A DNA stretch of 64,000 nucleotides from a bacterium (GTDB taxonomy: Bacteria > Bacillota > Clostridia > Lachnospirales > Lachnospiraceae). The DNA lies in the NCBI GenBank assembly GCA_023664305.1, contig JAMPFT010000019.1:1-64000 (forward strand). The letters run 5' to 3'. Under the pieces are notes generated by a model. The model was not told the origin of the DNA. It worked only from the letters and a program-made list of their open reading frames with translations, and searched no databases. This document shows, piece after piece, positions 1 to 64,000 of the stretch. Position numbers and translations under genes: made by a program. Positions within the stretch are counted from its first letter, which is position 1. Every line of letters starts with the position of its first letter.

Positions 1-54
1 TAGAGCACCTGACTCTTAATCAGGGTGTCCAGGGTTCGAGCCCCTGGCGGTGCA
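1..54 (+). tRNA. tRNA-Lys (CTT), 5' end cut off by the window
   Basis: The window opens inside a tRNA. The end of the D arm, a 5-bp anticodon stem (cctga/tcagg) around loop CTCTTAA, a T arm (caggg-ttcgagc-ccctg, 30-46) and the 3' acceptor strand plus discriminator A at 54 are all readable. The loop places CTT at positions 34-36, so lysine. CCA is not encoded. About 20 nt of the 5' side are missing, so acceptor pairing cannot be checked. Confidence 0.9.
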
Positions 55-143
55 TGGGAAGTCTTAGGGCTTGCATTTATGCGGGTTCTAGGGCTTTTTT
101 TTGCGTGAAAAAACAGGGGAGCCGGAAAAATCAGTTTTTTTGC

Positions 144-172
144 TTGCCCTGACAACGGCGACTTGATACAAT
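144..172 (+). promoter_or_regulatory. Sigma-A-like promoter for the DUF1538/P-II operon
   Basis: TTGCCC (144-149) and TACAAT (167-172) are separated by 17 bp, about 40 bp before the first gene. A T8 run at about 94-101 after the tRNA may end tRNA transcription, but I found only a weak hairpin before it. Confidence 0.5.
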
Positions 173-211
173 AAACGGGAGAGTAATGATTTTAGAAGGG
201 AAGGTAGCCAT

Positions 212-1753
212 TTGAATCCAAAATTAAGAGAAAAAACACTGGAATCCCTTTCCGCGGTGCTGCCCATCACGGGAATCGTGCTGCTGATCAGTATTTTCCT
301 GGTGCCGATGGAGCTGGGAAGTGTGGTCATGTTCGTGGTCGGGGCGGTCATGCTGATCTTTGGCATGGGCTTTTTCCAGCTGGGCGCGGAAATGTCCATG
401 ACGCCGATCGGAGAGGGTATCGGCGTGCAGATTTCGAAGACCCGCAGGGTTACGCTGGTATTTTTGATCGGGTTTGTCATGGGAGCGATCATCACGGTCT
501 CGGAGCCGGATCTACAGGTTTTGGCGCAGCAGGTGCCTTCAGTGCCGAATCAGGTGCTGATTATGACGGTGGCGGTGGGCGTCGGAATTTTTCTGGCCTT
601 TGCCATCCTGCGTATCAAATTTCAGATCGATCTTTCCAAGCTGCTGATCCTCTTGTATGTGCTGCTGATCGGAGCTTCCTTTTTGGTGCCGGAGGATTTT
701 CTGGCCGTCGCCTTTGACTCGGGCGGGGTTACCACAGGTCCTATGACGGTGCCCTTTATCATGGCGATGGGCGTGGGTCTTGCATCGGTCCGAAATGACA
801 GAAATTCCGCCAGCGACAGCTTTGGTCTGGTGGCTTTATCCAGTGTGGGACCGGTTCTTGCGGTGCTGATTCTGGGATGCTTTTTCAAGCCCACGGAGGC
901 GGTGTATGCCGGGGCGGATGTCGCTTCTGTCTTTACGACCCGGGATGTGGTGAGGGTTTTCGGGAGAGGGGTTCCCGTTTACGGGAAGGAGGTTTTGGTC
1001 TCGCTGCTCCCCATAGCGGCGGTGTTCGGGCTGTTTCAACTGCTGACCCGCCGATATAAACGAAGGCAGATCAAGCGTATTGCCGTAGGTATCGTATATA
1101 CTTATGTGGGGCTGATCCTGTTTTTGTGCGGGGTAAACGTGGGTTTTGCGCCGATCGGTTCCTTTCTGGGGCAGGAGCTGGCGTCCCTGCGGTTTAAATG
1201 GGTGCTGGTGCCCATCGGTATGCTGATCGGCTATTATATCGTGAAAGCGGAGCCTGCGATCCAGGTGCTCAATCATCAGGTGGAAAATGTGACCGGCGGC
1301 GCTATCTCCGTGAAGGCCATGAACCGTTGTATGTCCGTCGGCGTATCGATCAGCGTGGGCATGGCTCTGCTGCGGGTTTTGACGGGAACGCCGATTCAGT
1401 GGATTGTGATTCCCGGTTATATTATCGCGTTGGTCATGTCAAGATTTGTCCCGAAAATGTTCGTCGGTATTGCTTTTGACTCCGGCGGAGTCGCAAGCGG
1501 GCCCATGACCTCCACGTTCCTTTTGCCGTTGAGCATCGGGACCTGTCAGGCTTTGGGGGGAAATCTGATGACGGACGCTTTCGGCGTGGTGGCGCTGGTG
1601 GCGCTGACGCCGCTTATCGCGATTCAGATCATGGGAATCGTTTATAAGGTCAAGATGGACCGTCTGCAAAAGAAGGTGCTGCAGAATGCCGCGCTTTTGG
1701 CGGATGGCGACAGAATTATAGATCTGGAGGAGGATACGGCAGATGGAGAATAA
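212..1753 (+). CDS. DUF1538 family integral membrane protein (putative permease)
   Basis: A 513-residue, very hydrophobic protein with about 12 likely membrane segments. It is an internal duplication: the motif AFDSGGV-x2-GPMT occurs twice, with its Asp at about residues 169 and 423, one in each DUF1538 half. The inverted or tandem repeat layout suggests a transporter, but the substrate is unknown. The start is TTG at 212, behind a GGGAAGG ribosome site. Its last 11 bases overlap the start of a P-II-like regulator, so the two are probably translated together. That pairing implies the permease is controlled by a P-II signal protein, as AmtB is by GlnK, although this is a different permease family. 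The family call is strong and the transport role is inferred. Confidence 0.85.
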   Translation: MNPKLREKTLESLSAVLPITGIVLLISIFLVPMELGSVVMFVVGAVMLIFGMGFFQLGAEMSMTPIGEGIGVQISKTRRVTLVFLIGFVMGAIITVSEPDLQVLAQQVPSVPNQVLIMTVAVGVGIFLAFAILRIKFQIDLSKLLILLYVLLIGASFLVPEDFLAVAFDSGGVTTGPMTVPFIMAMGVGLASVRNDRNSASDSFGLVALSSVGPVLAVLILGCFFKPTEAVYAGADVASVFTTRDVVRVFGRGVPVYGKEVLVSLLPIAAVFGLFQLLTRRYKRRQIKRIAVGIVYTYVGLILFLCGVNVGFAPIGSFLGQELASLRFKWVLVPIGMLIGYYIVKAEPAIQVLNHQVENVTGGAISVKAMNRCMSVGVSISVGMALLRVLTGTPIQWIVIPGYIIALVMSRFVPKMFVGIAFDSGGVASGPMTSTFLLPLSIGTCQALGGNLMTDAFGVVALVALTPLIAIQIMGIVYKVKMDRLQKKVLQNAALLADGDRIIDLEEDTADGE

Positions 1754-2435
1754 GAAGAAGCATCCTTCCTTTCAACTGTTGGCGCTGATCACAACGCCGA
1801 AGCTGGCAGGCAAGGCGGAGAGGATCTTCCGCAAAAACGCTTTGCCGATCCAGTACCGGCTGAACGCCGAGGGGACGGCGTCCAGCGAAATCATGGATAT
1901 GCTGGGGCTGGGCAGTATCGACAAATGTATTATGGCGAGCATCGTGTCGAAGCAGCTGGGAGATACGGTGCTGGGCAGGCTGCGCACGGAGCTGCGGCTG
2001 GGCTCGGTCAACAGCGGCGTTGCCTTTACGGTTCCGCTGAACGGGATGAGTAATCTGGTGCTGCACATGCTGACACAAAATTCCGGGGAGGAAGACGCCC
2101 ACGGCGCAGGAAAGGACGGTAACAATATGGCAGGAGCAAAATATGCGTTAATCGCGGCAGTGGTAAATATCGGTTTTGGCGGCGATGTGATGGATGCGGC
2201 AAGGGCGGCGGGAGCAGGAGGCGGAACGCTGATTCACAGCCGCTGGATCGGCAACGACGAGGTCACCGCCCTTTGGGGACTGAGCGTGCAGGACGAGAAG
2301 GAGATCGTGCTGATCCTGTCCGAGAGCGATCTCAGACTGCCGATTATGAGCGCAATCAGTGAAAAATGCGGTATGCAGAGCGAGGCGAAGGGGCTTGTGG
2401 TGTCGCTGCCGATCGATTCTGTCATGGGGATGTAG
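1743..2435 (+). CDS. Tandem P-II-like nitrogen regulator-type protein
   Basis: The 230 residues form two ferredoxin-like P-II-related halves, about 10-100 and 130-230. The first has a long variable loop (about 45-60) and ends VAFTVPLNGM. The second has the GAGGGT glycine turn typical of P-II ligand sites and ends VSLPIDS. Classical P-II proteins are single-domain trimers of about 112 residues, so this is a fused duplicate. I see no clear uridylylation tyrosine motif. It overlaps the DUF1538 permease by 11 bp. The likely job is sensing a nucleotide or metabolite and gating that permease; this is inference from the pairing. Confidence 0.8.
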   Translation: MENKKKHPSFQLLALITTPKLAGKAERIFRKNALPIQYRLNAEGTASSEIMDMLGLGSIDKCIMASIVSKQLGDTVLGRLRTELRLGSVNSGVAFTVPLNGMSNLVLHMLTQNSGEEDAHGAGKDGNNMAGAKYALIAAVVNIGFGGDVMDAARAAGAGGGTLIHSRWIGNDEVTALWGLSVQDEKEIVLILSESDLRLPIMSAISEKCGMQSEAKGLVVSLPIDSVMGM

Positions 2436-2463
2436 GCGGTAAATCGCCCGTGGGAGGAGCACA

Positions 2464-3537
2464 ATGAGGTTTCAGGCTGTAGAGGATAAGGTGAAGCTGT
2501 CGGGCAGAACGCTGTTCGTGGAGGGAACCAGGTATTTGGGGTATTCCGGCAGCAGTATCACGTTTACCTTCGTGGGAAAAAAGGCGTCCGCCTTTCTGTG
2601 GACGGACGGGGAAAAATGGGGTGAAGAGCTAAAGGGATATCTTGCGGTTTATGTGGACGGCGGGGAAGAGCCCGTCAGGCGGATCTGTCTAAAAAAGACG
2701 GGGATATATTCCCTTTATGAAGGCAGCGAGGAAAAGAGAACTACGGTTAAAATCGTAAAATATTCGGAGGCGGCCTTTGCAAAGTGCGGCGTCCGTTATC
2801 TGGAAATCGACACGGAGGAGCTCTGTGCGCCACCTGCGGGAAAGAGCCGGCGGATCGAGATCATCGGGGATTCCATCACCTGCGGCTACGGGGTGGAGGC
2901 GGAAAACGAGCTGCAGCCCTTCCGCACGGATACGGAGAATCCGGAAAAATCGTACTCGCTGCTGACGGCCAAAGCCCTGGATGCGGAGGTCAATCTGGTT
3001 TCCTGGAGCGGGAACGGAATTATTTCCGGCTATGTGGACGAGACGGCTTTGACGCCCTCCGACAAATGGCTGATGCCGGAGGTTTATCGGTATACGGATA
3101 TCGCCTGCTCGGCGGCGCTTTTCGGCGAGGATGAGAGCAAGTGGGAAAGGTGGGACTTTTCCCGGTTCATACCCGATGCGATCCTGATCAATCTGGGAAC
3201 CAACGACTGCAGCTGGTGTAAGGATATCCGGGAGAGAAAGGACGAGTACAGGAGGCGGTATGGGGAATTTTTGGGATATATCCGAAGGCACAATCCGGAG
3301 GCGCAGATCTTTTGTATGCTGGGAACCATGGACCGGCGGCTGCTGAAGGAGCTGGAGGAGACGGTGGAGGATTTCTGCAGAAAACAGGGAGACGGCAGGG
3401 TTCATTTCCTTTTGCTGCCGCCGCAGGATGCGGCGGACGGCTACGGGGCGGACTGGCATCCCAGCGCCCTGACGCAGAGGAAGACGGCTGAGATTGTGGC
3501 GGACGCGGTGAGGAAGGTTTTGGACGCGCCCTGCTGA
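2464..3537 (+). CDS. SGNH/GDSL hydrolase, carbohydrate esterase family 2-like
   Basis: This 357-residue protein has the two-part CE2 layout. An N-terminal beta-sandwich (about 1-125) is followed by an SGNH hydrolase domain with GDS at 135-137 (catalytic Ser137), GTND at 245-248 and D-W-H near 330-332 (Asp-x-His of the triad). CE2 enzymes remove acetyl groups from xylan or other glycans. There is no signal peptide, so it probably acts in the cytoplasm on imported oligosaccharides, which would fit the GH42 enzyme 1.7 kb downstream. A strong GGGAGGAG ribosome site precedes the ATG. Confidence 0.85.
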   Translation: MRFQAVEDKVKLSGRTLFVEGTRYLGYSGSSITFTFVGKKASAFLWTDGEKWGEELKGYLAVYVDGGEEPVRRICLKKTGIYSLYEGSEEKRTTVKIVKYSEAAFAKCGVRYLEIDTEELCAPPAGKSRRIEIIGDSITCGYGVEAENELQPFRTDTENPEKSYSLLTAKALDAEVNLVSWSGNGIISGYVDETALTPSDKWLMPEVYRYTDIACSAALFGEDESKWERWDFSRFIPDAILINLGTNDCSWCKDIRERKDEYRRRYGEFLGYIRRHNPEAQIFCMLGTMDRRLLKELEETVEDFCRKQGDGRVHFLLLPPQDAADGYGADWHPSALTQRKTAEIVADAVRKVLDAPC

Positions 3538-3604
3538 AAATGCGGGAGCAAACTAAAAAATGAAGAATCAGGGCGCGCGGCAAAGCGCGAAAAGAGGTAT
3601 CGGA

Positions 3605-4234
3605 ATGCTTATTTATCTCATGAGGCACGGGGAGACGGAGTGGAATCACTTAAGACGCCTTCAGGGTCAGAGCGATATCCCGTTGAACCGGCGGGGAATC
3701 GAGCTGGCGGAAAAGACGGCGGAGGGACTGCGTGAAATTCATTTTGACGCGGCGTTCAGTTCTCCGTTGAGCCGCGCGTTGACGACGGCAAAAATCGTGG
3801 TCGGAAACCGCGGCGTCGCGATAGAGACGGACGAGAGACTGAAGGAGATTAATTTCGGCGCGGGAGAAGGAACCTATTTTGATCCGGCCAAGGCGGATCC
3901 TTCCCATCCCATGCATAATTTCTTTTGTAAGCCGGAGTGTTTTGTGCCGATGGAGGGCGGGGAGTCCTTCGACTGCGTCCGGGAAAGAGTCGGGGCGTTT
4001 TTGCGGGAGAGGGTTTTCCCGCTGGAGGAGACCTGCGAAAGCATCCTGATCGCGGCGCACGGCGCGTTGATCCGAAGCGTGGTCAACGGGCTCGCCGGTA
4101 TCCCGGACCGGGATTTCTGGAAGCTGTATCTGCCAAACTGTGCGGTGGCGGTGCTTTCCCTAAAGGCGGGCAGGCTGAGAATCGTGGAGGAAAGCAGGGT
4201 ATACTATGACGGGCCGGTAAACGGGAGGCCGTAG
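3605..4234 (+). CDS. Histidine phosphatase family protein (phosphoglycerate mutase-like)
   Basis: The start is placed at ATG 3605, behind AAAGAGG, rather than at the ATG 45 bases upstream, because this puts the catalytic LMRHGETEWN at residues 5-14 as in the family. His8 is the expected phosphorylated residue. A second conserved histidine lies in AAHGALIRS near residue 147. Length is 209 residues. These enzymes range from broad phosphatases to alpha-ribazole phosphatase (CobC). No cobalamin gene is nearby, so the substrate is left open. Confidence 0.85.
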   Translation: MLIYLMRHGETEWNHLRRLQGQSDIPLNRRGIELAEKTAEGLREIHFDAAFSSPLSRALTTAKIVVGNRGVAIETDERLKEINFGAGEGTYFDPAKADPSHPMHNFFCKPECFVPMEGGESFDCVRERVGAFLRERVFPLEETCESILIAAHGALIRSVVNGLAGIPDRDFWKLYLPNCAVAVLSLKAGRLRIVEESRVYYDGPVNGRP

Positions 4235-4341
4235 GGTGCAGACTGTAAAGAGCAGGAACCGCAGGGAGATGTCTGCACGGAGCGGCAAAACGACACGGAA
4301 CAGGCAGGATTTTCGGCCAAAGAAGAAAACGAGGAGGCGTT

Positions 4342-5115
4342 ATGACAGAATTGTTTGACACGCATGCCCATTATGATGACGAGGCGTTTGACGAAGACAG
4401 GGAGGAGCTGTTGGGAGCTTTGCCGGAGAAGGGGATCGTCCGGGTGGTAAATGTGAGCTCCGGTCCTGCCTCCTGCAAGCGGACGCTTCAACTGGCAGAG
4501 CGGTATGACTATATCTATGCGGCGGTGGGGGTACACCCCGGAGAGACGGCGGAGCTGGACGAGGAGTCCTTTGAATGGATACGACAGCAGTGTCAGGTAA
4601 AAAAGTGTGTGGCGGTAGGCGAGATCGGCCTGGACTATTACTGGGATGAGCCGGACCGGGAGATTCAGAAGAAATGGTTTGTGCGGCAGCTTCACCTGGC
4701 CCGGGAAGCAAAAAAGCCCGTGATCATCCATTCCAGGGACGCAGCCAGAGATACGGTGGATATCCTGACGCAGGAGAGAGCGGGAGAAACGGGCGGTGTG
4801 ATACACTGCTATTCTTACACAAAGGAAACGGCTGCGGCCTTTTTGGATATGGGCTTCTTTTTCGGAATCGGCGGAGTGCTCACCTTTAACAATGCGAGGA
4901 AGCTGAAGGAGGCGGTGGAGTATATTCCCTTAGACCGAATCGTGTTGGAGACGGACTGTCCTTATCTGGCACCTGTGCCAAACCGCGGCAAGCGGAACAG
5001 CTCGCTGAATCTGCCCTATGTGGTCTCCGCCCTGGCCCGGATCAAGGGGCTTGAGGAGGAGGCGGTGCGTCAGGCGGTTTGGAAAAACTCGCTTGCGTTG
5101 TACCGGCTCGGCTGA
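4342..5115 (+). CDS. tatD: TatD family metal-dependent hydrolase/DNase
   Basis: At 257 residues it has the usual TatD length. The metal-site residues are visible: DTHAH with His8 and His10, the VGEIGLDYYW segment with Glu94, IIHSRDA, IHCYS and ETDCPYLAP near the C-terminus. TatD enzymes are TIM-barrel nucleases acting in DNA repair and turnover. A GAGGAGG ribosome site precedes the ATG. The 107 bp between the phosphatase gene and this start hold no clear promoter or terminator, so the two may be co-transcribed. Confidence 0.92.
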   Translation: MTELFDTHAHYDDEAFDEDREELLGALPEKGIVRVVNVSSGPASCKRTLQLAERYDYIYAAVGVHPGETAELDEESFEWIRQQCQVKKCVAVGEIGLDYYWDEPDREIQKKWFVRQLHLAREAKKPVIIHSRDAARDTVDILTQERAGETGGVIHCYSYTKETAAAFLDMGFFFGIGGVLTFNNARKLKEAVEYIPLDRIVLETDCPYLAPVPNRGKRNSSLNLPYVVSALARIKGLEEEAVRQAVWKNSLALYRLG

Positions 5116-5242
5116 TGCGGGATTGTTATAAAGCAGGCAGCGTCAGGAGGAACGGCAGAAAATCGAACCGATGAGTATTGAAAAGGACTGAATACCTTTC
5201 CACAAAAGGAAAAAGAAAGTGAGGAAATAAGAGGAATCAGAG

Positions 5243-7288
5243 ATGAGAAAGCTGATAAACGGAACGGGTATCGATCTGGGAGTATGTTATTATCCGGAGC
5301 ATTGGGACAGGGCGCTTTGGGCGGAGGATCTCGACAGAATGCTGGCGGTGGGAATTGGGACGGTTCGTATCGCAGAGTTTGCCTGGAGCCTGATCGAACC
5401 CCGGGAGGGCGAATACACCTATGAATTTTTTGACAGCTTTCTGGATCTGGCGGCAGAGAAGGGGATGCAGGTTATTTTCTGTACGCCCACAGCCACGCCG
5501 CCCGCCTGGCTGACGGAAAAATATCCGGAGGTCCTCAACGCGGATATGGACGGTCATCTGTACCGCCACGGCTCCAGAAGGCATTATAATTATAATTCCG
5601 CCGTATACCGCGAAAAGAGCGGGAATATCGTGGAAAAATCGGCAGCTCATTACGGAAAGCATCCCGCGATTGTGGGCTGGCAGCTGGATAACGAGTTTAA
5701 CTGCGAGAACGACAGATTTTATTCCGCCAGCGACACGGCGGCGTTTCGCAGATTCCTGCAGGAGAAATACGGCACGTTGGAGGAACTGAACCGCGCCTGG
5801 GGGACGGTATTCTGGAATCAGACCTACACGGCGTGGGAGGAGGTCTATGTGCCCAGAAAGACTAATACCGACTCCCCGAATCCTCATCAGATGTTGGATT
5901 TTTACCGCTTTATTTCCGACAGCGTCAACAGCTATGCGAAGCTTCAGACTGACATTGTGCGGAAATACAAAAAGCCGGAGGACTTTATCACCACCAACGG
6001 CATGTTTGCGAATATCGACTATCAGCGCATGGGCAGGGAGAGTCTGGATGTGCTGATGTATGATTCCTATCCCGATTTCGGGTATGCGCTGAACGGCTAC
6101 AATCCGAAGGATCCCATGAAAGACAGATGGTGGAGCCGCAATCTGGCCGAGGTCAGAGCCGTATCGCCCAATTTCGGTATCATGGAGCAGCAGAGCGGGG
6201 CCAACGGCTGGAATACACGCATGGAAGCGCCTGCGCCAAGGCCGGGGCAGCTGACCCTCTGGACGATGCAGAGCATCGCTCACGGGGCGGACTATATCAG
6301 CTATTTCAGGTGGAGAACCTGTACCTTTGGCACAGAGATTTACTGGCACGGCATTCTGGATTATTCCGGCAGGGAGAACAGAAGGCTGCGGGAGGTGGCG
6401 CAGGTCAGCGAAAAAATCCGCCGCATACAGGCGGCCGCAGGGTCCCGCTATGCGGCCAGGGTGGGTATCCTGAAGGATTACGACAATGTCTGGGACGCCC
6501 AGCAGGACAGGTGGCACAGCAGGGTGGATTCTGTCAGTCAAAACGGGCTTTTTATTGCCCTGCAGAAGACGCATACCCCTTTCGATTATGTATATCTGGA
6601 GGACGAAACCGATCCGGAGACGCTGAAGCGGTATGAGGTGCTGTTCTATCCCCATGCGAGTATTCTGACCCCGGCGCGGACGGCCGTTCTGGAGCAATAT
6701 GTGGCGGAGGGCGGAAGGCTTGTCATGGGCTGCAGGACAGGGTATAAGGATATCTGCGGAAGGTGCGTCACGGAATATCTTCCGGGGCTTGCGGGTAAGC
6801 TGACGGGAACGGATATCCCCGAGTATTCCTTTGCGGCGCCGGACGAGAGTCCTGTCATGGCCTGGTGGGAAGACAGCCTGATCGAGGCGGCGGTATTTAA
6901 CGACATGCTGGCGCCTGTGGGAGAGAACGCCGAGACGCTGGGCTTTTACCGGTCCGGCTGCTATGCGGGGGCTCCCGCGCTGATCCGCAACCGCTTCGGG
7001 AAAGGGGAGGCGTATTATTTCGGCGGAGCTTTTGCGGAGGACACCGCGCGGGTGTTTTTGGAAAAGCTGGACGCGGCGGAGCCTTACAAGGAGACGGTCC
7101 GGCTGCCCGAGGGCTGCGAGTTGGCGGTGAGAGAGGCAGGCGGCTCCCAATTTCTGTTTGTACTGAATTACCTGTCGGAACCGGCGAAGATCGGGCTGTC
7201 CCGAAAACTGCGGGATCTTTTGACGGGAGAGGAAGAAGAGGGAACGGTTCTGCTGGAGAAATACGGAGTCAGGGTATATGAGATGTAG
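5243..7288 (+). CDS. Beta-galactosidase, glycoside hydrolase family 42
   Basis: This is a full-length GH42 enzyme of 681 residues. The N-terminus carries the family hallmark GVCYYPEHW. The acid/base is Glu151 in WQLDNEF and the nucleophile is Glu315 in GIMEQQSG. A trimerisation/glutaminase-like domain follows the barrel (about 400-600), then a small beta domain. There is no signal peptide, so it hydrolyses imported beta-galactosides in the cytoplasm. The start follows a GAGGAAATAAGAGG-rich leader. No sugar transporter or LacI-type regulator lies beside it in this window. Confidence 0.93.
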   Translation: MRKLINGTGIDLGVCYYPEHWDRALWAEDLDRMLAVGIGTVRIAEFAWSLIEPREGEYTYEFFDSFLDLAAEKGMQVIFCTPTATPPAWLTEKYPEVLNADMDGHLYRHGSRRHYNYNSAVYREKSGNIVEKSAAHYGKHPAIVGWQLDNEFNCENDRFYSASDTAAFRRFLQEKYGTLEELNRAWGTVFWNQTYTAWEEVYVPRKTNTDSPNPHQMLDFYRFISDSVNSYAKLQTDIVRKYKKPEDFITTNGMFANIDYQRMGRESLDVLMYDSYPDFGYALNGYNPKDPMKDRWWSRNLAEVRAVSPNFGIMEQQSGANGWNTRMEAPAPRPGQLTLWTMQSIAHGADYISYFRWRTCTFGTEIYWHGILDYSGRENRRLREVAQVSEKIRRIQAAAGSRYAARVGILKDYDNVWDAQQDRWHSRVDSVSQNGLFIALQKTHTPFDYVYLEDETDPETLKRYEVLFYPHASILTPARTAVLEQYVAEGGRLVMGCRTGYKDICGRCVTEYLPGLAGKLTGTDIPEYSFAAPDESPVMAWWEDSLIEAAVFNDMLAPVGENAETLGFYRSGCYAGAPALIRNRFGKGEAYYFGGAFAEDTARVFLEKLDAAEPYKETVRLPEGCELAVREAGGSQFLFVLNYLSEPAKIGLSRKLRDLLTGEEEEGTVLLEKYGVRVYEM

Positions 7289-7403
7289 CGGTCTATTTAC
7301 ATTCCCGGAAATCAATGATACGATAGTACCGTGACGGGAACGCCTGTTCAAAGGCGCCGGGGGAACCCGGCAGAAACGGGAAAAATAATCAGGGGTATAA
7401 AAA

Positions 7404-8657
7404 ATGCAGGAAAACAGGAAGCAAAATAATGCAAAATACGCGCTGGCGGCCTTTTGGGCGACGCTTATATTTGTCATACTCTACAAATATGTGCTGAACG
7501 ATCTGGAAACGGATATGAGCGACCTGATCTGGCACACGGAACATGCAGGGAATATCTACATGGACAGGCTTTTGGAATCCTGGCTGAGATGTCCTTATCT
7601 GCTTTGGCATCTGTGCGTTAAGAGCTGTATTAAGTTTCTGGGGATGCCGATCAATGAGGCGGCCGCGTTTGTCTATTCCGATTTTGCCCTGCTGAACTAT
7701 TTCCTCACGTTTTATCTGTTGGACCGCACGGTCTTCAAGCTGACAGACCGTGACGCGGGGTTTCTGGCGACATGCGTGCCCGCAATACTGATGCTGGTGC
7801 AGCCGATGTATGTCCGCTGGTTTAACGGCCAGCAGTATTTCGGCCAGTTTTCCATGAACCCCATCCATAACCCCACGCAGATGGCCGTAAAACCCTTTGG
7901 ATTACTGTGTTTTATGCTGGCTGTGGATCTGATCCGATCCTACAAAAAGGAGGAAGCGCTTTATTTCCCGGGAATACGTTCCAGGAAATGGCTGTATGTG
8001 ATTTTTTCGGCGAATTTATTTTTGTCCGCGTTGGTAAAGCCGACCTTTTTGTTTATGCTGCTTCCGGCCGGCGTTCTCTATCTGCTGACCGAGCTGGCGG
8101 CCGGACTGTGGAAGAAAGAAAAGAATTACAAAGGAATATGGGATTTTACATGGAAAATGGCGCTTGCATCCGTTCCTGCCCTGCTGTATCTGGCGCTGGT
8201 ATATGTAGCGTTTTATCACTGGGGCGGCATCGACCGTTACGAAACCCATGTGGCCGTTTATCCGTTTTTGACGGTATGGCATCTCTACTCGCCTGATGTG
8301 CCGACGTCCCTGATTTTGTCTATGTCTTTTCCGTTTTGGATGGTACTGACCAACTGGAAATATTTTCTGCGCTCCGTGGAGGGAAGGATCAGCGTCATCG
8401 GATATGCGGTGGGAACGCTGGAATTTTCCTTTATCGTGGAGACAGGATACCGATTAAGCCAGGCAAATTTTGTGTGGCCCATGCTCTCCGGCATGCTCCT
8501 CCTGTGGGTGACCGGCGCCGCATATCTGGTTCATCTGACCCTCTCCCCGGAGTCCGGGAAGTGGCGCAGAACGGTCATCGTTGTAGGGTGGCTGCTGCTA
8601 TTTGTTCATCTGTTCAGCGGATTGTATTATATCAGTCCCAACACATATATTATATAA
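7404..8657 (+). CDS. Polytopic membrane protein of unknown function, possibly GT-C-like
   Basis: The 417-residue protein has about ten hydrophobic segments. After the first segment an acidic/histidine loop (DLIWHTEH) resembles the metal- or substrate-binding loop of GT-C glycosyltransferases, where an acidic residue follows TM1. I could not confirm this family. It starts 116 bp after the GH42 gene and ends just before the AT-rich Septu locus, so it marks the edge of the host backbone. The function is unassigned. Confidence 0.7.
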   Translation: MQENRKQNNAKYALAAFWATLIFVILYKYVLNDLETDMSDLIWHTEHAGNIYMDRLLESWLRCPYLLWHLCVKSCIKFLGMPINEAAAFVYSDFALLNYFLTFYLLDRTVFKLTDRDAGFLATCVPAILMLVQPMYVRWFNGQQYFGQFSMNPIHNPTQMAVKPFGLLCFMLAVDLIRSYKKEEALYFPGIRSRKWLYVIFSANLFLSALVKPTFLFMLLPAGVLYLLTELAAGLWKKEKNYKGIWDFTWKMALASVPALLYLALVYVAFYHWGGIDRYETHVAVYPFLTVWHLYSPDVPTSLILSMSFPFWMVLTNWKYFLRSVEGRISVIGYAVGTLEFSFIVETGYRLSQANFVWPMLSGMLLLWVTGAAYLVHLTLSPESGKWRRTVIVVGWLLLFVHLFSGLYYISPNTYII

Positions 8658-8732
8658 GCTTTGGGCCGCCCCGTTCTCAGAGTGTGGGCGGCAGCCAGGC
8701 AATTATAGTGAACCCCCATTAAGGAGAAAGAA

Positions 8733-9965
8733 ATGGAACATTATATTACAGAAATCAACATTGAAAAGCTAAGACATTTATCCAATATAACTATCTCTTT
8801 AAATCCGGAGCAAAGACAACATTTGATCATTACCGGTAAAAACGGATCAGGAAAGACCTCTTTGCTCATAGCGTTGAAAAAGTATTTGCAGGCAATAAAT
8901 AATGAGGACTTTGAATTTTTAATGGGGAAACTTATTCCTAAGTTTCAGGAGATAAATGAGGAATTAAACAGGGCTGAGACAGAAGTCGAGAAACACGAAA
9001 TAGAGAAAAAAAACAAGACTATCTTACAACAAATAAATCAATATGCAGACGGAGTAAAGGTATTCTTTCATGACAGCAAACAGATAGAGTCTTTATATAT
9101 TCAGGGAAAATTTATTACAGCCTATTTCCCGGCGAACAGAAAGACTCAGATTGTCCGTGCCCAAGGAGTCGAAGATATCAGGTTAAACGATGTCTATGAG
9201 GTCAGCTATGGGCCGGGAAACCTTCTTCACAAATACATGGTACATTTGAAAACACAGCAGGCATACGCAAGAAATGAAGGGGATATGACCACCGTAAACA
9301 GAATCCAGGGATGGTTTGATCGGTTTGTAGGAGCCTTGCGGATTTTACTGGATAACGATACGATTGCACTGGAATATGACTACAAAGAGTATGATTTTAA
9401 GATATATGAATCCGGCAGAATCCCTTTTGGTCTTGAGACGCTTTCAGACGGGTATTCTTCCGTCATTCAGATTGTATCGGATTTGATTTTAAGAATGGAT
9501 AAAAACTGGCTTTTAGGGGATAGCATCAGTCAATATGACATAGAGGGGATTGTCTTAATTGATGAGATCGAAACGCATCTTCATATTGGTCTGCAAAAGA
9601 AGATTCTGCCGTTTTTAACAGAGTTTTTCCCCAGGCTGCAGTTTGTCGTTACGACGCACTCACCTTATATTTTAAACTCTCTTGCGAATGCCAAAGTATA
9701 TGATCTGGAAAATTGTGTAGAGTTAGAAGATTTATCCGCATATTCCTCGGAAGACCTTGCGGAAGGATATTTCGGCGCAGATGAGTATTCGGATATCGTA
9801 AAAGAAAAAGTCAATAAATACAAATACTTAAAAGAAAAGCAGGATTTAATAGAGGAAGAGCGCGCAGAGAGAGCGAGGCTTCGGTGTGAGTTTCGGCATA
9901 CTTCCAAAGGCTTACCACCGGAAATAGCCGGGATTCTTGATGAAATAGAAGGAAGTGGTTTATGA
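8733..9965 (+). CDS. ptuA: Septu-type AAA ATPase (PtuA-like)
   Basis: A 410-residue SMC/ABC-like ATPase with Walker A GKNGSGKTS (35-43), Walker B LIDE (Asp277, Glu278) followed by ETHLH, and the switch histidine in TTHSPYIL (His309). A charged, helical middle part (about 70-115) fits a short coiled coil. In Septu anti-phage systems, PtuA forms a complex with the HNH nuclease PtuB. The next gene is exactly such a nuclease, and its ATG overlaps this stop as ATGA. AT-rich codon use contrasts with the neighbours and supports acquisition. A clear AAGGAGAAAG ribosome site precedes the start. The Septu assignment rests on the gene pair; other AAA ATPase-HNH pairs exist. Confidence 0.83.
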   Translation: MEHYITEINIEKLRHLSNITISLNPEQRQHLIITGKNGSGKTSLLIALKKYLQAINNEDFEFLMGKLIPKFQEINEELNRAETEVEKHEIEKKNKTILQQINQYADGVKVFFHDSKQIESLYIQGKFITAYFPANRKTQIVRAQGVEDIRLNDVYEVSYGPGNLLHKYMVHLKTQQAYARNEGDMTTVNRIQGWFDRFVGALRILLDNDTIALEYDYKEYDFKIYESGRIPFGLETLSDGYSSVIQIVSDLILRMDKNWLLGDSISQYDIEGIVLIDEIETHLHIGLQKKILPFLTEFFPRLQFVVTTHSPYILNSLANAKVYDLENCVELEDLSAYSSEDLAEGYFGADEYSDIVKEKVNKYKYLKEKQDLIEEERAERARLRCEFRHTSKGLPPEIAGILDEIEGSGL

Positions 9966-10637
9966 TAAAGGTGGAACGAAAGATAACAGATAAATCCAGG
10001 AAAGCGATAGACTCATTAAAAGCCGCAAAATTAAAAAAAAGGGTCTTATAATACCCCGGAAGTAAATGCGGCATTAAATGAAATGTTTTACGGAAAATGT
10101 TACATTTGTGAAAATAAAGAGGGTATTTCTTATCAAATTGAGCATTTGATTCCACATCGCGGTAATGCGGATTTAAAGTACGATTGGAATAATCTCTTTT
10201 TGGCGTACGCGCATTGCAATAACATAAAGAGTGATAGGTTTGATCCTATTCTTGATTGTACAAAGGAGAATGTGGAGAAATTGATTGCCTTTCGTAAAGT
10301 GGGATACTTTGGGACAGAGGAGAAGCTGGTTTTTGATATGCTGGATTCCGGAACAGAAACACAGAATACGGTGAAATTGTTACGGGAAGTTTATTATGGT
10401 TCTACGCCGCAGAAAATGATGGAGGCTAAAATGCCGAGACGATCTTTGAGAAAAGAGCTTTCTGCATTTAAGGAATATGTCCGTGAATATGAAGAGGCGG
10501 AAGAGGAAGAAAAGGAGGATTTGAAATGTCTCTTGCAGCGGGAATTAAGAGATAGTTCGCCTTTTGTAGCATTTAAAAGATGGCTGATTCGGGACAATAA
10601 AGAAGCCTATTCAGAATTGTTGGAGTATCTAAATTAA
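9962..10637 (+). pseudogene. ptuB: PtuB-like HNH endonuclease, frameshifted at an A8 tract
   Basis: The ATG at 9962 overlaps the ptuA stop and opens a frame beginning MIKVERK, but it stops at 10049-10051. The nuclease body lies in the +1 frame: YNTPEVN-type N-terminus, CYICE zinc cysteines, EHLIPHRGN (HNH His) and a W-NNLFLAYAHCN core. Reading 7 instead of 8 adenines at 10033-10040 joins the frames into one PtuB-like protein of about 224 residues (LKKGSYNTPEVN at the join). As written the product is broken. Possible causes are a true mutation, a phase-variable or slippage site, or a homopolymer sequencing error. A restart at ATG 10083 would lose about 40 residues but keep the HNH motif. Confidence 0.85.
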
Positions 10638-10682
10638 GCATAGATATTCCAATTTTGTACAAGCGCGATTATATACATTCCA

Positions 10683-11024
10683 ATGGAGGAGCAAGAGAAA
10701 GTTGCAAAAATATACAAAACAGTTAGTGCAACTCATGACGCGCACTTCTCTTGGCAAGTGAATGTTCCAAAAGCATTTGGTGCGGCAGCTCAGGACGGGT
10801 ATATAGAAGCACAGGAGTCGTATCAGAGCTTATTTGAGGATACGGCGAAATATCATGCGATTATGAGCGCGCTGGCAGAGGTGATATATCGGGAGATGAG
10901 GAAGAAAGGATATAAGTCTTCGGAGAAAGCGGTAACCTATATGTATGATGAGCCGCAAAATATGTCTATGGTGGCGGAACCGATGGCAGCCTACGGAACC
11001 GAAGATATTGGGAAATACAAGTAA
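10683..11024 (+). CDS. Hypothetical protein, possible fragment
   Basis: This frame encodes 113 mostly helical, charged residues with no motif I recognise. A GGAGGAG sequence lies within, rather than before, the first codons, so the start is unsupported. The frame runs open upstream of ATG 10683 without an obvious ribosome site. It sits between ptuB and a strong terminator, so it may be a truncated relic of the acquired segment or a small third gene. Low confidence. Confidence 0.4.
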   Translation: MEEQEKVAKIYKTVSATHDAHFSWQVNVPKAFGAAAQDGYIEAQESYQSLFEDTAKYHAIMSALAEVIYREMRKKGYKSSEKAVTYMYDEPQNMSMVAEPMAAYGTEDIGKYK

Positions 11025-11116
11025 CCTCTGCGTTCCCGGACGATATTTCATGCTGAGCTTGTTTCCCGCAAGGAGCGTGTTGCATTAGAATAAAATAACA
11101 GATTTCTCAAAGCGAT

Positions 11117-11152
11117 AAAAAGGTGTAACTCCACGCGGTGTTACGCCTTTTT
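11117..11152 (+). terminator. Intrinsic terminator after the Septu region
   Basis: GGTGTAAC and GTTACGCC pair with one G-U around a 10-nt loop. The stem is flanked by an A run and a T5 run, so it can work in both directions. It closes the acquired segment. The rest of 11025-11346 holds the promoter at 11258-11286 and otherwise nothing I can name. Confidence 0.8.
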
Positions 11153-11257
11153 CTGTTGAAATATTTCCTGTTAGGCTGCCTTAAAGAACATTCCTATTTT
11201 TGCTTGTTTTATTTCTTATGATTTTCTGAATATTTATTGAATATCAATAAAAATATA

Positions 11258-11286
11258 TTGACATTCGATCATGCAGATGCTATATT
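11258..11286 (+). promoter_or_regulatory. Consensus sigma-A promoter for the DUF2975/HTH operon
   Basis: A perfect TTGACA (11258-11263), a 17-bp spacer and TATATT (11281-11286), in very AT-rich DNA about 60 bp before the DUF2975 gene. Confidence 0.8.
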
Positions 11287-11346
11287 GCACCTGAAAGAAG
11301 AAAAAGGGAGTCCAAAAACGGGGACAGTGGAAAGAGGAGGTTTTTG

Positions 11347-11817
11347 ATGAAAGAGAAAAAAGCAACGGACAGGAAAGCGCCATGGATTATGGGAACGAAA
11401 TATCTGCTGGATTTCATGTTTTTTGCGGGAATATTTGTGACGGCTTCTCTGCCCTGGAGCATCAAATGGATCGGAAAGGCCTTGCCTTATCTGGTTGAAC
11501 AGTACGAAGAGACGGTAATCATTTATTTTGTACTTGGAGTTGCCGCGGAAAAACTGCTGTGGGAGCTGCGGAAAATATTCAGGACGGTTCTGGAAGGAAA
11601 CTGCTTTGTGCAGGAAAATGTGGTAAGTCTGCGGAAGATGGGAAACTGGAGCTTTTTCATTGCGTTGATGGCGGTGGTGAGGAGTATTGTCTATATGACG
11701 GTTGCCATGGCGGTGATTATTCTTGTGTTTGTAATTGCGGGACTGTTCAGCAAGGTGCTCGGTTTTGTGTTTGAACAGGCGGTGGCTTACAAGGAAGAGA
11801 CCGACTGGACGGTTTAG
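11347..11817 (+). CDS. DUF2975 family membrane protein
   Basis: A 156-residue protein with four hydrophobic segments (about 18-38, 55-73, 100-120 and 122-140), typical of DUF2975. The ATG at 11347 follows AGAGGAGG. DUF2975 genes are commonly paired with a short Cro-like regulator, and here one starts 10 bp downstream. The two are probably one operon from the 11258 promoter. No biochemical role is established that I can cite. Confidence 0.8.
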   Translation: MKEKKATDRKAPWIMGTKYLLDFMFFAGIFVTASLPWSIKWIGKALPYLVEQYEETVIIYFVLGVAAEKLLWELRKIFRTVLEGNCFVQENVVSLRKMGNWSFFIALMAVVRSIVYMTVAMAVIILVFVIAGLFSKVLGFVFEQAVAYKEETDWTV

Positions 11818-11826
11818 GAGGGGAGC

Positions 11827-12069
11827 ATGGGGATCATTGTAAATCTGGACGTCATGATGGCAAAGCGGAAGATGAGTCTTACGGATCTTGCGAACAAAGT
11901 GGATATTACGCTTGCCAATCTGTCTATTTTGAAAAATAACAAGGCGCGGGCAGTTCGTTTTTCCACGCTGGAGGCGATCTGCGACGCTCTGGACTGTCAG
12001 CCGGGAGACATTCTGGAGTTTGTCAGAGAAGAGGAGAAAGAGCGGAAGCTCGGAGAAGAGACGGAGTAA
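11827..12069 (+). CDS. Small Cro/CI-type (Xre/YozG-like) HTH regulator
   Basis: An 80-residue DNA-binding protein that is almost all helix-turn-helix: LTDLANKVDIT forms the first helices, NLSILKNNKA the recognition region, and FSTLEAICDALDC-PGDIL the conserved C-terminal part. It follows the DUF2975 gene by 9 bp with a GGAGGGGAG ribosome site, and probably regulates its own operon. Confidence 0.88.
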   Translation: MGIIVNLDVMMAKRKMSLTDLANKVDITLANLSILKNNKARAVRFSTLEAICDALDCQPGDILEFVREEEKERKLGEETE

Positions 12070-12158
12070 TCGGGGCGCGGACGGATGCCGCGGGCAAGGG
12101 CGGAAGAACCGTCATTGAGGCCGCGGACGGATGCAATTTCGGGAAGGAGGAGCGGACA

Positions 12159-14159
12159 ATGTATGAGGCAGGACAAGAGACCTGGGCCAGAGAGCAAAGC
12201 GGTACAGAAGGAGGTGCAGGCGCAGGCAGCGAGACCTGGGCTGAGGAACAAAGCGGCACAGAAGGAGGAACAGGCGCAGACGGCGAGACTTGGTCCAGAG
12301 AACAAAACGGTGCAGAAAGGGGCATAAGTGCAGGCAGCGAGACTTGGGCCAGAGGACAAAGCGGCACAGAAGGAGGCGCAGGCGCAGGCGGCGAGACTTG
12401 GTCCAGAGAACAAAACGGCGCAGAAAGGGGCGTAAGTGCAGGCAGCGAGACCTGGCCCAGAGAGCAAAGCGGCGCAGGAGGAGGTGCAGGCGCGGACGGC
12501 GAGACCTGGGCCAGAGGGCAAAGCGACATGGAAGGCGGGACATTCCACGAGGCCGCTGAGCGGAAAGCAGCACAGGGAGAAGCTTTGGCGGGAGCGGTCC
12601 CGCCGGAAGAAGCTTCCTCACGCGAGGATACGGAGGAAACAAAGCGTATGCGGGAGAATTTCGGCTTCTTTGGGCCGGTTACCCTTTTGTATGCCGCATT
12701 TTACGCCTTTTGCATGTTTCGAAACGGTTCGGGAGTGACCTTCCCTTTTTTCGTCGCAGGCAGCCTTTTGTATTTGTACTTCTCGTTTACAAGGCTGCGG
12801 CTTACCTTAAAAAGAGGAAGTATCTTTTACGCTGTGGCCGTAATGCTGCTGGGCGTCTCCACCTTCTGCACGGATGACGCGAGGATTATTTTTTTCAATA
12901 AGCTGGGCGTGTTTTTGCTGTTGATGAGTCTTCTGCTGCGGCAGTTTTTTGACACATCCGGCTGGGGACTGGGGAAATTTCTGGGCAGTATCTGTCGGTT
13001 GTCGGCCGGCGGTCTTGGGGAATGGAAGCAGCCGTTTTGGGATGTCGGGAAGTTTTGGGAGAAGTGGACCGGAAAGGAAGACCGTCGGCTCTGGGCCGTA
13101 GGGGTCGGCTTTTTGGCCGGAATCCCGCTGGTGCTTGTCGTTCTGGTTCTTTTATCCGGTGCGGACGCTTTTTTCCGGCAGATGACCCGATGCTTTTTGG
13201 ACGCAATCAGCGTCGGCAGCATTTTTGAGGTGCTGTTTCGGATTCTTTTCCTGTTTCTGATTTCCTACGGTCTGTTTTCTTTCCTTTGCAGGCGGCGTAT
13301 TAAGGAAGAGGTGCGGGATCGAAAAAACGGAGAGCCGGTCACGGCGATTACGGTGGCCGTAATGCTGACGGCGGTATATCTGGTGTTCTCCGTGGTGCAG
13401 ATTGCCGGTCTCTTTCTGGGAAAGCTGCAGCTCCCGGCAGGGTACACCTACGCGGCTTATGCCAGGGAAGGATTCTTCCAGCTGCTGGCGGTTAGCTTTT
13501 TGAATCTGGTAATTGTTTTGACGTTTATGAGCTTTTTTAAGGAAAGCAGGGCGCTGAAGGGCGTTCTGACACTGATGTCGTTATGCACGTTCGTGATGAT
13601 TGCTTCCAGCGCCATGCGGATGATCATCTATATTACCTGTTACTATCTCACGTTTCTGCGGCTGTTGGTGCTTTGGAGCCTTGGACTGCTGGCGCTGTTG
13701 TTTGTGGGGGTGATCCTCTCGATTTACCGGAAGAAGTTTCCGTTGTTCCGCTACAGTGTGGCGGTGGTGACGGTATTGTACCTGGGACTTTCCTTTGCCC
13801 ATCCGGATGCGGTTATCGCGAGGGTGAATTTGGCCTATACCGAGGAGAAAAGTTCCCGGAACACGGCGGAGTACGGGCCTTACGACGATTTTGGCTATCT
13901 TGCGGGGCTTTGCGCGGATGCCGCGCCTGTGCTGGTGCCTTACCTGAAGGAGCAGGGATATGATCTGAAGGCTTTTCAGGCAGAGAACGCGATGCAGTAC
14001 AGAAATGAGATGCTGTACACGGAGGATTACCGCGCCGAAAACAGCTTCGGATATTCCTGGATGCGCCGGATGCAGCTGCGCACGGGAAATCCCGGCATAA
14101 GAACCTTTAATGTGTCCCGCTGGCGGATGATGAAACTGATTCGGGATGCGGCTCGATAG
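12159..14159 (+). CDS. DUF4173 membrane protein with a minisatellite-encoded N-terminus
   Basis: This 666-residue protein has three parts. Residues 4-129 are seven near-perfect 18-residue repeats built on ETW-REQ-G. A linker follows (about 130-170). Residues 170-560 hold about ten membrane segments, and a C-terminal soluble part contains the NTAEYGPYDDFGYLAGL motif, matching the DUF4173/DUF4153 style. GGGAAGGAGG precedes ATG 12159. The repeat region is hydrophilic, Gly/Glu-rich and probably cytoplasmic. It has no counterpart I know in the family. It may belong to the DUF2975/HTH operon, since only 89 bp separate them. Confidence 0.78.
   Translation: MYEAGQETWAREQSGTEGGAGAGSETWAEEQSGTEGGTGADGETWSREQNGAERGISAGSETWARGQSGTEGGAGAGGETWSREQNGAERGVSAGSETWPREQSGAGGGAGADGETWARGQSDMEGGTFHEAAERKAAQGEALAGAVPPEEASSREDTEETKRMRENFGFFGPVTLLYAAFYAFCMFRNGSGVTFPFFVAGSLLYLYFSFTRLRLTLKRGSIFYAVAVMLLGVSTFCTDDARIIFFNKLGVFLLLMSLLLRQFFDTSGWGLGKFLGSICRLSAGGLGEWKQPFWDVGKFWEKWTGKEDRRLWAVGVGFLAGIPLVLVVLVLLSGADAFFRQMTRCFLDAISVGSIFEVLFRILFLFLISYGLFSFLCRRRIKEEVRDRKNGEPVTAITVAVMLTAVYLVFSVVQIAGLFLGKLQLPAGYTYAAYAREGFFQLLAVSFLNLVIVLTFMSFFKESRALKGVLTLMSLCTFVMIASSAMRMIIYITCYYLTFLRLLVLWSLGLLALLFVGVILSIYRKKFPLFRYSVAVVTVLYLGLSFAHPDAVIARVNLAYTEEKSSRNTAEYGPYDDFGYLAGLCADAAPVLVPYLKEQGYDLKAFQAENAMQYRNEMLYTEDYRAENSFGYSWMRRMQLRTGNPGIRTFNVSRWRMMKLIRDAAR
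12168..12545 (+). repeat. 54-bp minisatellite, seven units
   Basis: Seven consecutive 54-bp units (378 bp) encode the 18-residue repeats of the DUF4173 protein. Units differ by a few substitutions but keep length and frame, so copy number can change without breaking the gene. Confidence 0.92.
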
Positions 14160-14161
14160 AA

Positions 14162-14190
14162 GCGCAGGTCTTTGCGGTTTTCGCCTGCGC
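14162..14190. terminator. Hairpin between convergent genes
   Basis: GCGCAGG and CCTGCGC form a 7-bp GC stem with a 15-nt loop between the converging DUF4173 and MATE genes. No clear T run follows on either strand, so termination is only suggested. Confidence 0.4.
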
Positions 14191-14231
14191 GTTCTGTGAA
14201 GTCCGATGAGACGGCCGGGCAGCCTGCGCGA

Positions 14232-15599
14232 TCATGAACCGGCGTTTTGCGTTATGCCGCCGGATATCTGCCGGAATGTGGCAAAATAGCTGATGACCAG
14301 GATCACGTCGGCTCCTGCCCAGGCGGCAATCTCCGCAAAAAAGATTCCCGTTTCGCCCATGACAAGGGGAAGGAGCAGGACGGTGGCCGTTCTCATGACA
14401 AATTCGGCGATACCGGACAGCATGGGAAGCAGCGTGTTTCCCATGCCCTGGATGGCGGAGCGCACCACATGTAAAAGATACAGGATAGGGAGGCATACGC
14501 TCATCACGGCAAGGTAGAAATAGGCGATTTGGAGAGTTTGTTCGACCTCCCGGGGCGTGCCGGAGATAAAGCAGCTTAAGATCGGTTTCCCGAACAGGAG
14601 CATGGCTGCGGCGATCACCACGGAGGTGGCGAGGGCTATCCTTAAGGCGGAGCGCATTCCCCGGCGGATGCGGTCATATTTCCCTGCTCCTCTGTTTTGT
14701 CCGACATAGGTGATCATGGAGTAGCCGTAGGAGGTGGCCGCGATCTCCAAAAGCCCGTAAAGCTTATTGGTGGCGGTAAAGCCTGCGATAAAGAGGACGC
14801 CGACGCCGTTGACGACAAACTGCACGATCATGCCGCCGACGGCGATAATACAGTTTTGGAAGGCCATGGGAGAACCCAGCCCCAAAAGCTGGCAGGAAAG
14901 CCGCGCCTCCGGAGAAAAGTCGGAGGAAGCAAATCTCATGATGTCGATCAGGCGGATGTGATACAGGCAGTACAGGCTTGAGATCAGCTGGGCGGCCAGC
15001 GTGGCCGCGGCTGCGCCCGGAATCCCCCAGCGGAACACGAGGACGAAGAGCAAATCCAGCGCAATGTTGGTGAGGGAGGCTATGATCATGGCATACAGGG
15101 GCGTCCGGCCGTCTCCCAGAGACCGCAGAACGCAGGCGAGAAGATTATAAGCCATGACGATGGGAATGCCGAGGAACATAATGCGCAGATACAGCAGGGC
15201 GCTGCCCAGAATTTCCTCCGGAGTCTGCAAAAGAAGCAGCACGGGCCGGGCGATGAGCTGTCCCGTGGCCAGCAGCGCAAAACTCCAGAAAACCGCCAGA
15301 ACAGTGGAATTGCCGATGACCTTCCTCAGACGGTCATATTTTTTTGCGCCAAATTCCTGGGCCATCAGGATGCCGAAGCCCTGCGTGAAGCCCTGGATGA
15401 TCCCGAGCATCATCCAGTTGAGCCAGTCGGAAGCGCCCAGCGCCGCGAGGGCCTTCACCCCTAAGTATTTACCGACCACGGCGGTATCCACCACGGTGTA
15501 GAGCTGCTGGAACACATTGCCTGCCATCAGCGGCAGGGCGAAGGTCACGATCAGTTTCGAGGGGTTTCCCTCGGTCATATTTTTTACATGAGCTGCCAT
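14232..15599 (-). CDS. MATE family efflux transporter
   Basis: A 455-residue, 12-TM protein with the MATE N-terminal pattern EGNPSKLIVTFALPLMAGNV, the mid-protein repeat and GQNRGAGKYDRIRRG between the halves. Cation-driven export of drugs or metabolites is the family role; the substrate is unknown. AAGAGGATTGATT precedes the start on the minus strand. It is one of three MATE genes in the window and the only one on this strand. Its promoter region is shared with the divergent ABC-class ATPase. Confidence 0.92.
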   Translation of the reverse strand: MAAHVKNMTEGNPSKLIVTFALPLMAGNVFQQLYTVVDTAVVGKYLGVKALAALGASDWLNWMMLGIIQGFTQGFGILMAQEFGAKKYDRLRKVIGNSTVLAVFWSFALLATGQLIARPVLLLLQTPEEILGSALLYLRIMFLGIPIVMAYNLLACVLRSLGDGRTPLYAMIIASLTNIALDLLFVLVFRWGIPGAAAATLAAQLISSLYCLYHIRLIDIMRFASSDFSPEARLSCQLLGLGSPMAFQNCIIAVGGMIVQFVVNGVGVLFIAGFTATNKLYGLLEIAATSYGYSMITYVGQNRGAGKYDRIRRGMRSALRIALATSVVIAAAMLLFGKPILSCFISGTPREVEQTLQIAYFYLAVMSVCLPILYLLHVVRSAIQGMGNTLLPMLSGIAEFVMRTATVLLLPLVMGETGIFFAEIAAWAGADVILVISYFATFRQISGGITQNAGS

Positions 15600-15675
15600 A
15601 GAATCAATCCTCTTTTCAGTTCATCATAGCACAGCGCGGGAAAAAAGAACAGAGAAAACTCCGGCAAGCAAATGA

Positions 15676-15704
15676 TTGACTTGTATTTGACCTATCAGTA
15701 TAAT
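15676..15704 (+). promoter_or_regulatory. Sigma-A promoter for the ABC-class ATPase gene
   Basis: TTGACT (15676-15681), a 17-bp spacer and TATAAT (15699-15704), about 120 bp before the chosen start. Confidence 0.75.
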
Positions 15705-15824
15705 AATGTGTGGAGAATTACCGGGCAGGCATTCTTCCGGAAGCTGACGGATTTTACGGAGCGTCAGACTTCGCGGGAGCGGTTCGCGCCTGCCGCGCGG
15801 CATGACAGAAAGGGGAAGACAACG

Positions 15825-17564
15825 ATGAAAACAGCGGCAGAGCTGCAGACTTTGCTCCGGCAGATAGACCACAAGGGCTATCCTGCCTATAAAGATACAA
15901 AAGGGAAATATCAGTTTCAGCAGTATGTGCTTTCGATCGACCATGTGCAGGGGGATCCTTTTGCCGCGCCGTCCAAGGTGAGTATTCATGTGCCGGGAAA
16001 GGTGGCGGGTTTTGATAAGGGATGCTTCGAGAGCGGCGTCAGAAAAATTGCGTTTCAGGATTATCTGCTGCGGCGCATGGCGGCAAAGATAAAGGAATAT
16101 TCTTTTAAGGCAAAGGGCTCCGGGAAGAGCGGTCTTTTGGGAATCAGCCAGCCGGGGCAGGAGATTCTGGAGCGGAGCGCCTGCACCGTCAATACGGCCA
16201 CGGGAGACATTTCGGTTCGAATGGAGATCGGTTTTCCGGCCAACGGCCGCACGATTAACGCGGGGGAGCTCGGCAAGATTCTGTTTGATTTTCTGCCGGT
16301 CTGCGTGCGTCAGACGCTGCTTGCGGCGTCCTGCCCGGCAGCAGAGCTGCAGAAGGTCCTGTTTTTGGCGGACGACCAGCAGTATATCCGGGAGGAATTA
16401 AAAAAGCGCGGTCTGGCGGCGTTTGTGGCAAACGGGGCCATCCTTCCCAGAAAGTCGGGAATTTCGCCGCTGCCCATGAAGGAGGCGGTGGCCTTTGAGA
16501 CGCCTGAGTCCATGGCGGTGACCCTCCGGCTGCCTCATCGCGGAGAGCTTACCGGCATGGGGATACAAAGGGGTGTGACGCTGATCGTGGGCGGCGGTTA
16601 TCACGGGAAATCTACCCTGCTGGAAGCGTTGGAGCTGGGAATCTACAATCATATCGCCGGGGACGGCAGAGAGTATGTGATTACCGACGATTCCGCGGTG
16701 AAGCTGCGGGCGGAGGACGGCAGAAGCATCCAGAAGACCGATATTTCCATGTTTATCCGCAATCTCCCCAACGGCAGGGATACGAACGCGTTCTTTACCG
16801 AGGACGCCAGCGGCAGCACCTCTCAGGCGGCGAACACGGTGGAAGCCATGGAGGCGGGAGCAGGGGTGTTTTTGATCGACGAGGATACCAGCGCCACGAA
16901 CTTTATGATCCGCGACGAGCTGATGCAGCGGGTGGTCAGCCGCGATGTGGAGCCGATCATTCCCTTCATTGACAGAGTGCGGGAGCTGTACGAAGAATAC
17001 GGTATCTCTACGATTCTGGTGGCGGGAAGCTGCGGCTCTTATTTCCACAAAGCGGACTGTATCCTGCAGATGAACCGTTATCGTCCGATGGAGATCACGG
17101 CGCTTGCCAAAAAGGAGGCGGAGAACTTTCCCTATACGCTGGGGGATGCGGCGAAGTCTCAGAAACCGGATTTCAAGCGGATCGTGAAGCGGGATACGGC
17201 GTTTGCGGGCGACGACCGCATCAAGATGCGCACGGACGGGACGGACGGCTTTTCCATCAACCGCGAGGAGGTGGATCTGCGCTATGTGGAGCAGCTGGTG
17301 GATCACGAACAGCTCACGGCTCTGTCCTATATGATAAAATATATGAAGCTTCAGAGCTTCGACGGAAAGAAAACGGTGTCGGAGGCGGTGGAAGCGCTTT
17401 ATGACAGGATTCGGGAAAAAGGCTTTGCCGCGTTCTGCGGCGGCCGGTCTGCGGAGGGAAGCGCATTTGACGGCGGGGCGACGCCCGGAAATCTTGCCAT
17501 GCCCCGCAGGCAGGAGCTGTTTGCCGCCCTGAACCGGTGCAGGAAGCTGATTTCCATCCTGTAA
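15825..17564 (+). CDS. ABC-class P-loop ATPase (COG3044-like), soluble
   Basis: The start is put at ATG 15825 behind AAAGGGGAAG; the frame stays open upstream but has no ribosome site there. The 579-residue product has Walker A GGGYHGKS (256-263), a Walker B-like FLIDEDTSATNFM and VAGSCGSYF. This is the layout of the predicted ABC-class ATPases that lack transporter partners. The odd Walker A (Tyr-His in place of Ser/Gly) is usual in that family. No membrane segment is seen. The cellular role is unknown; RNA- or ribosome-linked work is possible but not shown here. Confidence 0.82.
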   Translation: MKTAAELQTLLRQIDHKGYPAYKDTKGKYQFQQYVLSIDHVQGDPFAAPSKVSIHVPGKVAGFDKGCFESGVRKIAFQDYLLRRMAAKIKEYSFKAKGSGKSGLLGISQPGQEILERSACTVNTATGDISVRMEIGFPANGRTINAGELGKILFDFLPVCVRQTLLAASCPAAELQKVLFLADDQQYIREELKKRGLAAFVANGAILPRKSGISPLPMKEAVAFETPESMAVTLRLPHRGELTGMGIQRGVTLIVGGGYHGKSTLLEALELGIYNHIAGDGREYVITDDSAVKLRAEDGRSIQKTDISMFIRNLPNGRDTNAFFTEDASGSTSQAANTVEAMEAGAGVFLIDEDTSATNFMIRDELMQRVVSRDVEPIIPFIDRVRELYEEYGISTILVAGSCGSYFHKADCILQMNRYRPMEITALAKKEAENFPYTLGDAAKSQKPDFKRIVKRDTAFAGDDRIKMRTDGTDGFSINREEVDLRYVEQLVDHEQLTALSYMIKYMKLQSFDGKKTVSEAVEALYDRIREKGFAAFCGGRSAEGSAFDGGATPGNLAMPRRQELFAALNRCRKLISIL

Positions 17565-17659
17565 GTCCGGATGATCGGGAAGGACGGATATGCAGCGCTG
17601 CGAGCCCGATTGAAAGAAGAATTTAACAGGCGCGCCGTAGCGCGCAAAGGAGTGCAGGA

Positions 17660-19063
17660 ATGAATGTACGAAGCATGAATCAGCAGGAAAAAGTGACTTA
17701 TATGCTGAGCGAGCCGGTGCCCCATCTGGTCTGTCAGATGGCGGTGCCCACGATCATCAGTATGCTGGTGACATCGTTTTACAATATGGTGGATACCTTT
17801 TTTGTGGGAAAAATCAATACGCAGGCTACGGCGGCGGTGGGCGTGGTGTTCTCCGTGATGGCGCTGATTCAGGCCTGCGGGTTCTTCTTTGGCCACGGTT
17901 CGGGAAACTTTATCTCCCGGAAGCTGGGAGCGGGGGAGTTCGAGGAGGCCAACCGGATGGCGTCCACAGGCTTTTTCTCGGCTTTCCTCACGGGAATCCT
18001 TCTGGGCGCTCTGGGACTGATCTTTCTGACGCCTCTGGCCGGCGCGCTGGGTTCCACGCCGACGATCCTTCCCTATACGAAGGATTATCTGCGCATCATC
18101 CTGATCGGCTGTCCTTTTATGATGTCTTCTTTCGTGCTGAATAATCAGCTGCGTTTTCAGGGAAGCGCTTCTTACGCCATGGTGGGAATCGTGACGGGCG
18201 CGGTGCTGAATATAGTGCTGGATCCGATTCTGATCTTTTCCTGCGGCATGGGTGTGGCCGGGGCGGCTCTGGCCACGGTAGTCAGCCAGGTAGTCAGCTT
18301 TGGCGTGTTGTATCTCATGAGCCGCAGGGGCGGAAATATCAGGGTGCGGTTGAAGGATTTTACGCCCTCGTTTTTTCTCTATAAAGAAATTTTCAGGGGC
18401 GGGATCCCGTCGCTGTGCAGACAGGGATTAGCCAGTATCGCGCAGATCTGCTTAAACCGTTCCGCAGGCTTTTTCGGCGGGGAATTGAGCGACGCGGCGA
18501 TTGCAGCCATGTCGATCGTCAGCCGTATTACAATGTTTGCAAACTCTGCGCTGATCGGCTTCGGACAGGGCTTCCAGCCGGTATGCGGCATGAACTACGG
18601 GGCAAAAAAGTATGCCAGAGTGCGGGAAGCGTTTTGGTTCTGCGTGAAATACGCGGCCGTCTTTCTGGCAGTTATTTCAGCGGCCGGTTTCCTGTTTGCC
18701 GGACCGCTGGTAACGCTGTTTCGAAAGGAAGATCTGGATGTGATCCGCATCGGAACGCTGGCGCTGCGCCTGCAATGCGTTGTGTTTCCTTTGAACGCGT
18801 GGATCGTGATGTGCAATATGATGCTTCAGTCGATTGGAAAAGCCGCAAAGGCTTCTATCGTAGCGGCCGCGAGACAGGGAATCTTCTTTATCCCCCTGAT
18901 CTGGATCCTGCCGCTGTTCTTTGATCTGCTCGGCGTGCAGATGTGCCAGACCTGGTCGGACATTTGTACCATGCTGCTTTCCGTGCCGCTGGGAATCGGC
19001 GTGCTGAGAGAGATGAAGCAGATGGAGGAGCAGAAACAGGCGGAAGAACGGACGCAGGCGTAA
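17660..19063 (+). CDS. MATE family efflux transporter
   Basis: A 467-residue, 12-TM MATE protein. The N-terminal half shows the PTIISMLVTSFYNMVDTFFVG signature and the loop carries GFQPVCGMNYGAKKY. A polar, Gln/Glu-rich tail follows the last membrane segment (about 450-467). The start follows CAAAGGAGTG. It differs from the MATE gene on the opposite strand at 14.2 kb, so this is not a recent duplicate. Confidence 0.93.
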   Translation: MNVRSMNQQEKVTYMLSEPVPHLVCQMAVPTIISMLVTSFYNMVDTFFVGKINTQATAAVGVVFSVMALIQACGFFFGHGSGNFISRKLGAGEFEEANRMASTGFFSAFLTGILLGALGLIFLTPLAGALGSTPTILPYTKDYLRIILIGCPFMMSSFVLNNQLRFQGSASYAMVGIVTGAVLNIVLDPILIFSCGMGVAGAALATVVSQVVSFGVLYLMSRRGGNIRVRLKDFTPSFFLYKEIFRGGIPSLCRQGLASIAQICLNRSAGFFGGELSDAAIAAMSIVSRITMFANSALIGFGQGFQPVCGMNYGAKKYARVREAFWFCVKYAAVFLAVISAAGFLFAGPLVTLFRKEDLDVIRIGTLALRLQCVVFPLNAWIVMCNMMLQSIGKAAKASIVAAARQGIFFIPLIWILPLFFDLLGVQMCQTWSDICTMLLSVPLGIGVLREMKQMEEQKQAEERTQA

Positions 19064-19133
19064 GAGCAGGAGCAGATGGAAGAGCTCAGACTTGAGATTC
19101 GGCCGGAGGATGACAGGAAAGGGAAAGAGACGG

Positions 19134-19856
19134 ATGAAGCGGAAGGAAAACGAATATTTCTATGAGACACATATGCACACCTCGGAGGCAAGCGCCTGCG
19201 GAGCGTGCAGCGGCGCGGAAATGGCAAGGGCTTACGCAGAAGCGGGATATACGGGGATTATTGTGACGGATCATTTCTTTTACGGCAATACGGCAGTAGA
19301 TCGGTCCCTTCCCTGGAGCGAATGGGTAGACCGTTACTGTCTGGGATACGAACACGCGAAAGAAGAAGGGGAAAAGCTGGGACTTCAGGTCTTTTTCGGA
19401 TGGGAGTCCTGCTACAGAGGGACAGAGTTTCTGGTGTACGGACTTGACCGGCAATGGCTTTTGCAGCATCCTGAAATCAGAGACGCCACGGTGGAGGAGC
19501 AGTTTAAGCTGGTACATGAAGGCGGTGGAATCGTAGTACAGGCCCATCCCTACCGGGAGGCCTCCTATATCAGTGAAATCCGCCTCTTCCCGCAGTATTC
19601 GGACGCCGTAGAGGGTATCAACGCCAGCCATTCCAGCCTTGTAAAGGGCGCAGGGAGACATCCGGAGTTTAACGAGAGGGCGATTGCCTACGCAGAGGAG
19701 CACGGCCTTCCCCTGACAGCCGGTTCCGACCAGCACAGCACCGAAATGCTCTGGGGCGGAATGATGTTTTCCCGCAGACTGCGCGACATCCACGACTTTA
19801 CCCGGGCTGTCCTCAACCGGGAAGCGGTACGGCTTTTGGACGGAACCGAAGAGTAA
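19134..19856 (+). CDS. PHP domain phosphoesterase
   Basis: Metal-binding motifs of the PHP superfamily are clear: ETHMHTSEASACG near the N-terminus, VTDHFF, QAHPYRE and GSDQHS near the C-terminus. ATG 19134 behind AGGAAAGGG is preferred over the TTG at 19092 and the ATG at 19110, which have poor ribosome sites; this gives 240 residues. PHP proteins hydrolyse phosphoesters such as histidinol phosphate or nucleotides. No histidine-biosynthesis neighbours are present, so the substrate is open. Confidence 0.85.
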   Translation: MKRKENEYFYETHMHTSEASACGACSGAEMARAYAEAGYTGIIVTDHFFYGNTAVDRSLPWSEWVDRYCLGYEHAKEEGEKLGLQVFFGWESCYRGTEFLVYGLDRQWLLQHPEIRDATVEEQFKLVHEGGGIVVQAHPYREASYISEIRLFPQYSDAVEGINASHSSLVKGAGRHPEFNERAIAYAEEHGLPLTAGSDQHSTEMLWGGMMFSRRLRDIHDFTRAVLNREAVRLLDGTEE

Positions 19857-19860
19857 AATC

Positions 19861-19901
19861 AAAATCCGGAGATTGACAGGGTGGAGAAAACAGCCTATAG
19901 A
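19861..19901 (+). promoter_or_regulatory. Promoter of the YD lipoprotein gene inside a 36-bp direct repeat (copy 1)
   Basis: TTGACA (19873-19878), a 17-bp spacer and TATAGA (19896-19901). Bases 19861-19896 recur with one change at 21257-21292, on the far side of the lipoprotein gene. Confidence 0.75.
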
Positions 19902-19964
19902 CGTTTACCGGTATGATTAAATAAAAAACGCAGGAAATGAAATCAGAAAGGAACAGGAAGAAGT

Positions 19965-21161
19965 ATGAAGAAGAAAACAGTAACAATAATCCTTACAGCG
20001 ATTGTGGCGGTGTCTCTCGTTTTTGGAGGATGCGGCGCAGCCGGGGAGACCGGCAACAGAGCGGAAAAAAATACGGAGACCGAAGAAACGGGGAATACGG
20101 GAGACCCGGCGCTGGCGGAAGATTCCGAAGCAGAAGGGACAAAAGAATCAGAGCAGGAGGAACAGCCGGAGGAAGCAAATGAATCTGAGGAGAACCAGGA
20201 GCCGGAAGCTGTATGGAACCTGACGAAATATATACGATACGACTCGAACGGCAGCATCTCTTCCAGTACAGAGTACGAATATGACGAAAGCGGGAACCAG
20301 ACGAAATATACCTATTATGGGTCAGACGGCAGCGTCTCTTCCAGTACAGAGTACGAATATGACGAAAGCGGGAACCAGACGAAATATACCTATTATGGGT
20401 CAGACGGCAGTGTTTCTTCCAGTATGGAGATGGAATATGACGAAAGCGGGAACCAGACGAAAGAGATCTATTATGGGTCAGACGGCAGCATTTCTTATAA
20501 TATAGAGATGGAATATGACGGAAGCGGGAACCGGACGAAATTGATCTATTATGGCTCGGACGGCAGCGTTTCTTATAGTGACGAGTGGGAATATGACGGA
20601 AATGGGAACCTGACAAAACAGATCGATTATGGCTCGGACGGCAGCGTTTCCTCCAGTACGGAGATGGAATACGACGAAAACGGGAACCAGACAAGATATA
20701 TATGGTACAATTCGGACGGCAAGGCTTCTAATAGCATAGAGAGGGAATATGACGGAAACGGGAATTTGACGAAACAGATAAATTATGGATCAGATGGCAG
20801 CGTTTTTTACAGTGTAGAGTGGGAATATGACGGAAGCGGGAACCAGGTAAAACAGATCCATTATGCACCGGACGGCAGCGTTTTCACTTCAGAGTGGGAA
20901 TATGACGGAAACGGGAACCAGATAAAACATGTGTATTCCGGTTCGAACACGGACGGCAACGCTTCTTACAGTGAAGAGATGGAATATGACGGAAGCGGGA
21001 ACAAGACGAAACATGTATGGTACGATTCGGACGGCAATGTTTCTTCCGATGAAGAGTGGGAATATGATGAAAACGGGAACCAGACGAAACATATCTATTA
21101 TGAATCAGACGGCAGCGTTTATTACAGTGAAGAGTGGGAATACCGTAAATTTGGAAACTAA
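19965..21161 (+). CDS. Secreted lipoprotein made of YD/RHS-like 26-residue repeats
   Basis: A lipoprotein signal (Lys-rich start, hydrophobic core, lipobox VFGGC with Cys at about 23) is followed by a Glu-rich linker (about 30-85). About eleven 26-residue repeats with core YD-x-GN-x-TK and YGSDGS then run to the C-terminus. Such YD repeats form beta-strand arrays on cell surfaces and resemble single RHS strands. There is no RHS core or toxin domain. The protein should be anchored outside the membrane. Repeats one and two are almost identical in DNA, a sign of recent expansion. AGGAAGAAGT precedes the start. Confidence 0.8.
   Translation: MKKKTVTIILTAIVAVSLVFGGCGAAGETGNRAEKNTETEETGNTGDPALAEDSEAEGTKESEQEEQPEEANESEENQEPEAVWNLTKYIRYDSNGSISSSTEYEYDESGNQTKYTYYGSDGSVSSSTEYEYDESGNQTKYTYYGSDGSVSSSMEMEYDESGNQTKEIYYGSDGSISYNIEMEYDGSGNRTKLIYYGSDGSVSYSDEWEYDGNGNLTKQIDYGSDGSVSSSTEMEYDENGNQTRYIWYNSDGKASNSIEREYDGNGNLTKQINYGSDGSVFYSVEWEYDGSGNQVKQIHYAPDGSVFTSEWEYDGNGNQIKHVYSGSNTDGNASYSEEMEYDGSGNKTKHVWYDSDGNVSSDEEWEYDENGNQTKHIYYESDGSVYYSEEWEYRKFGN
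20216..21150 (+). repeat. 78-bp coding repeats
   Basis: About twelve units of 78 bp inside the lipoprotein gene. The first two (around 20271 and 20349) are nearly identical, while later ones have diverged. The period is a multiple of three, so unit number can vary in frame. Confidence 0.85.
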
Positions 21162-21221
21162 TGTATCGTTCGCTGATTAACTGCGTCATAGCTTTGTCAG
21201 AAATGTTGATAACTACGGCAT

Positions 21222-21241
21222 CCCTTCAGGGTAGTGAAGGG
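21222..21241 (+). terminator. Possible hairpin after the lipoprotein gene
   Basis: CCCTTCA and TGAAGGG pair around a 6-nt loop about 60 bp after the stop. It is followed by TTATAAC rather than a T run, so the call is weak. Confidence 0.4.
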
Positions 21242-21256
21242 TTATAACAATTGTAA

Positions 21257-21292
21257 AAAATCCGGAGATTGACAGGGCGGAGAAAACAGCCT
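21257..21292 (+). repeat. 36-bp direct repeat, copy 2
   Basis: 35 of 36 bases match 19861-19896, including TTGACA. In this copy the -10 position reads TGTTAT. No lipoprotein gene follows, so the copy is orphaned. Confidence 0.85.
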
Positions 21293-21345
21293 GTTATTGG
21301 CGGCAAGAAAGAAATGGGTTTTTACCAAAAATATGATGTAAAAAA

Positions 21346-21386
21346 TGAAGGGATATTTCAAAGAAATGAATTGAAATATCCCTTTA
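21346..21386. terminator. Bidirectional hairpin element, copy 1
   Basis: GGGATATTTCAA and TTGAAATATCCC form a 12-bp stem around a short AT-rich loop, flanked by A and T runs. It lies between the lipoprotein region and the minus-strand ATPase remnant. A near-identical copy is at 23924-23962. Confidence 0.75.
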
Positions 21387-21396
21387 TCTCTACTTT

Positions 21397-21655
21397 TAAT
21401 CCTTCAGACATCCGATGGGGACTACATACACACCGTCCTGCCTTCGGTAAGCATAGTCGCCGATTCCGATAAGCGCCATCAAAAAAGTCGGCGGCTTCAT
21501 TTTGGTCGTATCAATTCGTCCTACAACTTTGGAGCAATCTGCTCGGCCGTTGTTGTTTTTCCGCACCATTTGGGCCCCTCAATCAGGACGGCCCCTTTTC
21601 CGGCTAACCGTCTTTTTAATATCTCGTCCGCAATTCTTCCCTTATATTTCTTCAT
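21397..21655 (-). pseudogene. Internally deleted AAA ATPase (AAA_14/DUF4143 type) remnant
   Basis: Read from 21655 downward, an ATG opens about 44 codons containing IEGPKWCGKTTTAEQIAP, a Walker A typical of the AAA_14/DUF4143 ATPases. The frame then stops. After a frame change, about 45 codons encode KPPTFLMALIGIGDYAYRR and end VVPIGCLKD, the usual C-terminus of that family. The roughly 300 residues between are gone. This is a deletion relic, not a gene. AGGCATGATTTGCA precedes the ATG with a GGAGG, so the 5' end was once a real start. Confidence 0.8.
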
Positions 21656-21713
21656 TGCAAATCATGCCTCCTACCTACGTTAATATATAGTATACCCGCT
21701 TCGCAGGGGAAGC

Positions 21714-21805
21714 GCAATTTATTTTTCGGCAATTCGGCTAATTATTTTTCGGTTGTTTGGCATTTATTTTTTCGGCAAGTTGGCACTTATTTTTTCGGTG
21801 ATTTG
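21714..21805 (+). repeat. 23-bp tandem repeat, four units
   Basis: Four units of 23 bp share the core TTATTTTTTCGG followed by a variable half and TTGGCA. Units start at 21714, 21737, 21760 and 21783. The sequence is AT-rich and non-coding, lying between the ATPase remnant and the first cassette promoter. Confidence 0.85.
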
Positions 21806-21871
21806 GCATTCGCGCTTAGTCTCGGCCGATTGTCTTTTTTTGGATCTGTTTTCAGAAAACGGAATTAATAA

Positions 21872-21910
21872 ACATTTTTCCGTTGACATAAACACGGGGA
21901 GGCGTAAACT
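21872..21910 (+). promoter_or_regulatory. 39-bp promoter block, copy 1
   Basis: It contains TTGACA (21883-21888), a 16-bp GC-rich spacer and TAAACT (21905-21910). The same 39 bases, with one change, recur at 25082-25120 before the second zinc-ribbon cassette, so the block travels with these genes. Confidence 0.75.
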
Positions 21911-22006
21911 ATGGAGGAAGGAAGAAAAGCCATGAGGTATTTTCCGGTAAATGTGAGCGGAGGATACGCCTGTGATACAGAATATTATCCCGAAAATGCC
22001 TTATGA
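21911..22006 (+). CDS. Possible 31-residue leader peptide or relic
   Basis: An ATG directly after the promoter block opens 31 codons, with an internal ATG at 21932 behind AGGAAGGAAG. The product has no motif I recognise. Its position just after the -10 would give almost no leader, so it may be a relic of a lost gene. Very tentative. Confidence 0.2.
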   Translation: MEEGRKAMRYFPVNVSGGYACDTEYYPENAL

Positions 22007-22054
22007 CAAGTATTCCTGCATTATGCAAACTACACTTAAGGAGGATTTGTAAAT

Positions 22055-22654
22055 ATGTTTGATCACAAGAATTTTTTGTTTACAGTCGCAATTATAGGTA
22101 ATTTTATTATTTCTCTTTTCACTATTTGGAACGCCAAAAAGTATATCTCAAAAAAGTATACGCAACAAATGCCAAAAAATAAGCAGATGATCGGAAAAGT
22201 ATTGCTTATCACAATAAGTGTCGTCGTGCTGTTAATAAGCGTTATCATGTTGTCAAGATCCAGGAAAATAATAGCGTTACAATCATACCCGGAATGGGCT
22301 GATTCAATAGACTTTATCTTTAGCACGTTTTTCCTCACCGTGGCTAATATTAATTTTTTCATTTCTTCACTTATCTTTTTAGCTGCCGATAAAAGCGAGC
22401 AAAAGAATATACAGATAATTTCGATGGCATCACTTGCAATAAGCATTTTTAGTATCTTTATCGCCACAGTAATGCTCTTTTTTATAAATTTTTGTTTAGG
22501 CATTATTGTTATTGCTGCTTATATGATAACACCTAAAACCCCTTCATCAATCGAAATAAGTAAACAGTCATCAATCTGTCCCAAATGCGGATCACCGGTA
22601 TCTGGGAATAAACAATTCTGTACAAAGTGCGGAGAAAAATTAAATACAATTTAG
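22055..22654 (+). CDS. Membrane protein with C-terminal zinc ribbon
   Basis: The 199 residues have about four or five hydrophobic segments (about 8-25, 45-65, 85-110, 120-160). A C-terminal double CxxC ribbon follows (CPKCGSPV near 171, CTKCGEKL near 188). A strong TTAAGGAGGA ribosome site precedes ATG 22055. It is the first gene after the 39-bp promoter block and is AT-rich. It differs from its neighbours in carrying the ribbon at the C-terminus and no PH-like segment. I do not recognise a named family. Confidence 0.75.
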   Translation: MFDHKNFLFTVAIIGNFIISLFTIWNAKKYISKKYTQQMPKNKQMIGKVLLITISVVVLLISVIMLSRSRKIIALQSYPEWADSIDFIFSTFFLTVANINFFISSLIFLAADKSEQKNIQIISMASLAISIFSIFIATVMLFFINFCLGIIVIAAYMITPKTPSSIEISKQSSICPKCGSPVSGNKQFCTKCGEKLNTI

Positions 22655-22675
22655 ATAACAGGAGGCTAAATCATT

Positions 22676-23302
22676 ATGTTTTGTGGAAATTGTGGAAAAC
22701 AAATCGAAGATACCAGCAATGTATGTCCTTATTGTGGGACTATGGTTGAGAAAGAAATACCTGTCGGAAATGACAATAGATATTCCCAAATATTCGTTGA
22801 ACCGGACGAAAACTATATCGCTTCTCTGGGAAACGGGTATATCAGCAGTTATTTGACCGCTAAGTCAATAAAAAGGTGTATTGCCTTTCTTTCCGATAAA
22901 CGTGTATATCTGCGCGGCAACATGATAGATACCAACAGCGGCAAGTTTCAACGCTTTAATATGCAAAAGACTATTGATTTAGAGGATATTACGGGCACTG
23001 GATTTCTCTATAGCAGTCCATTGTGGAAAGTGATATGCGCAGTTATTCTGCTTTTCGCCGGAGTCCTTATCGGAATCCCGCTAATGGCATATTTTATTTA
23101 TTTCTATCCACTACTCCTGGTGTGCATCATTTCAGCAATACTACTATTTGTATCCTACATAAAAAACAGAGCTACCTTGTTCTTTATTGAATATGCCGGT
23201 GGCTGCATTAAATTTGACGCCGCCATCTACGGTCTGGCGGAATCACAGGATTTTGAGAAACAAATCCGCAGGGCAAAAAATCATGTTAAAGGAAAAAACT
23301 GA
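22676..23302 (+). CDS. Zinc-ribbon, PH-like, two-TM protein (cassette A)
   Basis: A 208-residue protein starting with a zinc ribbon (CGNCGKQI near 3, CPYCGTMV near 17). A beta-rich segment follows (about 35-110) with SLGNGYISSYL, DKRVYLRG and DLEDITGTGFLY, like bacterial PH domains. Two membrane helices (about 120-165) and a soluble tail with IEYAGGCIKFD complete it. The product of the gene at 25149 shares all these motifs in the same order, so they are paralogues. The ATG follows ACAGGAGG. The function is unknown; ribbon plus PH-like plus TM architecture suggests a membrane-associated sensor or scaffold. Confidence 0.75.
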   Translation: MFCGNCGKQIEDTSNVCPYCGTMVEKEIPVGNDNRYSQIFVEPDENYIASLGNGYISSYLTAKSIKRCIAFLSDKRVYLRGNMIDTNSGKFQRFNMQKTIDLEDITGTGFLYSSPLWKVICAVILLFAGVLIGIPLMAYFIYFYPLLLVCIISAILLFVSYIKNRATLFFIEYAGGCIKFDAAIYGLAESQDFEKQIRRAKNHVKGKN

Positions 23303-23303
23303 T

Positions 23304-23918
23304 ATGCAATGCAGCAAATGTGGGAAAATAGTAGCTGCCGGAGCCGCATTCTGCCCTCAATGCGGCATGGCGGTTGATCAGGCAGGCTTATCTTCGGGCA
23401 ATCAGCTGCTGTATCAGCTTACGGAAAATGCCGGGCGCAACTACACAATAACCGTCAACAGGGAAAACGTCCTGTTTACCGGGGATTTTTGGTATTTAAA
23501 GGACAAGGAATTTTTAAAATCCCGTGGCAGGAATGAAAGCGCTCCGGTTAAAAATTTCATCGGGATAGGGTATCTTGCAAAACGCTCTTTCAGGAAATGC
23601 CTTCTGTTTGTCATTGCGGGTTCCGCGCTGGAAGTCGTTAAGCTGATAATGGATAAACTCACGGAATGGGTGGATAAAGCAAACGATTATCTGAAATGGA
23701 TTGATCAATCGATCAGTTTGCCGGGGTGGATGAACATAACCGTGAATGCCCTTGCAGTCCTCTGTATTCTGTTTGGTATTGCCCTGTTCTTTTCCAAAAA
23801 GAAAGTGATTGAAATTTCATTCACAGACAAAAGAATCTGTGTGCCGCAGAAAAGCATGACAGGCGGCGAATATAACATGTTGTATCAGAGTATTAGGAAG
23901 GCCAAAAACATGACATAA
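23304..23918 (+). CDS. Zinc-ribbon membrane protein (cassette A, second type)
   Basis: ATG 23304 lies 1 bp after the previous stop, behind AAAGGA, so the genes are coupled. The 204-residue product opens with a ribbon (CSKCGKIV, CPQCGMAV). A beta-rich part includes FTGDFWYLKDKEF and IGIGYLAKRS, then one or two membrane helices, and it ends FFSKKKVIEISFTDKRICV. The gene at 26350 encodes the same protein without the ribbon: it shares GDFYYL-NKEF, GLGSLRKRS and LFFSKKKVTEISF. The two cassettes therefore carry matching pairs. Function unknown. Confidence 0.75.
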   Translation: MQCSKCGKIVAAGAAFCPQCGMAVDQAGLSSGNQLLYQLTENAGRNYTITVNRENVLFTGDFWYLKDKEFLKSRGRNESAPVKNFIGIGYLAKRSFRKCLLFVIAGSALEVVKLIMDKLTEWVDKANDYLKWIDQSISLPGWMNITVNALAVLCILFGIALFFSKKKVIEISFTDKRICVPQKSMTGGEYNMLYQSIRKAKNMT

Positions 23919-23923
23919 AAAAC

Positions 23924-23962
23924 GAAGGGATATTTCAAAGAAATGAAATGAAATATCCCTTA
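23924..23962. terminator. Bidirectional hairpin element, copy 2
   Basis: This is the same stem-loop as at 21346-21386: GAAGGGATATTTCA pairs with TGAAATATCCCTT around AAGAAATGAA. It lies between the convergent cassette A and the Rpn-like gene. Confidence 0.75.
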
Positions 23963-23975
23963 ATCGCTCCCTCAT

Positions 23976-24974
23976 TTAAGCATTTGCATAGAATGCTTTT
24001 TCTGCCTCTAAATACTCCGCTTCTGTATACCCATAAGAAATAATCTGCTCTTTCGTAGCATTTGCTTTCATCATTCTCTCAATGGCATTCATTCGCTCCT
24101 GTGTGATTCCCTGCGTGATTCCTATATTATAAGACCTTTCTCTAATACTTTCTGACCAATTACACATAATCTGGATTCTCCCTTCTAATTCAGCCGTCAT
24201 CACCATTCCATATTCATCTGCTAAGATACGTTTCTTTTCTGCCGCGCCTTTCTCAGACACCAATTCTTCCAGCATGGCAATCAACTTGTTTTGAGATTTC
24301 TTTACCGTCTCTCCGGCACCGCAGTTTTTCCCGTTTCTTATATTGACGATAATAGCTTTCATCAAATCGGTGTGGTATGAGTTTTTCCTGTTCCCGAATA
24401 CAGCTTTTCTGTCAAGACCAATCTCCTCAATCGAATCCTCTGTTTCATCATTATCCATGCAGATCCAGATACTCCGAACCTTTTTCAGGTTGTCAAAATC
24501 ACTGTGAAAAAATTCTGTCTGTTTCTGTGCCGATATCATCCTCGCAAGGTAGAAAACTATCCTGTTTTCCAGATGATACCCCAGCTTGCCGGGATCTGAC
24601 GACCGCTGTGCTTCGATGTTTATAAGAATCTTAATCTCCCTTTCCACGGAGTGTACCGCTTCCATATAATGTGCGGTAAACCGGATGTCATAGTAGATGA
24701 TACCCTCTCCCGGAATATTATCCTCCGTTGCCGTCATTTTTACACGGCCTAAGTTGGAAAGGCCGGCATCAATCGGTCTTGTCCCTATCTCAATATCATT
24801 ACCGATGCAGTCCATAATATCCTGAATATCCATATCCTGAAATTCTTCGACCGTATATTTCAGGATTCGCGATAATATCTGCTTGTCTGCAAGCAGATAT
24901 TTTATACTCGCATCATATGCAGAACCCGCACCGTTCGTTGCATCAACAGCCTGTGATAAATTTGTCTCCATCAT
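23976..24974 (-). CDS. Rpn/PD-(D/E)XK nuclease family transposase-like protein
   Basis: The start is placed at 24974, where GGAGGGAAACAA precedes ATGATG; this gives 332 residues. The core shows IIYYDIRF and ILINIEAQ, the Asp and Glu-x-Gln of the PD-(D/E)XK nuclease fold. The lysine of the motif is replaced by Gln, as is common in these families. The C-terminus is helical, with ERMMKANATKEQIISYGYTEAEYLEAE. Rpn-type proteins promote recA-independent recombination and are abundant in Lachnospiraceae genomes. It splits the two zinc-ribbon cassettes and may be responsible for rearrangements here. Confidence 0.82.
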   Translation of the reverse strand: MMETNLSQAVDATNGAGSAYDASIKYLLADKQILSRILKYTVEEFQDMDIQDIMDCIGNDIEIGTRPIDAGLSNLGRVKMTATEDNIPGEGIIYYDIRFTAHYMEAVHSVEREIKILINIEAQRSSDPGKLGYHLENRIVFYLARMISAQKQTEFFHSDFDNLKKVRSIWICMDNDETEDSIEEIGLDRKAVFGNRKNSYHTDLMKAIIVNIRNGKNCGAGETVKKSQNKLIAMLEELVSEKGAAEKKRILADEYGMVMTAELEGRIQIMCNWSESIRERSYNIGITQGITQERMNAIERMMKANATKEQIISYGYTEAEYLEAEKAFYANA

Positions 24975-25081
24975 TTGTTTCCCTCCTTCATTATAAGCGA
25001 TGTAAACGATAAAATCAATTCCTATGGGCGGCAAGTTACTGTTTTGCATTTTTGGCATCTGATAAAAAGCGAGTCAAATAT

Positions 25082-25120
25082 ACATTTTTCCGTTGACATA
25101 AACACGGGGGGGCGTAAACT
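25082..25120 (+). promoter_or_regulatory. 39-bp promoter block, copy 2
   Basis: It matches 21872-21910 in 38 of 39 bases: TTGACA at 25093-25098 and TAAACT at 25115-25120. It lies 28 bp before the cassette B gene and about 107 bp upstream of the divergent Rpn-like start. Confidence 0.75.
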
Positions 25121-25148
25121 AAAGAAAAAAGCAGGAGGAACAAGTATA

Positions 25149-26213
25149 ATGAAATGTGATAAATGTGGCACAGAGATCAGTGACGGGGGCAAGTCTTGTC
25201 CTAACTGCGGAGCAGAGGCGCCTGCTGCACCGGAAGCCCCAAAACGGAAAAAACTCTGGGTTCTCTTTTCCGGTCTGGCAGTTATAATGATAGCTGTCTT
25301 ATATGTGATAGCTGTTTTATGTATAGTATCTTCGTCTTTCTTAGTAATAGCAATTTCCTTGCTTTTGTTTGCCGTTGTTCTCACAGTGTGCCTCAAAGTT
25401 CTGCGCAAAAAAAGGAAACGGGACACACAGGAAGTCGAGCAGCAAACCTTAACCGACAAAGAACTCCAAAAACTTTCACAGTATTTTGTCAGCAGAGATG
25501 AAAAATTTATCTCCTCTCTGGGGAACGGATATATTATGAATTTTCTGGTGAACAGGAGTTTCAGCAAGGGTTTTTCTTACATTACCAACAAAAGAGTTTA
25601 TTTTCGCGGAAGCTGCTTTAGCGGGCAGGGAAAATCCCTCACAAAAACAAATGAAGAACGAACAGTTGATATTAAAGACATAACAGGCAGCGGCTTTATC
25701 TATAAACGATATATCGGCATATTGCTGGGGCTGATAACAGCATTCATTGTGTTTGTGGCGGGTATTGTTGCAGTGGGTTACGGGACGCTATACATAACGC
25801 AATATGCAGCTCCAGCTCATCAGCGTCGGGCTGAAGAGATAGTCCCCGCAGCCGCCACCATCCTGAGTCTATTCCTATCCTTTGCAATCACCTGTATTCT
25901 TATCTTTCTGGACTATCTGATGAGCAGAAGAACCTTTTTCCAAATCCAATACGCCGGAGGATGTATTGCATTTGACGTCTCCTTTTATGCCAAAGCGGAA
26001 ATTGACGATTTCCAAAAACAATTGAGACGTACAAAGGATTTAGCGGAGGAATCCGCTTCCAAAATCACCGTCACCGAAGCGCCTGTGCAGCCCGCGGCAG
26101 CCCTGCAAAACAGCGTGCCGGACGATTTGCATAAAATAGCCGACCTGTTAAAGGAGGGGCTGATCTCACAGGAAGAATACGACGCTATGAAAAAGAAAAT
26201 TCTGGGGCTGTAG
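25149..26213 (+). CDS. Zinc-ribbon, PH-like, SHOCT membrane protein (cassette B)
   Basis: ATG 25149 follows GCAGGAGG. The 354-residue product has an N-terminal ribbon (CDKCGTEI, CPNCGAEA), two membrane helices (about 35-80), and a PH-like part with SLGNGYIMNFL, NKRVYFRG and DIKDITGSGFIY. Two more helices follow, then IQYAGGCIAFD and a C-terminal SHOCT domain (LHKIADLLKEGLISQEEYD). It is a longer paralogue of the 22676 product. SHOCT domains are small helical oligomerisation or docking modules found on many membrane proteins. Function unknown. Confidence 0.78.
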   Translation: MKCDKCGTEISDGGKSCPNCGAEAPAAPEAPKRKKLWVLFSGLAVIMIAVLYVIAVLCIVSSSFLVIAISLLLFAVVLTVCLKVLRKKRKRDTQEVEQQTLTDKELQKLSQYFVSRDEKFISSLGNGYIMNFLVNRSFSKGFSYITNKRVYFRGSCFSGQGKSLTKTNEERTVDIKDITGSGFIYKRYIGILLGLITAFIVFVAGIVAVGYGTLYITQYAAPAHQRRAEEIVPAAATILSLFLSFAITCILIFLDYLMSRRTFFQIQYAGGCIAFDVSFYAKAEIDDFQKQLRRTKDLAEESASKITVTEAPVQPAAALQNSVPDDLHKIADLLKEGLISQEEYDAMKKKILGL

Positions 26214-26296
26214 TGTGAGAAGAATTTCTAACCGCTCAGCAGCCAAAGGCCTGATTCTCAGGCCTGGCTGTTTCGCGGAGAAATTCTAATCTCACA
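26214..26296. repeat. 83-bp interrupted palindrome
   Basis: It begins one base after the cassette B stop. Nested arms pair from outside in: TGTGAGA/TCTCACA, AGAATTTCT/AGAAATTCT, CCGC/GCGG, CAGCC/GGCTG and AGGCCTGA/TCAGGCCT, around a 3-nt loop. It would form a long hairpin in RNA or a cruciform in DNA. Confidence 0.85.
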
Positions 26297-26327
26297 CGGA
26301 AGAATGCCAAAAACAGGCATTCTTCCG
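26297..26327. repeat. 12-bp perfect stem-loop next to the palindrome
   Basis: CGGAAGAATGCC and GGCATTCTTCCG pair perfectly around AAAAACA. No T run follows, and the ribosome site of the next gene is about 14 bp further on, so it may control read-through or translation of the 26350 gene. A shorter related stem (AAGAATGC/GCATTCTT) occurs at 45287-45305. Confidence 0.8.
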
Positions 26328-26349
26328 ATCTCATGCAAAGGGGGCAATT

Positions 26350-26823
26350 ATGGAATTGTTACAGATTGACGGCATATCTGATAAAAAGCAGTGCCACATT
26401 TCTGTTTCGGAGACGGATTTTGTCATAGAAGGTGATTTCTATTATCTGGTAAACAAAGAGTTCCGCCCTGTAAAAAGCGGCAGAGGTACTTGCAGCATAA
26501 AGGAATACATGGGGCTGGGAAGTCTGCGGAAACGCTCCCCCAAAAAGCTGCTGCAGTTTATTGTACTTGCGTGCATTTTGGAACTGTTTGATACGGTTGC
26601 CGGAAAAATTGGGGACTATCTCTTTTTTCTGGATACCGACTGGACTTCCTGGTTTGTAAACGCCGCTGCAATCCTCTGTGTGATTCAAGGACTGCGCCTG
26701 TTCTTCTCAAAGAAAAAAGTAACGGAAATCTCCTTTTTGTCAAAACGCTTTTGTGTGGATGAAAAGCTGTTCCGCAATGAGGATATAGACCGACTGCACC
26801 AACTATTGATGAAACTCCGATAA
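26350..26823 (+). CDS. Membrane protein, ribbon-less paralogue of the 23304 product (cassette B)
   Basis: A 157-residue protein with a beta-rich N-terminal half, two hydrophobic segments (about 72-90 and 103-120) and a basic end. It shares FYYLVNKEF, MGLGSLRKRS and RLFFSKKKVTEISF with the zinc-ribbon protein of cassette A but lacks the ribbon. AAAGGGGG precedes the ATG. The double hairpin separates it from the preceding cassette B gene. Function unknown. Confidence 0.72.
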   Translation: MELLQIDGISDKKQCHISVSETDFVIEGDFYYLVNKEFRPVKSGRGTCSIKEYMGLGSLRKRSPKKLLQFIVLACILELFDTVAGKIGDYLFFLDTDWTSWFVNAAAILCVIQGLRLFFSKKKVTEISFLSKRFCVDEKLFRNEDIDRLHQLLMKLR

Positions 26824-26900
26824 GGTTGACGACACCGGAACTGAATCACCCGCTCCGGTGCCGCCTCCGTGCAATTTCCCTCAAAGAAATGCAAACTTCA

Positions 26901-27033
26901 GCCGCGGGCCGACCTATGCTCCGCAAAGACTGTGCCGGACGCCGGCGCTTAGCGAGGTACTTTCGAGCTTAGCACCGCTGCGCCCGGCCTCAAGCGCAAG
27001 CGTGTCTGAGCGGAGCATAGGCCGGCCCGCGGC
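26901..27033. repeat. 24-bp inverted repeats around a GC-rich core
   Basis: Bases 26901-26924 and 27010-27033 are inverted copies with one mismatch (GCCGCGGGCC... and ...GGCCCGCGGC). The 85-bp interior is GC-rich and contains CTAAGC motifs in both halves. The composition differs sharply from the AT-rich cassettes before it. It could be a small non-autonomous mobile element or a structured RNA. A further 7-bp hairpin at 26833-26860 follows the 26350 gene. Confidence 0.75.
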
Positions 27034-27065
27034 GTCCCTGTCGCAATATCCCTATCGCAATACCC

Positions 27066-28841
27066 CTACGCCGTAACCTCATGATGTATCTGCAGCTCAT
27101 AAAGCTTCTTATAAATCCCGTTCTGCGCCAGCAGCTCCTGATGCGTTCCACGCTCGCGTATCTTTCCCTTATGCATGACCATGATGCAGTCCGCGTGCTG
27201 GATGGTGGAGAGACGGTGGGCTACCATAATAGTAGTGCGGCCCTTCATCAGCTTCTCCAACGCTTCCTGGATCAGCAGCTCGGTCTCGGTGTCGATGTTG
27301 GCGGTGGCTTCGTCCATGACCAGAATGCTGGGGTTGTGTGCTAACGTCCTGGCAAAGGAGAGGAGCTGCCTTTCCCCGGCGGAAAAAGTAGAGCCTCGCT
27401 CTGAGACAGGCTCCGCGTAGTTTTGCGGCAGTTTTTCAATAAAATGCGACGCGTTGACATACTCCGCCGCGGCCTTTATCTCATCTAAAGAAATCTCGTT
27501 ATTGTAAAGACGGATATTACTCTCGACGGTTCCCTCGAAGATAAAAACATCCTGCTGCATCTGTCCGATTGCGCTGCGCAGCTGGCTCTTGCTCAAATCC
27601 CTGATATCCACGCCGTCGATATAGATGTGGCCCTGCTGGATATCGTAATACCGTCCGATGAGGTTTAAGATGGAGGACTTTCCAGCGCCGGTGGCGCCCA
27701 CGAAGGCCACCTTCTGGCCGGGCTCGATCACAAAGGACACATCCCGCAGCACATAATTTTCATTGTCATAGGCAAACCAGACATGGTCAAATTCGATACG
27801 GCCCTTTATCTCGGAAAGCAAAACCGGTTGGGGCGCTTCGGGAACCAGCGCGTCCTCGTCCATGATAGTAAAAATTTTTTCCGCGGAGGCCAGGGAGGAC
27901 TGCAGGGTGGAGAACTGCTCCGCCAGCTCCTGAATCGGTTCGAAGAAGGACTGAATATATTGCGAAAAAACATAAAGCGTACCGATGGAGATCACGCTGC
28001 CCAATACCTCTCTGCTGCCCAGACCCAGCACAACGATCAGGGAAAGGATGCTGAGGATATAGATCAGGGGGCGGAAGACCGCGAAAACGATCATCTCCCG
28101 GTAAAAAGCTTTATAGAGCTTATGGCTCTTGTCGGTAAATTCTTCGTATTTCCGCTTTTCCCGTCCGAAAATCTGGATGATGCGCATCCCGGAGATATTT
28201 TCGGAGAGGAAGGTATTCAGGTCGGTCAGGCGCGTCCTTGTGATACGGTAGGTCTTTCTGGCAATTTTGCGGAAGACCACGGTGAGCACCGCCACCACGG
28301 GCAGCAGCAGGAAGGACAGCAGCGCCAGCTTGAAATCCAATAACAGCATCACCGCGGCCAGACCGATGATCTTGACGATGTTGCGGAACAGACGCACCAG
28401 GATGCCGGAGTACATCTCGTCCAGAGCCTCCACATCGTTGGTGACGCGGGTTACCAGCTTCCCGACGGGAGTCAGGTCAAAGTAGCGGCTGCTGAGAGAC
28501 TGGATGTGGGCGTAAAGCTCCTTGCGGACCGTGAGGATAATATTCTGGCCGGTTTTCTGCAATACCCAGGTCTGAGTAAAATTAAAGATAAAGCTTAAGA
28601 CCAGCACGATTCCGTATTTTACCGCCGTGCTCACAATGATGTCATAATCTCCCTGCTCTCCGAAGGTGTCTATGGCGTCGCCGATCAGGGTGGGGCGGTA
28701 CAGGTCGAAAAACGTCAGGGCCAGCACGAGAACCAGGCACAGGCTCACCTGACCGATATAAGGCTTCATATAAGTGAGAAGCCTGAGCAGGGCGCTCCCT
28801 CTGTAATTCGATTCAATTTTGTCATCTGTCAAAGCACTCAT
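27066..28841 (-). CDS. ABC exporter half-transporter, catalytic subunit
   Basis: The 591 residues comprise a six-TM exporter domain (about 1-320) and a nucleotide-binding domain with Walker A GATGAGKSS, signature FSAGERQ (variant of LSGGQ) and Walker B VMDEATANID with the catalytic Glu. With the gene downstream of 30684 it should form a heterodimeric multidrug or peptide exporter of the BmrCD/TM287-288 type. It lies 55 bp after that gene in the same direction. Confidence 0.9.
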   Translation of the reverse strand: MSALTDDKIESNYRGSALLRLLTYMKPYIGQVSLCLVLVLALTFFDLYRPTLIGDAIDTFGEQGDYDIIVSTAVKYGIVLVLSFIFNFTQTWVLQKTGQNIILTVRKELYAHIQSLSSRYFDLTPVGKLVTRVTNDVEALDEMYSGILVRLFRNIVKIIGLAAVMLLLDFKLALLSFLLLPVVAVLTVVFRKIARKTYRITRTRLTDLNTFLSENISGMRIIQIFGREKRKYEEFTDKSHKLYKAFYREMIVFAVFRPLIYILSILSLIVVLGLGSREVLGSVISIGTLYVFSQYIQSFFEPIQELAEQFSTLQSSLASAEKIFTIMDEDALVPEAPQPVLLSEIKGRIEFDHVWFAYDNENYVLRDVSFVIEPGQKVAFVGATGAGKSSILNLIGRYYDIQQGHIYIDGVDIRDLSKSQLRSAIGQMQQDVFIFEGTVESNIRLYNNEISLDEIKAAAEYVNASHFIEKLPQNYAEPVSERGSTFSAGERQLLSFARTLAHNPSILVMDEATANIDTETELLIQEALEKLMKGRTTIMVAHRLSTIQHADCIMVMHKGKIRERGTHQELLAQNGIYKKLYELQIHHEVTA

Positions 28842-28896
28842 TTTTATACCCCTTTACGCGCTTTAGGCGCACATGTCAAACTCAATAAAATTTTCC

Positions 28897-30684
28897 TTAT
28901 ATTTCCTGCAGCTGCTGTTCCAGCTGCTGCTTCTCGTTGATATGCGCGTAGAACCCGCCCAGAGCCACCAGTTCCTCGTGGGTTCCGTACTCGGTCAGCT
29001 TTCCCTCCGTGAGGACGGCGATGTGATCCGCCTTTTCCAGAGTGGAGATGCGGTGGGCGATCACGATGGTGGTCTTTCCTTTGCGCAGCTCCATAAGATT
29101 TTCCAAAATCTGCTCTTCCGTATCCGTGTCAACGGCGGAGAGAGAATCGTCCAGAATCAGGACGGCGGAATCCTTGAGCAAAGCTCTGGCGATCGAGCTC
29201 CGCTGCTTCTGGCCGCCGGAAAGGGTGACGCCCCGTTCGCCGACAAGAGTGAGGTATTCCTCGGGGAAGTCCATGATATTGTCGTGGATGCAGGCGCTTT
29301 TTGCGGCGCGGCGGATATTCTCCCGAATCTCGGGGTGATCCTGAATGCGCTCCTCCAGACCGAAGGCGATATTTTCCTCCAGGGTATCAGAAAACAGGAA
29401 GTTATCCTGAGGAACGTAGGCCATATCCCGGTGCAGGGCGGCGAGAGGGATCTCGTCGATGGGCTTTCCGTCCAGCAGAAGCATTCCCTTTTCGCAGTCG
29501 TAGACCCGCAGCAAAAGATCCGCCAGGGAAGACTTCCCGCTTCCGGTGCGCCCCAAGATTCCCAGCATTTCGCCGGGACGGATGTGCAGGCTGACATGCT
29601 CCAGGACGGGAGTTTCCCCGTCGGGGTAGGTAAAGGTAAGGTCGTTCAGCCGGATATCGCCGTTTAAAGGAGCGGCGTCGGACTCTGTAAGCTGCGGACA
29701 GGGATCCAGAATCTCCGGCTGCACCTTGAAAATCGCGGCGATCCGATGGTAGGCAGCGGCGGCCTGGCTGAAGGAATTGATACAGTCCCCGCAGGCGATC
29801 ATGGGCCAGACAAGCATACCGATATAAGAGTTGAAGGCCACGAACTGGCCGATGGTGACCTGACCGTTCAGCACCATCTTGCCGCCCAGAATCAGCGTCA
29901 GCAAAAGGCTTAAGCCCGTGACCGCGTCCAGGGCGGGGCCGAAGATTGCCCGCAGCTTGACTACAGACAGGTTCTTTTCCATACTGTTTACGCTTGCTTC
30001 CTCGAAGGAGGCGAAATCCTTATCCTCCTGCACGAAGGCCTTCAGCACGCGGATTCCCGCAAGGCTTTCCTGCACCTTGTCGGACAGATGGGAGAAGGCT
30101 TCCTGCCTTCTGGTCTGCCGCTTTTTTGCCTCGATACCGTAGAAATAACAGCCCACGGCCACCAGGATTAAGGGGACAAAGGTCAGCAGGGTCAGCCGAA
30201 AGTCGATATCCACAATCATCTTGACCAATACCATCACGGTCATGACCACGGCGTCAAAGGTTGTAATGACCGCCATGCCGACCGCCATCCGGATCGCCTG
30301 CAGATCGTTGGTGAAATGCGCCATCAGATCGCCGGTCTTGTGGCTGTTGAAAAAACGGGCCGACAGGGTTTCCAGATGGGCAAAGAGATCGTTGCGCATT
30401 CTGTACTCGATTCCGCGGGAGGCGCCGATAATAAAATATCTCCAGCCAAACCGGCCGATCATCATCACAAGTCCCGCAATCAGGATGTTGACAAGGATCG
30501 GCTTCACCTGCTCAAAGCCGAATCCGCTCTGTGTGAGACCGTCTATGATCTCGCCGGTATACTGCGGAATATAGAGGCTGGCCTGATCCACTTGCCAGAG
30601 GATGACGATCCCCAGCAGATAATGCAGGCCATAGCGGAAAAGATAGGGAAACAGGGAAAAATTCTTTTGTCTTTTTTTGTTCAT
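28897..30684 (-). CDS. ABC exporter half-transporter, degenerate-site subunit
   Basis: A 595-residue partner of the next gene: six-TM domain (about 15-320), Walker A GRTGSGKSS, signature LSGGQKQR and Walker B LILDDSLSAVD. The residue after the Walker B Asp is Asp instead of Glu, the hallmark of the non-catalytic site in heterodimeric exporters. It is first in the operon, with start 30684 behind TGGAG. The substrate is unknown. Confidence 0.9.
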   Translation of the reverse strand: MNKKRQKNFSLFPYLFRYGLHYLLGIVILWQVDQASLYIPQYTGEIIDGLTQSGFGFEQVKPILVNILIAGLVMMIGRFGWRYFIIGASRGIEYRMRNDLFAHLETLSARFFNSHKTGDLMAHFTNDLQAIRMAVGMAVITTFDAVVMTVMVLVKMIVDIDFRLTLLTFVPLILVAVGCYFYGIEAKKRQTRRQEAFSHLSDKVQESLAGIRVLKAFVQEDKDFASFEEASVNSMEKNLSVVKLRAIFGPALDAVTGLSLLLTLILGGKMVLNGQVTIGQFVAFNSYIGMLVWPMIACGDCINSFSQAAAAYHRIAAIFKVQPEILDPCPQLTESDAAPLNGDIRLNDLTFTYPDGETPVLEHVSLHIRPGEMLGILGRTGSGKSSLADLLLRVYDCEKGMLLLDGKPIDEIPLAALHRDMAYVPQDNFLFSDTLEENIAFGLEERIQDHPEIRENIRRAAKSACIHDNIMDFPEEYLTLVGERGVTLSGGQKQRSSIARALLKDSAVLILDDSLSAVDTDTEEQILENLMELRKGKTTIVIAHRISTLEKADHIAVLTEGKLTEYGTHEELVALGGFYAHINEKQQLEQQLQEI

Positions 30685-31021
30685 TTCGATTCTCCAGGCT
30701 GTCGGTTCCGGGCAGAAATTCTGCCGGTTATGTATTGATGCATCCGAACAGACGGGATATATTTTAGCATATTTTCCGGTGGAATGGAATAGAGAATATT
30801 GCTGTCATGAAACACAATGCGCAATATAAGACAAAGCTTTTGCAGTTTTTCGGGAAAGAGCGGACTATTTATATTAACCGTGAAAAAATGGGGCATACTT
30901 TATGCGGTATCGAAACAGTGCATTCCAAAATGCAGACAGAGGTTCGTGTGAAAATTTTATTTTTCACGCAGATTTGTGCCTGCGGTTTAAACGCGCAGGC
31001 TACGGAAAGGTAGGGTGTTCT
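30685..31021. other. Divergent intergenic region with two hairpins
   Basis: These 337 bp separate the minus-strand ABC operon from the plus-strand lipoprotein gene. I see no convincing -35/-10 pair. Two stems lie in the plus-strand leader: GTGAAAA/TTTTCAC near 30950, and GCCTGCG/CGCAGGC at 30978-31000, just before the ribosome site of the next gene. They may form an attenuator or translational control element. Confidence 0.4.
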
Positions 31022-31735
31022 ATGAAAAAAATGTTGGTGATGTTGAGCGTTGGCGTTTTCCTGCTGGGGATCGCGGGCTGCGGTACGAAGGCGGACGGAG
31101 ACGGCGGCCAGCAGGGAAACAGTCAGGAAAGCGGCAGTCTGCCGGAGAGTAGCGGGCAGCAGGAGAGCAGTCAGCCGGAGGGCGGCTCCGTTGGAAGCGC
31201 AGAGGGGGATCAGTCCTCCGGGGAAAACGGCGGCGAGACCTCAGGCACCGTGGTCAACGGTTATGATTACGCGGACGGCTGGACGGAGGAAATGCAGGGA
31301 ATCCGGGATGTGATAGCCCAAGAACTGGGTGAGAATTACTGGCCGGACATGGCGCTGATGCCGGACGAGCTGGAAGTATTCGTAGGCGTTACGCCGGATC
31401 TGTATGAGGATTATCTGGCGGAAATGTGCAGGATCAGCAATAACGTGGATACGCTGATCGTGGTGAAGGCGAAGGAGGATCGGATCGAGGAGGTTGAGGA
31501 AGCTTTGAATGCGTACCGCGATACAAGGGTAAACGATACCATGCAGTATCCCATGAATGTGGGTAAGATCCAAGCCTCCAGGGTGGAGCGCCACGGCAGA
31601 TACATTTATTTTGTGCAGCTGGGCGCGGATACCATGGACGCGCTGGACGAGGGAGACGAGGCGGTGATCGTTCAGTGTCAGGAAGTGAACGAGCTGGTCA
31701 TCGAGCTTCTGAACAGGAATACGATAGAAGAATGA
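31022..31735 (+). CDS. DUF4358 lipoprotein
   Basis: ATG 31022 opens a lipoprotein signal with lipobox LGIAGC (Cys near 20). A Ser/Gly/Gln-rich linker follows (about 25-75), then a DUF4358 domain with MPDELEVFVGVTPDL and EVVIV-type strands. Length is 237 residues. In clostridia this domain often sits beside MBOAT and DHHW genes, as here, so it probably helps the extracellular side of a polysaccharide acylation machine. The frame is open further upstream but the signal peptide fixes the start. Confidence 0.8.
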   Translation: MKKMLVMLSVGVFLLGIAGCGTKADGDGGQQGNSQESGSLPESSGQQESSQPEGGSVGSAEGDQSSGENGGETSGTVVNGYDYADGWTEEMQGIRDVIAQELGENYWPDMALMPDELEVFVGVTPDLYEDYLAEMCRISNNVDTLIVVKAKEDRIEEVEEALNAYRDTRVNDTMQYPMNVGKIQASRVERHGRYIYFVQLGADTMDALDEGDEAVIVQCQEVNELVIELLNRNTIEE

Positions 31736-31773
31736 CACGCGCCGCGGCCTGAACGCGGCAGACGGGAGCAGAT

Positions 31774-33183
31774 ATGGTATTCAGCAGCGTAGTGTTTCTG
31801 TTTCGGTTTTTACCGGCTTTCCTGATCTGTTATTATGCAGTTCCCGGGAGGATGAAAAATTTCGTCCTCTTTTTGGGGAGCCTTATTTTTTACGCCTGGG
31901 GAGAACCGGTGTATGTGCTGCTGATGCTCTTTTCGACCGGGGTGGACTATTTTCACGGCCGTATGATCGAGAGATTTCGGGGAAGCGGGAAGGCCAAAGC
32001 CTTTTTGATCTCCTCGGTTTTGATCAATCTGGGAATTTTATGCTTTTTTAAATATGCAGACTTTTTGCTGCAGTCCGTGAACGGCCTGTTGGGGACGGAG
32101 CTTCCGCCTATGAAGCTGGGACTTCCCATCGGCATCTCCTTTTACACCTTCCAGACAATGTCTTACACGATAGATGTGTTCCGGGGCGAGGCGAAGGTGC
32201 AGAAGAATCTGCTGGATTTCGGGGTGTATGTGACCATGTTTCCGCAGCTCATCGCCGGGCCCATCGTGAAATACAGAGATGTGGAGACACGGCTTTCCCG
32301 AAGAGAGATCGGCATCTGCGAAGTCAGCCGCGGCATGAGACGGTTTTGCACGGGGCTGGCGAAGAAGGCGCTTCTGGCGAACAACATCGGCCTGCTCTGG
32401 GCGGAGGTTTCGGGCAGAAATCCGGGAGAACTCAGCGCGCTTACCGCATGGATCGGGATGCTGGCCTTTGCGCTCCAGATCTATTTTGACTTTTCCGGAT
32501 ATTCCGACATGGCGATCGGGTTGGGAGAGATGCTGGGCTTTTGCTTCCCGGAGAATTTTCAATACCCTTATATCTCCGCTTCGGTCACCGAATTTTGGAG
32601 GAGATGGCATATTTCTCTGGGGAGCTGGTTCAGGGAGTATGTATACATTCCGTTAGGCGGAAACCGTCGGGGACTGCCCAGACAGCTGATCAACATATTT
32701 ATTGTCTGGATGCTGACGGGAATCTGGCACGGGGCCGGGTGGAATTTCCTGCTCTGGGGGCTTTGGTTTGCAGTATTTCTGTCTCTGGAAAAGCTCTTTT
32801 TGGGGAAAGCGCTTAAGAGCCTTCCCAGACTGTTTGGCATCCTTTACAACAGCGCCGTGGTTCTGCTGGGCTGGGTGCTCTTCGCGCTGGAAACGCCGGA
32901 GCAGATCTTAAGCTATTTCAGGGCGCTTTTTGGCGGAGGCGGCCTCCTTGACAGTCGGGCGCTTTATCTGGGCAGGGAATACGCGGTGCTTTTGCTGATC
33001 GCTGCGGTGGCGGCGACGCCTCTCGGCGCGGGAATCGCAAAACGATTGGAAAGCTCCGGGACGGAGGCGGGAACGGTTCTGTACCAGCTGGCGGAAAAGG
33101 TGATCCTTTTGGGATTTTTGATCTTTTCTGTGGCGGGGATCGTGGACGCGTCCTACAATCCGTTCCTGTACTTCAGATTTTGA
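31774..33183 (+). CDS. MBOAT family membrane O-acyltransferase (AlgI/DltB-like)
   Basis: A 469-residue protein with about eleven membrane segments. The MBOAT core is intact: FWRRWHISLGSWFREYVYIPLGG-type region (about 269-292) and the catalytic His319 in GIWHGAGWNF. These enzymes transfer acyl groups across the membrane to polysaccharides or teichoic acids. The DHHW protein downstream is the usual partner, as in alginate O-acetylation. No dlt genes are present, so a polysaccharide target is favoured. Confidence 0.92.
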   Translation: MVFSSVVFLFRFLPAFLICYYAVPGRMKNFVLFLGSLIFYAWGEPVYVLLMLFSTGVDYFHGRMIERFRGSGKAKAFLISSVLINLGILCFFKYADFLLQSVNGLLGTELPPMKLGLPIGISFYTFQTMSYTIDVFRGEAKVQKNLLDFGVYVTMFPQLIAGPIVKYRDVETRLSRREIGICEVSRGMRRFCTGLAKKALLANNIGLLWAEVSGRNPGELSALTAWIGMLAFALQIYFDFSGYSDMAIGLGEMLGFCFPENFQYPYISASVTEFWRRWHISLGSWFREYVYIPLGGNRRGLPRQLINIFIVWMLTGIWHGAGWNFLLWGLWFAVFLSLEKLFLGKALKSLPRLFGILYNSAVVLLGWVLFALETPEQILSYFRALFGGGGLLDSRALYLGREYAVLLLIAAVAATPLGAGIAKRLESSGTEAGTVLYQLAEKVILLGFLIFSVAGIVDASYNPFLYFRF

Positions 33184-33245
33184 CGCGCGTGTCGTTTTTG
33201 AGATAAGAGAAAGATATAAGGAAGGAATTACATCGTCAACACGAA

Positions 33246-33475
33246 GCAGGGGCAGCAAATTCAAGGCAGGGACAGCAAATTCAAAGCAGAAGCAAAAAGC
33301 CAAGGCAGAAGCAAAAAGCCAAGGCAGAAGCAAAAAGCCAAAGCAGAAGCAAAAAGCCAAAGCAGAAGCAAAAAGCCAAAGCAGAAGCAAAAAGCCAAAG
33401 CAGAAGCAAAAAAGCCAAAGCAGAAGCAAAAAAGCCAAAGCAGAAGCAAAAAAGCCAAAGCAGAAGCAGAAGGGA
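33246..33475 (+). repeat. 19/20-bp purine-rich minisatellite
   Basis: Two diverged 20-bp units (from 33246), six 19-bp units (33286-33399) and three 20-bp units (33400-33459) share GCAGAAGCAAAAAGCCAA. Length differences come from A5 versus A6 runs. The period is not a multiple of three and no start precedes it, so it is non-coding. It fills most of the gap between the MBOAT and DHHW genes (33184-33509). Confidence 0.92.
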
Positions 33476-33509
33476 AATAACGGAGCAAACGCAGGGAGGG
33501 AAGCGGCAT

Positions 33510-34622
33510 ATGAGTGAAAAGGGAAATGCCCTGTTTACGGCGATTCTTTTGGCAGCGGTGATATTGGTCATTACGGCCGCGGATCTGGCGGGCCGGGACA
33601 GGATCTTTTCGGAAACCGAGAACAGGCTGCTTGCCGGGAAACCGGAGTTTTCCGCGGAAAGCCTGCTAAAGGGGAGCTATACGGCGGAATACGAGACCTA
33701 TGTGACGGATCAGTTTGTGGGCAGAGACAGGTGGATCGCCCTGAAGACTGTCCTGGACGTGGCCTTGCAGAAGAAGGAGATAGGCGGAGTCTATCTGGGG
33801 AAGGACGGGTATCTGTTAGAGCAGCATCTTCCGGAGGATTATCCCGAGGAGGAGACGGAGAAGAAGCTGGCGCTTTTGGAACGGCTGGTCACGGACTGGG
33901 ACGCTTCGGTGATGCTTGTGCCCACCGCGGACTGTGTTCTCGCGGATAAGCTGCCGGAATACGCGCCCTGTTTTCCGCAGGATGCCTTTCTGGAGCGGGT
34001 CAGGGAGCTGGTGGGTCAGGAGCATTATATAGACGTTTTTTCCGCGCTGCTAAGTCATGCGGAGGAAGAAATCTATTACCGCACGGACCACCACTGGACC
34101 AGCAGGGGAGCCTGGTACGGATATCTGGCGTGGACGGACTTTATGGGGATTAAGCCTCGGGATTGCGATCCGGGAAACATGGAGCTGGCCGCCGGGGATT
34201 TCCTCGGCACGCTGCATTCCAAAATCAATATTGACCGGAAGGGCGACAGCATTTATTATTTTCGTGAGACGGAAGAGATTCCCGTGACGGTAACCTATGA
34301 TTTTAAGCAGACGGCGGATTCCATGTATGAGAGCTCTTATCTGGAAACCAAAAACAAATACGGCTTTTTTCTGGATGACAATCACGGCTTTGTGGAGATC
34401 GAAACCGGCGGCAGTACGGGAAAGACGCTGTTTCTGATAAAGGACTCTTATGCGAACTGCCTGATTCCGCTTCTGACGGCTCATTACGACACGATTTATG
34501 TGCTGGATCTGCGCTATGTCAGAAGCCGCCTTTACCCATTTTTGGAGCAGTATGCTGCGGAGGCGGATGTGCTGGTTCTGTATAACTGCATCCATTTTCT
34601 GGAGAATTTTGTCTATTTGTAG
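33510..34622 (+). CDS. DHHW family protein (AlgJ/X-like O-acetylation partner)
   Basis: The 370-residue protein has one N-terminal membrane anchor (about 7-27) and an extracytoplasmic SGNH-like domain. TDHHWT (Asp193, His194, His195) is the family signature. Further on, LIKDSYANCLIPLL carries the Ser-containing block. It probably accepts acyl groups moved by the MBOAT protein and places them on an exported glycan. GGGAGGG precedes ATG 33510. The GCAGAAGCAAAAAGCC minisatellite lies directly upstream. Confidence 0.88.
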   Translation: MSEKGNALFTAILLAAVILVITAADLAGRDRIFSETENRLLAGKPEFSAESLLKGSYTAEYETYVTDQFVGRDRWIALKTVLDVALQKKEIGGVYLGKDGYLLEQHLPEDYPEEETEKKLALLERLVTDWDASVMLVPTADCVLADKLPEYAPCFPQDAFLERVRELVGQEHYIDVFSALLSHAEEEIYYRTDHHWTSRGAWYGYLAWTDFMGIKPRDCDPGNMELAAGDFLGTLHSKINIDRKGDSIYYFRETEEIPVTVTYDFKQTADSMYESSYLETKNKYGFFLDDNHGFVEIETGGSTGKTLFLIKDSYANCLIPLLTAHYDTIYVLDLRYVRSRLYPFLEQYAAEADVLVLYNCIHFLENFVYL

Positions 34623-34644
34623 ACGGGAAACGGAGGATAATATT

Positions 34645-34762
34645 TTGAATACGGTAGTGTTTGACATGGACGGTGTGCTGTTCGATACGGAGCGGCTTTG
34701 CCGTGGAGGACTCCCCTAACGGAATCCTAAATGTCAGCCGGAAATCGGGATTCGATTTGTGC
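34645..34762 (+). pseudogene. HAD hydrolase (beta-phosphoglucomutase-like) deletion remnant
   Basis: TTG 34645 behind CGGAGG starts NTVVFDMDGVLFDTE, the complete HAD motif I. Around 34697 the reading frame jumps to FAVEDSPNGIL, which is HAD motif IV that normally lies about 150 residues later. The middle of the gene is missing and the C-terminus fades into unrelated sequence. It is a relic of one large internal deletion. Confidence 0.8.
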
Positions 34763-34810
34763 AAAAATACCTTTGCCATTTCGGAAATAACCCGATATAA
34801 TAATAGAGAA

Positions 34811-34857
34811 CGTGTGGCAGAGATGTGTAAATCCGGTTATCTGCCACACGTTTTTTT
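34811..34857 (+). terminator. Strong intrinsic terminator
   Basis: CGTGTGGCAGA and TCTGCCACACG form an 11-bp perfect stem followed by T7 (34851-34857). It ends transcription of the acylation operon and HAD remnant. Confidence 0.92.
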
Positions 34858-34919
34858 GTTTTGAAAAACGGGAAAGACGCGCTGCCCGCAGTGGCAGTTT
34901 TTGCGGAAGGAGAGCAGAG

Positions 34920-36335
34920 ATGGAAACAAAAAGCAGTTCATTTTTAACGGAAGAGCCGGTAGGGCGGCTGATGGGGAAATATGCCGTCCCCTGTATTATT
35001 TCGCTCCTCGTGGGGGCGTTGTACAATATTGTCGATCAGATATTCATTGCCAATGCGGCCTATCTGGGGTCGTACGGAAATGCCGCGAACACGGTGGTTT
35101 TTCCGTTGACCGTGATTGCCCTGGCCATAGCCGTCATGGTGGGCGACGGCTGCTGTGCGTTTGTGAGCCTGAGCCTCGGCAAGGATAAGCCGCAGGACGC
35201 AGGCAAAAGCATGGGGAATGCAATTCTGCTTACGGTGCTTTTCGGCCTTGTGCTCTGCGGGGGTTACCTTGTGCTCGGGGATCGGTTGATTGCAATGTTT
35301 GGGGGAACGGTAAACGCGGAAACCTTCCGTTATTCGCAGGAATACTTTTTCTGGATTACGCTTGGGATTCCGTTCTATATGTTCGGACAGGCGATGAATC
35401 CGGTAATACGGGCGGACGGAAGCCCGAAATATGCCATGGCGTCAACGCTTGCGGGCGCTGCGGTCAATATTGTGCTCGATCCGGTTTTTATCTTTGTATT
35501 CCGATGGGGAATGATGGGGGCGGCCGTGGCCACGGTGATCGGGCAGGTCGTAACGGCGGTCCTGGCAGTGTGGTATCTGATGCATACAAGGACAATAAAG
35601 CTGTCCGGAGAGGATTTTAAGCTTAAGGGAGAGATTGTCGGACGGATGCTGCCGCTTGGCGTCTGCAGCTTTCTGTCGCAGATTTCGCTTGTGGCGTCAA
35701 TGGCGGCCGTCAATAACATGATCAGAAAATACAGCGCGCTGGACGCCGTGTTTGGGCAGGAGCAGTATGCCCAGATCCCGATGGCAGTGGTGGGCATTGT
35801 GATGAAATTTTTCCAGATTGTAATTTCTGTAGTGGTAGGCATGGCTGCAGGCTGTATCCCGATCGTCGGGTATAACATGGGCGCGGGCGCAGGCAGGCGG
35901 GTCAGGGAGCTGTTTACAAAGCTGCTTGCGGCGGAGGCCGCGGTCGGCGTCCTGGCGCTTATCACCGTGGAATTTTTCCCGGCCGGGCTGATCGGTATCT
36001 TCGGGGCGTCGAATGAAAGCGTTTATTATACGGATTTTGCAGTCCGCGCATTCCGTGTTTACCTCTGTATGGTGGTGTTTGCCTGTGTCAATAAAGCGGC
36101 GTTTATTTTCCTGCAGGCGATGGGGAAAGCGGCCGCATCGACGATGCTTTCCATGGTCAGGGAAATTGTGTTTGGCGTCGGTTTTGCGCTGCTTTTGCCG
36201 GTATTCTTCGGCCTGGACGGCGTTTTGTATTCCATGCCGGTGTCCGACATTTTAACGTTCCTCATTTCCGGGATTGTTATCGCGCTGACTTATAAGCAAT
36301 TAAACGGTATGCTGGGCGGAAAGAGTCAGGCGTGA
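34920..36335 (+). CDS. MATE family efflux transporter
   Basis: A 471-residue, 12-TM MATE protein. ATG 34920 behind GGAAGGAGAG is chosen; the frame runs open upstream through the terminator but has no ribosome site. Motifs include PCIISLLVGALYNIVDQIFI and GCIPIVGYNMGAGAGRR. The EEPVGRLMGKYAVP start is typical of the clostridial MepA-like group. It is separate from the other two MATE genes in sequence. A weak stem (GTGATTT/AAATCAC, 36332-36372) follows. Confidence 0.93.
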   Translation: METKSSSFLTEEPVGRLMGKYAVPCIISLLVGALYNIVDQIFIANAAYLGSYGNAANTVVFPLTVIALAIAVMVGDGCCAFVSLSLGKDKPQDAGKSMGNAILLTVLFGLVLCGGYLVLGDRLIAMFGGTVNAETFRYSQEYFFWITLGIPFYMFGQAMNPVIRADGSPKYAMASTLAGAAVNIVLDPVFIFVFRWGMMGAAVATVIGQVVTAVLAVWYLMHTRTIKLSGEDFKLKGEIVGRMLPLGVCSFLSQISLVASMAAVNNMIRKYSALDAVFGQEQYAQIPMAVVGIVMKFFQIVISVVVGMAAGCIPIVGYNMGAGAGRRVRELFTKLLAAEAAVGVLALITVEFFPAGLIGIFGASNESVYYTDFAVRAFRVYLCMVVFACVNKAAFIFLQAMGKAAASTMLSMVREIVFGVGFALLLPVFFGLDGVLYSMPVSDILTFLISGIVIALTYKQLNGMLGGKSQA

Positions 36336-36452
36336 TTTAAGAAAAATTTTAGGGATTTCCTCCGCAAATCACAAGGCTGTGCCGGTTTGGTGAAGTATAT
36401 TGCTAAAACCTGAATGAAATACATCAAAGTGAGAAAAAATCTAATTTGGATA

Positions 36453-36480
36453 TTGAAAAGTGAAGGCGATGCGCTATAAT
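36453..36480 (+). promoter_or_regulatory. Promoter of the AAA ATPase-RloB operon
   Basis: TTGAAA (36453-36458), a 16-bp spacer and TATAAT (36475-36480), 30 bp before the ATPase start. Confidence 0.7.
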
Positions 36481-36509
36481 AGACATAAGGGAAGAAGTGA
36501 GGTGCAATC

Positions 36510-37772
36510 ATGCTTATACAATTCAATTTTAAGAATTTCAAATCATTTAGGGATGAGGCAACATTGGATCTGTCTGCCGCAAAGATGACAGAGTTTTCTG
36601 ACCGGGTAGTTTCAGAGGGAAATGATAAGATTTTACCTATGGCGGCTATATATGGTGCAAATGCAAGTGGAAAATCCAATGTATATAATGCATTTGGGTA
36701 TATGGCAGATTATGTGGCTGAATCATTTAAATATGGGGATGAGGAAGAGAAATTCGAGGAATACAGGCCCACGCCGTTTTTGTTCGACAGTGTTTCAAAT
36801 GATGCAGAGTCCGGTTTTGAAGTGTACTTTACTGTTCCGGGAGATAAGTCGGAAAAAACATACAATTACGGTTTTTGCGTAGATAGACACGGAGTGACGG
36901 AGGAATGGCTGAATGTTAAGGCAAAAACTGCACGAAAATATACTTCCGTTTTTTACCGTTCCGTTGAAGAAAGTATACTGGATTTGTCCGGACTTCCCAA
37001 AAACAGCAGGGATAATATTCAAGTGGCCTTGGAAAAACAGGTTTTAATTGTTTCCCTTGGCGCTAAATTAAAGGTAGCTAAATGTAAAGATATCCGCGAT
37101 TGGTTCATGGCAAATGAGTTCGCTGATTTCGGGGATCCGGTTACTAACTTCTTTTTGTCGCGCCGTCTGCCGAAGGGATTTGTTGATGATGACAGCGTAC
37201 AAAAGAAAGTAATTGAATACTTTGCGTCCTTTGATGAACACATTAAGGATTTTGAGATAGAAAAGCTTCCGCATGATGCGGACAGTAAAGAAGAAACCTA
37301 TAAGATCAGTTCATTGCATAAAAAAACAGATTCTGATACGTTTGCAGCTATTCCGTTGAGTATGGAGTCTGCAGGAACGCTTAAAATGTTTGCTTTGTAT
37401 CCGGAATTGCAGGCTGTTTTGGAAAAGGGGAGCGTATTTTTTATTGACGAACTGAACGCCCGTCTGCATCCGTTGCTGGTTCGTAATTTCTTGCTTACTT
37501 TCCTCAATCCGGAAATCAACACGAAGCATGCACAGTTGATTTTTACAACACATGATACATGGCAGTTATCTAATCAGCTTTTGCGCAGGGATGAGGTGTG
37601 GTTTACAGAAAAGGATGAACAGGGAATTTCAAAACTGTATTCTCTGGCAGATTTTGTAGACGAATCCGGAGCCAGAATCCGAAAGGATGAGAGTTATGAA
37701 AAAAATTATCTGATCGGCAAGTACGGTGCGATTCCGACCTTAAAAAGTATTGACATCTTTAAGGAGGAGTGA
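36510..37772 (+). CDS. AAA ATPase of an AbiL/RloAB-like defence pair
   Basis: A 420-residue ABC/SMC-like ATPase beginning FNFKNFKSFRDEATLDLS, as in AAA_21-type proteins. Walker A is GANASGKS (49-56), Walker B FFIDELNARLHPLL (Asp313, Glu314) and the switch His lies in FTTHDTWQLS. It is followed by a RloB gene, and together the two match the AbiLi/AbiLii and RloA/RloB arrangement linked to phage abortive infection. The locus is AT-rich, sits between a MATE gene and rsmA, and has its own promoter. GAGGTG precedes the start. The defence role is inferred from the gene pair. Confidence 0.85.
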   Translation: MLIQFNFKNFKSFRDEATLDLSAAKMTEFSDRVVSEGNDKILPMAAIYGANASGKSNVYNAFGYMADYVAESFKYGDEEEKFEEYRPTPFLFDSVSNDAESGFEVYFTVPGDKSEKTYNYGFCVDRHGVTEEWLNVKAKTARKYTSVFYRSVEESILDLSGLPKNSRDNIQVALEKQVLIVSLGAKLKVAKCKDIRDWFMANEFADFGDPVTNFFLSRRLPKGFVDDDSVQKKVIEYFASFDEHIKDFEIEKLPHDADSKEETYKISSLHKKTDSDTFAAIPLSMESAGTLKMFALYPELQAVLEKGSVFFIDELNARLHPLLVRNFLLTFLNPEINTKHAQLIFTTHDTWQLSNQLLRRDEVWFTEKDEQGISKLYSLADFVDESGARIRKDESYEKNYLIGKYGAIPTLKSIDIFKEE

Positions 37773-37777
37773 ACGGC

Positions 37778-38425
37778 ATGGCAAGAAAAGACAGAACCGG
37801 GAATCGAAAACCCAGAGAACAGCGTCCTCCTATAATGATTCCGGAATTGGGATACTATCTGGTGGTTACAGATACAGAGGCCACGGAGAGATGTTATTTT
37901 CAGGGATTGCATAAAGAGCTTCCAAAAGAAATACAAAATAAACTGACGATCAGGGTAGTGGAAACCAAGACAAGGACAATGATTGATAAATGCCTTGCAA
38001 TGACTGCTTATGACGCGCAATATCGCATACCGTGGATTGTGTTTGACAGGGATGAGGTGAAAGATTTTGACGACATTATCAGGGAAGCCGAATCTTTTGG
38101 CATAAGTGTGGGATGGTCAAACCCATGCTTTGAAATCTGGATGCATTCTTACTATGGGGCAATGCCGGCTGTTATGGAATCCTGGGTATGCTGTAGTGAG
38201 TTCGCAAAGATTTTTCAAAGGAAAACAGGACAGAAGTATTCAAAATCCGACTCGGAAGTATATGAAAAAATCTTTCGGACAGGAGATGAAGAAAAAGCTA
38301 TTCAACTGGCAAGGCAGAAGTATGAACAATGTGTACGGGAAGGGAAAACCGTCCCATCTCAAATGTGTCCATGTACAACGGTGTATCAGCTGGTGGAGGA
38401 AATAAGGGAAAAAATTGATGTATAA
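37778..38425 (+). CDS. rloB: RloB family TOPRIM-like protein
   Basis: ATG 37778 behind AAGGAGGA is preferred over the GTG at 37769; it lies 5 bp after the ATPase stop. The 215-residue product has TDTEATERCYFQGL near the N-terminus, IVFDRDEVKDF in the middle and SNPCFEIWM, the acidic and Asn motifs of RloB/TOPRIM-like folds. These acidic residues would bind metal for nuclease action. RloB was first seen next to type I restriction loci, but no hsd genes are here. Confidence 0.85.
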   Translation: MARKDRTGNRKPREQRPPIMIPELGYYLVVTDTEATERCYFQGLHKELPKEIQNKLTIRVVETKTRTMIDKCLAMTAYDAQYRIPWIVFDRDEVKDFDDIIREAESFGISVGWSNPCFEIWMHSYYGAMPAVMESWVCCSEFAKIFQRKTGQKYSKSDSEVYEKIFRTGDEEKAIQLARQKYEQCVREGKTVPSQMCPCTTVYQLVEEIREKIDV

Positions 38426-38500
38426 TTTGCAGTAAAGCAAAAGAAAAGCCGCGGATATATTATGACAGAACAGACGCGGCGGAAAAGAAAGGGAATCGGA

Positions 38501-39355
38501 ATGGCAACACTGGGAATACCGGGCAACACGATAGAGGTGCTTCAAAAATATCATATCAATATCCGGAAAAAGTACGGGCAGAATTTTCTGATCGATACGT
38601 CGGTGTTGGAGAGAATCATCGCCGCGGCGGATATCACGAAGGAAGACTGTGTGCTGGAGATTGGGCCCGGACTGGGGACGATGACCCAATATCTGGCGGA
38701 AAGCGCCGGGGAAGTGATTGCGGTGGAGATTGACAGAAATCTGATCCCGGTGCTGAGAGATACCCTGTCGGGCTATGACAACGTATCGATCATAAATGAC
38801 GATATTCTCAAGATGGATATCCGTCGGGTCTTGGAGGAGAAAAACGGAGGAAGACCGGTGAAGGTAGTGGCGAATTTGCCCTATTATATTACCACGCCGA
38901 TCATTATGGAGCTGTTTGAAAGTCATGTTCCCCTGAAGAGCATTACCGTCATGGTGCAGAAGGAAGTGGCCGAAAGGATGCAGGCAGGGCCGGGGACAAA
39001 GGATTACGGCGCGCTTTCCCTGACGGTGCAGTATTACGCAAAGCCGGAGATCGTGGCGAACGTGCCGCCGAACTGTTTTATCCCGAGACCCGGCGTGGGC
39101 AGCGCGGTGATCCGTCTTACGCGGTATGAGGAACCGCCGGTGAAGGCGGAGGATGAGGAGAAGCTGTTTTCTCTGATACGGGCGTCCTTTAACCAGCGGC
39201 GGAAAACGCTTGCCAACGGGCTTGCCAATGCGCCGGGTCTGGGGATTTCCAGGGAACGCGTGACGGAGGTACTTGAAGAGATGGGGCTTCCCGCAGCCGT
39301 GAGGGGAGAAGCGTTGACGCTGGAGCAGTTCGCGGAACTGAGCAATCGGATTTGA
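38501..39355 (+). CDS. rsmA: 16S rRNA (adenine-1518/1519) dimethyltransferase
   Basis: ATG 38501 behind AAAGGGAATC gives 284 residues, the usual length for this enzyme; an upstream ATG at 38462 lacks a good site. Motifs are KKYGQNFLID (N-terminus), EIGPGLGTMTQYL (SAM binding), IDRNLIP and NLPYYITTPI (catalytic motif IV). The C-terminal helical domain has FNQRRKTLANGLA. The enzyme modifies two adenines near the 3' end of 16S rRNA in ribosome assembly. Confidence 0.95.
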   Translation: MATLGIPGNTIEVLQKYHINIRKKYGQNFLIDTSVLERIIAAADITKEDCVLEIGPGLGTMTQYLAESAGEVIAVEIDRNLIPVLRDTLSGYDNVSIINDDILKMDIRRVLEEKNGGRPVKVVANLPYYITTPIIMELFESHVPLKSITVMVQKEVAERMQAGPGTKDYGALSLTVQYYAKPEIVANVPPNCFIPRPGVGSAVIRLTRYEEPPVKAEDEEKLFSLIRASFNQRRKTLANGLANAPGLGISRERVTEVLEEMGLPAAVRGEALTLEQFAELSNRI

Positions 39356-39540
39356 GAAGAAGCCTGAGAAGGAGAGCCGAGCTGCCGGGTCGGTGTGAAG
39401 TCTGTAGAAGCGTGGCGCAGCGGGAACCGAGACGCAGCGGCGCAAATCGCAGGAAAGACCATGTATAGCCGTAATTCCGATATATTGTTAAAAAATACAG
39501 GGTATATACACTATATCTTGTATTTTTTTGCCTTTTCTTT

Positions 39541-39570
39541 TTGACAGATATCTGCCGCATGTGGTAAACT
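39541..39570 (+). promoter_or_regulatory. Promoter of the TPR/AAA giant gene
   Basis: TTGACA (39541-39546), an 18-bp spacer and TAAACT (39565-39570). It implies a leader of about 45 nt to the TTG start at 39624 and argues against the ATG at 39576. Confidence 0.65.
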
Positions 39571-39623
39571 AATCAATGATAGTGGGAAATTATACGCGTG
39601 TGTCGGATAGGGAGCGAAGTACC

Positions 39624-42600
39624 TTGGATAAATACGAATACAAAATACGGGCGGATGAAATCAAAGAGCTGATCGCCATGGGCGAGTATTCCCAGGCGGC
39701 TGAAATTGCGGATACGATTGACTGGCGCAGGGTGAAGAGCGTTATGATGCTCTGTACGATCAGCGATTTGTACAAGATAAACAGGCGGTATGAGGACGCC
39801 AGAAATATGCTTTTGCTGGCCTACGAGAGGAGACCGGGCGGAAAGACGATCTGTTATTCGCTCTGCGAACTCTGTATTAAGACGGAAGATTTCGTTCAGG
39901 CGGTGAATTATTATAAGGAGTTTGTGCAGGCGGCGCCGAAGGATCCCGCGCGGTATATCCTTCAGTATAAGCTTTACGAGGCGCAGGACGTGGGACTTGA
40001 GGAGCGGATCGGCGTCCTGGAGGAGTTGAAAAAGCGGGATTACAGGGAAAAGTGGGCTTATGAACTGGCCTACCTGTATCACCGTGTGGGATTGGGGACC
40101 AGGTGCGTAGAGGAATGCGATGAACTGATATTGTGGTTTGGAGACGGTAAATATGTGGTCAAGGCGATGGAGCTCAAAATGCTGCACCAGCCTTTGACGG
40201 CGGCGCAGCAGGAAAAGTATGACCATCGGTTTGACAGTTGGGAAGCTTCCGAAAATCAGGAGCAGGCACAGCCGGAGAACGCCGCGGAACAGAGCGGCTG
40301 GTATGCGCAGCCGGCGGAACAGGCCGAGGGGCAGCAGGAGCCCCCGGGGGAGGAACCGCGTCCTGAGGGGACCGTGCCGGAGGAATCCAGGCCGGAGGAG
40401 CTGGATATTCAGGTCAAAACGATGGATGTGGGTCAGTATAATACCATCAATCTGCAGGCGGAGCTTGCGGCGGGGTTGCAGGAGGTTTTGTCGCAGGAGC
40501 AGATGCAGTCTGACGCGATTACGCGGTCGATTCTGGCGCCTTTGCTGAACGCGGATACGGAGAGGATTGCCGCACCGGAGACGGAAGAGGCGGCGGGAAG
40601 CTTTGTTTCCGGGGGCGAGACGGTAGAAGCTTCAGAGGTGTTTTTCGGAGAAACGGCGGAGCTGGACGGGGCGGTCGGAGAGGATTCCGAGCCGGAGGAA
40701 GAAGAGGAAGTGATATTGCCCGAGGAGCCCGAACCGGAGGAAGCCGTGGGCTCGCCCGCGGCAGTCGATATGGCGGCGACGCAGGAGTGGCCGGGGATCG
40801 GAGCTGCCGCCACAGCGCAGCGGCGGTCGGAGATCGAAAAGGCGGCAGCTGCGGCAGCGCAGGGGCGGATGGAGACAGAGAAGGCTGCGGCACAGAGACA
40901 GCCGGAGACGGGGAAGGCGGCAGAGACGACGCCGGGACAGTCGGAAGCGGCGCCGCCGGAGGCAGAGGAGCAAAAGACCGGAGCGGCAGACGGCACGGCG
41001 GAAATCGTTATGAAGCAGCTGCAGATGGAGAACAGGGCAGAGCAGATACTGACGGTACAGCCGCCGGAAAAGCTTGCCCGGGTACTCTCACAGGAATCGG
41101 ACGGCCAGCTCAGTCTGGTGGTCCCGGAAAAAGAAGCGGTTGAAAAGCAGATCACCGGTCAGATGAGCATAGGCGACATCCTGAACGAGTGGGAGCGGAT
41201 GAAGAAAGAGAACGAGGAAAAACGCCGGGAGGACGTGCGGCAGCATGTCATGGAGCAGACGGGTAATATGTTTACCGAGTTTGAGGCGTCTGTGCGGGAC
41301 GGGCTGCTGGAAAAGCTGGAGAGCGGCCAGACTGTCGGGCTGCAGGAAACGGCGGAGGGAGAACCGGAAGAAGGGCAGGTAAATTACGGAGAAGATCAGG
41401 ATTTCTTTGCGGAGGATGAGGAAGCCTATGAAGAAACGGAAGAGTACCGTATCGAGAAATTCCTAAGAGAGACGGACGGCGGAGAGTATGCCGGGGAACA
41501 GGAGGATTACGCCGGGCAGGAGGAGGCAGCCGGAGAGCCGGTAAATTACGGGGAAGATCAGGATTTCTTCGCTGAAGATGAGGAATCCGACGGAGAAATG
41601 CAGGAGTATTACGGCGGGGATGCCCTGACGGGCGGAACGGAAGAGTATCTGGAAGTACGGGAACAGGACGGAACGCGTTTGGAACCGCAGGAGGACATGC
41701 CGGAGAATCCGGACAGTTCCGCAGAGGCATACCCTGCGGCAGATGAATTGCTTCCCGAACAGGAAGAAGCAGGGCCGACATATGAAGGCGGCTCCGGAGA
41801 AGCGCAGGTCATGGAAGAGCAGGACGGCTTCGGAGAAGCACAGGGCATGGAAGCGCCGGCCCCGGAAGGCATAGGAGAAGAGCAGGACGGCTTCGGAGAA
41901 GAGCAGGGCATGGAAGCGCAAGACCTGAAAGACACACGGGAAGCGCAGGACGGCTCCAAAGAAGTGGAGGACACAAGGGAAGAGCAGGACGGCTCCGGAG
42001 AAGCGCAGGGCATGGAAGCGCAAGACTTGGAAGACACAAGGGAAGAGCAGGACGGCTCCAAAGAAGCGGAGGACACAAGGGAAGAGCAGGACGGCTTCGG
42101 AGAAGCGCAAGACCTGGAAGACACACGGGAAGCGCAGAACGGCTCCAAAGAAGCGGAAGACAAAAAAGAAGCGCAGGACGAGTACGGAGAAGTGGAGGAA
42201 CTCGAGGAGATCGAGGAGCCGGAAAGAGACGCAAAGGAGGAAGTACGGGAGCGGAAGCCGGAAAAGCAGGCCGGGAAAAAGACAGGAACTGCGGATAAGT
42301 CCCCGCATGACGGTTCCGCGGAATGGGAGAAGGTCAAGGTCAGGGAGCTGACAAAGGAGGAAAAGGAGCTGTATGCGCCCTTCGTCCAGAGCCGCGCCGG
42401 ACGCGAAAGACTTGTCAAGGCAATCGACAATATCAGTATGGCCGCCTATACAGGCAATATTATCATTACCGGCGAAAAGGGAATGGATACAATTGCCCTT
42501 GCGAAAAATATGATCCGTGAGGTTCAGATGACCGACAGTAATTTTTCCGGCAAGGTCGCGAAGATAACCGGGCAGGGGATGAATGCCAGGAATGCGGAGG

Positions 42601-43085
42601 AGACGTTGGAACGGCTTAAAAGCGGGGCGCTGATCATAGAAAGCGCGTCCGGTATGGAGGCGGAGACGGTTCAGACGCTGCATAAGGCGCTCCAGCAGGA
42701 ACGGCTGGGAATTATTGTCGTGCTGGAAGATACAAAGCGGGCCATGGCCAATATGCTGTCGAAGTATCCGCATTTGAAAGAATGCTTTACAGCCAGGATG
42801 GATGTGGAGGCGATGAGCAACGATATGCTGGTGGCTTACGGCAGGCAGTATGCGCGGGAGAGAGAGTATTCCATCGACGAGTTGGGCGTGCTGGCTCTCC
42901 ACACAAGAATCGAGGAGCTCCAGACGATCGACCATGCGGTCACCGCTCCGGAGGTAAAGGAGATTGTGGACGAGGCGATCCGCCATGCGGACAGGAAGAC
43001 ATTAGGACATTTCTTCGATATTCTGTTTGCAAAGAGATATGATGACGAAGATATGATTATACTGACGGAAAAAGATTTTGTTTGA
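39624..43085 (+). CDS. Giant TPR - acidic repeat - degenerate AAA protein
   Basis: TTG 39624 behind AGGGAGCG is chosen, giving 1153 residues. About 1-190 are TPR-like helices (QAAEIADTIDWRR, NMLLLAYERRPGGK). About 200-900 are low-complexity and strongly acidic, with two copies of VNYGEDQDFFAEDEE and a run of EEQDG-EAQ repeats. The last 250 residues resemble a CbxX/SpoVK-like AAA fold: ITGEKGMDTIALAKNM where Walker A should be, LIIESAS for Walker B and a C-terminal helical lid. The Walker A lacks the usual GKT, so ATP hydrolysis is doubtful. It may be a scaffold. Role unknown; glgB follows 17 bp later. Confidence 0.75.
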   Translation: MDKYEYKIRADEIKELIAMGEYSQAAEIADTIDWRRVKSVMMLCTISDLYKINRRYEDARNMLLLAYERRPGGKTICYSLCELCIKTEDFVQAVNYYKEFVQAAPKDPARYILQYKLYEAQDVGLEERIGVLEELKKRDYREKWAYELAYLYHRVGLGTRCVEECDELILWFGDGKYVVKAMELKMLHQPLTAAQQEKYDHRFDSWEASENQEQAQPENAAEQSGWYAQPAEQAEGQQEPPGEEPRPEGTVPEESRPEELDIQVKTMDVGQYNTINLQAELAAGLQEVLSQEQMQSDAITRSILAPLLNADTERIAAPETEEAAGSFVSGGETVEASEVFFGETAELDGAVGEDSEPEEEEEVILPEEPEPEEAVGSPAAVDMAATQEWPGIGAAATAQRRSEIEKAAAAAAQGRMETEKAAAQRQPETGKAAETTPGQSEAAPPEAEEQKTGAADGTAEIVMKQLQMENRAEQILTVQPPEKLARVLSQESDGQLSLVVPEKEAVEKQITGQMSIGDILNEWERMKKENEEKRREDVRQHVMEQTGNMFTEFEASVRDGLLEKLESGQTVGLQETAEGEPEEGQVNYGEDQDFFAEDEEAYEETEEYRIEKFLRETDGGEYAGEQEDYAGQEEAAGEPVNYGEDQDFFAEDEESDGEMQEYYGGDALTGGTEEYLEVREQDGTRLEPQEDMPENPDSSAEAYPAADELLPEQEEAGPTYEGGSGEAQVMEEQDGFGEAQGMEAPAPEGIGEEQDGFGEEQGMEAQDLKDTREAQDGSKEVEDTREEQDGSGEAQGMEAQDLEDTREEQDGSKEAEDTREEQDGFGEAQDLEDTREAQNGSKEAEDKKEAQDEYGEVEELEEIEEPERDAKEEVRERKPEKQAGKKTGTADKSPHDGSAEWEKVKVRELTKEEKELYAPFVQSRAGRERLVKAIDNISMAAYTGNIIITGEKGMDTIALAKNMIREVQMTDSNFSGKVAKITGQGMNARNAEETLERLKSGALIIESASGMEAETVQTLHKALQQERLGIIVVLEDTKRAMANMLSKYPHLKECFTARMDVEAMSNDMLVAYGRQYAREREYSIDELGVLALHTRIEELQTIDHAVTAPEVKEIVDEAIRHADRKTLGHFFDILFAKRYDDEDMIILTEKDFV
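41776..42200 (+). repeat. Degenerate acidic coding repeats
   Basis: Imperfect units encoding EEQDG-GEAQ, MEAQDLEDTRE and KEAEDTREEQDG alternate, with periods of about 14 to 17 codons. They account for most of the acidic region's C-terminal part. Confidence 0.75.
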
Positions 43086-43102
43086 TTGGAGGAAGACACA
43101 AC

Positions 43103-45190
43103 ATGGCAGGCGAACGGAAGAAAACCGGGACAAAAAAGGCCGGAGCGGGAAGGGTCGAAACCGAAAAGGCTAAAACGGGAAAGGCCGGAGCAGAAAAAGT
43201 CAGGGTCGAAAAGGTTAAAACGGGGAAACCCGGGACGGGACGGGTCAGGATCCCAAAAGCCAAAACGGGAAAAACAGGATCCGTACAGGACGGGAGCGCG
43301 CAGGTTTTTATATCGGAGGCCGATCAATACCTGTTCTCCCGGGGAACCCATTACGATATTTACAAAAAGCTGGGGGCGCACCCTTCCGTGGAGAACGGCG
43401 TAAAAGGTATCTATTTTGGCGTCTGGGCGCCGAATGCCGCGGAGGTTCATGTGATCGGAAGCTTTAACGGCTGGAACGAGGAGTCGCATCCCATGGATAA
43501 GCTCGGCTCTGTGGGAATCTGGGGTCTGTTCATTCCGGAGGCGGCGGCAGGGGATATGTATAAATTCCTGATCCATGCGCAGGACGGGCGGAAGCTTTAT
43601 AAGGCGGATCCCTTTGCAAACCAGGCGGAGTACCGGCCGGGCACGGCGTCCGTCATTGCCGATCTGTCCGGTTTTGCCTGGGGAGATGCAAAGTGGATGG
43701 AGCAGCGGGACAAGAAGGATTGGAACAGAGAGCCCATGGCTATCTATGAGTGCCATGTCGGTTCGTTTATGAAGCATCCTGACGGAACGGAGGAAGGATT
43801 TTATAATTACCGGCAGTTTGCGGATCGGATCGTGGAATATCTGAAGGAGATGAAATATACTCATGTGGAGCTGATGGGGATCGCGGAGCATCCCTTCGAC
43901 GGCTCCTGGGGTTATCAGGTCACGGGCTATTACGCGCCGACCTCGCGCTACGGGACGCCGCAGGATTTCATGTATCTGGTGAACCGGCTGCATAAGGCGG
44001 GGGTGGGTGTGATCCTGGACTGGGTGCCCGCGCATTTTGCAACGGATGCCCATGGCCTGAGCGAGTTTGACGGCGGATGTATTTTTGAGCATCCGGATCC
44101 CAGGCTGGGCGAGCATCCGGACTGGGGAACGAAAATTTTTAATTTCGGGAAGCCGGAGGTAAAGAATTTCCTGATCGCCAATGTCCTGTTCTGGCTGCGG
44201 GAGTTCCATGTAGACGGAATCCGGGTGGACGCGGTGGCGTCCATGCTGTATCTGGACTACGGAAAGCAGGACGGGCAGTGGGTGCCCAATAAGTACGGCG
44301 GTCATGAGAATCTTGAGGCGATCGAGTTTTTCAAGCATTTAAATTCCGTGGTGCGCGGCACCTATCCCGGCTTTTTGACCATTGCGGAGGAATCTACGGC
44401 GTGGCCCAATGTCACCGGCCCGATCGGCGGGGACAGTCTCGGGTTTGCCTTTAAGTGGAATATGGGCTGGATGCATGACTTCTGCGAATATATGAAGCTG
44501 GATCCTCTGTACCGCAAGGGCGCGCATTACGGCATGACCTTTGCCATGACTTACAATGAGAGCGAAAAATATATTCTGCCTCTGTCCCACGACGAGGTGG
44601 TACATCTGAAGTGTTCCATGGTGAATAAGATGCCGGGCTATCAGGTGGATAAGTACGCCAATCTGCGCGTGGGCTATACTTATATGTTTGGACATGCGGG
44701 CAAAAAGCTTCTGTTCATGGGGCAGGACTTCGGACAGGAGAGGGAATGGAGCGAGGCCAGGGAGCTTGACTGGTTCCTGCTTGCGGAGAAGAACAACAGA
44801 GGGCTGAAGGATTTTGTGGGAGAGCTGCTGCGGATTTATCGGAAATATCCCGCGCTCTATGTGCATGACGATTCCTGGGAGGGCTTCGAGTGGATGAACG
44901 CGGACGACGCGGAGAACAGCGTCTATTCCTTTGTGCGAAAAACGTCTTCGGGGAGAAATAATCTTTTGTTCGTGCTGAACATGACGCCGGTCAAGAGGGA
45001 AGCGTACCGCGTCCCCGTTCCGAAAAAGAAGACTTATCGGCTGATTTTAAACAGCGACGAGGAGCGCTTCGGCGGCTGGGGAAATGAGATCCCGGCGGAA
45101 ATTTCCGCAGAGGCGGAGCCTTTCCATTACCATGATTACTCCTTTGCGGTGGATCTGCCCGCTTATTGCGCCGCGGTATTTGTGTTCTGA
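43103..45190 (+). CDS. glgB: 1,4-alpha-glucan branching enzyme with a lysine-rich extension
   Basis: ATG 43103 behind TTGGAGGAAG gives 695 residues. Residues 1-62 are Lys/Gly/Thr repeats (EKAKTGK-like) not found in typical GlgB. Then follow the CBM48 domain (YFGVWAPNAAEV, SFNGWN) and the GH13 barrel. The nucleophile is Asp376 in GIRVDAVASM, the acid/base Glu429 in TIAEEST and the stabiliser Asp497 in LSHDEV. It makes alpha-1,6 branches in glycogen. No other glg gene is beside it in the window. Confidence 0.95.
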   Translation: MAGERKKTGTKKAGAGRVETEKAKTGKAGAEKVRVEKVKTGKPGTGRVRIPKAKTGKTGSVQDGSAQVFISEADQYLFSRGTHYDIYKKLGAHPSVENGVKGIYFGVWAPNAAEVHVIGSFNGWNEESHPMDKLGSVGIWGLFIPEAAAGDMYKFLIHAQDGRKLYKADPFANQAEYRPGTASVIADLSGFAWGDAKWMEQRDKKDWNREPMAIYECHVGSFMKHPDGTEEGFYNYRQFADRIVEYLKEMKYTHVELMGIAEHPFDGSWGYQVTGYYAPTSRYGTPQDFMYLVNRLHKAGVGVILDWVPAHFATDAHGLSEFDGGCIFEHPDPRLGEHPDWGTKIFNFGKPEVKNFLIANVLFWLREFHVDGIRVDAVASMLYLDYGKQDGQWVPNKYGGHENLEAIEFFKHLNSVVRGTYPGFLTIAEESTAWPNVTGPIGGDSLGFAFKWNMGWMHDFCEYMKLDPLYRKGAHYGMTFAMTYNESEKYILPLSHDEVVHLKCSMVNKMPGYQVDKYANLRVGYTYMFGHAGKKLLFMGQDFGQEREWSEARELDWFLLAEKNNRGLKDFVGELLRIYRKYPALYVHDDSWEGFEWMNADDAENSVYSFVRKTSSGRNNLLFVLNMTPVKREAYRVPVPKKKTYRLILNSDEERFGGWGNEIPAEISAEAEPFHYHDYSFAVDLPAYCAAVFVF

Positions 45191-45223
45191 CGGGGTAAAG
45201 GAAAGCGGTCATTTTACCGAAAT

Positions 45224-45257
45224 AAAAGGTAGGCGCACAGCTGCGCCTGCCTTTTTG
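45224..45257 (+). terminator. Intrinsic terminator after glgB
   Basis: AGGTAGGCGCA and TGCGCCTGCCT pair with one G-U around a 4-nt loop and are followed by T5. Confidence 0.9.
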
Positions 45258-45286
45258 TCTCACGGGAAACTTTATCGTGGCCGGGG

Positions 45287-45332
45287 AAGAATGCGGAGCA
45301 TTCTTTTAAGCGTCACGAAGGGACGCTTTTTT
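45287..45332 (+). terminator. Two further hairpins before the flagellin operon
   Basis: AAGAATGC/GCATTCTT with loop GGA (45287-45305) runs into TTTT. AAGCGTC/GACGCTT (45308-45328) runs into T6. Together with the glgB terminator they give three stems in a row. Whether the later ones act as an attenuator for the operon starting at 45401 is open. I saw no clear sigma-D promoter. Confidence 0.6.
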
Positions 45333-45400
45333 CGGCAGGCAGGCTCTGCGGACTTTGTTTCAGCCGTGGAAACGCGGCGTTCGGTATAGGAGAGCAGAAT

Positions 45401-48235
45401 TTGAAGATAACATTTCAGGAACAGAAAACAGCGGAAATCGAAAACCGGCAGACGGGGCGGCGCGTCGGCGACAGAAGCCGCGCGCAGGAGAGAACCCGGG
45501 CGGCGGACAGAGGGTGCGTCGTGAGCCGGGGACAGGACGGCCTGGTAGGAAGAGCGCCGGAAAAGGGGAAAAGTCTTCTCGACATCCAACAGGAGGCCGC
45601 GCAGGCCGACGTAGGGGTCACCCAGGACTATATGACACTTATGTCAAATACCATGTCCGCGGAGGACTATGCCAAAATGCAGGAGGAAGGCTTTGACTTT
45701 GGAGGCATGGATCCGAAGGAGTCCGTGACAATCGTGGATCGGATCAAGGCGGAGCTGGTGCGCTCCGGCAAGCATGTGACGGGGTACACGGACGACCTGG
45801 ATGTGGAGACGCTGACGGCTGTGCTGGGAAGCCAGGTTTTGGCGGAGGCTGTCGCAAAAAGCTTCCAACAGGCGGATATCCCTCTGACGGAAGAAAATCT
45901 GGATCTGGTTTCCAGAGCCTGGGACATGGCGCGGCAGCTTGGCCCTCTGGGGGAAGGAGGCGCCCGATACCTGATTGACAACGGGATGGAGAGCGAGATC
46001 TGGAATCTGTACCTCGCAGAGAACAGCGGGGCCGGAAACGCCGACAGGAATGCGCCGAAGTTTTACGCGGAGGAGGTGCAGGGATATTATACCCGAAACG
46101 GCGAGGACAACAGCGGGCTGGAGGAGCAGATCGACAGAGTAATCGAACGGTCCGGGCGCGAGGTGAACGAAGAAAACAGACGAAACGCCGCGTGGCTTTT
46201 GGATCAGGGTCTGCCGCTTACCGAAGAGAATCTGAACCGGCTGGAGGAGCTGGGCGGGTTAAAGCTGCCCGCGGATCCGGCGACCTTTGCGAAGGCGGCG
46301 TCGGAGGCGCTGACGGAGGGGAAGAACCCGATACACGGACTTCTCGACGGAAAGGGAGAAAACCTTTACGAGAAGGCGGACAGACTTGCGGAGTATTATC
46401 ACAGCGAGGAAGCCTGGGAGAAGTACGGGGGCGATATTACCGCGAGGAGACAGCTGGAGGAAATAAGGCTGCGCATGACGGCGGAGGTAAATATCAAGCT
46501 GCTCAAAAGCGGTTTTTCCATAGATACCGCGCCGATGGAGAAGCTTGTGGAGGCGCTGCGGCGGGCTGAGAGCGAGCTGGCGGAGCAGTATTTCCCGCTG
46601 GACGGCGCGGCAGTGGAGAAGTATCGGGAGCTGCAGCGGACGGACCGAACCGTGGCGGAGCTGCCCGGGCTGCCTGCGGATGTGCTGGGAACCTTTGCGG
46701 AGGGTCAAAGCACGCAGACTCTGGAGGAATTTCACCGGGAGGGAAAGACAAGACAGGAGAGCTATGAGAGGGCAAGGGAAGGCTATGAGACGCTGATGAC
46801 GGCGCCCCGGCGGGATCTGGGGGACAGTATGCGCAAGGCCTTCGGAAATATAGACGAGCTTCTCGGCGATATGGGGCAGGATACAAGCGAGGAGAACCGG
46901 AGAGCGGTTCGGATCCTGGCGTATAACCGTATGGAGATCAATGTCGAAAATCTGGAAAAGGTAAAGGAAGCGGACCGACAGGTGCAGACAGTGGTGGAGA
47001 AGCTGACGCCTGCGGCGACGCTGAAAATGATCCGCGACGGCGTGAATCCGCTGGAGAAGAGCTTTCCCGAGCTGGAGCAGTATTTCAGCGGGCTGCCGGA
47101 GGAATACCGGGAGGAGACGGAGAGCTACAGCCGGTTCCTTTACGGTTTGGAGAGAAATAAAGAGATCACGCAGGCGGAACGGGAGAGCTACATCGGTATC
47201 TACCGGCTGGTGCGACAGATCGAAAAAGCGGACGGGGCTGCCGTGGGAGCACTGGTAAATACGGGAGCGGAGCTGCATTTCTCCAATCTTCTCAGCGCGG
47301 TTCGAAGCGGCAGGGTCAAATCGCTGGACGCAAAGGTGGGCGACAGGCTTGGGACGACGGTCGAGCTGGTGCGGCAGGGCGCAAGTATCTCGGAGCAGAT
47401 CGGGAGAGCCTTTGCGTCTGACGCGCAGAAAGTACTGACAGAAGTGTCATACAGTGAAGAGACGACGAAGGCCTACTACAGCGAGCAGCTGGAACAGTAC
47501 AGGGCGGCCGTGGCGCAGGCGGATCAGGAGAGCGCGGCAATGCTGGAGGGAAGCGGGCTTTCGGCGAACGCGGACAATCTTCTGGCGGCCCGGGCGTTAT
47601 TGGAGGGAGAGGAAAATCTTTTTGCTCCCGGGGAAAGAAAGCGGCGGGGAGAAGAGCTGTGGGAGCTTTTAGACAGGCCGGAGGAATTTGAGAAGGAATA
47701 CAGAGAAAATACGGAAGAGTCACAGGCGCAGACGGAGAGAGCGACGGTTGAGGAAGCGGATACCAGTCTGGATGTGCGGCATATGCAGCTGGTGCATAAA
47801 CAGTTGACGGTAGCCGGAGCGCTGGCCCGGAATCAGGAGTTTTTCCTGCCTGTATATGTGGGAGACAGGCTCACCAGAGTTCATCTGACCTTGGGGCGCG
47901 GCGAAAAAGGCGCAGGTACGGTGGAGATTACGTTCCGGTCCGGAGAGGGATCCGGGATCCGCGGACTGTTCCGTTTCAACGGCGGCTCGCTGGAAGGAAT
48001 TTTGAAAAGCAGCGGGACGGATGAGGTTATGAAAACGGCCAGAGTAGCCGATATCTTTAAAGAGGAAGCCGGTGAAAGCTGGGATATGGGAGACGTCAGC
48101 GTAGTGACTGCCGATATCGGATTTGCGGACGCCGGAAAGGGCACGGATGCCGAAACAGAAAATATAGAGCTTTATCGCGTGGCAAAGGTCTTTATACATG
48201 CCGTGCAGCAAGGAGAAGTAAACGATGAGAATTAA
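45401..48235 (+). CDS. DUF6240-type protein with FliK-like C-terminus
   Basis: TTG 45401 behind TAGGAGAG starts a 944-residue, Glu/Ala-rich, mostly helical protein with no signal or membrane segment. Repeated blocks such as PLTEENL-LV and LPLTEENLNRL suggest internal helical repeats. The last 180 residues (LVHKQLTVAGALARNQEFFLPV, RVHLTLGRG) resemble the beta-rich hook-length control domain of FliK. It overlaps flagellin by 11 bp, which supports a flagellar role such as length control or export. The DUF6240 name is from memory of similar neighbours. Confidence 0.65.
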   Translation: MKITFQEQKTAEIENRQTGRRVGDRSRAQERTRAADRGCVVSRGQDGLVGRAPEKGKSLLDIQQEAAQADVGVTQDYMTLMSNTMSAEDYAKMQEEGFDFGGMDPKESVTIVDRIKAELVRSGKHVTGYTDDLDVETLTAVLGSQVLAEAVAKSFQQADIPLTEENLDLVSRAWDMARQLGPLGEGGARYLIDNGMESEIWNLYLAENSGAGNADRNAPKFYAEEVQGYYTRNGEDNSGLEEQIDRVIERSGREVNEENRRNAAWLLDQGLPLTEENLNRLEELGGLKLPADPATFAKAASEALTEGKNPIHGLLDGKGENLYEKADRLAEYYHSEEAWEKYGGDITARRQLEEIRLRMTAEVNIKLLKSGFSIDTAPMEKLVEALRRAESELAEQYFPLDGAAVEKYRELQRTDRTVAELPGLPADVLGTFAEGQSTQTLEEFHREGKTRQESYERAREGYETLMTAPRRDLGDSMRKAFGNIDELLGDMGQDTSEENRRAVRILAYNRMEINVENLEKVKEADRQVQTVVEKLTPAATLKMIRDGVNPLEKSFPELEQYFSGLPEEYREETESYSRFLYGLERNKEITQAERESYIGIYRLVRQIEKADGAAVGALVNTGAELHFSNLLSAVRSGRVKSLDAKVGDRLGTTVELVRQGASISEQIGRAFASDAQKVLTEVSYSEETTKAYYSEQLEQYRAAVAQADQESAAMLEGSGLSANADNLLAARALLEGEENLFAPGERKRRGEELWELLDRPEEFEKEYRENTEESQAQTERATVEEADTSLDVRHMQLVHKQLTVAGALARNQEFFLPVYVGDRLTRVHLTLGRGEKGAGTVEITFRSGEGSGIRGLFRFNGGSLEGILKSSGTDEVMKTARVADIFKEEAGESWDMGDVSVVTADIGFADAGKGTDAETENIELYRVAKVFIHAVQQGEVNDEN

Positions 48236-49379
48236 TTACAATGTATCCGCAATGCTCTCAAACAACGCATTGGCAAACAACGACAATCTGCTGTCCCAGT
48301 CGCTGCAGAGGCTTTCTTCCGGACTGAAAATCAACCGTGCGAAGGATAATCCGGCGGGACTTGCCATGGCAAAGAGAATGAATGCGCAGATCGAAGGACT
48401 TTCCGTGGCGAACCAGAACGCAAACGACGGTATCTCGATCATTGAAATTGCCGACGGGGCGATGACCGAGGTCAGCGAGATGCTGCAGCGTATCAATGAG
48501 CTGGCGGTCAAGTCCGCAAACGGTACGATGTCCGAAAGCGACAGGGATACCGTACAGGATGAGGTGGCCCAGCTGAAGGAAGAGATCGAGAGAATCTCAG
48601 AGGTTACGGAGTTTAACGGCCAGAAGCTTTTAAACGGCGAGTTTGGCCTGAAGGGTTATGTGTACGGGAATCTGGACGTCAAGGTGAGCGAATGCTCCAG
48701 GGAGGTTCCAGCAAAGCAGTACGGGATTGACTCTGTGACCATTACGAAAGAGATGATAAACGGCGAGGCCAGCGGAGAATATCTGGTGACGGATTTGAAG
48801 CTGGGCGACGGATTCCCTGACCCGGACAGCATGACGGCAAAAATGGACGGCGGGCTCATGCGCCTGAGGGGCTCCAACAATTTTGAGATAACGCTGGATC
48901 TGACGGGCCTGGATCTGGAAAAGGCGCTGGCAGCGGACGGCGCGGAGTTAGAGCTGACGGATCTGACTATCGACGCCACGGGAATCGGGGCGATGATCGT
49001 ACAGGTCGGCGCAAACGAAGGTCAGGTGCTGGAAATCGAGATCCCGGCGATGTCTTTGCGGAACATGGGGATCGAGGATCTGGATGTGAGCACGGCGGAA
49101 GGCGCGTTGGACGCCATCGTAGGAGTTGACAAGGCTGTCAGATATGTGTCCTCCGTCCGCGGCAAGCTGGGCGCTTATCAGAACAGACTGGAATCCACAG
49201 TGAATAATCTGGATGTCTCGTCCGAAAATATGACGGCGGCTTATTCCCGGATCATGGATGTGGATATGGCGGAGGAAATGACGAAATATACTACCTATCA
49301 GGTGCTGACGCAGGCGGGCACTTCCATGCTGGCGCAGGCAAATCAGAGACCGTCTCAGGTGCTGCAGCTTCTGCAGTAA
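48225..49379 (+). CDS. Flagellin
   Basis: A 384-residue flagellin. The conserved N-terminal D0/D1 (MRINYNVSAMLSNNAL, LQRLSSGLKINRAKDNPAGLA) and C-terminal D1/D0 (YSRIMDVDMAEEMTKYT, MLAQANQRPSQVLQLLQ) are intact. The middle (about 150-270) is a variable surface domain. AAGGAGAAG lies before the ATG inside the end of the preceding gene. Export uses the flagellar type III system, but no basal-body, hook or motor gene is in the window. Confidence 0.95.
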   Translation: MRINYNVSAMLSNNALANNDNLLSQSLQRLSSGLKINRAKDNPAGLAMAKRMNAQIEGLSVANQNANDGISIIEIADGAMTEVSEMLQRINELAVKSANGTMSESDRDTVQDEVAQLKEEIERISEVTEFNGQKLLNGEFGLKGYVYGNLDVKVSECSREVPAKQYGIDSVTITKEMINGEASGEYLVTDLKLGDGFPDPDSMTAKMDGGLMRLRGSNNFEITLDLTGLDLEKALAADGAELELTDLTIDATGIGAMIVQVGANEGQVLEIEIPAMSLRNMGIEDLDVSTAEGALDAIVGVDKAVRYVSSVRGKLGAYQNRLESTVNNLDVSSENMTAAYSRIMDVDMAEEMTKYTTYQVLTQAGTSMLAQANQRPSQVLQLLQ

Positions 49380-49406
49380 CCTGAAGGTCAGGAAGCGGGA
49401 GTGAAT

Positions 49407-49883
49407 ATGACACGGGAGCGGAAACAGGAATTTACGCTGAGGATATCGCAGGCTAATCCGACGGAGATGGTCGTTATACTGTATGAAATGCTTCTCTGCT
49501 ATATCGGGGACGGAGCGGAGGCGCTGGAGAGAAAAAATGACGAGGAATTGCACGAGGCGCTGCGAAAGGCGAAAGGATGCCTGAGCGAGTTGATGAATTC
49601 TTTGAATCTGAAATACGAGCCGGCGCCTGCCCTGCTGAGCCTGTGCGGCTTCTGCATCGGCAGGCTGACGGCGTCTGAACTGCGGAAAAGTCCGGAACCG
49701 CTGCAGGAAGCGGAGCGCGTAATCAAACCGATTCGGGACGCTTTCCGGCAGATTGCAGGGCAAAACAGCGCGGGGCCGGTGATGAACAATTCCCAGACGG
49801 TATATGCCGGACTTACTTACGGAAAGAATACCTTAACCGAGAACATGGCTGACCAGGGCGCGAATCGGGGAATGTACGCGTAG
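49407..49883 (+). CDS. fliS: Flagellar chaperone FliS-like
   Basis: ATG 49407 behind GGAAGCGGGAG, 27 bp after flagellin, gives 158 residues. The helical core with TLRISQANPTEMVVILYEMLL and DDEELHEALRKAKGCL-type helices matches FliS, which binds the flagellin C-terminus and prevents early polymerisation. The C-terminal 35 residues are longer than usual. Its last 51 bp overlap the convergent DUF2508 gene. Confidence 0.85.
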   Translation: MTRERKQEFTLRISQANPTEMVVILYEMLLCYIGDGAEALERKNDEELHEALRKAKGCLSELMNSLNLKYEPAPALLSLCGFCIGRLTASELRKSPEPLQEAERVIKPIRDAFRQIAGQNSAGPVMNNSQTVYAGLTYGKNTLTENMADQGANRGMYA

Positions 49884-50129
49884 CTCTTCCTTTTCGGTTT
49901 CCCGTTCCAGCGATGCAAGGTCGATGAGATGCTTGTACCTTTTTTGCAAAGCAGTAATCTCATAAATATAACTGTCGATCAGATCCTCGTCAACAGCATT
50001 GTCAAAGCCCGCGTAGGCGATATCCAGCGCCCTGCGGGTTTTTTCTATGGAATCCTGCAGGGACAGGGGCGTATAATCCTCCGCTACGGGCTGCGCGGTA
50101 TCTGTTTTCTGGCTGAAATAGAATTTCAT
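49833..50129 (-). CDS. DUF2508 family small protein (YaaL-like)
   Basis: The start at 50129 behind AAAGGAAT gives 98 residues, and the helical core SIEKTRRALDIAYAGFDNAVDEDLIDSYIY-style region is that of DUF2508. Upstream of that ATG the frame is open but has no ribosome site. DUF2508 (YaaL) is usually encoded next to bofA, as here, where bofA is divergent. Its 3' end overlaps the 3' end of fliS by 51 bp. The role is unknown. Confidence 0.8.
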   Translation of the reverse strand: MKFYFSQKTDTAQPVAEDYTPLSLQDSIEKTRRALDIAYAGFDNAVDEDLIDSYIYEITALQKRYKHLIDLASLERETEKEELRVHSPIRALVSHVLG

Positions 50130-50274
50130 GGCAAAATATTCCTTTCGCTTTGTTGTTACAAGTATAGGCGGCGAAAATGAAAAATATACCAGAATATTTC
50201 GGGCGGACAATACATAAATTATAAAAACATGCTTTCAGCCGGAAGAAAGGTCCGAACGGCAGGGAGAATATCGG

Positions 50275-50475
50275 ATGAAAAAAGAGTGGTTTTTAAATTT
50301 ATTTATGCGGAGTATATTGAGTGTGATTGCAATTTATTTCATCAATGCCGTGCTGGCGGGAAGGGAAATTAATCTGGGCGTGGGGATTAATCCCTGTACG
50401 GTTTTGACATCCGGAATCCTCGGAATCCCTGGGGTTGCGGTACTTTACGGCATAGGACTTTATAAAAGTTTGTAA
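50275..50475 (+). CDS. bofA: BofA family protein (pro-sigma-K processing inhibitor type)
   Basis: The 66 residues hold two hydrophobic segments with IYFINAVL and GINPCTVLTSGILGIPGVAVLYG, the conserved glycine/proline C-terminal block of BofA. In Bacillus BofA holds SpoIVFB inactive during sporulation. Many clostridia keep the gene without the complete checkpoint. GGGAGAATATCGG precedes the ATG. Its presence suggests a sporulating host. Confidence 0.88.
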   Translation: MKKEWFLNLFMRSILSVIAIYFINAVLAGREINLGVGINPCTVLTSGILGIPGVAVLYGIGLYKSL

Positions 50476-50511
50476 GTTATTGACAAAAATAATTTTTTTC
50501 CGTTTTCTCTC

Positions 50512-50540
50512 TTGCAAAGACGGGAGCTTTTGGTTATAAT
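50512..50540 (+). promoter_or_regulatory. Main promoter of the Tad pilus operon
   Basis: TTGCAA (50512-50517), a 17-bp spacer and TATAAT (50535-50540). The 115-nt leader includes CAGCT/AGCTG arms (50549-50568). A separate TTGACA at 50480-50485 lacks a matching -10. Confidence 0.75.
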
Positions 50541-50654
50541 GCGTTTACAGCTTCACATCTTGAGCTGTTCGGTAATTATTCGATTGATCTTGTGATCTGT
50601 GAGGATGAATATCGTCTCAGGCTTCAGTACAAAAAAGAAAAGGGAGATGGTACG

Positions 50655-51155
50655 TTGGCGGTTTTGTGCGCGTTTTTGGCGGCGGCCTGTATCTATGATC
50701 ATTGCAGGAGGAGGATTCCGAATTATCTGACTGTCATGATGGCTGCCGCGGGTATTATGATCCGGTGCCGGGAATCCGGAATCGGAGGAATTGCGTTCTT
50801 TCTGGCGGGAGCGCTGCCGGTTATGTTTTTTCTCTATCCGTTTTTCAGGATTGGAGCGTTGGGGGCCGGCGATGTAAAATTGTTTGGAGTGACGGCAGGG
50901 TTTCTGCCATTTCAAAAAATCTTGTTATTTTCATTTGTTTCTTTGCTGATCGCAGCTATATTTTCACTTTTCAGGATTATCAGGAAAAAATGTATCAGAG
51001 AGCGGTTTCAAACACTGTGTGACTACGCGCGGGACGTCGCGGGCAGCAAAAGACTGTGCCTTTATCCTTTGCCAAAGGACCGGGAGAGCGCCACGGTTCC
51101 TCTTGCCGGTCCGATATTGCTCGGCGTGCTGCTCCTTCTGGGAGGTGTCTATTGA
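50655..51155 (+). CDS. tadV: Prepilin peptidase of the Tad locus (TadV/CpaA-like, A24)
   Basis: TTG 50655 behind AAGGGAG gives 166 residues with about five membrane helices. The two catalytic aspartates are visible in IYDHCRRRIPN and GALGAGDVKL, the A24 motifs. It should cleave Flp-type prepilins and TadE/F-like pseudopilins made by downstream genes. It is first in the operon and overlaps the next gene by 4 bp. Confidence 0.88.
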   Translation: MAVLCAFLAAACIYDHCRRRIPNYLTVMMAAAGIMIRCRESGIGGIAFFLAGALPVMFFLYPFFRIGALGAGDVKLFGVTAGFLPFQKILLFSFVSLLIAAIFSLFRIIRKKCIRERFQTLCDYARDVAGSKRLCLYPLPKDRESATVPLAGPILLGVLLLLGGVY

Positions 51156-52147
51156 GGGAAGAAGAAAAGGTGCTGGTGTTGTGCGATACGGAAGAGGAGT
51201 ACGCACAGCTTATGACCGAATTTATAAAAAAGCATAAGGATCTGCCCTGGAAGGTACATACCTATACGCAGATCGACGAACTGATGCGCGCGGAAAAAAA
51301 TTCCGTTGAACTGCTGGCAGTATCGGAATCGGCTTACTGCGAGGCCCTGCAGGAACTGCAGCCGCTGCGCATTGTGATCCTGAATGAGAGCGGCAGGGTA
51401 AGATGGGAAAACATTCCCTGCGTAGACAAATATCAGTCGGCGGAGGAGGTAATCAGGGAACTGCTCAGAATCTACATGGAGGTTGCGGATACGCCGCTGC
51501 CAAAGCTGAAGAAAAACTGCAGCACGAAATTTATCGGTAACTATTCCCCGGTGCGCAGAAGCATGCAGACGTCCTTCGCGCTGACGATGAGTCAGATCCT
51601 TGCGAGAGATCACCCCACGCTTTACTTAAATTTTGAGCACTATGTAGGGGTCGCGGAGCTGCTGCCCGATCAGCAGACGATGGATATGGCGGATTTGATG
51701 TATTTTCTGAGCGCCGAAAAGGAAAAATTCAGGCTGAAAATGCGGACAATGATGAAGCATGTGGGAAGGCTGGACTATATTCCGCCCATGAAATCAGGCC
51801 AGAACCTGCTGACGGTCCCTGCGGGAGAATGGATCGGACTGCTGCAGAAGATAGAAGAGCTGGGAGAATATGAGTATGTGGTGCTGGATCTGTGCGAGAG
51901 CATGCAGGGCCTTTTCGACATTCTGCGTATGTGTACGAAGGTCTTTACGCTGACAAAGGAGGACAGGATTGCCAGAAGCAAGCTCCTCCAATACGAACAG
52001 CTGCTGGGAATGTATGAATACGAGGATGTGCTGGAAAAAACCAGGCGGCTGAGCCTTGCGCACATACAGCGGCTCCCGGAGGAGCTGGAGCAGCTGACAA
52101 GGGGAGACCTGGCAGCGCTGGTGAATGAAGTGTTGAAAGAAGTGTGA
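51152..52147 (+). CDS. TadZ/CpaE-like protein
   Basis: TTG 51152 behind GGGAGGTG overlaps the previous stop, so translation is coupled. The 331-residue product has a receiver-like N-terminal part (VLVLCDTEEEYAQL) and a ParA-like P-loop fold with a degraded phosphate loop (IGNYSPVRRSMQTSFAL) and YVVLDLCESMQGL. TadZ proteins place the pilus machine at a cell site. Lack of a proper Walker A means ATP binding is not assured. Confidence 0.78.
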   Translation: MREEEKVLVLCDTEEEYAQLMTEFIKKHKDLPWKVHTYTQIDELMRAEKNSVELLAVSESAYCEALQELQPLRIVILNESGRVRWENIPCVDKYQSAEEVIRELLRIYMEVADTPLPKLKKNCSTKFIGNYSPVRRSMQTSFALTMSQILARDHPTLYLNFEHYVGVAELLPDQQTMDMADLMYFLSAEKEKFRLKMRTMMKHVGRLDYIPPMKSGQNLLTVPAGEWIGLLQKIEELGEYEYVVLDLCESMQGLFDILRMCTKVFTLTKEDRIARSKLLQYEQLLGMYEYEDVLEKTRRLSLAHIQRLPEELEQLTRGDLAALVNEVLKEV

Positions 52148-52167
52148 TACGGAGGCGGAAGAGAAGT

Positions 52168-53385
52168 TTGGAATACACGGAGTTGAAAAAGGAACTGCGG
52201 AAAAAAGTGCAGGAGAGAATGGATTACCTGAAGGATCTTTCCGATGGAGAGGTGGAAGAGGCGATAGACGAGGTGCTTTTGGGAGAAGCAAGCCTTGTGA
52301 CATATCCGGTGGAGCTGCGCAGACGGTTGAAAAAGGAACTGTTCGATTCCCTGAGGCGGCTGGATATCCTGCAAATCTTTGTGGAGGACAGTTCTGTGAC
52401 AGAAATTATGATCAACGGAACAGATCACATTTTTGTGGAGCGAAACGGGAGGCTGCAGGAGCTGGCCGTGGGATTTGACTCGCTGGAAAAGCTGCAGGAT
52501 GTGATCCAGAAGATCGTCGCAGGCTGCAACCGGGTGGTAAACGAGGCGTCTCCTATCGTGGACGCCAGACTGCCGGACGGATCCAGGGTCAACGTCGTCA
52601 TGAATCCGGTTGCCCTGAACGGTCCGATCGTCACAATCAGACGCTTTCCGGATCAGCCGATCACGATGGAATGGCTGATCCGAAGACATTCTGTTTCCGC
52701 AGAAGCGGCGGAGTTTCTGGAAAAGCTGGTGAAGGCCGGTTACAACATATTTGTCAGCGGCGGTACGGGGAGCGGGAAAACCACGTTTCTGAATGCGCTG
52801 TCACAGTTTATTCCCTCCGAGGAAAGGGTGATTACCATTGAGGACAGCGCAGAACTGCAGCTTCGCGGACTTCCGAATCTGGTGCGTCTGGAGACCAGAA
52901 ACGGCAATGTGGAAGGATGCCGGGAAATCACCGTGAGAGAACTGATCCGATCGTCGCTGCGGATGAGGCCTGACCGTATCGTGGTCGGGGAGGTCCGCGG
53001 GGCGGAGGCGGTAGATATGCTGCAATGTATGAATACGGGACACGACGGAAGTATGTCTACCGGCCATGCCAACAGCGGAAGAGATATGCTTTCCCGGCTG
53101 GAAAATATGGTACTGATGGGTATGGAGCTGCCGCTTGCGGCGGTGCGGCAGCAGATCGCGTCCGGGCTGGATATCATCGTGCATCTGGGGCGGCTCAGGG
53201 ATAAGTCGAGGAGAGTGCTGGAGATCACGGAGGTTCTGGAGTGCAGAAACGGCGAAATTGAGTTGAATCCGTTGTTTGAATTTGAGGAGACAGGAGAGGA
53301 AAGTGACGGAAGTATTGTCGGAAAACTTAAGGAAAAAGGGAGGCTGCAGCGGGAAAACAAGCTTAGAGCGGCAGGACTATCATAA
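52168..53385 (+). CDS. CpaF/TadA family secretion ATPase
   Basis: TTG 52168 behind GGAGGCGG gives 405 residues. Walker A GGTGSGKT (198-205), the Asp and His boxes (TIEDSAELQL, TGHDGSMSTGHAN) and Walker B-like RIVVGEVRGAEA are all in place. This hexameric ATPase drives Flp pilus assembly. The gene's last 83 bp overlap the start chosen for the TadB-like gene. Confidence 0.93.
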   Translation: MEYTELKKELRKKVQERMDYLKDLSDGEVEEAIDEVLLGEASLVTYPVELRRRLKKELFDSLRRLDILQIFVEDSSVTEIMINGTDHIFVERNGRLQELAVGFDSLEKLQDVIQKIVAGCNRVVNEASPIVDARLPDGSRVNVVMNPVALNGPIVTIRRFPDQPITMEWLIRRHSVSAEAAEFLEKLVKAGYNIFVSGGTGSGKTTFLNALSQFIPSEERVITIEDSAELQLRGLPNLVRLETRNGNVEGCREITVRELIRSSLRMRPDRIVVGEVRGAEAVDMLQCMNTGHDGSMSTGHANSGRDMLSRLENMVLMGMELPLAAVRQQIASGLDIIVHLGRLRDKSRRVLEITEVLECRNGEIELNPLFEFEETGEESDGSIVGKLKEKGRLQRENKLRAAGLS

Positions 53386-54121
53386 ATACCGATGGAGGAA
53401 TACGGAGCTGGCGGCCGCCGTATTAACGGCGGCGGGAATCACGGCTTTTCTGGCGGGCTTTTTTTACCGCAGTATCTGGGCCATCCTCCCGCTTTCGCCG
53501 CTGGGAGTAATTTATTATCGCCGGATGCGCGGCGAAAGAGGGCGGCGACAGCGGGAAGAGCTTGCGGGTCAGTTTCGGGAATGCATCCTTGCTGTATCGT
53601 CGTCTCTGCAGGCAGGATATTCCGTGGAGAATGCTTTTTTGGAGAGCGAGCGGGACATGATCCAGATGTTTGGCGGGGATGCGCTGATCTGCAGCGAACT
53701 GAAGCTGATACGGAGAGGCCTGAATATTAATATTTCTCTGGAGGAGCTGCTGGCGGATCTTGGGAACCGGAGCGGATGTGAGGAGATCGGGCAGTTTGCG
53801 GAGGTGTTTTCCATCGCAAAAAGAAACGGCGGCAATATGGCGGAAATTATCAACAGCTCCTCTGAACTGATCGGAAGAAAAATAGAGCTTAAACGGGAGC
53901 TGGAGATCCTTCTCGGCGGGAAAAGGATGGAACTGGCGATCATGAAACTGATGCCCTTTTTTATCCTGTTCTACATAGAAATTTCCAATGCGGGATATTT
54001 TGATATGCTCTATCACAATTGGAGGGGAGTCCTGATTATGACAGGGTGTCTTGCGCTCTATCTCGGGGCGTATGCGATCGGCGAGGCGGTGCTTGGGCAT
54101 ATGTGGAAGGAAATGGAATAG
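53303..54121 (+). CDS. TadB-like type II secretion F domain protein
   Basis: About 272 residues with two N-terminal membrane helices, a GSPII_F helical domain (ECILAVSSSLQAGYSVENAF, NGGNMAEIINSSSELI) and two C-terminal helices. TadB and TadC form the inner-membrane platform of the pilus. The start is uncertain: GTG 53303 has AGGAGAGGAAA before it, while TTG 53276 has none. It overlaps cpaF in another frame. Confidence 0.85.
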   Translation: MTEVLSENLRKKGGCSGKTSLERQDYHKYRWRNTELAAAVLTAAGITAFLAGFFYRSIWAILPLSPLGVIYYRRMRGERGRRQREELAGQFRECILAVSSSLQAGYSVENAFLESERDMIQMFGGDALICSELKLIRRGLNINISLEELLADLGNRSGCEEIGQFAEVFSIAKRNGGNMAEIINSSSELIGRKIELKRELEILLGGKRMELAIMKLMPFFILFYIEISNAGYFDMLYHNWRGVLIMTGCLALYLGAYAIGEAVLGHMWKEME

Positions 54122-54132
54122 GGGGTATAAGA

Positions 54133-55470
54133 ATGCGAAAAACGACGGTGTTTCTTTATGAGCGGATTCGCAGAAGCGGGCTTCCGCTGTTTCGGAAGGT
54201 TCAGGTAGAAAATGATCTGGCGCAGCTGCATCCCGGAGAGAAATTGGAGGGCGTGAGGGCGGAGTATTACGGTAAAAAGCTGGCGCTTTTTCTGGCGGTT
54301 ATTCTGGCAGGGAGTTTCTTAGGAGGCGCCGTAAAGCTGACGGCTTACAGAAACGCCTCTTTGGACGGAGAGAGAATCATTTACAGGGGAAGCCGCGAGA
54401 GCGGAGAACGGCAGCTTTGGCTGGAGGCGGACAACGGAAGCGGTAAAAGGAGTTTTCAGATAGCGGTGCAGCCCAGAGAACTGACCGAAGAAGAGGCAGT
54501 CGAACTGTCCGATTCGTTTCTGAACGGTTTGGAACGCTATATCTTAAACGGCAATGAAGATCTTCAGCATATTACCGCGGATCTGAATCTGAAGGAGGAA
54601 TACGGCGGATTTCCGTTCGAAGTAATCTGGGAGAGCAGCAGGCAGGACATCATCGACAACGAGGGAAGGGTTGCCGCGGTGGAAGCCCCTGTCGTTTTGG
54701 AATTGAAAATCAGACTGATCTGCGGCGGGTGGGAGAGGACGGAGACAATTTCCGTGACCGCAGCGCCGGTCGCCCTCACAGAGGAAGAGCGAGCGTATGC
54801 GGAATTGGAGGAGTTTCTTTTGAAGACAGAGCGGGAGAGCCGGGATGAGGAGGTGTTGCTGCTGCCGGAAGAGTGGGAGGGGCAGAAAATAGTTTGGAGC
54901 CTGCGGACGGAGGATTACAGCGCTTATATCTGGGGAGCGACTCCGGCGGTGGCAGTGCTGCTTAACCTGTTTAAGGATAAAGACCTGCACGGAGAAGTGG
55001 AGAAGAGAAGAAAAAGCCTGCGGCGCGAGTACCCGGAACTGGTCTATAAGCTTTTGCTCTATATGGGCGCGGGAATGAACATACAGGGGGCATTTCGAAA
55101 AATTGCGGCAGACTATGAAAAAAAGAAGCGTCAGAGCGGCAGGATAAAACAGAGCTTTGAGGAGGTGCAGTACACTTGCCGGGAGCTTCAGGGAGGCGTG
55201 TCGGAGGGCGGCGCTTACGAGCATTTTGGAAAAAGGGCGGGTTCGCGGGAATATATAAGGCTCGGCACATTGTTAGGCCAGAATCTGAAGAGAGGAAACA
55301 CTACGCTTTTGGAGCGTCTCCGTGAAGAGGCGGAGAAGGCTTCCGGGGAAAGCCTGCAGCAGGTCAGAAAGCTGGGGGAGGAAGCGGGGACGAAGTTACT
55401 GTTTCCCATGGTAATGATGCTTGCCGTGGTGATGATTATGATTATGCTTCCGGCGTTTGGGACAATATGA
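54133..55470 (+). CDS. TadC-like platform protein with an inserted extracytoplasmic domain
   Basis: ATG 54133 gives 445 residues. After the first membrane helix (about 50-70) a large soluble part (about 75-250) contains sheet-rich, Ig-like sequence (LNLKEEYGGFPFEVIWESS, FQIAVQPREL). Another helix and a GSPII_F-like domain follow (LLLYMGAGMNIQGAFRKIAADY), then a final helix. The usual TadC lacks such a large insert. It ends where a purine-rich repeat begins. Confidence 0.8.
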   Translation: MRKTTVFLYERIRRSGLPLFRKVQVENDLAQLHPGEKLEGVRAEYYGKKLALFLAVILAGSFLGGAVKLTAYRNASLDGERIIYRGSRESGERQLWLEADNGSGKRSFQIAVQPRELTEEEAVELSDSFLNGLERYILNGNEDLQHITADLNLKEEYGGFPFEVIWESSRQDIIDNEGRVAAVEAPVVLELKIRLICGGWERTETISVTAAPVALTEEERAYAELEEFLLKTERESRDEEVLLLPEEWEGQKIVWSLRTEDYSAYIWGATPAVAVLLNLFKDKDLHGEVEKRRKSLRREYPELVYKLLLYMGAGMNIQGAFRKIAADYEKKKRQSGRIKQSFEEVQYTCRELQGGVSEGGAYEHFGKRAGSREYIRLGTLLGQNLKRGNTTLLERLREEAEKASGESLQQVRKLGEEAGTKLLFPMVMMLAVVMIMIMLPAFGTI

Positions 55471-55479
55471 CGCGGGAGA

Positions 55480-55722
55480 AAAGAAGAGGGAAAAGAAAAG
55501 AGGAAAAGGGGCAGACGGAAAAAAAGCAGAGAAGAAAAAGCGGAAGGGAAAAGCAGAACGGGAAAACAAAGAGGAAAAGGGCAGAGAAGAAAAAGCGGGA
55601 GGGAAAAGCAGGACGGGAAAACAAAGAGGAAAAGGGCAGAGAAGAAAAGCGGAAGGGAAACGGCAGAAGAGAAGAAAAAGGCAGAAGGGAAAAACAGAAG
55701 ACAAGGGAAAGGAGAAAAACAA
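55480..55722 (+). repeat. Polypurine tract with 55-bp repeats
   Basis: About 240 bp are nearly all A and G on this strand. Units beginning GCAGAGAAGAAAA start at 55526, 55581 and 55636 (period 55 bp, the third incomplete). The ATG at 55467 overlaps the TadC stop and stays open for 98 codons, but the product is pure Lys/Arg/Glu and the period is not a multiple of three, so I treat it as non-coding. Confidence 0.85.
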
Positions 55723-55926
55723 ATGAGAGAACAGACGGAAAGGAAAGAAACATCGCAGCTTAAAGGATTAAGGCATCTGATCAGAGAGGAGGACGGTATG
55801 GGAACCGTTGAGGTGATACTGATCATCGTTGTCCTGGTAGGGCTGGTAATTCTGTTTAAGGGTCAGATTACAAAAATTATCAATAATCTTTTCGACAAAA
55901 TCACCACACAGACAGAGAAGATATAA
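55723..55926 (+). CDS. Flp1-type IVb pilin
   Basis: A 67-residue prepilin. A charged leader (1-25) ends at EEDGMG, followed by TVEVILIIVVLVGLVILF, the Glu at position +5 after the cleavage Gly and the hydrophobic pilin helix. The short tail is polar. GGGAAAGGAG precedes the start, at the end of the polypurine tract. It should be the main subunit of the Tad pilus after cleavage by TadV. Confidence 0.88.
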   Translation: MREQTERKETSQLKGLRHLIREEDGMGTVEVILIIVVLVGLVILFKGQITKIINNLFDKITTQTEKI

Positions 55927-57366
55927 ATGAGAAGAAAAGAAGCATATCTGACAGTGTATCTGGCGCTGTGTCTGCCGTTGATCCTGTCGTTATATCTGAC
56001 CCTGATAGACGGAGTAAGGCGCAACGGAGCGGGACTTGAAGCTGTGTGCGTCACGGAGGCGGGGATTCAGAGCATTATGGCGGAATACCACAGGGAGCTT
56101 TTGGAGCAATACAATCTTTTTGCGATCGATTCTTCCTACGGCTCCGCCGTGTCGGGCAGGGGAAACACCGAAGAACACCTACGGCAATATATTGAGATGA
56201 ATCTGAGTCTTGACGATGTGCTGCTGTCGGAGTATCTGTATCGGGATTTCTTCGGATTGCAGCTCGAAAGCGCAGAACTGACCGGCGTGTCGCTTTTGAC
56301 GGACGGGGCGGGAGCTGTGTTTCGGAACAGGTCAATAGAAGCGGTCAGGGACGATATCGGACTGCGCCTCCTGGAAGAAATAAGCGGCTGGCTTGAAGTG
56401 ATCGAGATCAACGGACTTGATACAACAGAGGCGGAAGAGATAAAAAAGGAGCTGGATGAAAAAATTCAGGAGTATAACGGCGTAGAGGTTCAGATTTCGG
56501 AAGAAGAAAGCGTCTGCGCAGAGATCGAAAATCCTACCGAACTGCTGGAAGGCAAGCGGCGTCTCGGTATTTTGAAGCTGGTGCTGGAAGAACAGGATAA
56601 TGTGTCGGAGACCGTGCTGAACAGTGGGAACCTGATCATGAGCCGTATGGAGAGGGAGAATGTCAGCAGGGGAAACCTGGAGCCGGAAGCGTCTGACGGT
56701 CTGACCGACCGTTTTCTGTTCCAGGAGTATCTGCTCCGCTATATGGGACGCTACGGAAACGAAAACAGACAGGGAGCGCTTTGTTATCAGGTGGAATATC
56801 TGATTGCGGGCAATGACAGCGACGCGGAAAATCTGAGACTCGTGGCAGAAAGAATCTGCGCTGTGCGTGAGGCGGCAAATGCGCTTTTCCTCTTTACGGA
56901 CAAAGAAAAATATCTGGAGATTCAGACCGCTGCAGCCGTGGTGTGCGGACTGCTCGCCCTGCCCGCATTGACCGCGCTTGTAGAGATGGCTATTTTGTTC
57001 GGATGGGCCTATGCGGAGAGTATCTACGACGTGAAAGCTCTGCTGTCAGGCGGCAAAGTCCCCTTGCTGAAGAGCGCAGACAGCTGGCACTACAGTCTGG
57101 AAGCGGCGCTGCAGGGAGAGCTGAACGATGAGGCAGAGGGCAAAGAAGGGCTTTCCTATCAGGACTATCTGCGAGTGCTTATGATGCTAACGCCCCTTGA
57201 CGCGCTGACGGGGCGGGCCATGAATATGGTGGAGGCGGATATCCGAAAAACGCCGGGAAACAGCAATTTTCGGCTGGATGCCTGCATAGACAGGCTGGAG
57301 ACCTGCGTATGTATCCGCAGCGTTTTCGGTTACCGGTTTCAGATACAGAGAAGCAGGGCGTATTGA
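55927..57366 (+). CDS. DUF5702-type Tad-locus envelope protein
   Basis: The gene starts directly after the pilin stop. The 479-residue product has an N-terminal hydrophobic, TadE/F-like segment (LTVYLALCLPLILSLYLTL), a long Glu-rich extracytoplasmic part and another hydrophobic patch (about 330-365). DUF5702 proteins occur in clostridial Tad loci and probably act as minor pseudopilins or periplasm-side scaffolds. The family name is given from gene context and look. Confidence 0.72.
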   Translation: MRRKEAYLTVYLALCLPLILSLYLTLIDGVRRNGAGLEAVCVTEAGIQSIMAEYHRELLEQYNLFAIDSSYGSAVSGRGNTEEHLRQYIEMNLSLDDVLLSEYLYRDFFGLQLESAELTGVSLLTDGAGAVFRNRSIEAVRDDIGLRLLEEISGWLEVIEINGLDTTEAEEIKKELDEKIQEYNGVEVQISEEESVCAEIENPTELLEGKRRLGILKLVLEEQDNVSETVLNSGNLIMSRMERENVSRGNLEPEASDGLTDRFLFQEYLLRYMGRYGNENRQGALCYQVEYLIAGNDSDAENLRLVAERICAVREAANALFLFTDKEKYLEIQTAAAVVCGLLALPALTALVEMAILFGWAYAESIYDVKALLSGGKVPLLKSADSWHYSLEAALQGELNDEAEGKEGLSYQDYLRVLMMLTPLDALTGRAMNMVEADIRKTPGNSNFRLDACIDRLETCVCIRSVFGYRFQIQRSRAY

Positions 57367-57382
57367 CGGGAGGTGAACGGTG

Positions 57383-58378
57383 ATGGCTTCCTTATGGAGC
57401 GGCGCATTTGAAAGAACACCCCTTTCAAATGTTGAATTAAGGTCCGCTGAAGCGGACAAGGGGTACAGAAAAGAAATGAAACTATTAACCCAAAACCCTT
57501 CTCCGACAAATCACAAAAAGACGTCTGGTTCTGCCCGGAACCTGAGAAAAAATCCCCTATGGAAAAAAGTATTACCGCGCCGGACCATAGGGAGGCTATC
57601 ACCGTTTACCTTACCGTTCATGAGGGCGGGAGCAGGAGTCACCGTGGAGGCGGCGATCGTTCTGCCGATTTGTCTGTTTTTTCTGATCAATCTGGGGAGC
57701 GCCGTTGAAATGATCCGCCTTCACAATAATTTGCAGATGGCGCTGTGGGACGCGGGAAGCAGACTGGCGCTGTACGGATATGAACAGTCGGAAAATGAGG
57801 CCGCATCGTGGGTTTCCGGTTTTTATATCAAAAACAGGATATTGGACTATCTGGGTGAAAACTATCTTGATGCTTCGCCGCTTACCGCAGGGGAAAAAAG
57901 CCTGCAGCTGTGGGAGAGCGACATGCTGGAGGGAGACCGGCTGGATATCCGTCTGACTTATTCCGTGGGCCCGGCAATTTCCCTGACGGGATTCCGAATG
58001 TTTCGTATGGCGAACCGCTACACGGTTCATCTGTGGAACGGATACGACCTGACGGAAAACGCGGAAGAAGTACAGATTGTATACATGACGGAAAACGGAA
58101 GAGTCTATCATAAGGACAGAAACTGTACACATTTACGGCTGTCGGTTCAGGCCGTCGCGCGAGAGTCGGTCGATCAGGCAAGAAACCGGTGGGGAGGCCG
58201 TTACAGCGCCTGTGAAAAATGCGCGGAGGCGTCGCTGCCGGATATACTGTATGTGACAGTGGAAGGGGCAAGATATCACTGGCGGGACGACTGCCCCGGG
58301 CTGAAACGCACCGTGCTGTCCGTGCCGCTGACGGAGGCTGCAGATTATCCCTGCTGCAGCCGCTGCGGTGGCGGATGA
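57383..58378 (+). CDS. TadE-like pseudopilin with long leader and C-terminal Cys motifs
   Basis: The product is 331 residues. A pilin-like core starts at GVTVEAAIVLPICLFFLI, with the Glu near residue 89. TadE proteins normally start only a few residues before that, so about 80 extra N-terminal residues are present; the DNA encoding them contains palindromes (see 57405-57592). The C-terminus has two copies of a YH-x-D-C-x-L ... C-x2-C motif (NCTHLRLSVQAV/CEKCA and DCPGLKRTV/CSRCG), a possible metal site. GGGAGGTGAACG precedes the start. Confidence 0.8.
   Translation: MASLWSGAFERTPLSNVELRSAEADKGYRKEMKLLTQNPSPTNHKKTSGSARNLRKNPLWKKVLPRRTIGRLSPFTLPFMRAGAGVTVEAAIVLPICLFFLINLGSAVEMIRLHNNLQMALWDAGSRLALYGYEQSENEAASWVSGFYIKNRILDYLGENYLDASPLTAGEKSLQLWESDMLEGDRLDIRLTYSVGPAISLTGFRMFRMANRYTVHLWNGYDLTENAEEVQIVYMTENGRVYHKDRNCTHLRLSVQAVARESVDQARNRWGGRYSACEKCAEASLPDILYVTVEGARYHWRDDCPGLKRTVLSVPLTEAADYPCCSRCGGG
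57405..57592 (+). repeat. Palindrome-rich insertion in the TadE-like leader
   Basis: Three hairpins lie in about 190 bp: CATTTGAAA/TTTCAAATG (57405-57431), GTCCGC-TGAA-GCGGAC (57442-57457) and CCCTATGG/CCATAGGG (57555-57592). The frame stays open through them. This looks like an inserted structured element that has become coding. Confidence 0.55.
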
Positions 58379-58465
58379 CGGGTGCGGCAGGGAAAAAGGA
58401 AGCTGTAAAGCACCGCTGCGGTGGCGGATGACGGGTGCGGCAGGGAAAAAGAAAGCTGTAAAGCG
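58360..58465 (+). repeat. 53-bp tandem duplication
   Basis: Two 53-bp units (58360-58412 and 58413-58465) differ by one base. The TadE-like stop codon lies in the first unit, so the second is non-coding. Confidence 0.9.
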
Positions 58466-58528
58466 CCGTCGCGGGGGCGGAAACCAGGCGCGGCGACATC
58501 GGGAAAGGGAAAAACGAGGAGGAATAAG

Positions 58529-58966
58529 ATGTGGAAGAATCTATTGATCGTAGGCTGGCTGGCAATATTGAGTCTGTGCGACATCAGAAAGAAAAGCGTT
58601 CCGATATGGCTGCTTTGGCTGGGAGCGGCGCTGGCCGGAGGAATCCTGGTGTGCGGCGGCGAGGGAGAACCGATACGCATACTGTCTGTCCTCAGGGCGC
58701 TCATCCCCGGGGCATTGCTTTTTCTTCTGGCGGCAGGGACGGGAAAAGCAGGGTGCGCGGACGGAATTATACTTATGATTCTGGGGGTCGCCGGGGGATA
58801 TAAAAACTGTCTGATGATCTGCATGGGAAGCCTGTTTTTGGCGGCGCTGGTTTCCGGGGTCCTTTTGCTGACGAAGCGGGTAACCAGAAATACGAAAGTC
58901 CCGTTTGTGCCCTTTATGACGGCAGGCTGGCTGATAATGATCTGCGGAAGAGGAGGTGTTCTGTAA
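58529..58966 (+). CDS. Second prepilin-peptidase-like membrane protein
   Basis: ATG 58529 behind GAGGAGGAATAAG gives 145 residues with four or five helices. LCDIRKKSVP and GCADGIIL sit where the two A24 catalytic aspartates (D-x-R-IP and G-x-GD) belong; the second motif reads GCAD rather than GAGD. It may process the TadE-like proteins or be a divergent, possibly weaker, copy of TadV. Confidence 0.75.
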   Translation: MWKNLLIVGWLAILSLCDIRKKSVPIWLLWLGAALAGGILVCGGEGEPIRILSVLRALIPGALLFLLAAGTGKAGCADGIILMILGVAGGYKNCLMICMGSLFLAALVSGVLLLTKRVTRNTKVPFVPFMTAGWLIMICGRGGVL

Positions 58967-58967
58967 A

Positions 58968-59417
58968 GTGAGGAGAAGCAATGCCTATTTTACGGTGGAA
59001 GCTGCGATCATCTTTCCCCTTGTGACGGGAGCGCTGATCCTGATGATTTTTCTTTTTGTTTTTCAATATGACAGATGTTTGCTGGAACAGGATATAAGTC
59101 TGTTGACGCTGTATGCTGCAACCTTGGAGGCGGATAATACGCAGGACGCCGCCGAACTGATCAGACGCAGGGCGGCGGAGTTGTCAAAGGAAAAGTATAT
59201 TGCGTGGGAGCCGGATGAACTGCGGATTACCCTAAAGGAAAGCGGGGTGAGGATATCCGGCGCCGGGAGACTGACATTTCCTTTGCCGGGATGGAATTTT
59301 TTTGACGCAGAGAACGGGTGGAAAGCTAATGTTCTGCGTGAATCGGCGCAGTTGTCCCCGGCGGATTTTATCAGGATTTATCGCAGAATACAGGAGGAAA
59401 TAACAGATGCAGACTGA
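58968..59417 (+). CDS. TadE-like pseudopilin
   Basis: GTG 58968 behind GGAGGTG starts just after the previous stop. The 149-residue product has NAYFTVEAAIIFPLVTGALIL (pilin-like helix with the conserved Glu) and a soluble alpha/beta C-terminus. It lacks the long leader and the cysteine motifs of the other TadE-like protein. It overlaps the FHA gene by 11 bp. Confidence 0.8.
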   Translation: MRRSNAYFTVEAAIIFPLVTGALILMIFLFVFQYDRCLLEQDISLLTLYAATLEADNTQDAAELIRRRAAELSKEKYIAWEPDELRITLKESGVRISGAGRLTFPLPGWNFFDAENGWKANVLRESAQLSPADFIRIYRRIQEEITDAD

Positions 59418-60525
59418 ATTTGTAAGGAGTCTTAATTGTAATTATGAGAGGATTCTGTTAGACAAAAAGCCGGAAGAAAACAGATACCAATATTGTATCC
59501 TGAGCAGAGGCGGCATCAAAGGTCTGCTGTCCTGCAGCCTGAGGTATATAAACGGATCGGCGTATCTGTATTATGATATATCGTCTAAACAGAATATGAA
59601 ACAGCTGTACAACACACGCAATATCACCAGGATGTGGGTGAAGGATTTTATGTGGAGCCTGCGGCAGATCCGGCAGGAGCTGGAGCGTTTCCTTTTGGAT
59701 GCAGGAAATCTTCTCTTTTTTCCGGAGCAGGTGTTTCAGGATCTGGAAAGCAATATTTTTTCTTTTGTGTATGTGCCCTATTATCAGGGAGATAACGGTT
59801 TCCGGCAGCTCCTGGAATTTTGGGTGGAGCATATTGATTACAACGATGAGGCGCTGGTAGAGTGCGTCTATCACATGTTTGAACAGATGGAAGAGAATGG
59901 GGACGTCTATTTCCAGACCCGTATTTTTGAGGATGCCGAGAAGCTTAACGTTTCTGCCTCGCAGAATCGGGAGGCAGGACAAAATGACGGCAGACAGACA
60001 GAAACCGGGGAGCAAGGAGGCGAGGAAGCACCGGCATTACTGCAGCCTGCGTCAGAGCAGAAAAAACATTTCTTTGGAATTTTTGACGGCAGAAGAAAGA
60101 AAAATAAGGATACGGACGTAAGCTACCAGGAGGAAAGCAATGATACGGCGGTTTACCGTGCAGTGGCGGAAGAGACCGAATACGGGGAAGAATACGGAAG
60201 AACGGTTTATATAGAGCAGAAGGTGGAGGCGAAGCAAAGGCCCAAAGAACTCTGTACGCCGTCCGGCAGGGTGCTGGCAGTGATCGACAGCCCCAGCGTG
60301 ACGTTGGGAAAGCGGAAGGGCGAGGCGGATGTGGTGCTGGATAATATGTCTGTCAGCAGACTGCATGCCCGGATCACGGAAGAAAATAATACCTTTTATA
60401 TCGAGGACCTGAACTCAACCAACGGAACGTTTAAAAACGGCCTGCGCCTGCAGCCGTATGAAAAGCGCGAACTGGAGGAAGGAGACGAGATACAGGCAGG
60501 GCGTGTGATACTGATTTTTCGATAG
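59407..60525 (+). CDS. DUF6382-type protein with FHA domain
   Basis: The 372 residues comprise an N-terminal alpha/beta domain (about 1-185), a polar linker (about 185-280) and a C-terminal FHA domain with LGKRKGEADVVLD, SVSRLHARI and DLNSTNGTFKNG. FHA domains bind phosphothreonine, so Ser/Thr kinase signalling may control the pilus. Its position at the end of the Tad operon with an 11-bp overlap supports that. The partner kinase is not in the window. Confidence 0.85.
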   Translation: MQTEFVRSLNCNYERILLDKKPEENRYQYCILSRGGIKGLLSCSLRYINGSAYLYYDISSKQNMKQLYNTRNITRMWVKDFMWSLRQIRQELERFLLDAGNLLFFPEQVFQDLESNIFSFVYVPYYQGDNGFRQLLEFWVEHIDYNDEALVECVYHMFEQMEENGDVYFQTRIFEDAEKLNVSASQNREAGQNDGRQTETGEQGGEEAPALLQPASEQKKHFFGIFDGRRKKNKDTDVSYQEESNDTAVYRAVAEETEYGEEYGRTVYIEQKVEAKQRPKELCTPSGRVLAVIDSPSVTLGKRKGEADVVLDNMSVSRLHARITEENNTFYIEDLNSTNGTFKNGLRLQPYEKRELEEGDEIQAGRVILIFR

Positions 60526-60540
60526 ACACTCTTGTACCGA

Positions 60541-60569
60541 TTGAAAAGCCGTAAAAAATATGGTATACT
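60541..60569 (+). promoter_or_regulatory. Promoter of the rhomboid gene
   Basis: TTGAAA (60541-60546), a 17-bp spacer and TATACT (60564-60569), right after the FHA gene, marking the end of the Tad operon. Confidence 0.78.
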
Positions 60570-60618
60570 TTTTACGCATGAGAAAATCGGCTTATCGGAA
60601 ATCATAGAGGTGGAAGGG

Positions 60619-61209
60619 TTGAACAGGTGGAAAGAACTGCCGATCGTCAGCGGAACGCTTGTAGCCGTTAACGTTATCGTCTATGTTTTGTGTATGTTTC
60701 CGGGAACGCGCCTGTATGCACTGGGGAATTTGAATGCCTACAGCGTTCTGTACAACAGAGAGTACGGACGGATTATATGGTCCATGTTTCTGCATAGCGA
60801 CTTGCAGCATTTATTCAACAACATGCTGATTCTCTTTTTCCTGGGCGCTATGATAGAAAAGGAGATTGGCCATCTGTGTTACGGGATTTTGTATTTCGTC
60901 TCGGGAATCGGCGGGAATCTGCTGTCTCTTTTTGTTAAAGTGATGGAAAACGGGGGAACCTATTCTATCGGAGCCAGCGGCGCGGTGTTCGGTCTGGACG
61001 GCGTGCTTTTGGCCCTGGTGGTTTTCGCCGGCCGGGAAATGCCCCGGGTGACGCCGGGGAGGGTTGTGGCGATGATCGTTCTTTCATTATACAGCGGTTT
61101 CACCGGACAAAATATCGATAATGCGGCACATGTGGGCGGGCTGATTATCGGTTTTCTGGGCGGATGCGTAGTATGCATTCTGCAGCGCAGAAGGCGCCTG
61201 GGACGGTGA
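60619..61209 (+). CDS. Rhomboid family intramembrane serine protease
   Basis: TTG 60619 behind GAGGTGGAAGGG gives 196 residues with six helices. The catalytic Ser120 lies in GASGAVFG and His171 in AAHVGG; HLFNNM carries the conserved His-Asn. It cleaves membrane proteins within the bilayer; targets are unknown. It follows the Tad operon but has its own promoter. Confidence 0.92.
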   Translation: MNRWKELPIVSGTLVAVNVIVYVLCMFPGTRLYALGNLNAYSVLYNREYGRIIWSMFLHSDLQHLFNNMLILFFLGAMIEKEIGHLCYGILYFVSGIGGNLLSLFVKVMENGGTYSIGASGAVFGLDGVLLALVVFAGREMPRVTPGRVVAMIVLSLYSGFTGQNIDNAAHVGGLIIGFLGGCVVCILQRRRRLGR

Positions 61210-61231
61210 CTGTGTTACGGGAGGTACAGGC

Positions 61232-62236
61232 TTGAATATAAATATATATTACGGCGGCAGAGGAATTATTGACGATCCGACTTTGTTTGTGATTAATAAG
61301 ATGCAGGAGATTTTGGAGGAGCTTCGCGTTAATGTGACGCGATACAATCTCTACGAGAGTAAAAATTCCATTGTGACGCTTCCGCAGACGTTGAAAGAAG
61401 CGGATGGGATTATTCTGGCGACAACCGTGGAGTGGTACGGCATCGGAGGATATATGCAGCAGTTCCTCGACGCGTGCTGGCTTTTTGGCGACAAGGAAAA
61501 GATCGCAAAGATTTATATGTGTCCTGTGGTCATGTCAACCACCTACGGAGAGAGGGAAGGAAAACTGAATCTTGCGACAGCGTGGGAAATACTGGGCGGT
61601 CTGCCCTGCAGCGGGCTTTGCGGATATATCGAGAATACGGTTACGCTGGAGATGAACGAGCAGTATATCCGGACTATCGAAAAAAAGGCGGAGAATATTT
61701 ACAGAAGCATCAGCCAGAAAATGGCCTGTTTTCCTGCGAGTAACCAGGCTGTGAAGCAGAAAATTGCGGTGCCGAAGTCGGATAATCTCACCCCGCAGGA
61801 GACGGAACAGTTGTCACAGTATGTTGCGGACGACAGTTATGTGCAGCGGCAGAAAAAGGATATTCAGGAGTTGACGAGTCTTTTCAGGGATATGCTCAGC
61901 GAAGACGGCGCAGAAAGCGAAGAAGAATATATCGGAACATTTCGCAAATGCTTTAAGCCGCAGGCAGGGTTCGAGGCGGACTACTCTGTCGCGATAGAAG
62001 AAAAGAAGAAAAAACTGATCTTGTCCGTGAAGGGGCCTGTGCTGGAGTGTTATTACGGAAACGTGGAAGAACCGCAGATGGAACTGCAGTTAAGCCGGGC
62101 GGCCATGGAAGAAATTATCAGCGGGAGAATGACCTTTCAGAGGGCGTTTATGTCCGGCGCTATGAAGACAAAGGGCGATTTCAGGATATTGAGGACGCTG
62201 GATCAGATTTTTGTCTTTGAGGATAAGAAAATCTAA
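61232..62236 (+). CDS. Flavodoxin-like protein fused to an SCP2-type domain
   Basis: TTG 61232 behind GGGAGGTACAGGC. Residues 1-160 form a flavodoxin/NADPH-dependent FMN reductase-like fold (INIYYGGRG, ADGIILATTVEWYGIGGYMQQFLD). A helical linker follows, and residues about 230-334 look like an SCP2 sterol-carrier fold (ITFQ-type AFMSGAMKTKGD). The fusion of an FMN domain to a lipid-binding domain is unusual. Function unknown. Confidence 0.75.
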   Translation: MNINIYYGGRGIIDDPTLFVINKMQEILEELRVNVTRYNLYESKNSIVTLPQTLKEADGIILATTVEWYGIGGYMQQFLDACWLFGDKEKIAKIYMCPVVMSTTYGEREGKLNLATAWEILGGLPCSGLCGYIENTVTLEMNEQYIRTIEKKAENIYRSISQKMACFPASNQAVKQKIAVPKSDNLTPQETEQLSQYVADDSYVQRQKKDIQELTSLFRDMLSEDGAESEEEYIGTFRKCFKPQAGFEADYSVAIEEKKKKLILSVKGPVLECYYGNVEEPQMELQLSRAAMEEIISGRMTFQRAFMSGAMKTKGDFRILRTLDQIFVFEDKKI

Positions 62237-62257
62237 GACCGCAAAGGAGACGTGAGG

Positions 62258-62668
62258 ATGAAAAAACAAGATTGTATTTTCTGTAAAATAGCGAACGGTG
62301 AAATCCCTGCCAAGACGCTGTATGAGGATGAAACCTTCCGCGTTATTTTGGATCTCGGGCCGGCGACGCGCGGACACGCGCTGATTCTGCCTAAGGATCA
62401 TGCGGCGGATTTGTTTGAACTGCCGGAAGAGACTGCTGCTGCGGCAATAAAGCTGGCAAAGAAAATGGCGGAAAGGATGAAAAACAGGCTTCACTGTGAC
62501 GGCTTGAATCTGATACAGAATAACGGGGAGGCGGCGGGACAGACCGTTTCGCATTTCCATCTGCATCTGATTCCCAGGTATAAGGACGACGGGCAGAATA
62601 TAAGCTGGGTGCCTGCCAAACCGGATCAGGATGAATTGGAGACGGTAAGAGAGGAAATGGCGGAGTAA
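62258..62668 (+). CDS. HIT family nucleotide hydrolase/transferase
   Basis: The 136-residue protein begins DCIFCKIANGEIPAK and has the histidine triad HFHLHLIP. It cleaves nucleoside phosphoramidates or dinucleoside polyphosphates. ATG 62258 behind AAAGGAGACG is preferred over GTG 62252. Confidence 0.94.
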   Translation: MKKQDCIFCKIANGEIPAKTLYEDETFRVILDLGPATRGHALILPKDHAADLFELPEETAAAAIKLAKKMAERMKNRLHCDGLNLIQNNGEAAGQTVSHFHLHLIPRYKDDGQNISWVPAKPDQDELETVREEMAE

Positions 62669-63511
62669 ATGAGGACGTTGAATGTAAGCTGCGTGACGGA
62701 GAGCGTCAGGGAAATGTGCATCGAAGCGAATCATTTTCTGACAGAGGATATGCGGTGCGCTCTGGAGAACGCGGCCGATACGGAGGAAGCGGATTTAGGC
62801 AGACAGATTCTGGGACAACTTCGGGAAAATCTGAAGATTGCGGGAGAGGATATGATTCCGATCTGTCAGGATACAGGTATGGCTGTTGTATTCCTGGAAA
62901 TCGGGCAGGAAGTGTATTTTGAAGGCGGAGCGCTGGAGGATGCCGTAAACGAAGGGGTTCGCAGAGGGTATACGGAAGGATTCCTGCGCAAATCGGTGGT
63001 AAAAGATCCGCTGATCCGGGAGAACACGAAGGATAATACGCCGGCGGTGATTCATTATGAGATCGTTCCGGGAGACAAAGTCAGGATTACGGTGGCTCCG
63101 AAAGGATTTGGAAGCGAGAATATGAGCCGTGTTTTTATGCTGAAGCCGTCAGACGGGACGGAAGGCGTAAAGAACGCCGTGCTGCAGGCAGTGAGAGACG
63201 CCGGGCCGAATGCCTGTCCGCCCATGGTGGTGGGAGTGGGGATAGGCGGAACCTTCGAAAAATGTGCGTTGCTGGCAAAGAAAGCGCTGACCAGGTCTGT
63301 AACCGAACGCTCGGATATTCCTTATGTCAGGGAGATGGAGCAGGAATTGCTGGAGAAGATTAACTGTTCCGGGATAGGTCCCGGGGGACTGGGAGGAACC
63401 ACGACTGCCCTTGCTGTCAATATAAATACATATCCGACGCACATCGCGGGACTTCCCGTGGCAGTCAATATATGCTGTCATGTAAACCGCCATGCTGTGA
63501 GGGTGTTGTAG
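62669..63511 (+). CDS. fumA: Fumarate hydratase class I, alpha subunit
   Basis: The ATG follows the HIT stop directly. The 280-residue protein has ICQDTGMAVVFLEIG and GIGIGGTFEKCALLAKKAL, with cysteines (ICQDTG, KCALL, CSGIGPGGLGG) as iron-sulfur ligands. It forms a heterodimeric fumarase with the next gene; an L-tartrate dehydratase alpha subunit is a close alternative. Confidence 0.9.
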   Translation: MRTLNVSCVTESVREMCIEANHFLTEDMRCALENAADTEEADLGRQILGQLRENLKIAGEDMIPICQDTGMAVVFLEIGQEVYFEGGALEDAVNEGVRRGYTEGFLRKSVVKDPLIRENTKDNTPAVIHYEIVPGDKVRITVAPKGFGSENMSRVFMLKPSDGTEGVKNAVLQAVRDAGPNACPPMVVGVGIGGTFEKCALLAKKALTRSVTERSDIPYVREMEQELLEKINCSGIGPGGLGGTTTALAVNINTYPTHIAGLPVAVNICCHVNRHAVRVL

Positions 63512-63619
63512 TTATGATTTTTTGCAGGTTGTCTGCGCTGGCGCAGATGCACAGGGAAAGCGGTTTGAGCCGGAATATGTGTTAAAGCGGCGGGATGAAA
63601 ACCGGAGGAGAACTGACGG

Positions 63620-64000
63620 ATGGAAAAGCATATTTGCGTGCCGTTGACAGAAGAAGCGGCGGTCTCGCTGAGAGCAGGGGATTATGTCTGTTTGGCGGGA
63701 ACAATTTATACGGCGAGAGATGCCGCGCATATGAGGATGGAGGAAGCGCTGAAGCGTAACGAGTCGCTGCCGCTGCCGTTAGAGAATACTGTGGTCTATT
63801 ATATGGGGCCGTCTCCGGCGCGGGAGGGGAGGCCCATTGGGTCCGCGGGACCGACTACGGCCAGCAGGATGGATACCTATACGCCGAAGCTTCTTGACCT
63901 TGGCATGAGGGGAATGATTGGCAAGGGAAAGAGGAGCAAGGCGGTGGTTGACGCTATCGTCAGAAACAAGGCGGTGTATTTTGCCGCGGTCGGAGGAGCG
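63620..64000 (+). CDS. fumB: Fumarate hydratase class I, beta subunit (3' end outside window)
   Basis: ATG 63620 behind GGAGGAGAACTG opens a frame that stays open to the window edge. Its 127 visible codons match the fumarase beta family: LRAGDYVCLAGTIYTARDAAH, GPTTASRMDTYTPKLLDLG and IGKGKRSKAV. It is the partner of the alpha subunit 108 bp upstream; that gap holds nothing I can name. Confidence 0.92.
   Translation, partial: MEKHICVPLTEEAAVSLRAGDYVCLAGTIYTARDAAHMRMEEALKRNESLPLPLENTVVYYMGPSPAREGRPIGSAGPTTASRMDTYTPKLLDLGMRGMIGKGKRSKAVVDAIVRNKAVYFAAVGGA

What the first reader, a model, noticed from the sequence alone, without database searches (positions are those of the whole stretch)
21872..26823. 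Duplicated cassette of zinc-ribbon/PH-like/SHOCT membrane proteins: possible undescribed system
Five genes encode membrane proteins in two sets. The 22676 and 25149 products share ribbon, PH-like and TM blocks in order. The 23304 and 26350 products share a second architecture. Each set follows the same 39-bp promoter block. The genes are AT-rich, beside a PD-(D/E)XK recombinase-like gene and palindromes, as in accessory islands. I cannot link them to a known pathway.
Basis: partly seen in the sequence, partly recalled or inferred. Interest (0 to 1): 0.8.

Follow-up and report, generated by a model that had tools for sequence, protein, structure and literature searches.

The report
Paired split-PH membrane proteins, variable stalks
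A gut bacterium carries several copies of an uncharacterised two-protein membrane unit whose inner domain is cut in two by the membrane crossing and whose outer part changes rapidly while the rest stays constant, as expected if it meets changing outside attackers or signals.

Summary
In detail: two sets of membrane-protein genes, each behind the same promoter-like block, of one paired family; the genome has six pairs.

Type 1 is a PH fold with a transmembrane hairpin inserted between strands 5 and 6 (AlphaFold2; the listed structural matches are nearly all PH/GRAM/PTB-type). Type 2 is its remote paralogue. All 23 intact type 2 genes found by searching for type 2 lie directly downstream of a type 1 gene; type 1 can occur alone. 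One genome fuses type 1 to a second split-PH half.

In the SHOCT-bearing subtype the hairpin carries an outside module (TM-outside-TM part 74-406 residues in seven compared; stalk and head in a long one). It is hypervariable: at one locus shared by two genomes the upstream flank is 97% identical, the rest of the pair 93-94%, the outside part 54%.

The promoter block contains a G-tract (G7 versus G8 at that locus) and in another genome precedes four paralogous lipoproteins.

Best reading: a hetero-oligomeric envelope complex, functionally like YdbS/YdbT PH pairs, whose variable outside part recognises or blocks changing antagonists. Architecture, pairing and variability are shown; function is inferred. 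The PD-(D/E)XK neighbour is not a conserved partner.

The parts
21872..21911 (+). Promoter-like block 1: TTGACA, 16-nt spacer with interrupted G-tract (GGGGAGG), TAAACT
22055..22654 (+). Optional third gene of subtype I: membrane protein (four hydrophobic stretches) with C-terminal zinc ribbon
   Evidence: a TM + C-terminal ribbon ORF lies 12-21 nt upstream of type 1 in 5 of 11 subtype I loci, 0 of 15 others
22676..23302 (+). Type 1, short subtype: zinc ribbon, PH fold split by a TM hairpin (strands within residues 47-113, TM helices within 116-163, strands within 166-181, C-terminal helix 187-207)
23304..23918 (+). Type 2 with N-terminal zinc ribbon; remote split-PH paralogue of type 1; starts 1 nt after type 1
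25082..25121 (+). Promoter-like block 2: TTGACA, 16-nt spacer with G7 tract, TAAACT
25149..26213 (+). Type 1, SHOCT subtype: zinc ribbon, N-terminal hydrophobic segment, PH first half, TM-short outside loop-TM, PH second half, SHOCT (residues 327-352)
26350..26823 (+). Type 2 without zinc ribbon, partner of the SHOCT subtype

Best explanation
The two genes of each set encode paralogous inner-membrane proteins that form a hetero-oligomer. Each has a cytoplasmic PH fold interrupted after its fifth strand by two membrane helices. In the SHOCT-bearing subtype those helices continue outside into a variable module, at full size a long antiparallel coiled-coil stalk with a helical head. Because the outside module is spliced into the PH fold, movement or binding outside is passed directly to the strand 5/6 junction, next to the edge where bacterial PH domains are known to oligomerise; the zinc ribbons and SHOCT recruit partners. 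The complex most likely protects the envelope (recognises, excludes or exports membrane-active antagonists such as peptides), as YdbS/YdbT-type PH pairs do for leaderless bacteriocins. Hypervariability of the outside module would reflect changing antagonists. Shown by computation: type 1 PH fold split by a TM hairpin (model plus fold match), homology of the two proteins, one-way strict pairing, hypervariable middle module, repeated decay. Inferred: type 2 fold, physical complex, topology, signal path, protective role. I put the hetero-oligomer at about 0.75 (lowered from 0.8 after one search showed that the fused partner is no nearer to type 2 than to type 1) and the full statement at about 0.4.
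For: Pairing: 23 of 23 intact type 2 genes found by type 2 searches have type 1 immediately upstream on the same strand: 18 in a 101-genome genus sample, including 6 in the window genome (in G266 the type 1 frame is interrupted), 1 in the family sample, 4 further from genome contigs. A 24th pair (G544, another family) was met through a type 1 search. In L086 type 1 and a second split-PH half are one 486-aa ORF, and L088 has an overlapping pair of the same kind. Homology of type 1 and type 2: hhalign 95.4%, E 1.9e-8 with the L086/L088 partners among the type 2 rows (reversed control 5.1%, best of 30 shuffled 4.0%), 80.1%, E 1.4e-5 without them. Tree distances of 23 pairs correlate, r 0.859, 0 of 5000 permutations as high. 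PH fold; same strand order in a long member. Variable module: C33a against C33b 86% / 26% / 94% for N part / TM-outside-TM / C part; locus shared by two genomes: upstream flank 97.4% nt, N 94.1%, outside part 54.0% (195 and 333 nt), C 93.4%, type 2 94.1%. Precedent: DdE and DdF, a YdbS/YdbT-like PH pair, are reported as both required for EntDD14 transport (PMC8657885, passages). Bacterial PH domains use the open edge of strand 5 to oligomerise, and membrane forms were proposed to be transporters or pores (PMC2817789, Discussion part 1).
Confidence: 0.4

Rival explanations
1. A membrane-bound signalling device: the variable outside module senses a ligand and the PH/zinc-ribbon/SHOCT side regulates a transcription or stress factor, without itself protecting the cell.
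For: Outside module spliced into a cytosolic domain; the promoter block is shared with envelope lipoproteins in another genome; partners of PSP-type stress systems also carry SHOCT-like and ribbon domains (PMC11237479, passages).
Against: No regulator gene family recurs in 3 or more of 35 loci except a small mixed kinase-type cluster in three. A sensor would not need up to six near-copies with unlike outside parts, unless signals differ.
Confidence: 0.25
2. Phage exclusion or another anti-phage membrane system, driven by variation of phage surface proteins.
For: Eight decayed loci among those examined; low G+C; an Rpn-type gene, a family reported to be anti-phage (PMC10327210, abstract), lies between the sets; phage protein families phrog_2700 and phrog_888 share the C-terminal helix and SHOCT stretch (E 1.2e-7 and 5.7e-6 for 25149); L086 matches the PADLOC model LeoBC over residues 165-307 (E 1.3e-4).
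Against: Window proteins match no PADLOC model better than E 0.01; the Rpn gene is not recurrent; no close copies in recorded phages or plasmids.
Confidence: 0.15
3. Variable surface structures aimed at the host or at neighbours (antigenic variation or adhesion), with the stalk carrying the head outwards.
For: 95-residue helix (membrane helix plus stalk) and helical head in a long member; G7/G8 promoter tract at a shared locus; the same block precedes lipoprotein paralogues in another genome.
Against: The window genome's copies have short outside parts, TM-outside-TM 74-161 residues in the three SHOCT copies; only 1 of 18 sites has G8, and interrupted tracts of equal length suggest fixed spacing.
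Confidence: 0.15

Closest known systems
YdbS/YdbT and DdE/DdF pairs (bPH_2, PF03703, formerly DUF304)
   Same: Two adjacent co-oriented genes for membrane proteins with PH domains; both reported as required for EntDD14 transport (PMC8657885, passages).
   Different: YdbS has 2 TM and 1 PH, YdbT 6 TM and 3 PH. Here TM helices sit inside the PH fold, zinc ribbons and SHOCT are added, and there is a variable outside module. PF03703 is not among the listed matches.
DUF6232 (PF19744)
   Same: Weak match over the PH-TM hairpin-PH region of L088 type 1 (residues 102-183, E 0.075); that DUF6232 has this layout is recalled.
   Different: Far below cut-off (13.9 of 27.4 bits); also a chance-level hit elsewhere in 25149 (E 0.29).
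SHOCT-domain proteins with ribbon or PH (PF09851)
   Same: SHOCT at the C terminus; SHOCT was reported with bPH_2 in nine proteins and with double zinc ribbon in eight (PMC3581485, passages).
   Different: Pairing, a split PH or a variable ectodomain is not mentioned in the parts seen (part 1 of 4 of the text and passages).
TcaA-like ribbon membrane proteins (NF053815)
   Same: Weak match of the ribbon and first TM region of L027 (residues 2-70, E 1.3e-5).
   Different: 24.3 bits against a cut-off of 550; no PH, SHOCT or partner matched.
Enterococcal PrgA (6z9l)
   Different: Only a common arrangement (below the helical threshold of about 13); no shared domain order or sequence shown.

Membership tests
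PH superfamily (fold) | Seven-stranded barrel with C-terminal helix, in type 1 | tested here: met
PH superfamily (fold) | Same fold in type 2 | tested here: inconclusive
   Homologous to type 1 by profile; no model of type 2 made
YdbS/YdbT-type PH pair | PF03703 (bPH_2) sequence match | tested here: not met
   Not listed for six window proteins at E up to 1 (list for 25149 capped at 25 rows), nor at 0.1 for six relatives
YdbS/YdbT-type PH pair | Two adjacent co-oriented PH membrane-protein genes | tested here: met
   (type 2 PH fold itself inferred)
YdbS/YdbT-type PH pair | Bacteriocin export or resistance | not testable with these tools
   needs bench work
Zinc ribbon (PF13240) | Score above Pfam cut-off | tested here: met
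   22055, 22676, 23304 products above cut-off; 25149 at 23.6 of 25 bits; 26350 none
SHOCT (PF09851) | Score above Pfam cut-off near the C terminus | tested here: met
   25149 product 28.8 of 27 bits, residues 327-352; L027 only 22.9 bits
Known anti-phage systems (PADLOC) | Match to a defence model | tested here: inconclusive
   Window proteins: best E 0.01; relative L086: LeoBC, E 1.3e-4, residues 165-307, not followed up
Phage or plasmid cargo | Close homologue in phage or plasmid records | tested here: not met
   One type 1 and one type 2 query: 0 matches in 50,697 phage and 72,556 plasmid records; none in viral contigs

The most novel reading that the evidence does not exclude
A phase- and sequence-variable envelope recognition system of Lachnospiraceae: paralogous split-PH proteins form a membrane complex whose outside stalk-and-head module is exchanged wholesale while the rest is conserved, and whose promoter is tuned or switched by slippage of a G-tract between -35 and -10, shared with a regulon of variable surface lipoproteins.
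Probability: 0.2. Interest if true: 0.85.

Novelty: new variant of a known kind. Interest (0 to 1): 0.6.

Why it matters
If right, it gives bacterial PH domains a concrete architecture in which an outside module is wired through the middle of the PH fold. It also gives a ready experimental handle: related pairs in one genome that differ most in the outside part. Hypervariability at a fixed locus points to strong selection at the surface of gut bacteria, and the G7/G8 promoter difference is directly testable in population reads. It would extend the YdbS/YdbT theme (paired PH membrane proteins in bacteriocin biology) to a family with no assigned function.

Tried and rejected

Results against a tidy reading: the first A1 family search matched 84 of 250 genomes, mostly by ribbon alone; only six genomes had fuller matches by my reading. 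At the locus shared by C33a and G298 the stretch just downstream of type 2 does not align (44.6%); synteny resumes further down (blastn pieces), so the inside of the locus is rearranged. The type 1 and type 2 trees disagree in part of subtype I.

Caveats: many genomes are MAGs; L023 is labelled Gastranaerophilales (probably mis-binned); G544's pair lies on a 7.4-kb contig. Solitary type 1 was judged by eye within about 1.5 kb.

Full report
Observation. The five genes and the repeated block are real. The window is part of an unnamed 3.58-Mb, 44-contig genome. Type 2 relatives in named genomes (14 loci) are mostly in records labelled Lachnospiraceae, Roseburia, Lachnoclostridium, Blautia or Acetatifactor. 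Own-genome searches found type 1 at seven places: two here, two on C33, one each on C22, C21 and C11. Type 2 was found at six: beside every one of them except C11.

Two subtypes. Subtype I is a short type 1 (ribbon plus split PH) followed, in the window genome, by a type 2 with a zinc ribbon; in 5 of 11 loci an ORF with a TM segment and a C-terminal ribbon, like the window's 22055, lies just upstream. Subtype II is a longer type 1 with an added N-terminal hydrophobic segment, an outside module and SHOCT, followed by a type 2 without ribbon; some members lack the N-terminal ribbon.

Pairing. In a 101-genome genus sample, A2 matched 27 places in 15 genomes. One (G344) is a ribbon-type match. Eighteen places are intact type 2 genes, and all 18 have type 1 directly upstream. 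The other eight are four pieces in G317 with type 1 remains, a truncated G298 copy with type 1, a decayed G263 pair, a 53-aa G320 piece without type 1 found, and G256 at a contig edge. Five further intact genes (G217; L028-L031) are also paired, giving 23 of 23. G544, in another family, has a pair found through type 1. Type 1 cores occur in 21 of the 101 genomes; nine of these lack an A2 match. Of the nine, G343 has type 1 fused to a second split-PH half in one 486-aa ORF, G284 has an overlapping pair of that kind, G345 is a fragment, and six look solitary. The second halves of G343 and G284 match classic type 2 at 75.9% and type 1 at 76.3%, controls at most 10.7%: they are split-PH partners of type-2-like position, not clearly type 2. 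Further solitary type 1 genes are in G190, G039, G073, G078 and on C11. In a 250-genome family sample type 2 was in 2 genomes, one of them the window's. Among 391 genomes of the class, the L086 protein matched 3, again including the window's. Tree distances of 23 pairs correlate (r 0.859, 0 of 5000 permutations); linkage alone would also give this.

Hypervariable outside module. Among seven subtype II proteins the N and C parts are 48-94% and 73-97% identical, while the TM-outside-TM part is 20-66% over aligned residues and 74-406 residues long. At a locus shared by the window genome (C33a) and G298 (C96) the upstream 1.3 kb is 97.4% identical, the N part 94.1%, the C part 93.4% and type 2 94.1%, but the outside part only 54.0%, 195 against 333 nt; the stretch just downstream is rearranged. 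The 693-aa L027 model shows a 95-residue helix out, a helical head, and long helices back into the PH fold (pLDDT about 90-95 in the stalk, overall pTM 0.38). Structure matches are generic helical chains.

Promoter block. TTGACA, 16 nt, TAAACT, with a G-tract in the spacer. In 101 genomes the 28-nt pattern at up to 3 mismatches has 14 sites: 8 before intact cassettes, 1 before a remnant that by eye ends in the last residues of type 2 (G347), 1 at a contig edge (C1), and 4 before paralogous lipoproteins in G281, 58-61 nt from their start codons. In the 250-genome family sample only the window genome has it. The C33a and G298 promoters differ within the block only by G7 and G8, which makes the spacer 16 or 17. 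Interrupted tracts of the same total length in C10a and L034 argue for fixed spacing, so switching is a hypothesis.

Genome context. An RlmI-like RNA methyltransferase gene (one member scanned) lies near 9 of 35 loci, the cassette always on its 3' side and in both orientations, which looks like a shared insertion site. Eight loci are decayed (G266, L034, G298 second copy, G263 C132, G317, G320, G347, L035), a birth-and-death pattern.

Mechanism. Shown by computation: type 1 fold with inserted hairpin, homology, one-way strict pairing, variable module, shared promoter block. Inferred: type 2 fold, hetero-oligomer, outside location of the module, signal path through the strand 5/6 junction, and an envelope-protection role by analogy with YdbS/YdbT-type pairs (PMC8657885, passages) and with the oligomerising edge of strand 5 (PMC2817789, Discussion part 1). 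That ydbST confers bacteriocin resistance in B. subtilis is recalled; PMC3498285 (sigma-W regulon) was seen only in a listing.

Noticed in passing
window 23976-25058 (-): Rpn/PDDEXK_2-like gene between the two sets (E 3.6e-4, below cut-off). Rpn-like genes also sit beside the block-preceded lipoproteins in G281 (L134, L135, L136), but not regularly beside the cassettes.
   Followed up: partly
L134:3884-4618, L135:3860-4639, L136:7109-7870(-), L136:9146-9847(-): Four paralogous lipoproteins in one genome, each about 60 nt behind the same G-tract promoter block; no Pfam family above cut-off for the two scanned.
   Followed up: partly
L015:1840-3111, L027:2904-4106, L028:20-949, L049:3396-4592, L053:3431-4663, L108:6866-8068, L109:6321-7544, L110:11004-12263, L125:11638-12840: The 3' flank of an RlmI-like RNA methyltransferase gene looks like a recurrent site for these cassettes.
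   Followed up: partly
L086:1417-2877: Match of the fused protein to the PADLOC model LeoBC (residues 165-307, E 1.3e-4); phrog_2700 and phrog_888 share the C-terminal helix and SHOCT stretch.
   Followed up: no
window 21714-21805: About four 23-bp tandem repeats upstream of block 1; a similar stretch precedes the block at the edge of contig C1 (L054).
   Followed up: no
window 21325-21391 and 23902-23968: 67-nt direct repeat (90% identical) containing a hairpin, terminator-like by eye, on either side of the first set.
   Followed up: no
window 21396-21569 (-): Short ORF that looks like the tail of a larger gene (DUF4143-type ATPase from recall, not searched), suggesting a decayed gene upstream of the first set.
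   Followed up: no
window 19965-21161: Lipoprotein-like ORF made of repeated EYDxxGNxTK units; proteins with similar-looking YD-type repeats occur near cassettes in L015, L108 and L110 (a family of those three; the link to the window gene is by eye).
   Followed up: no
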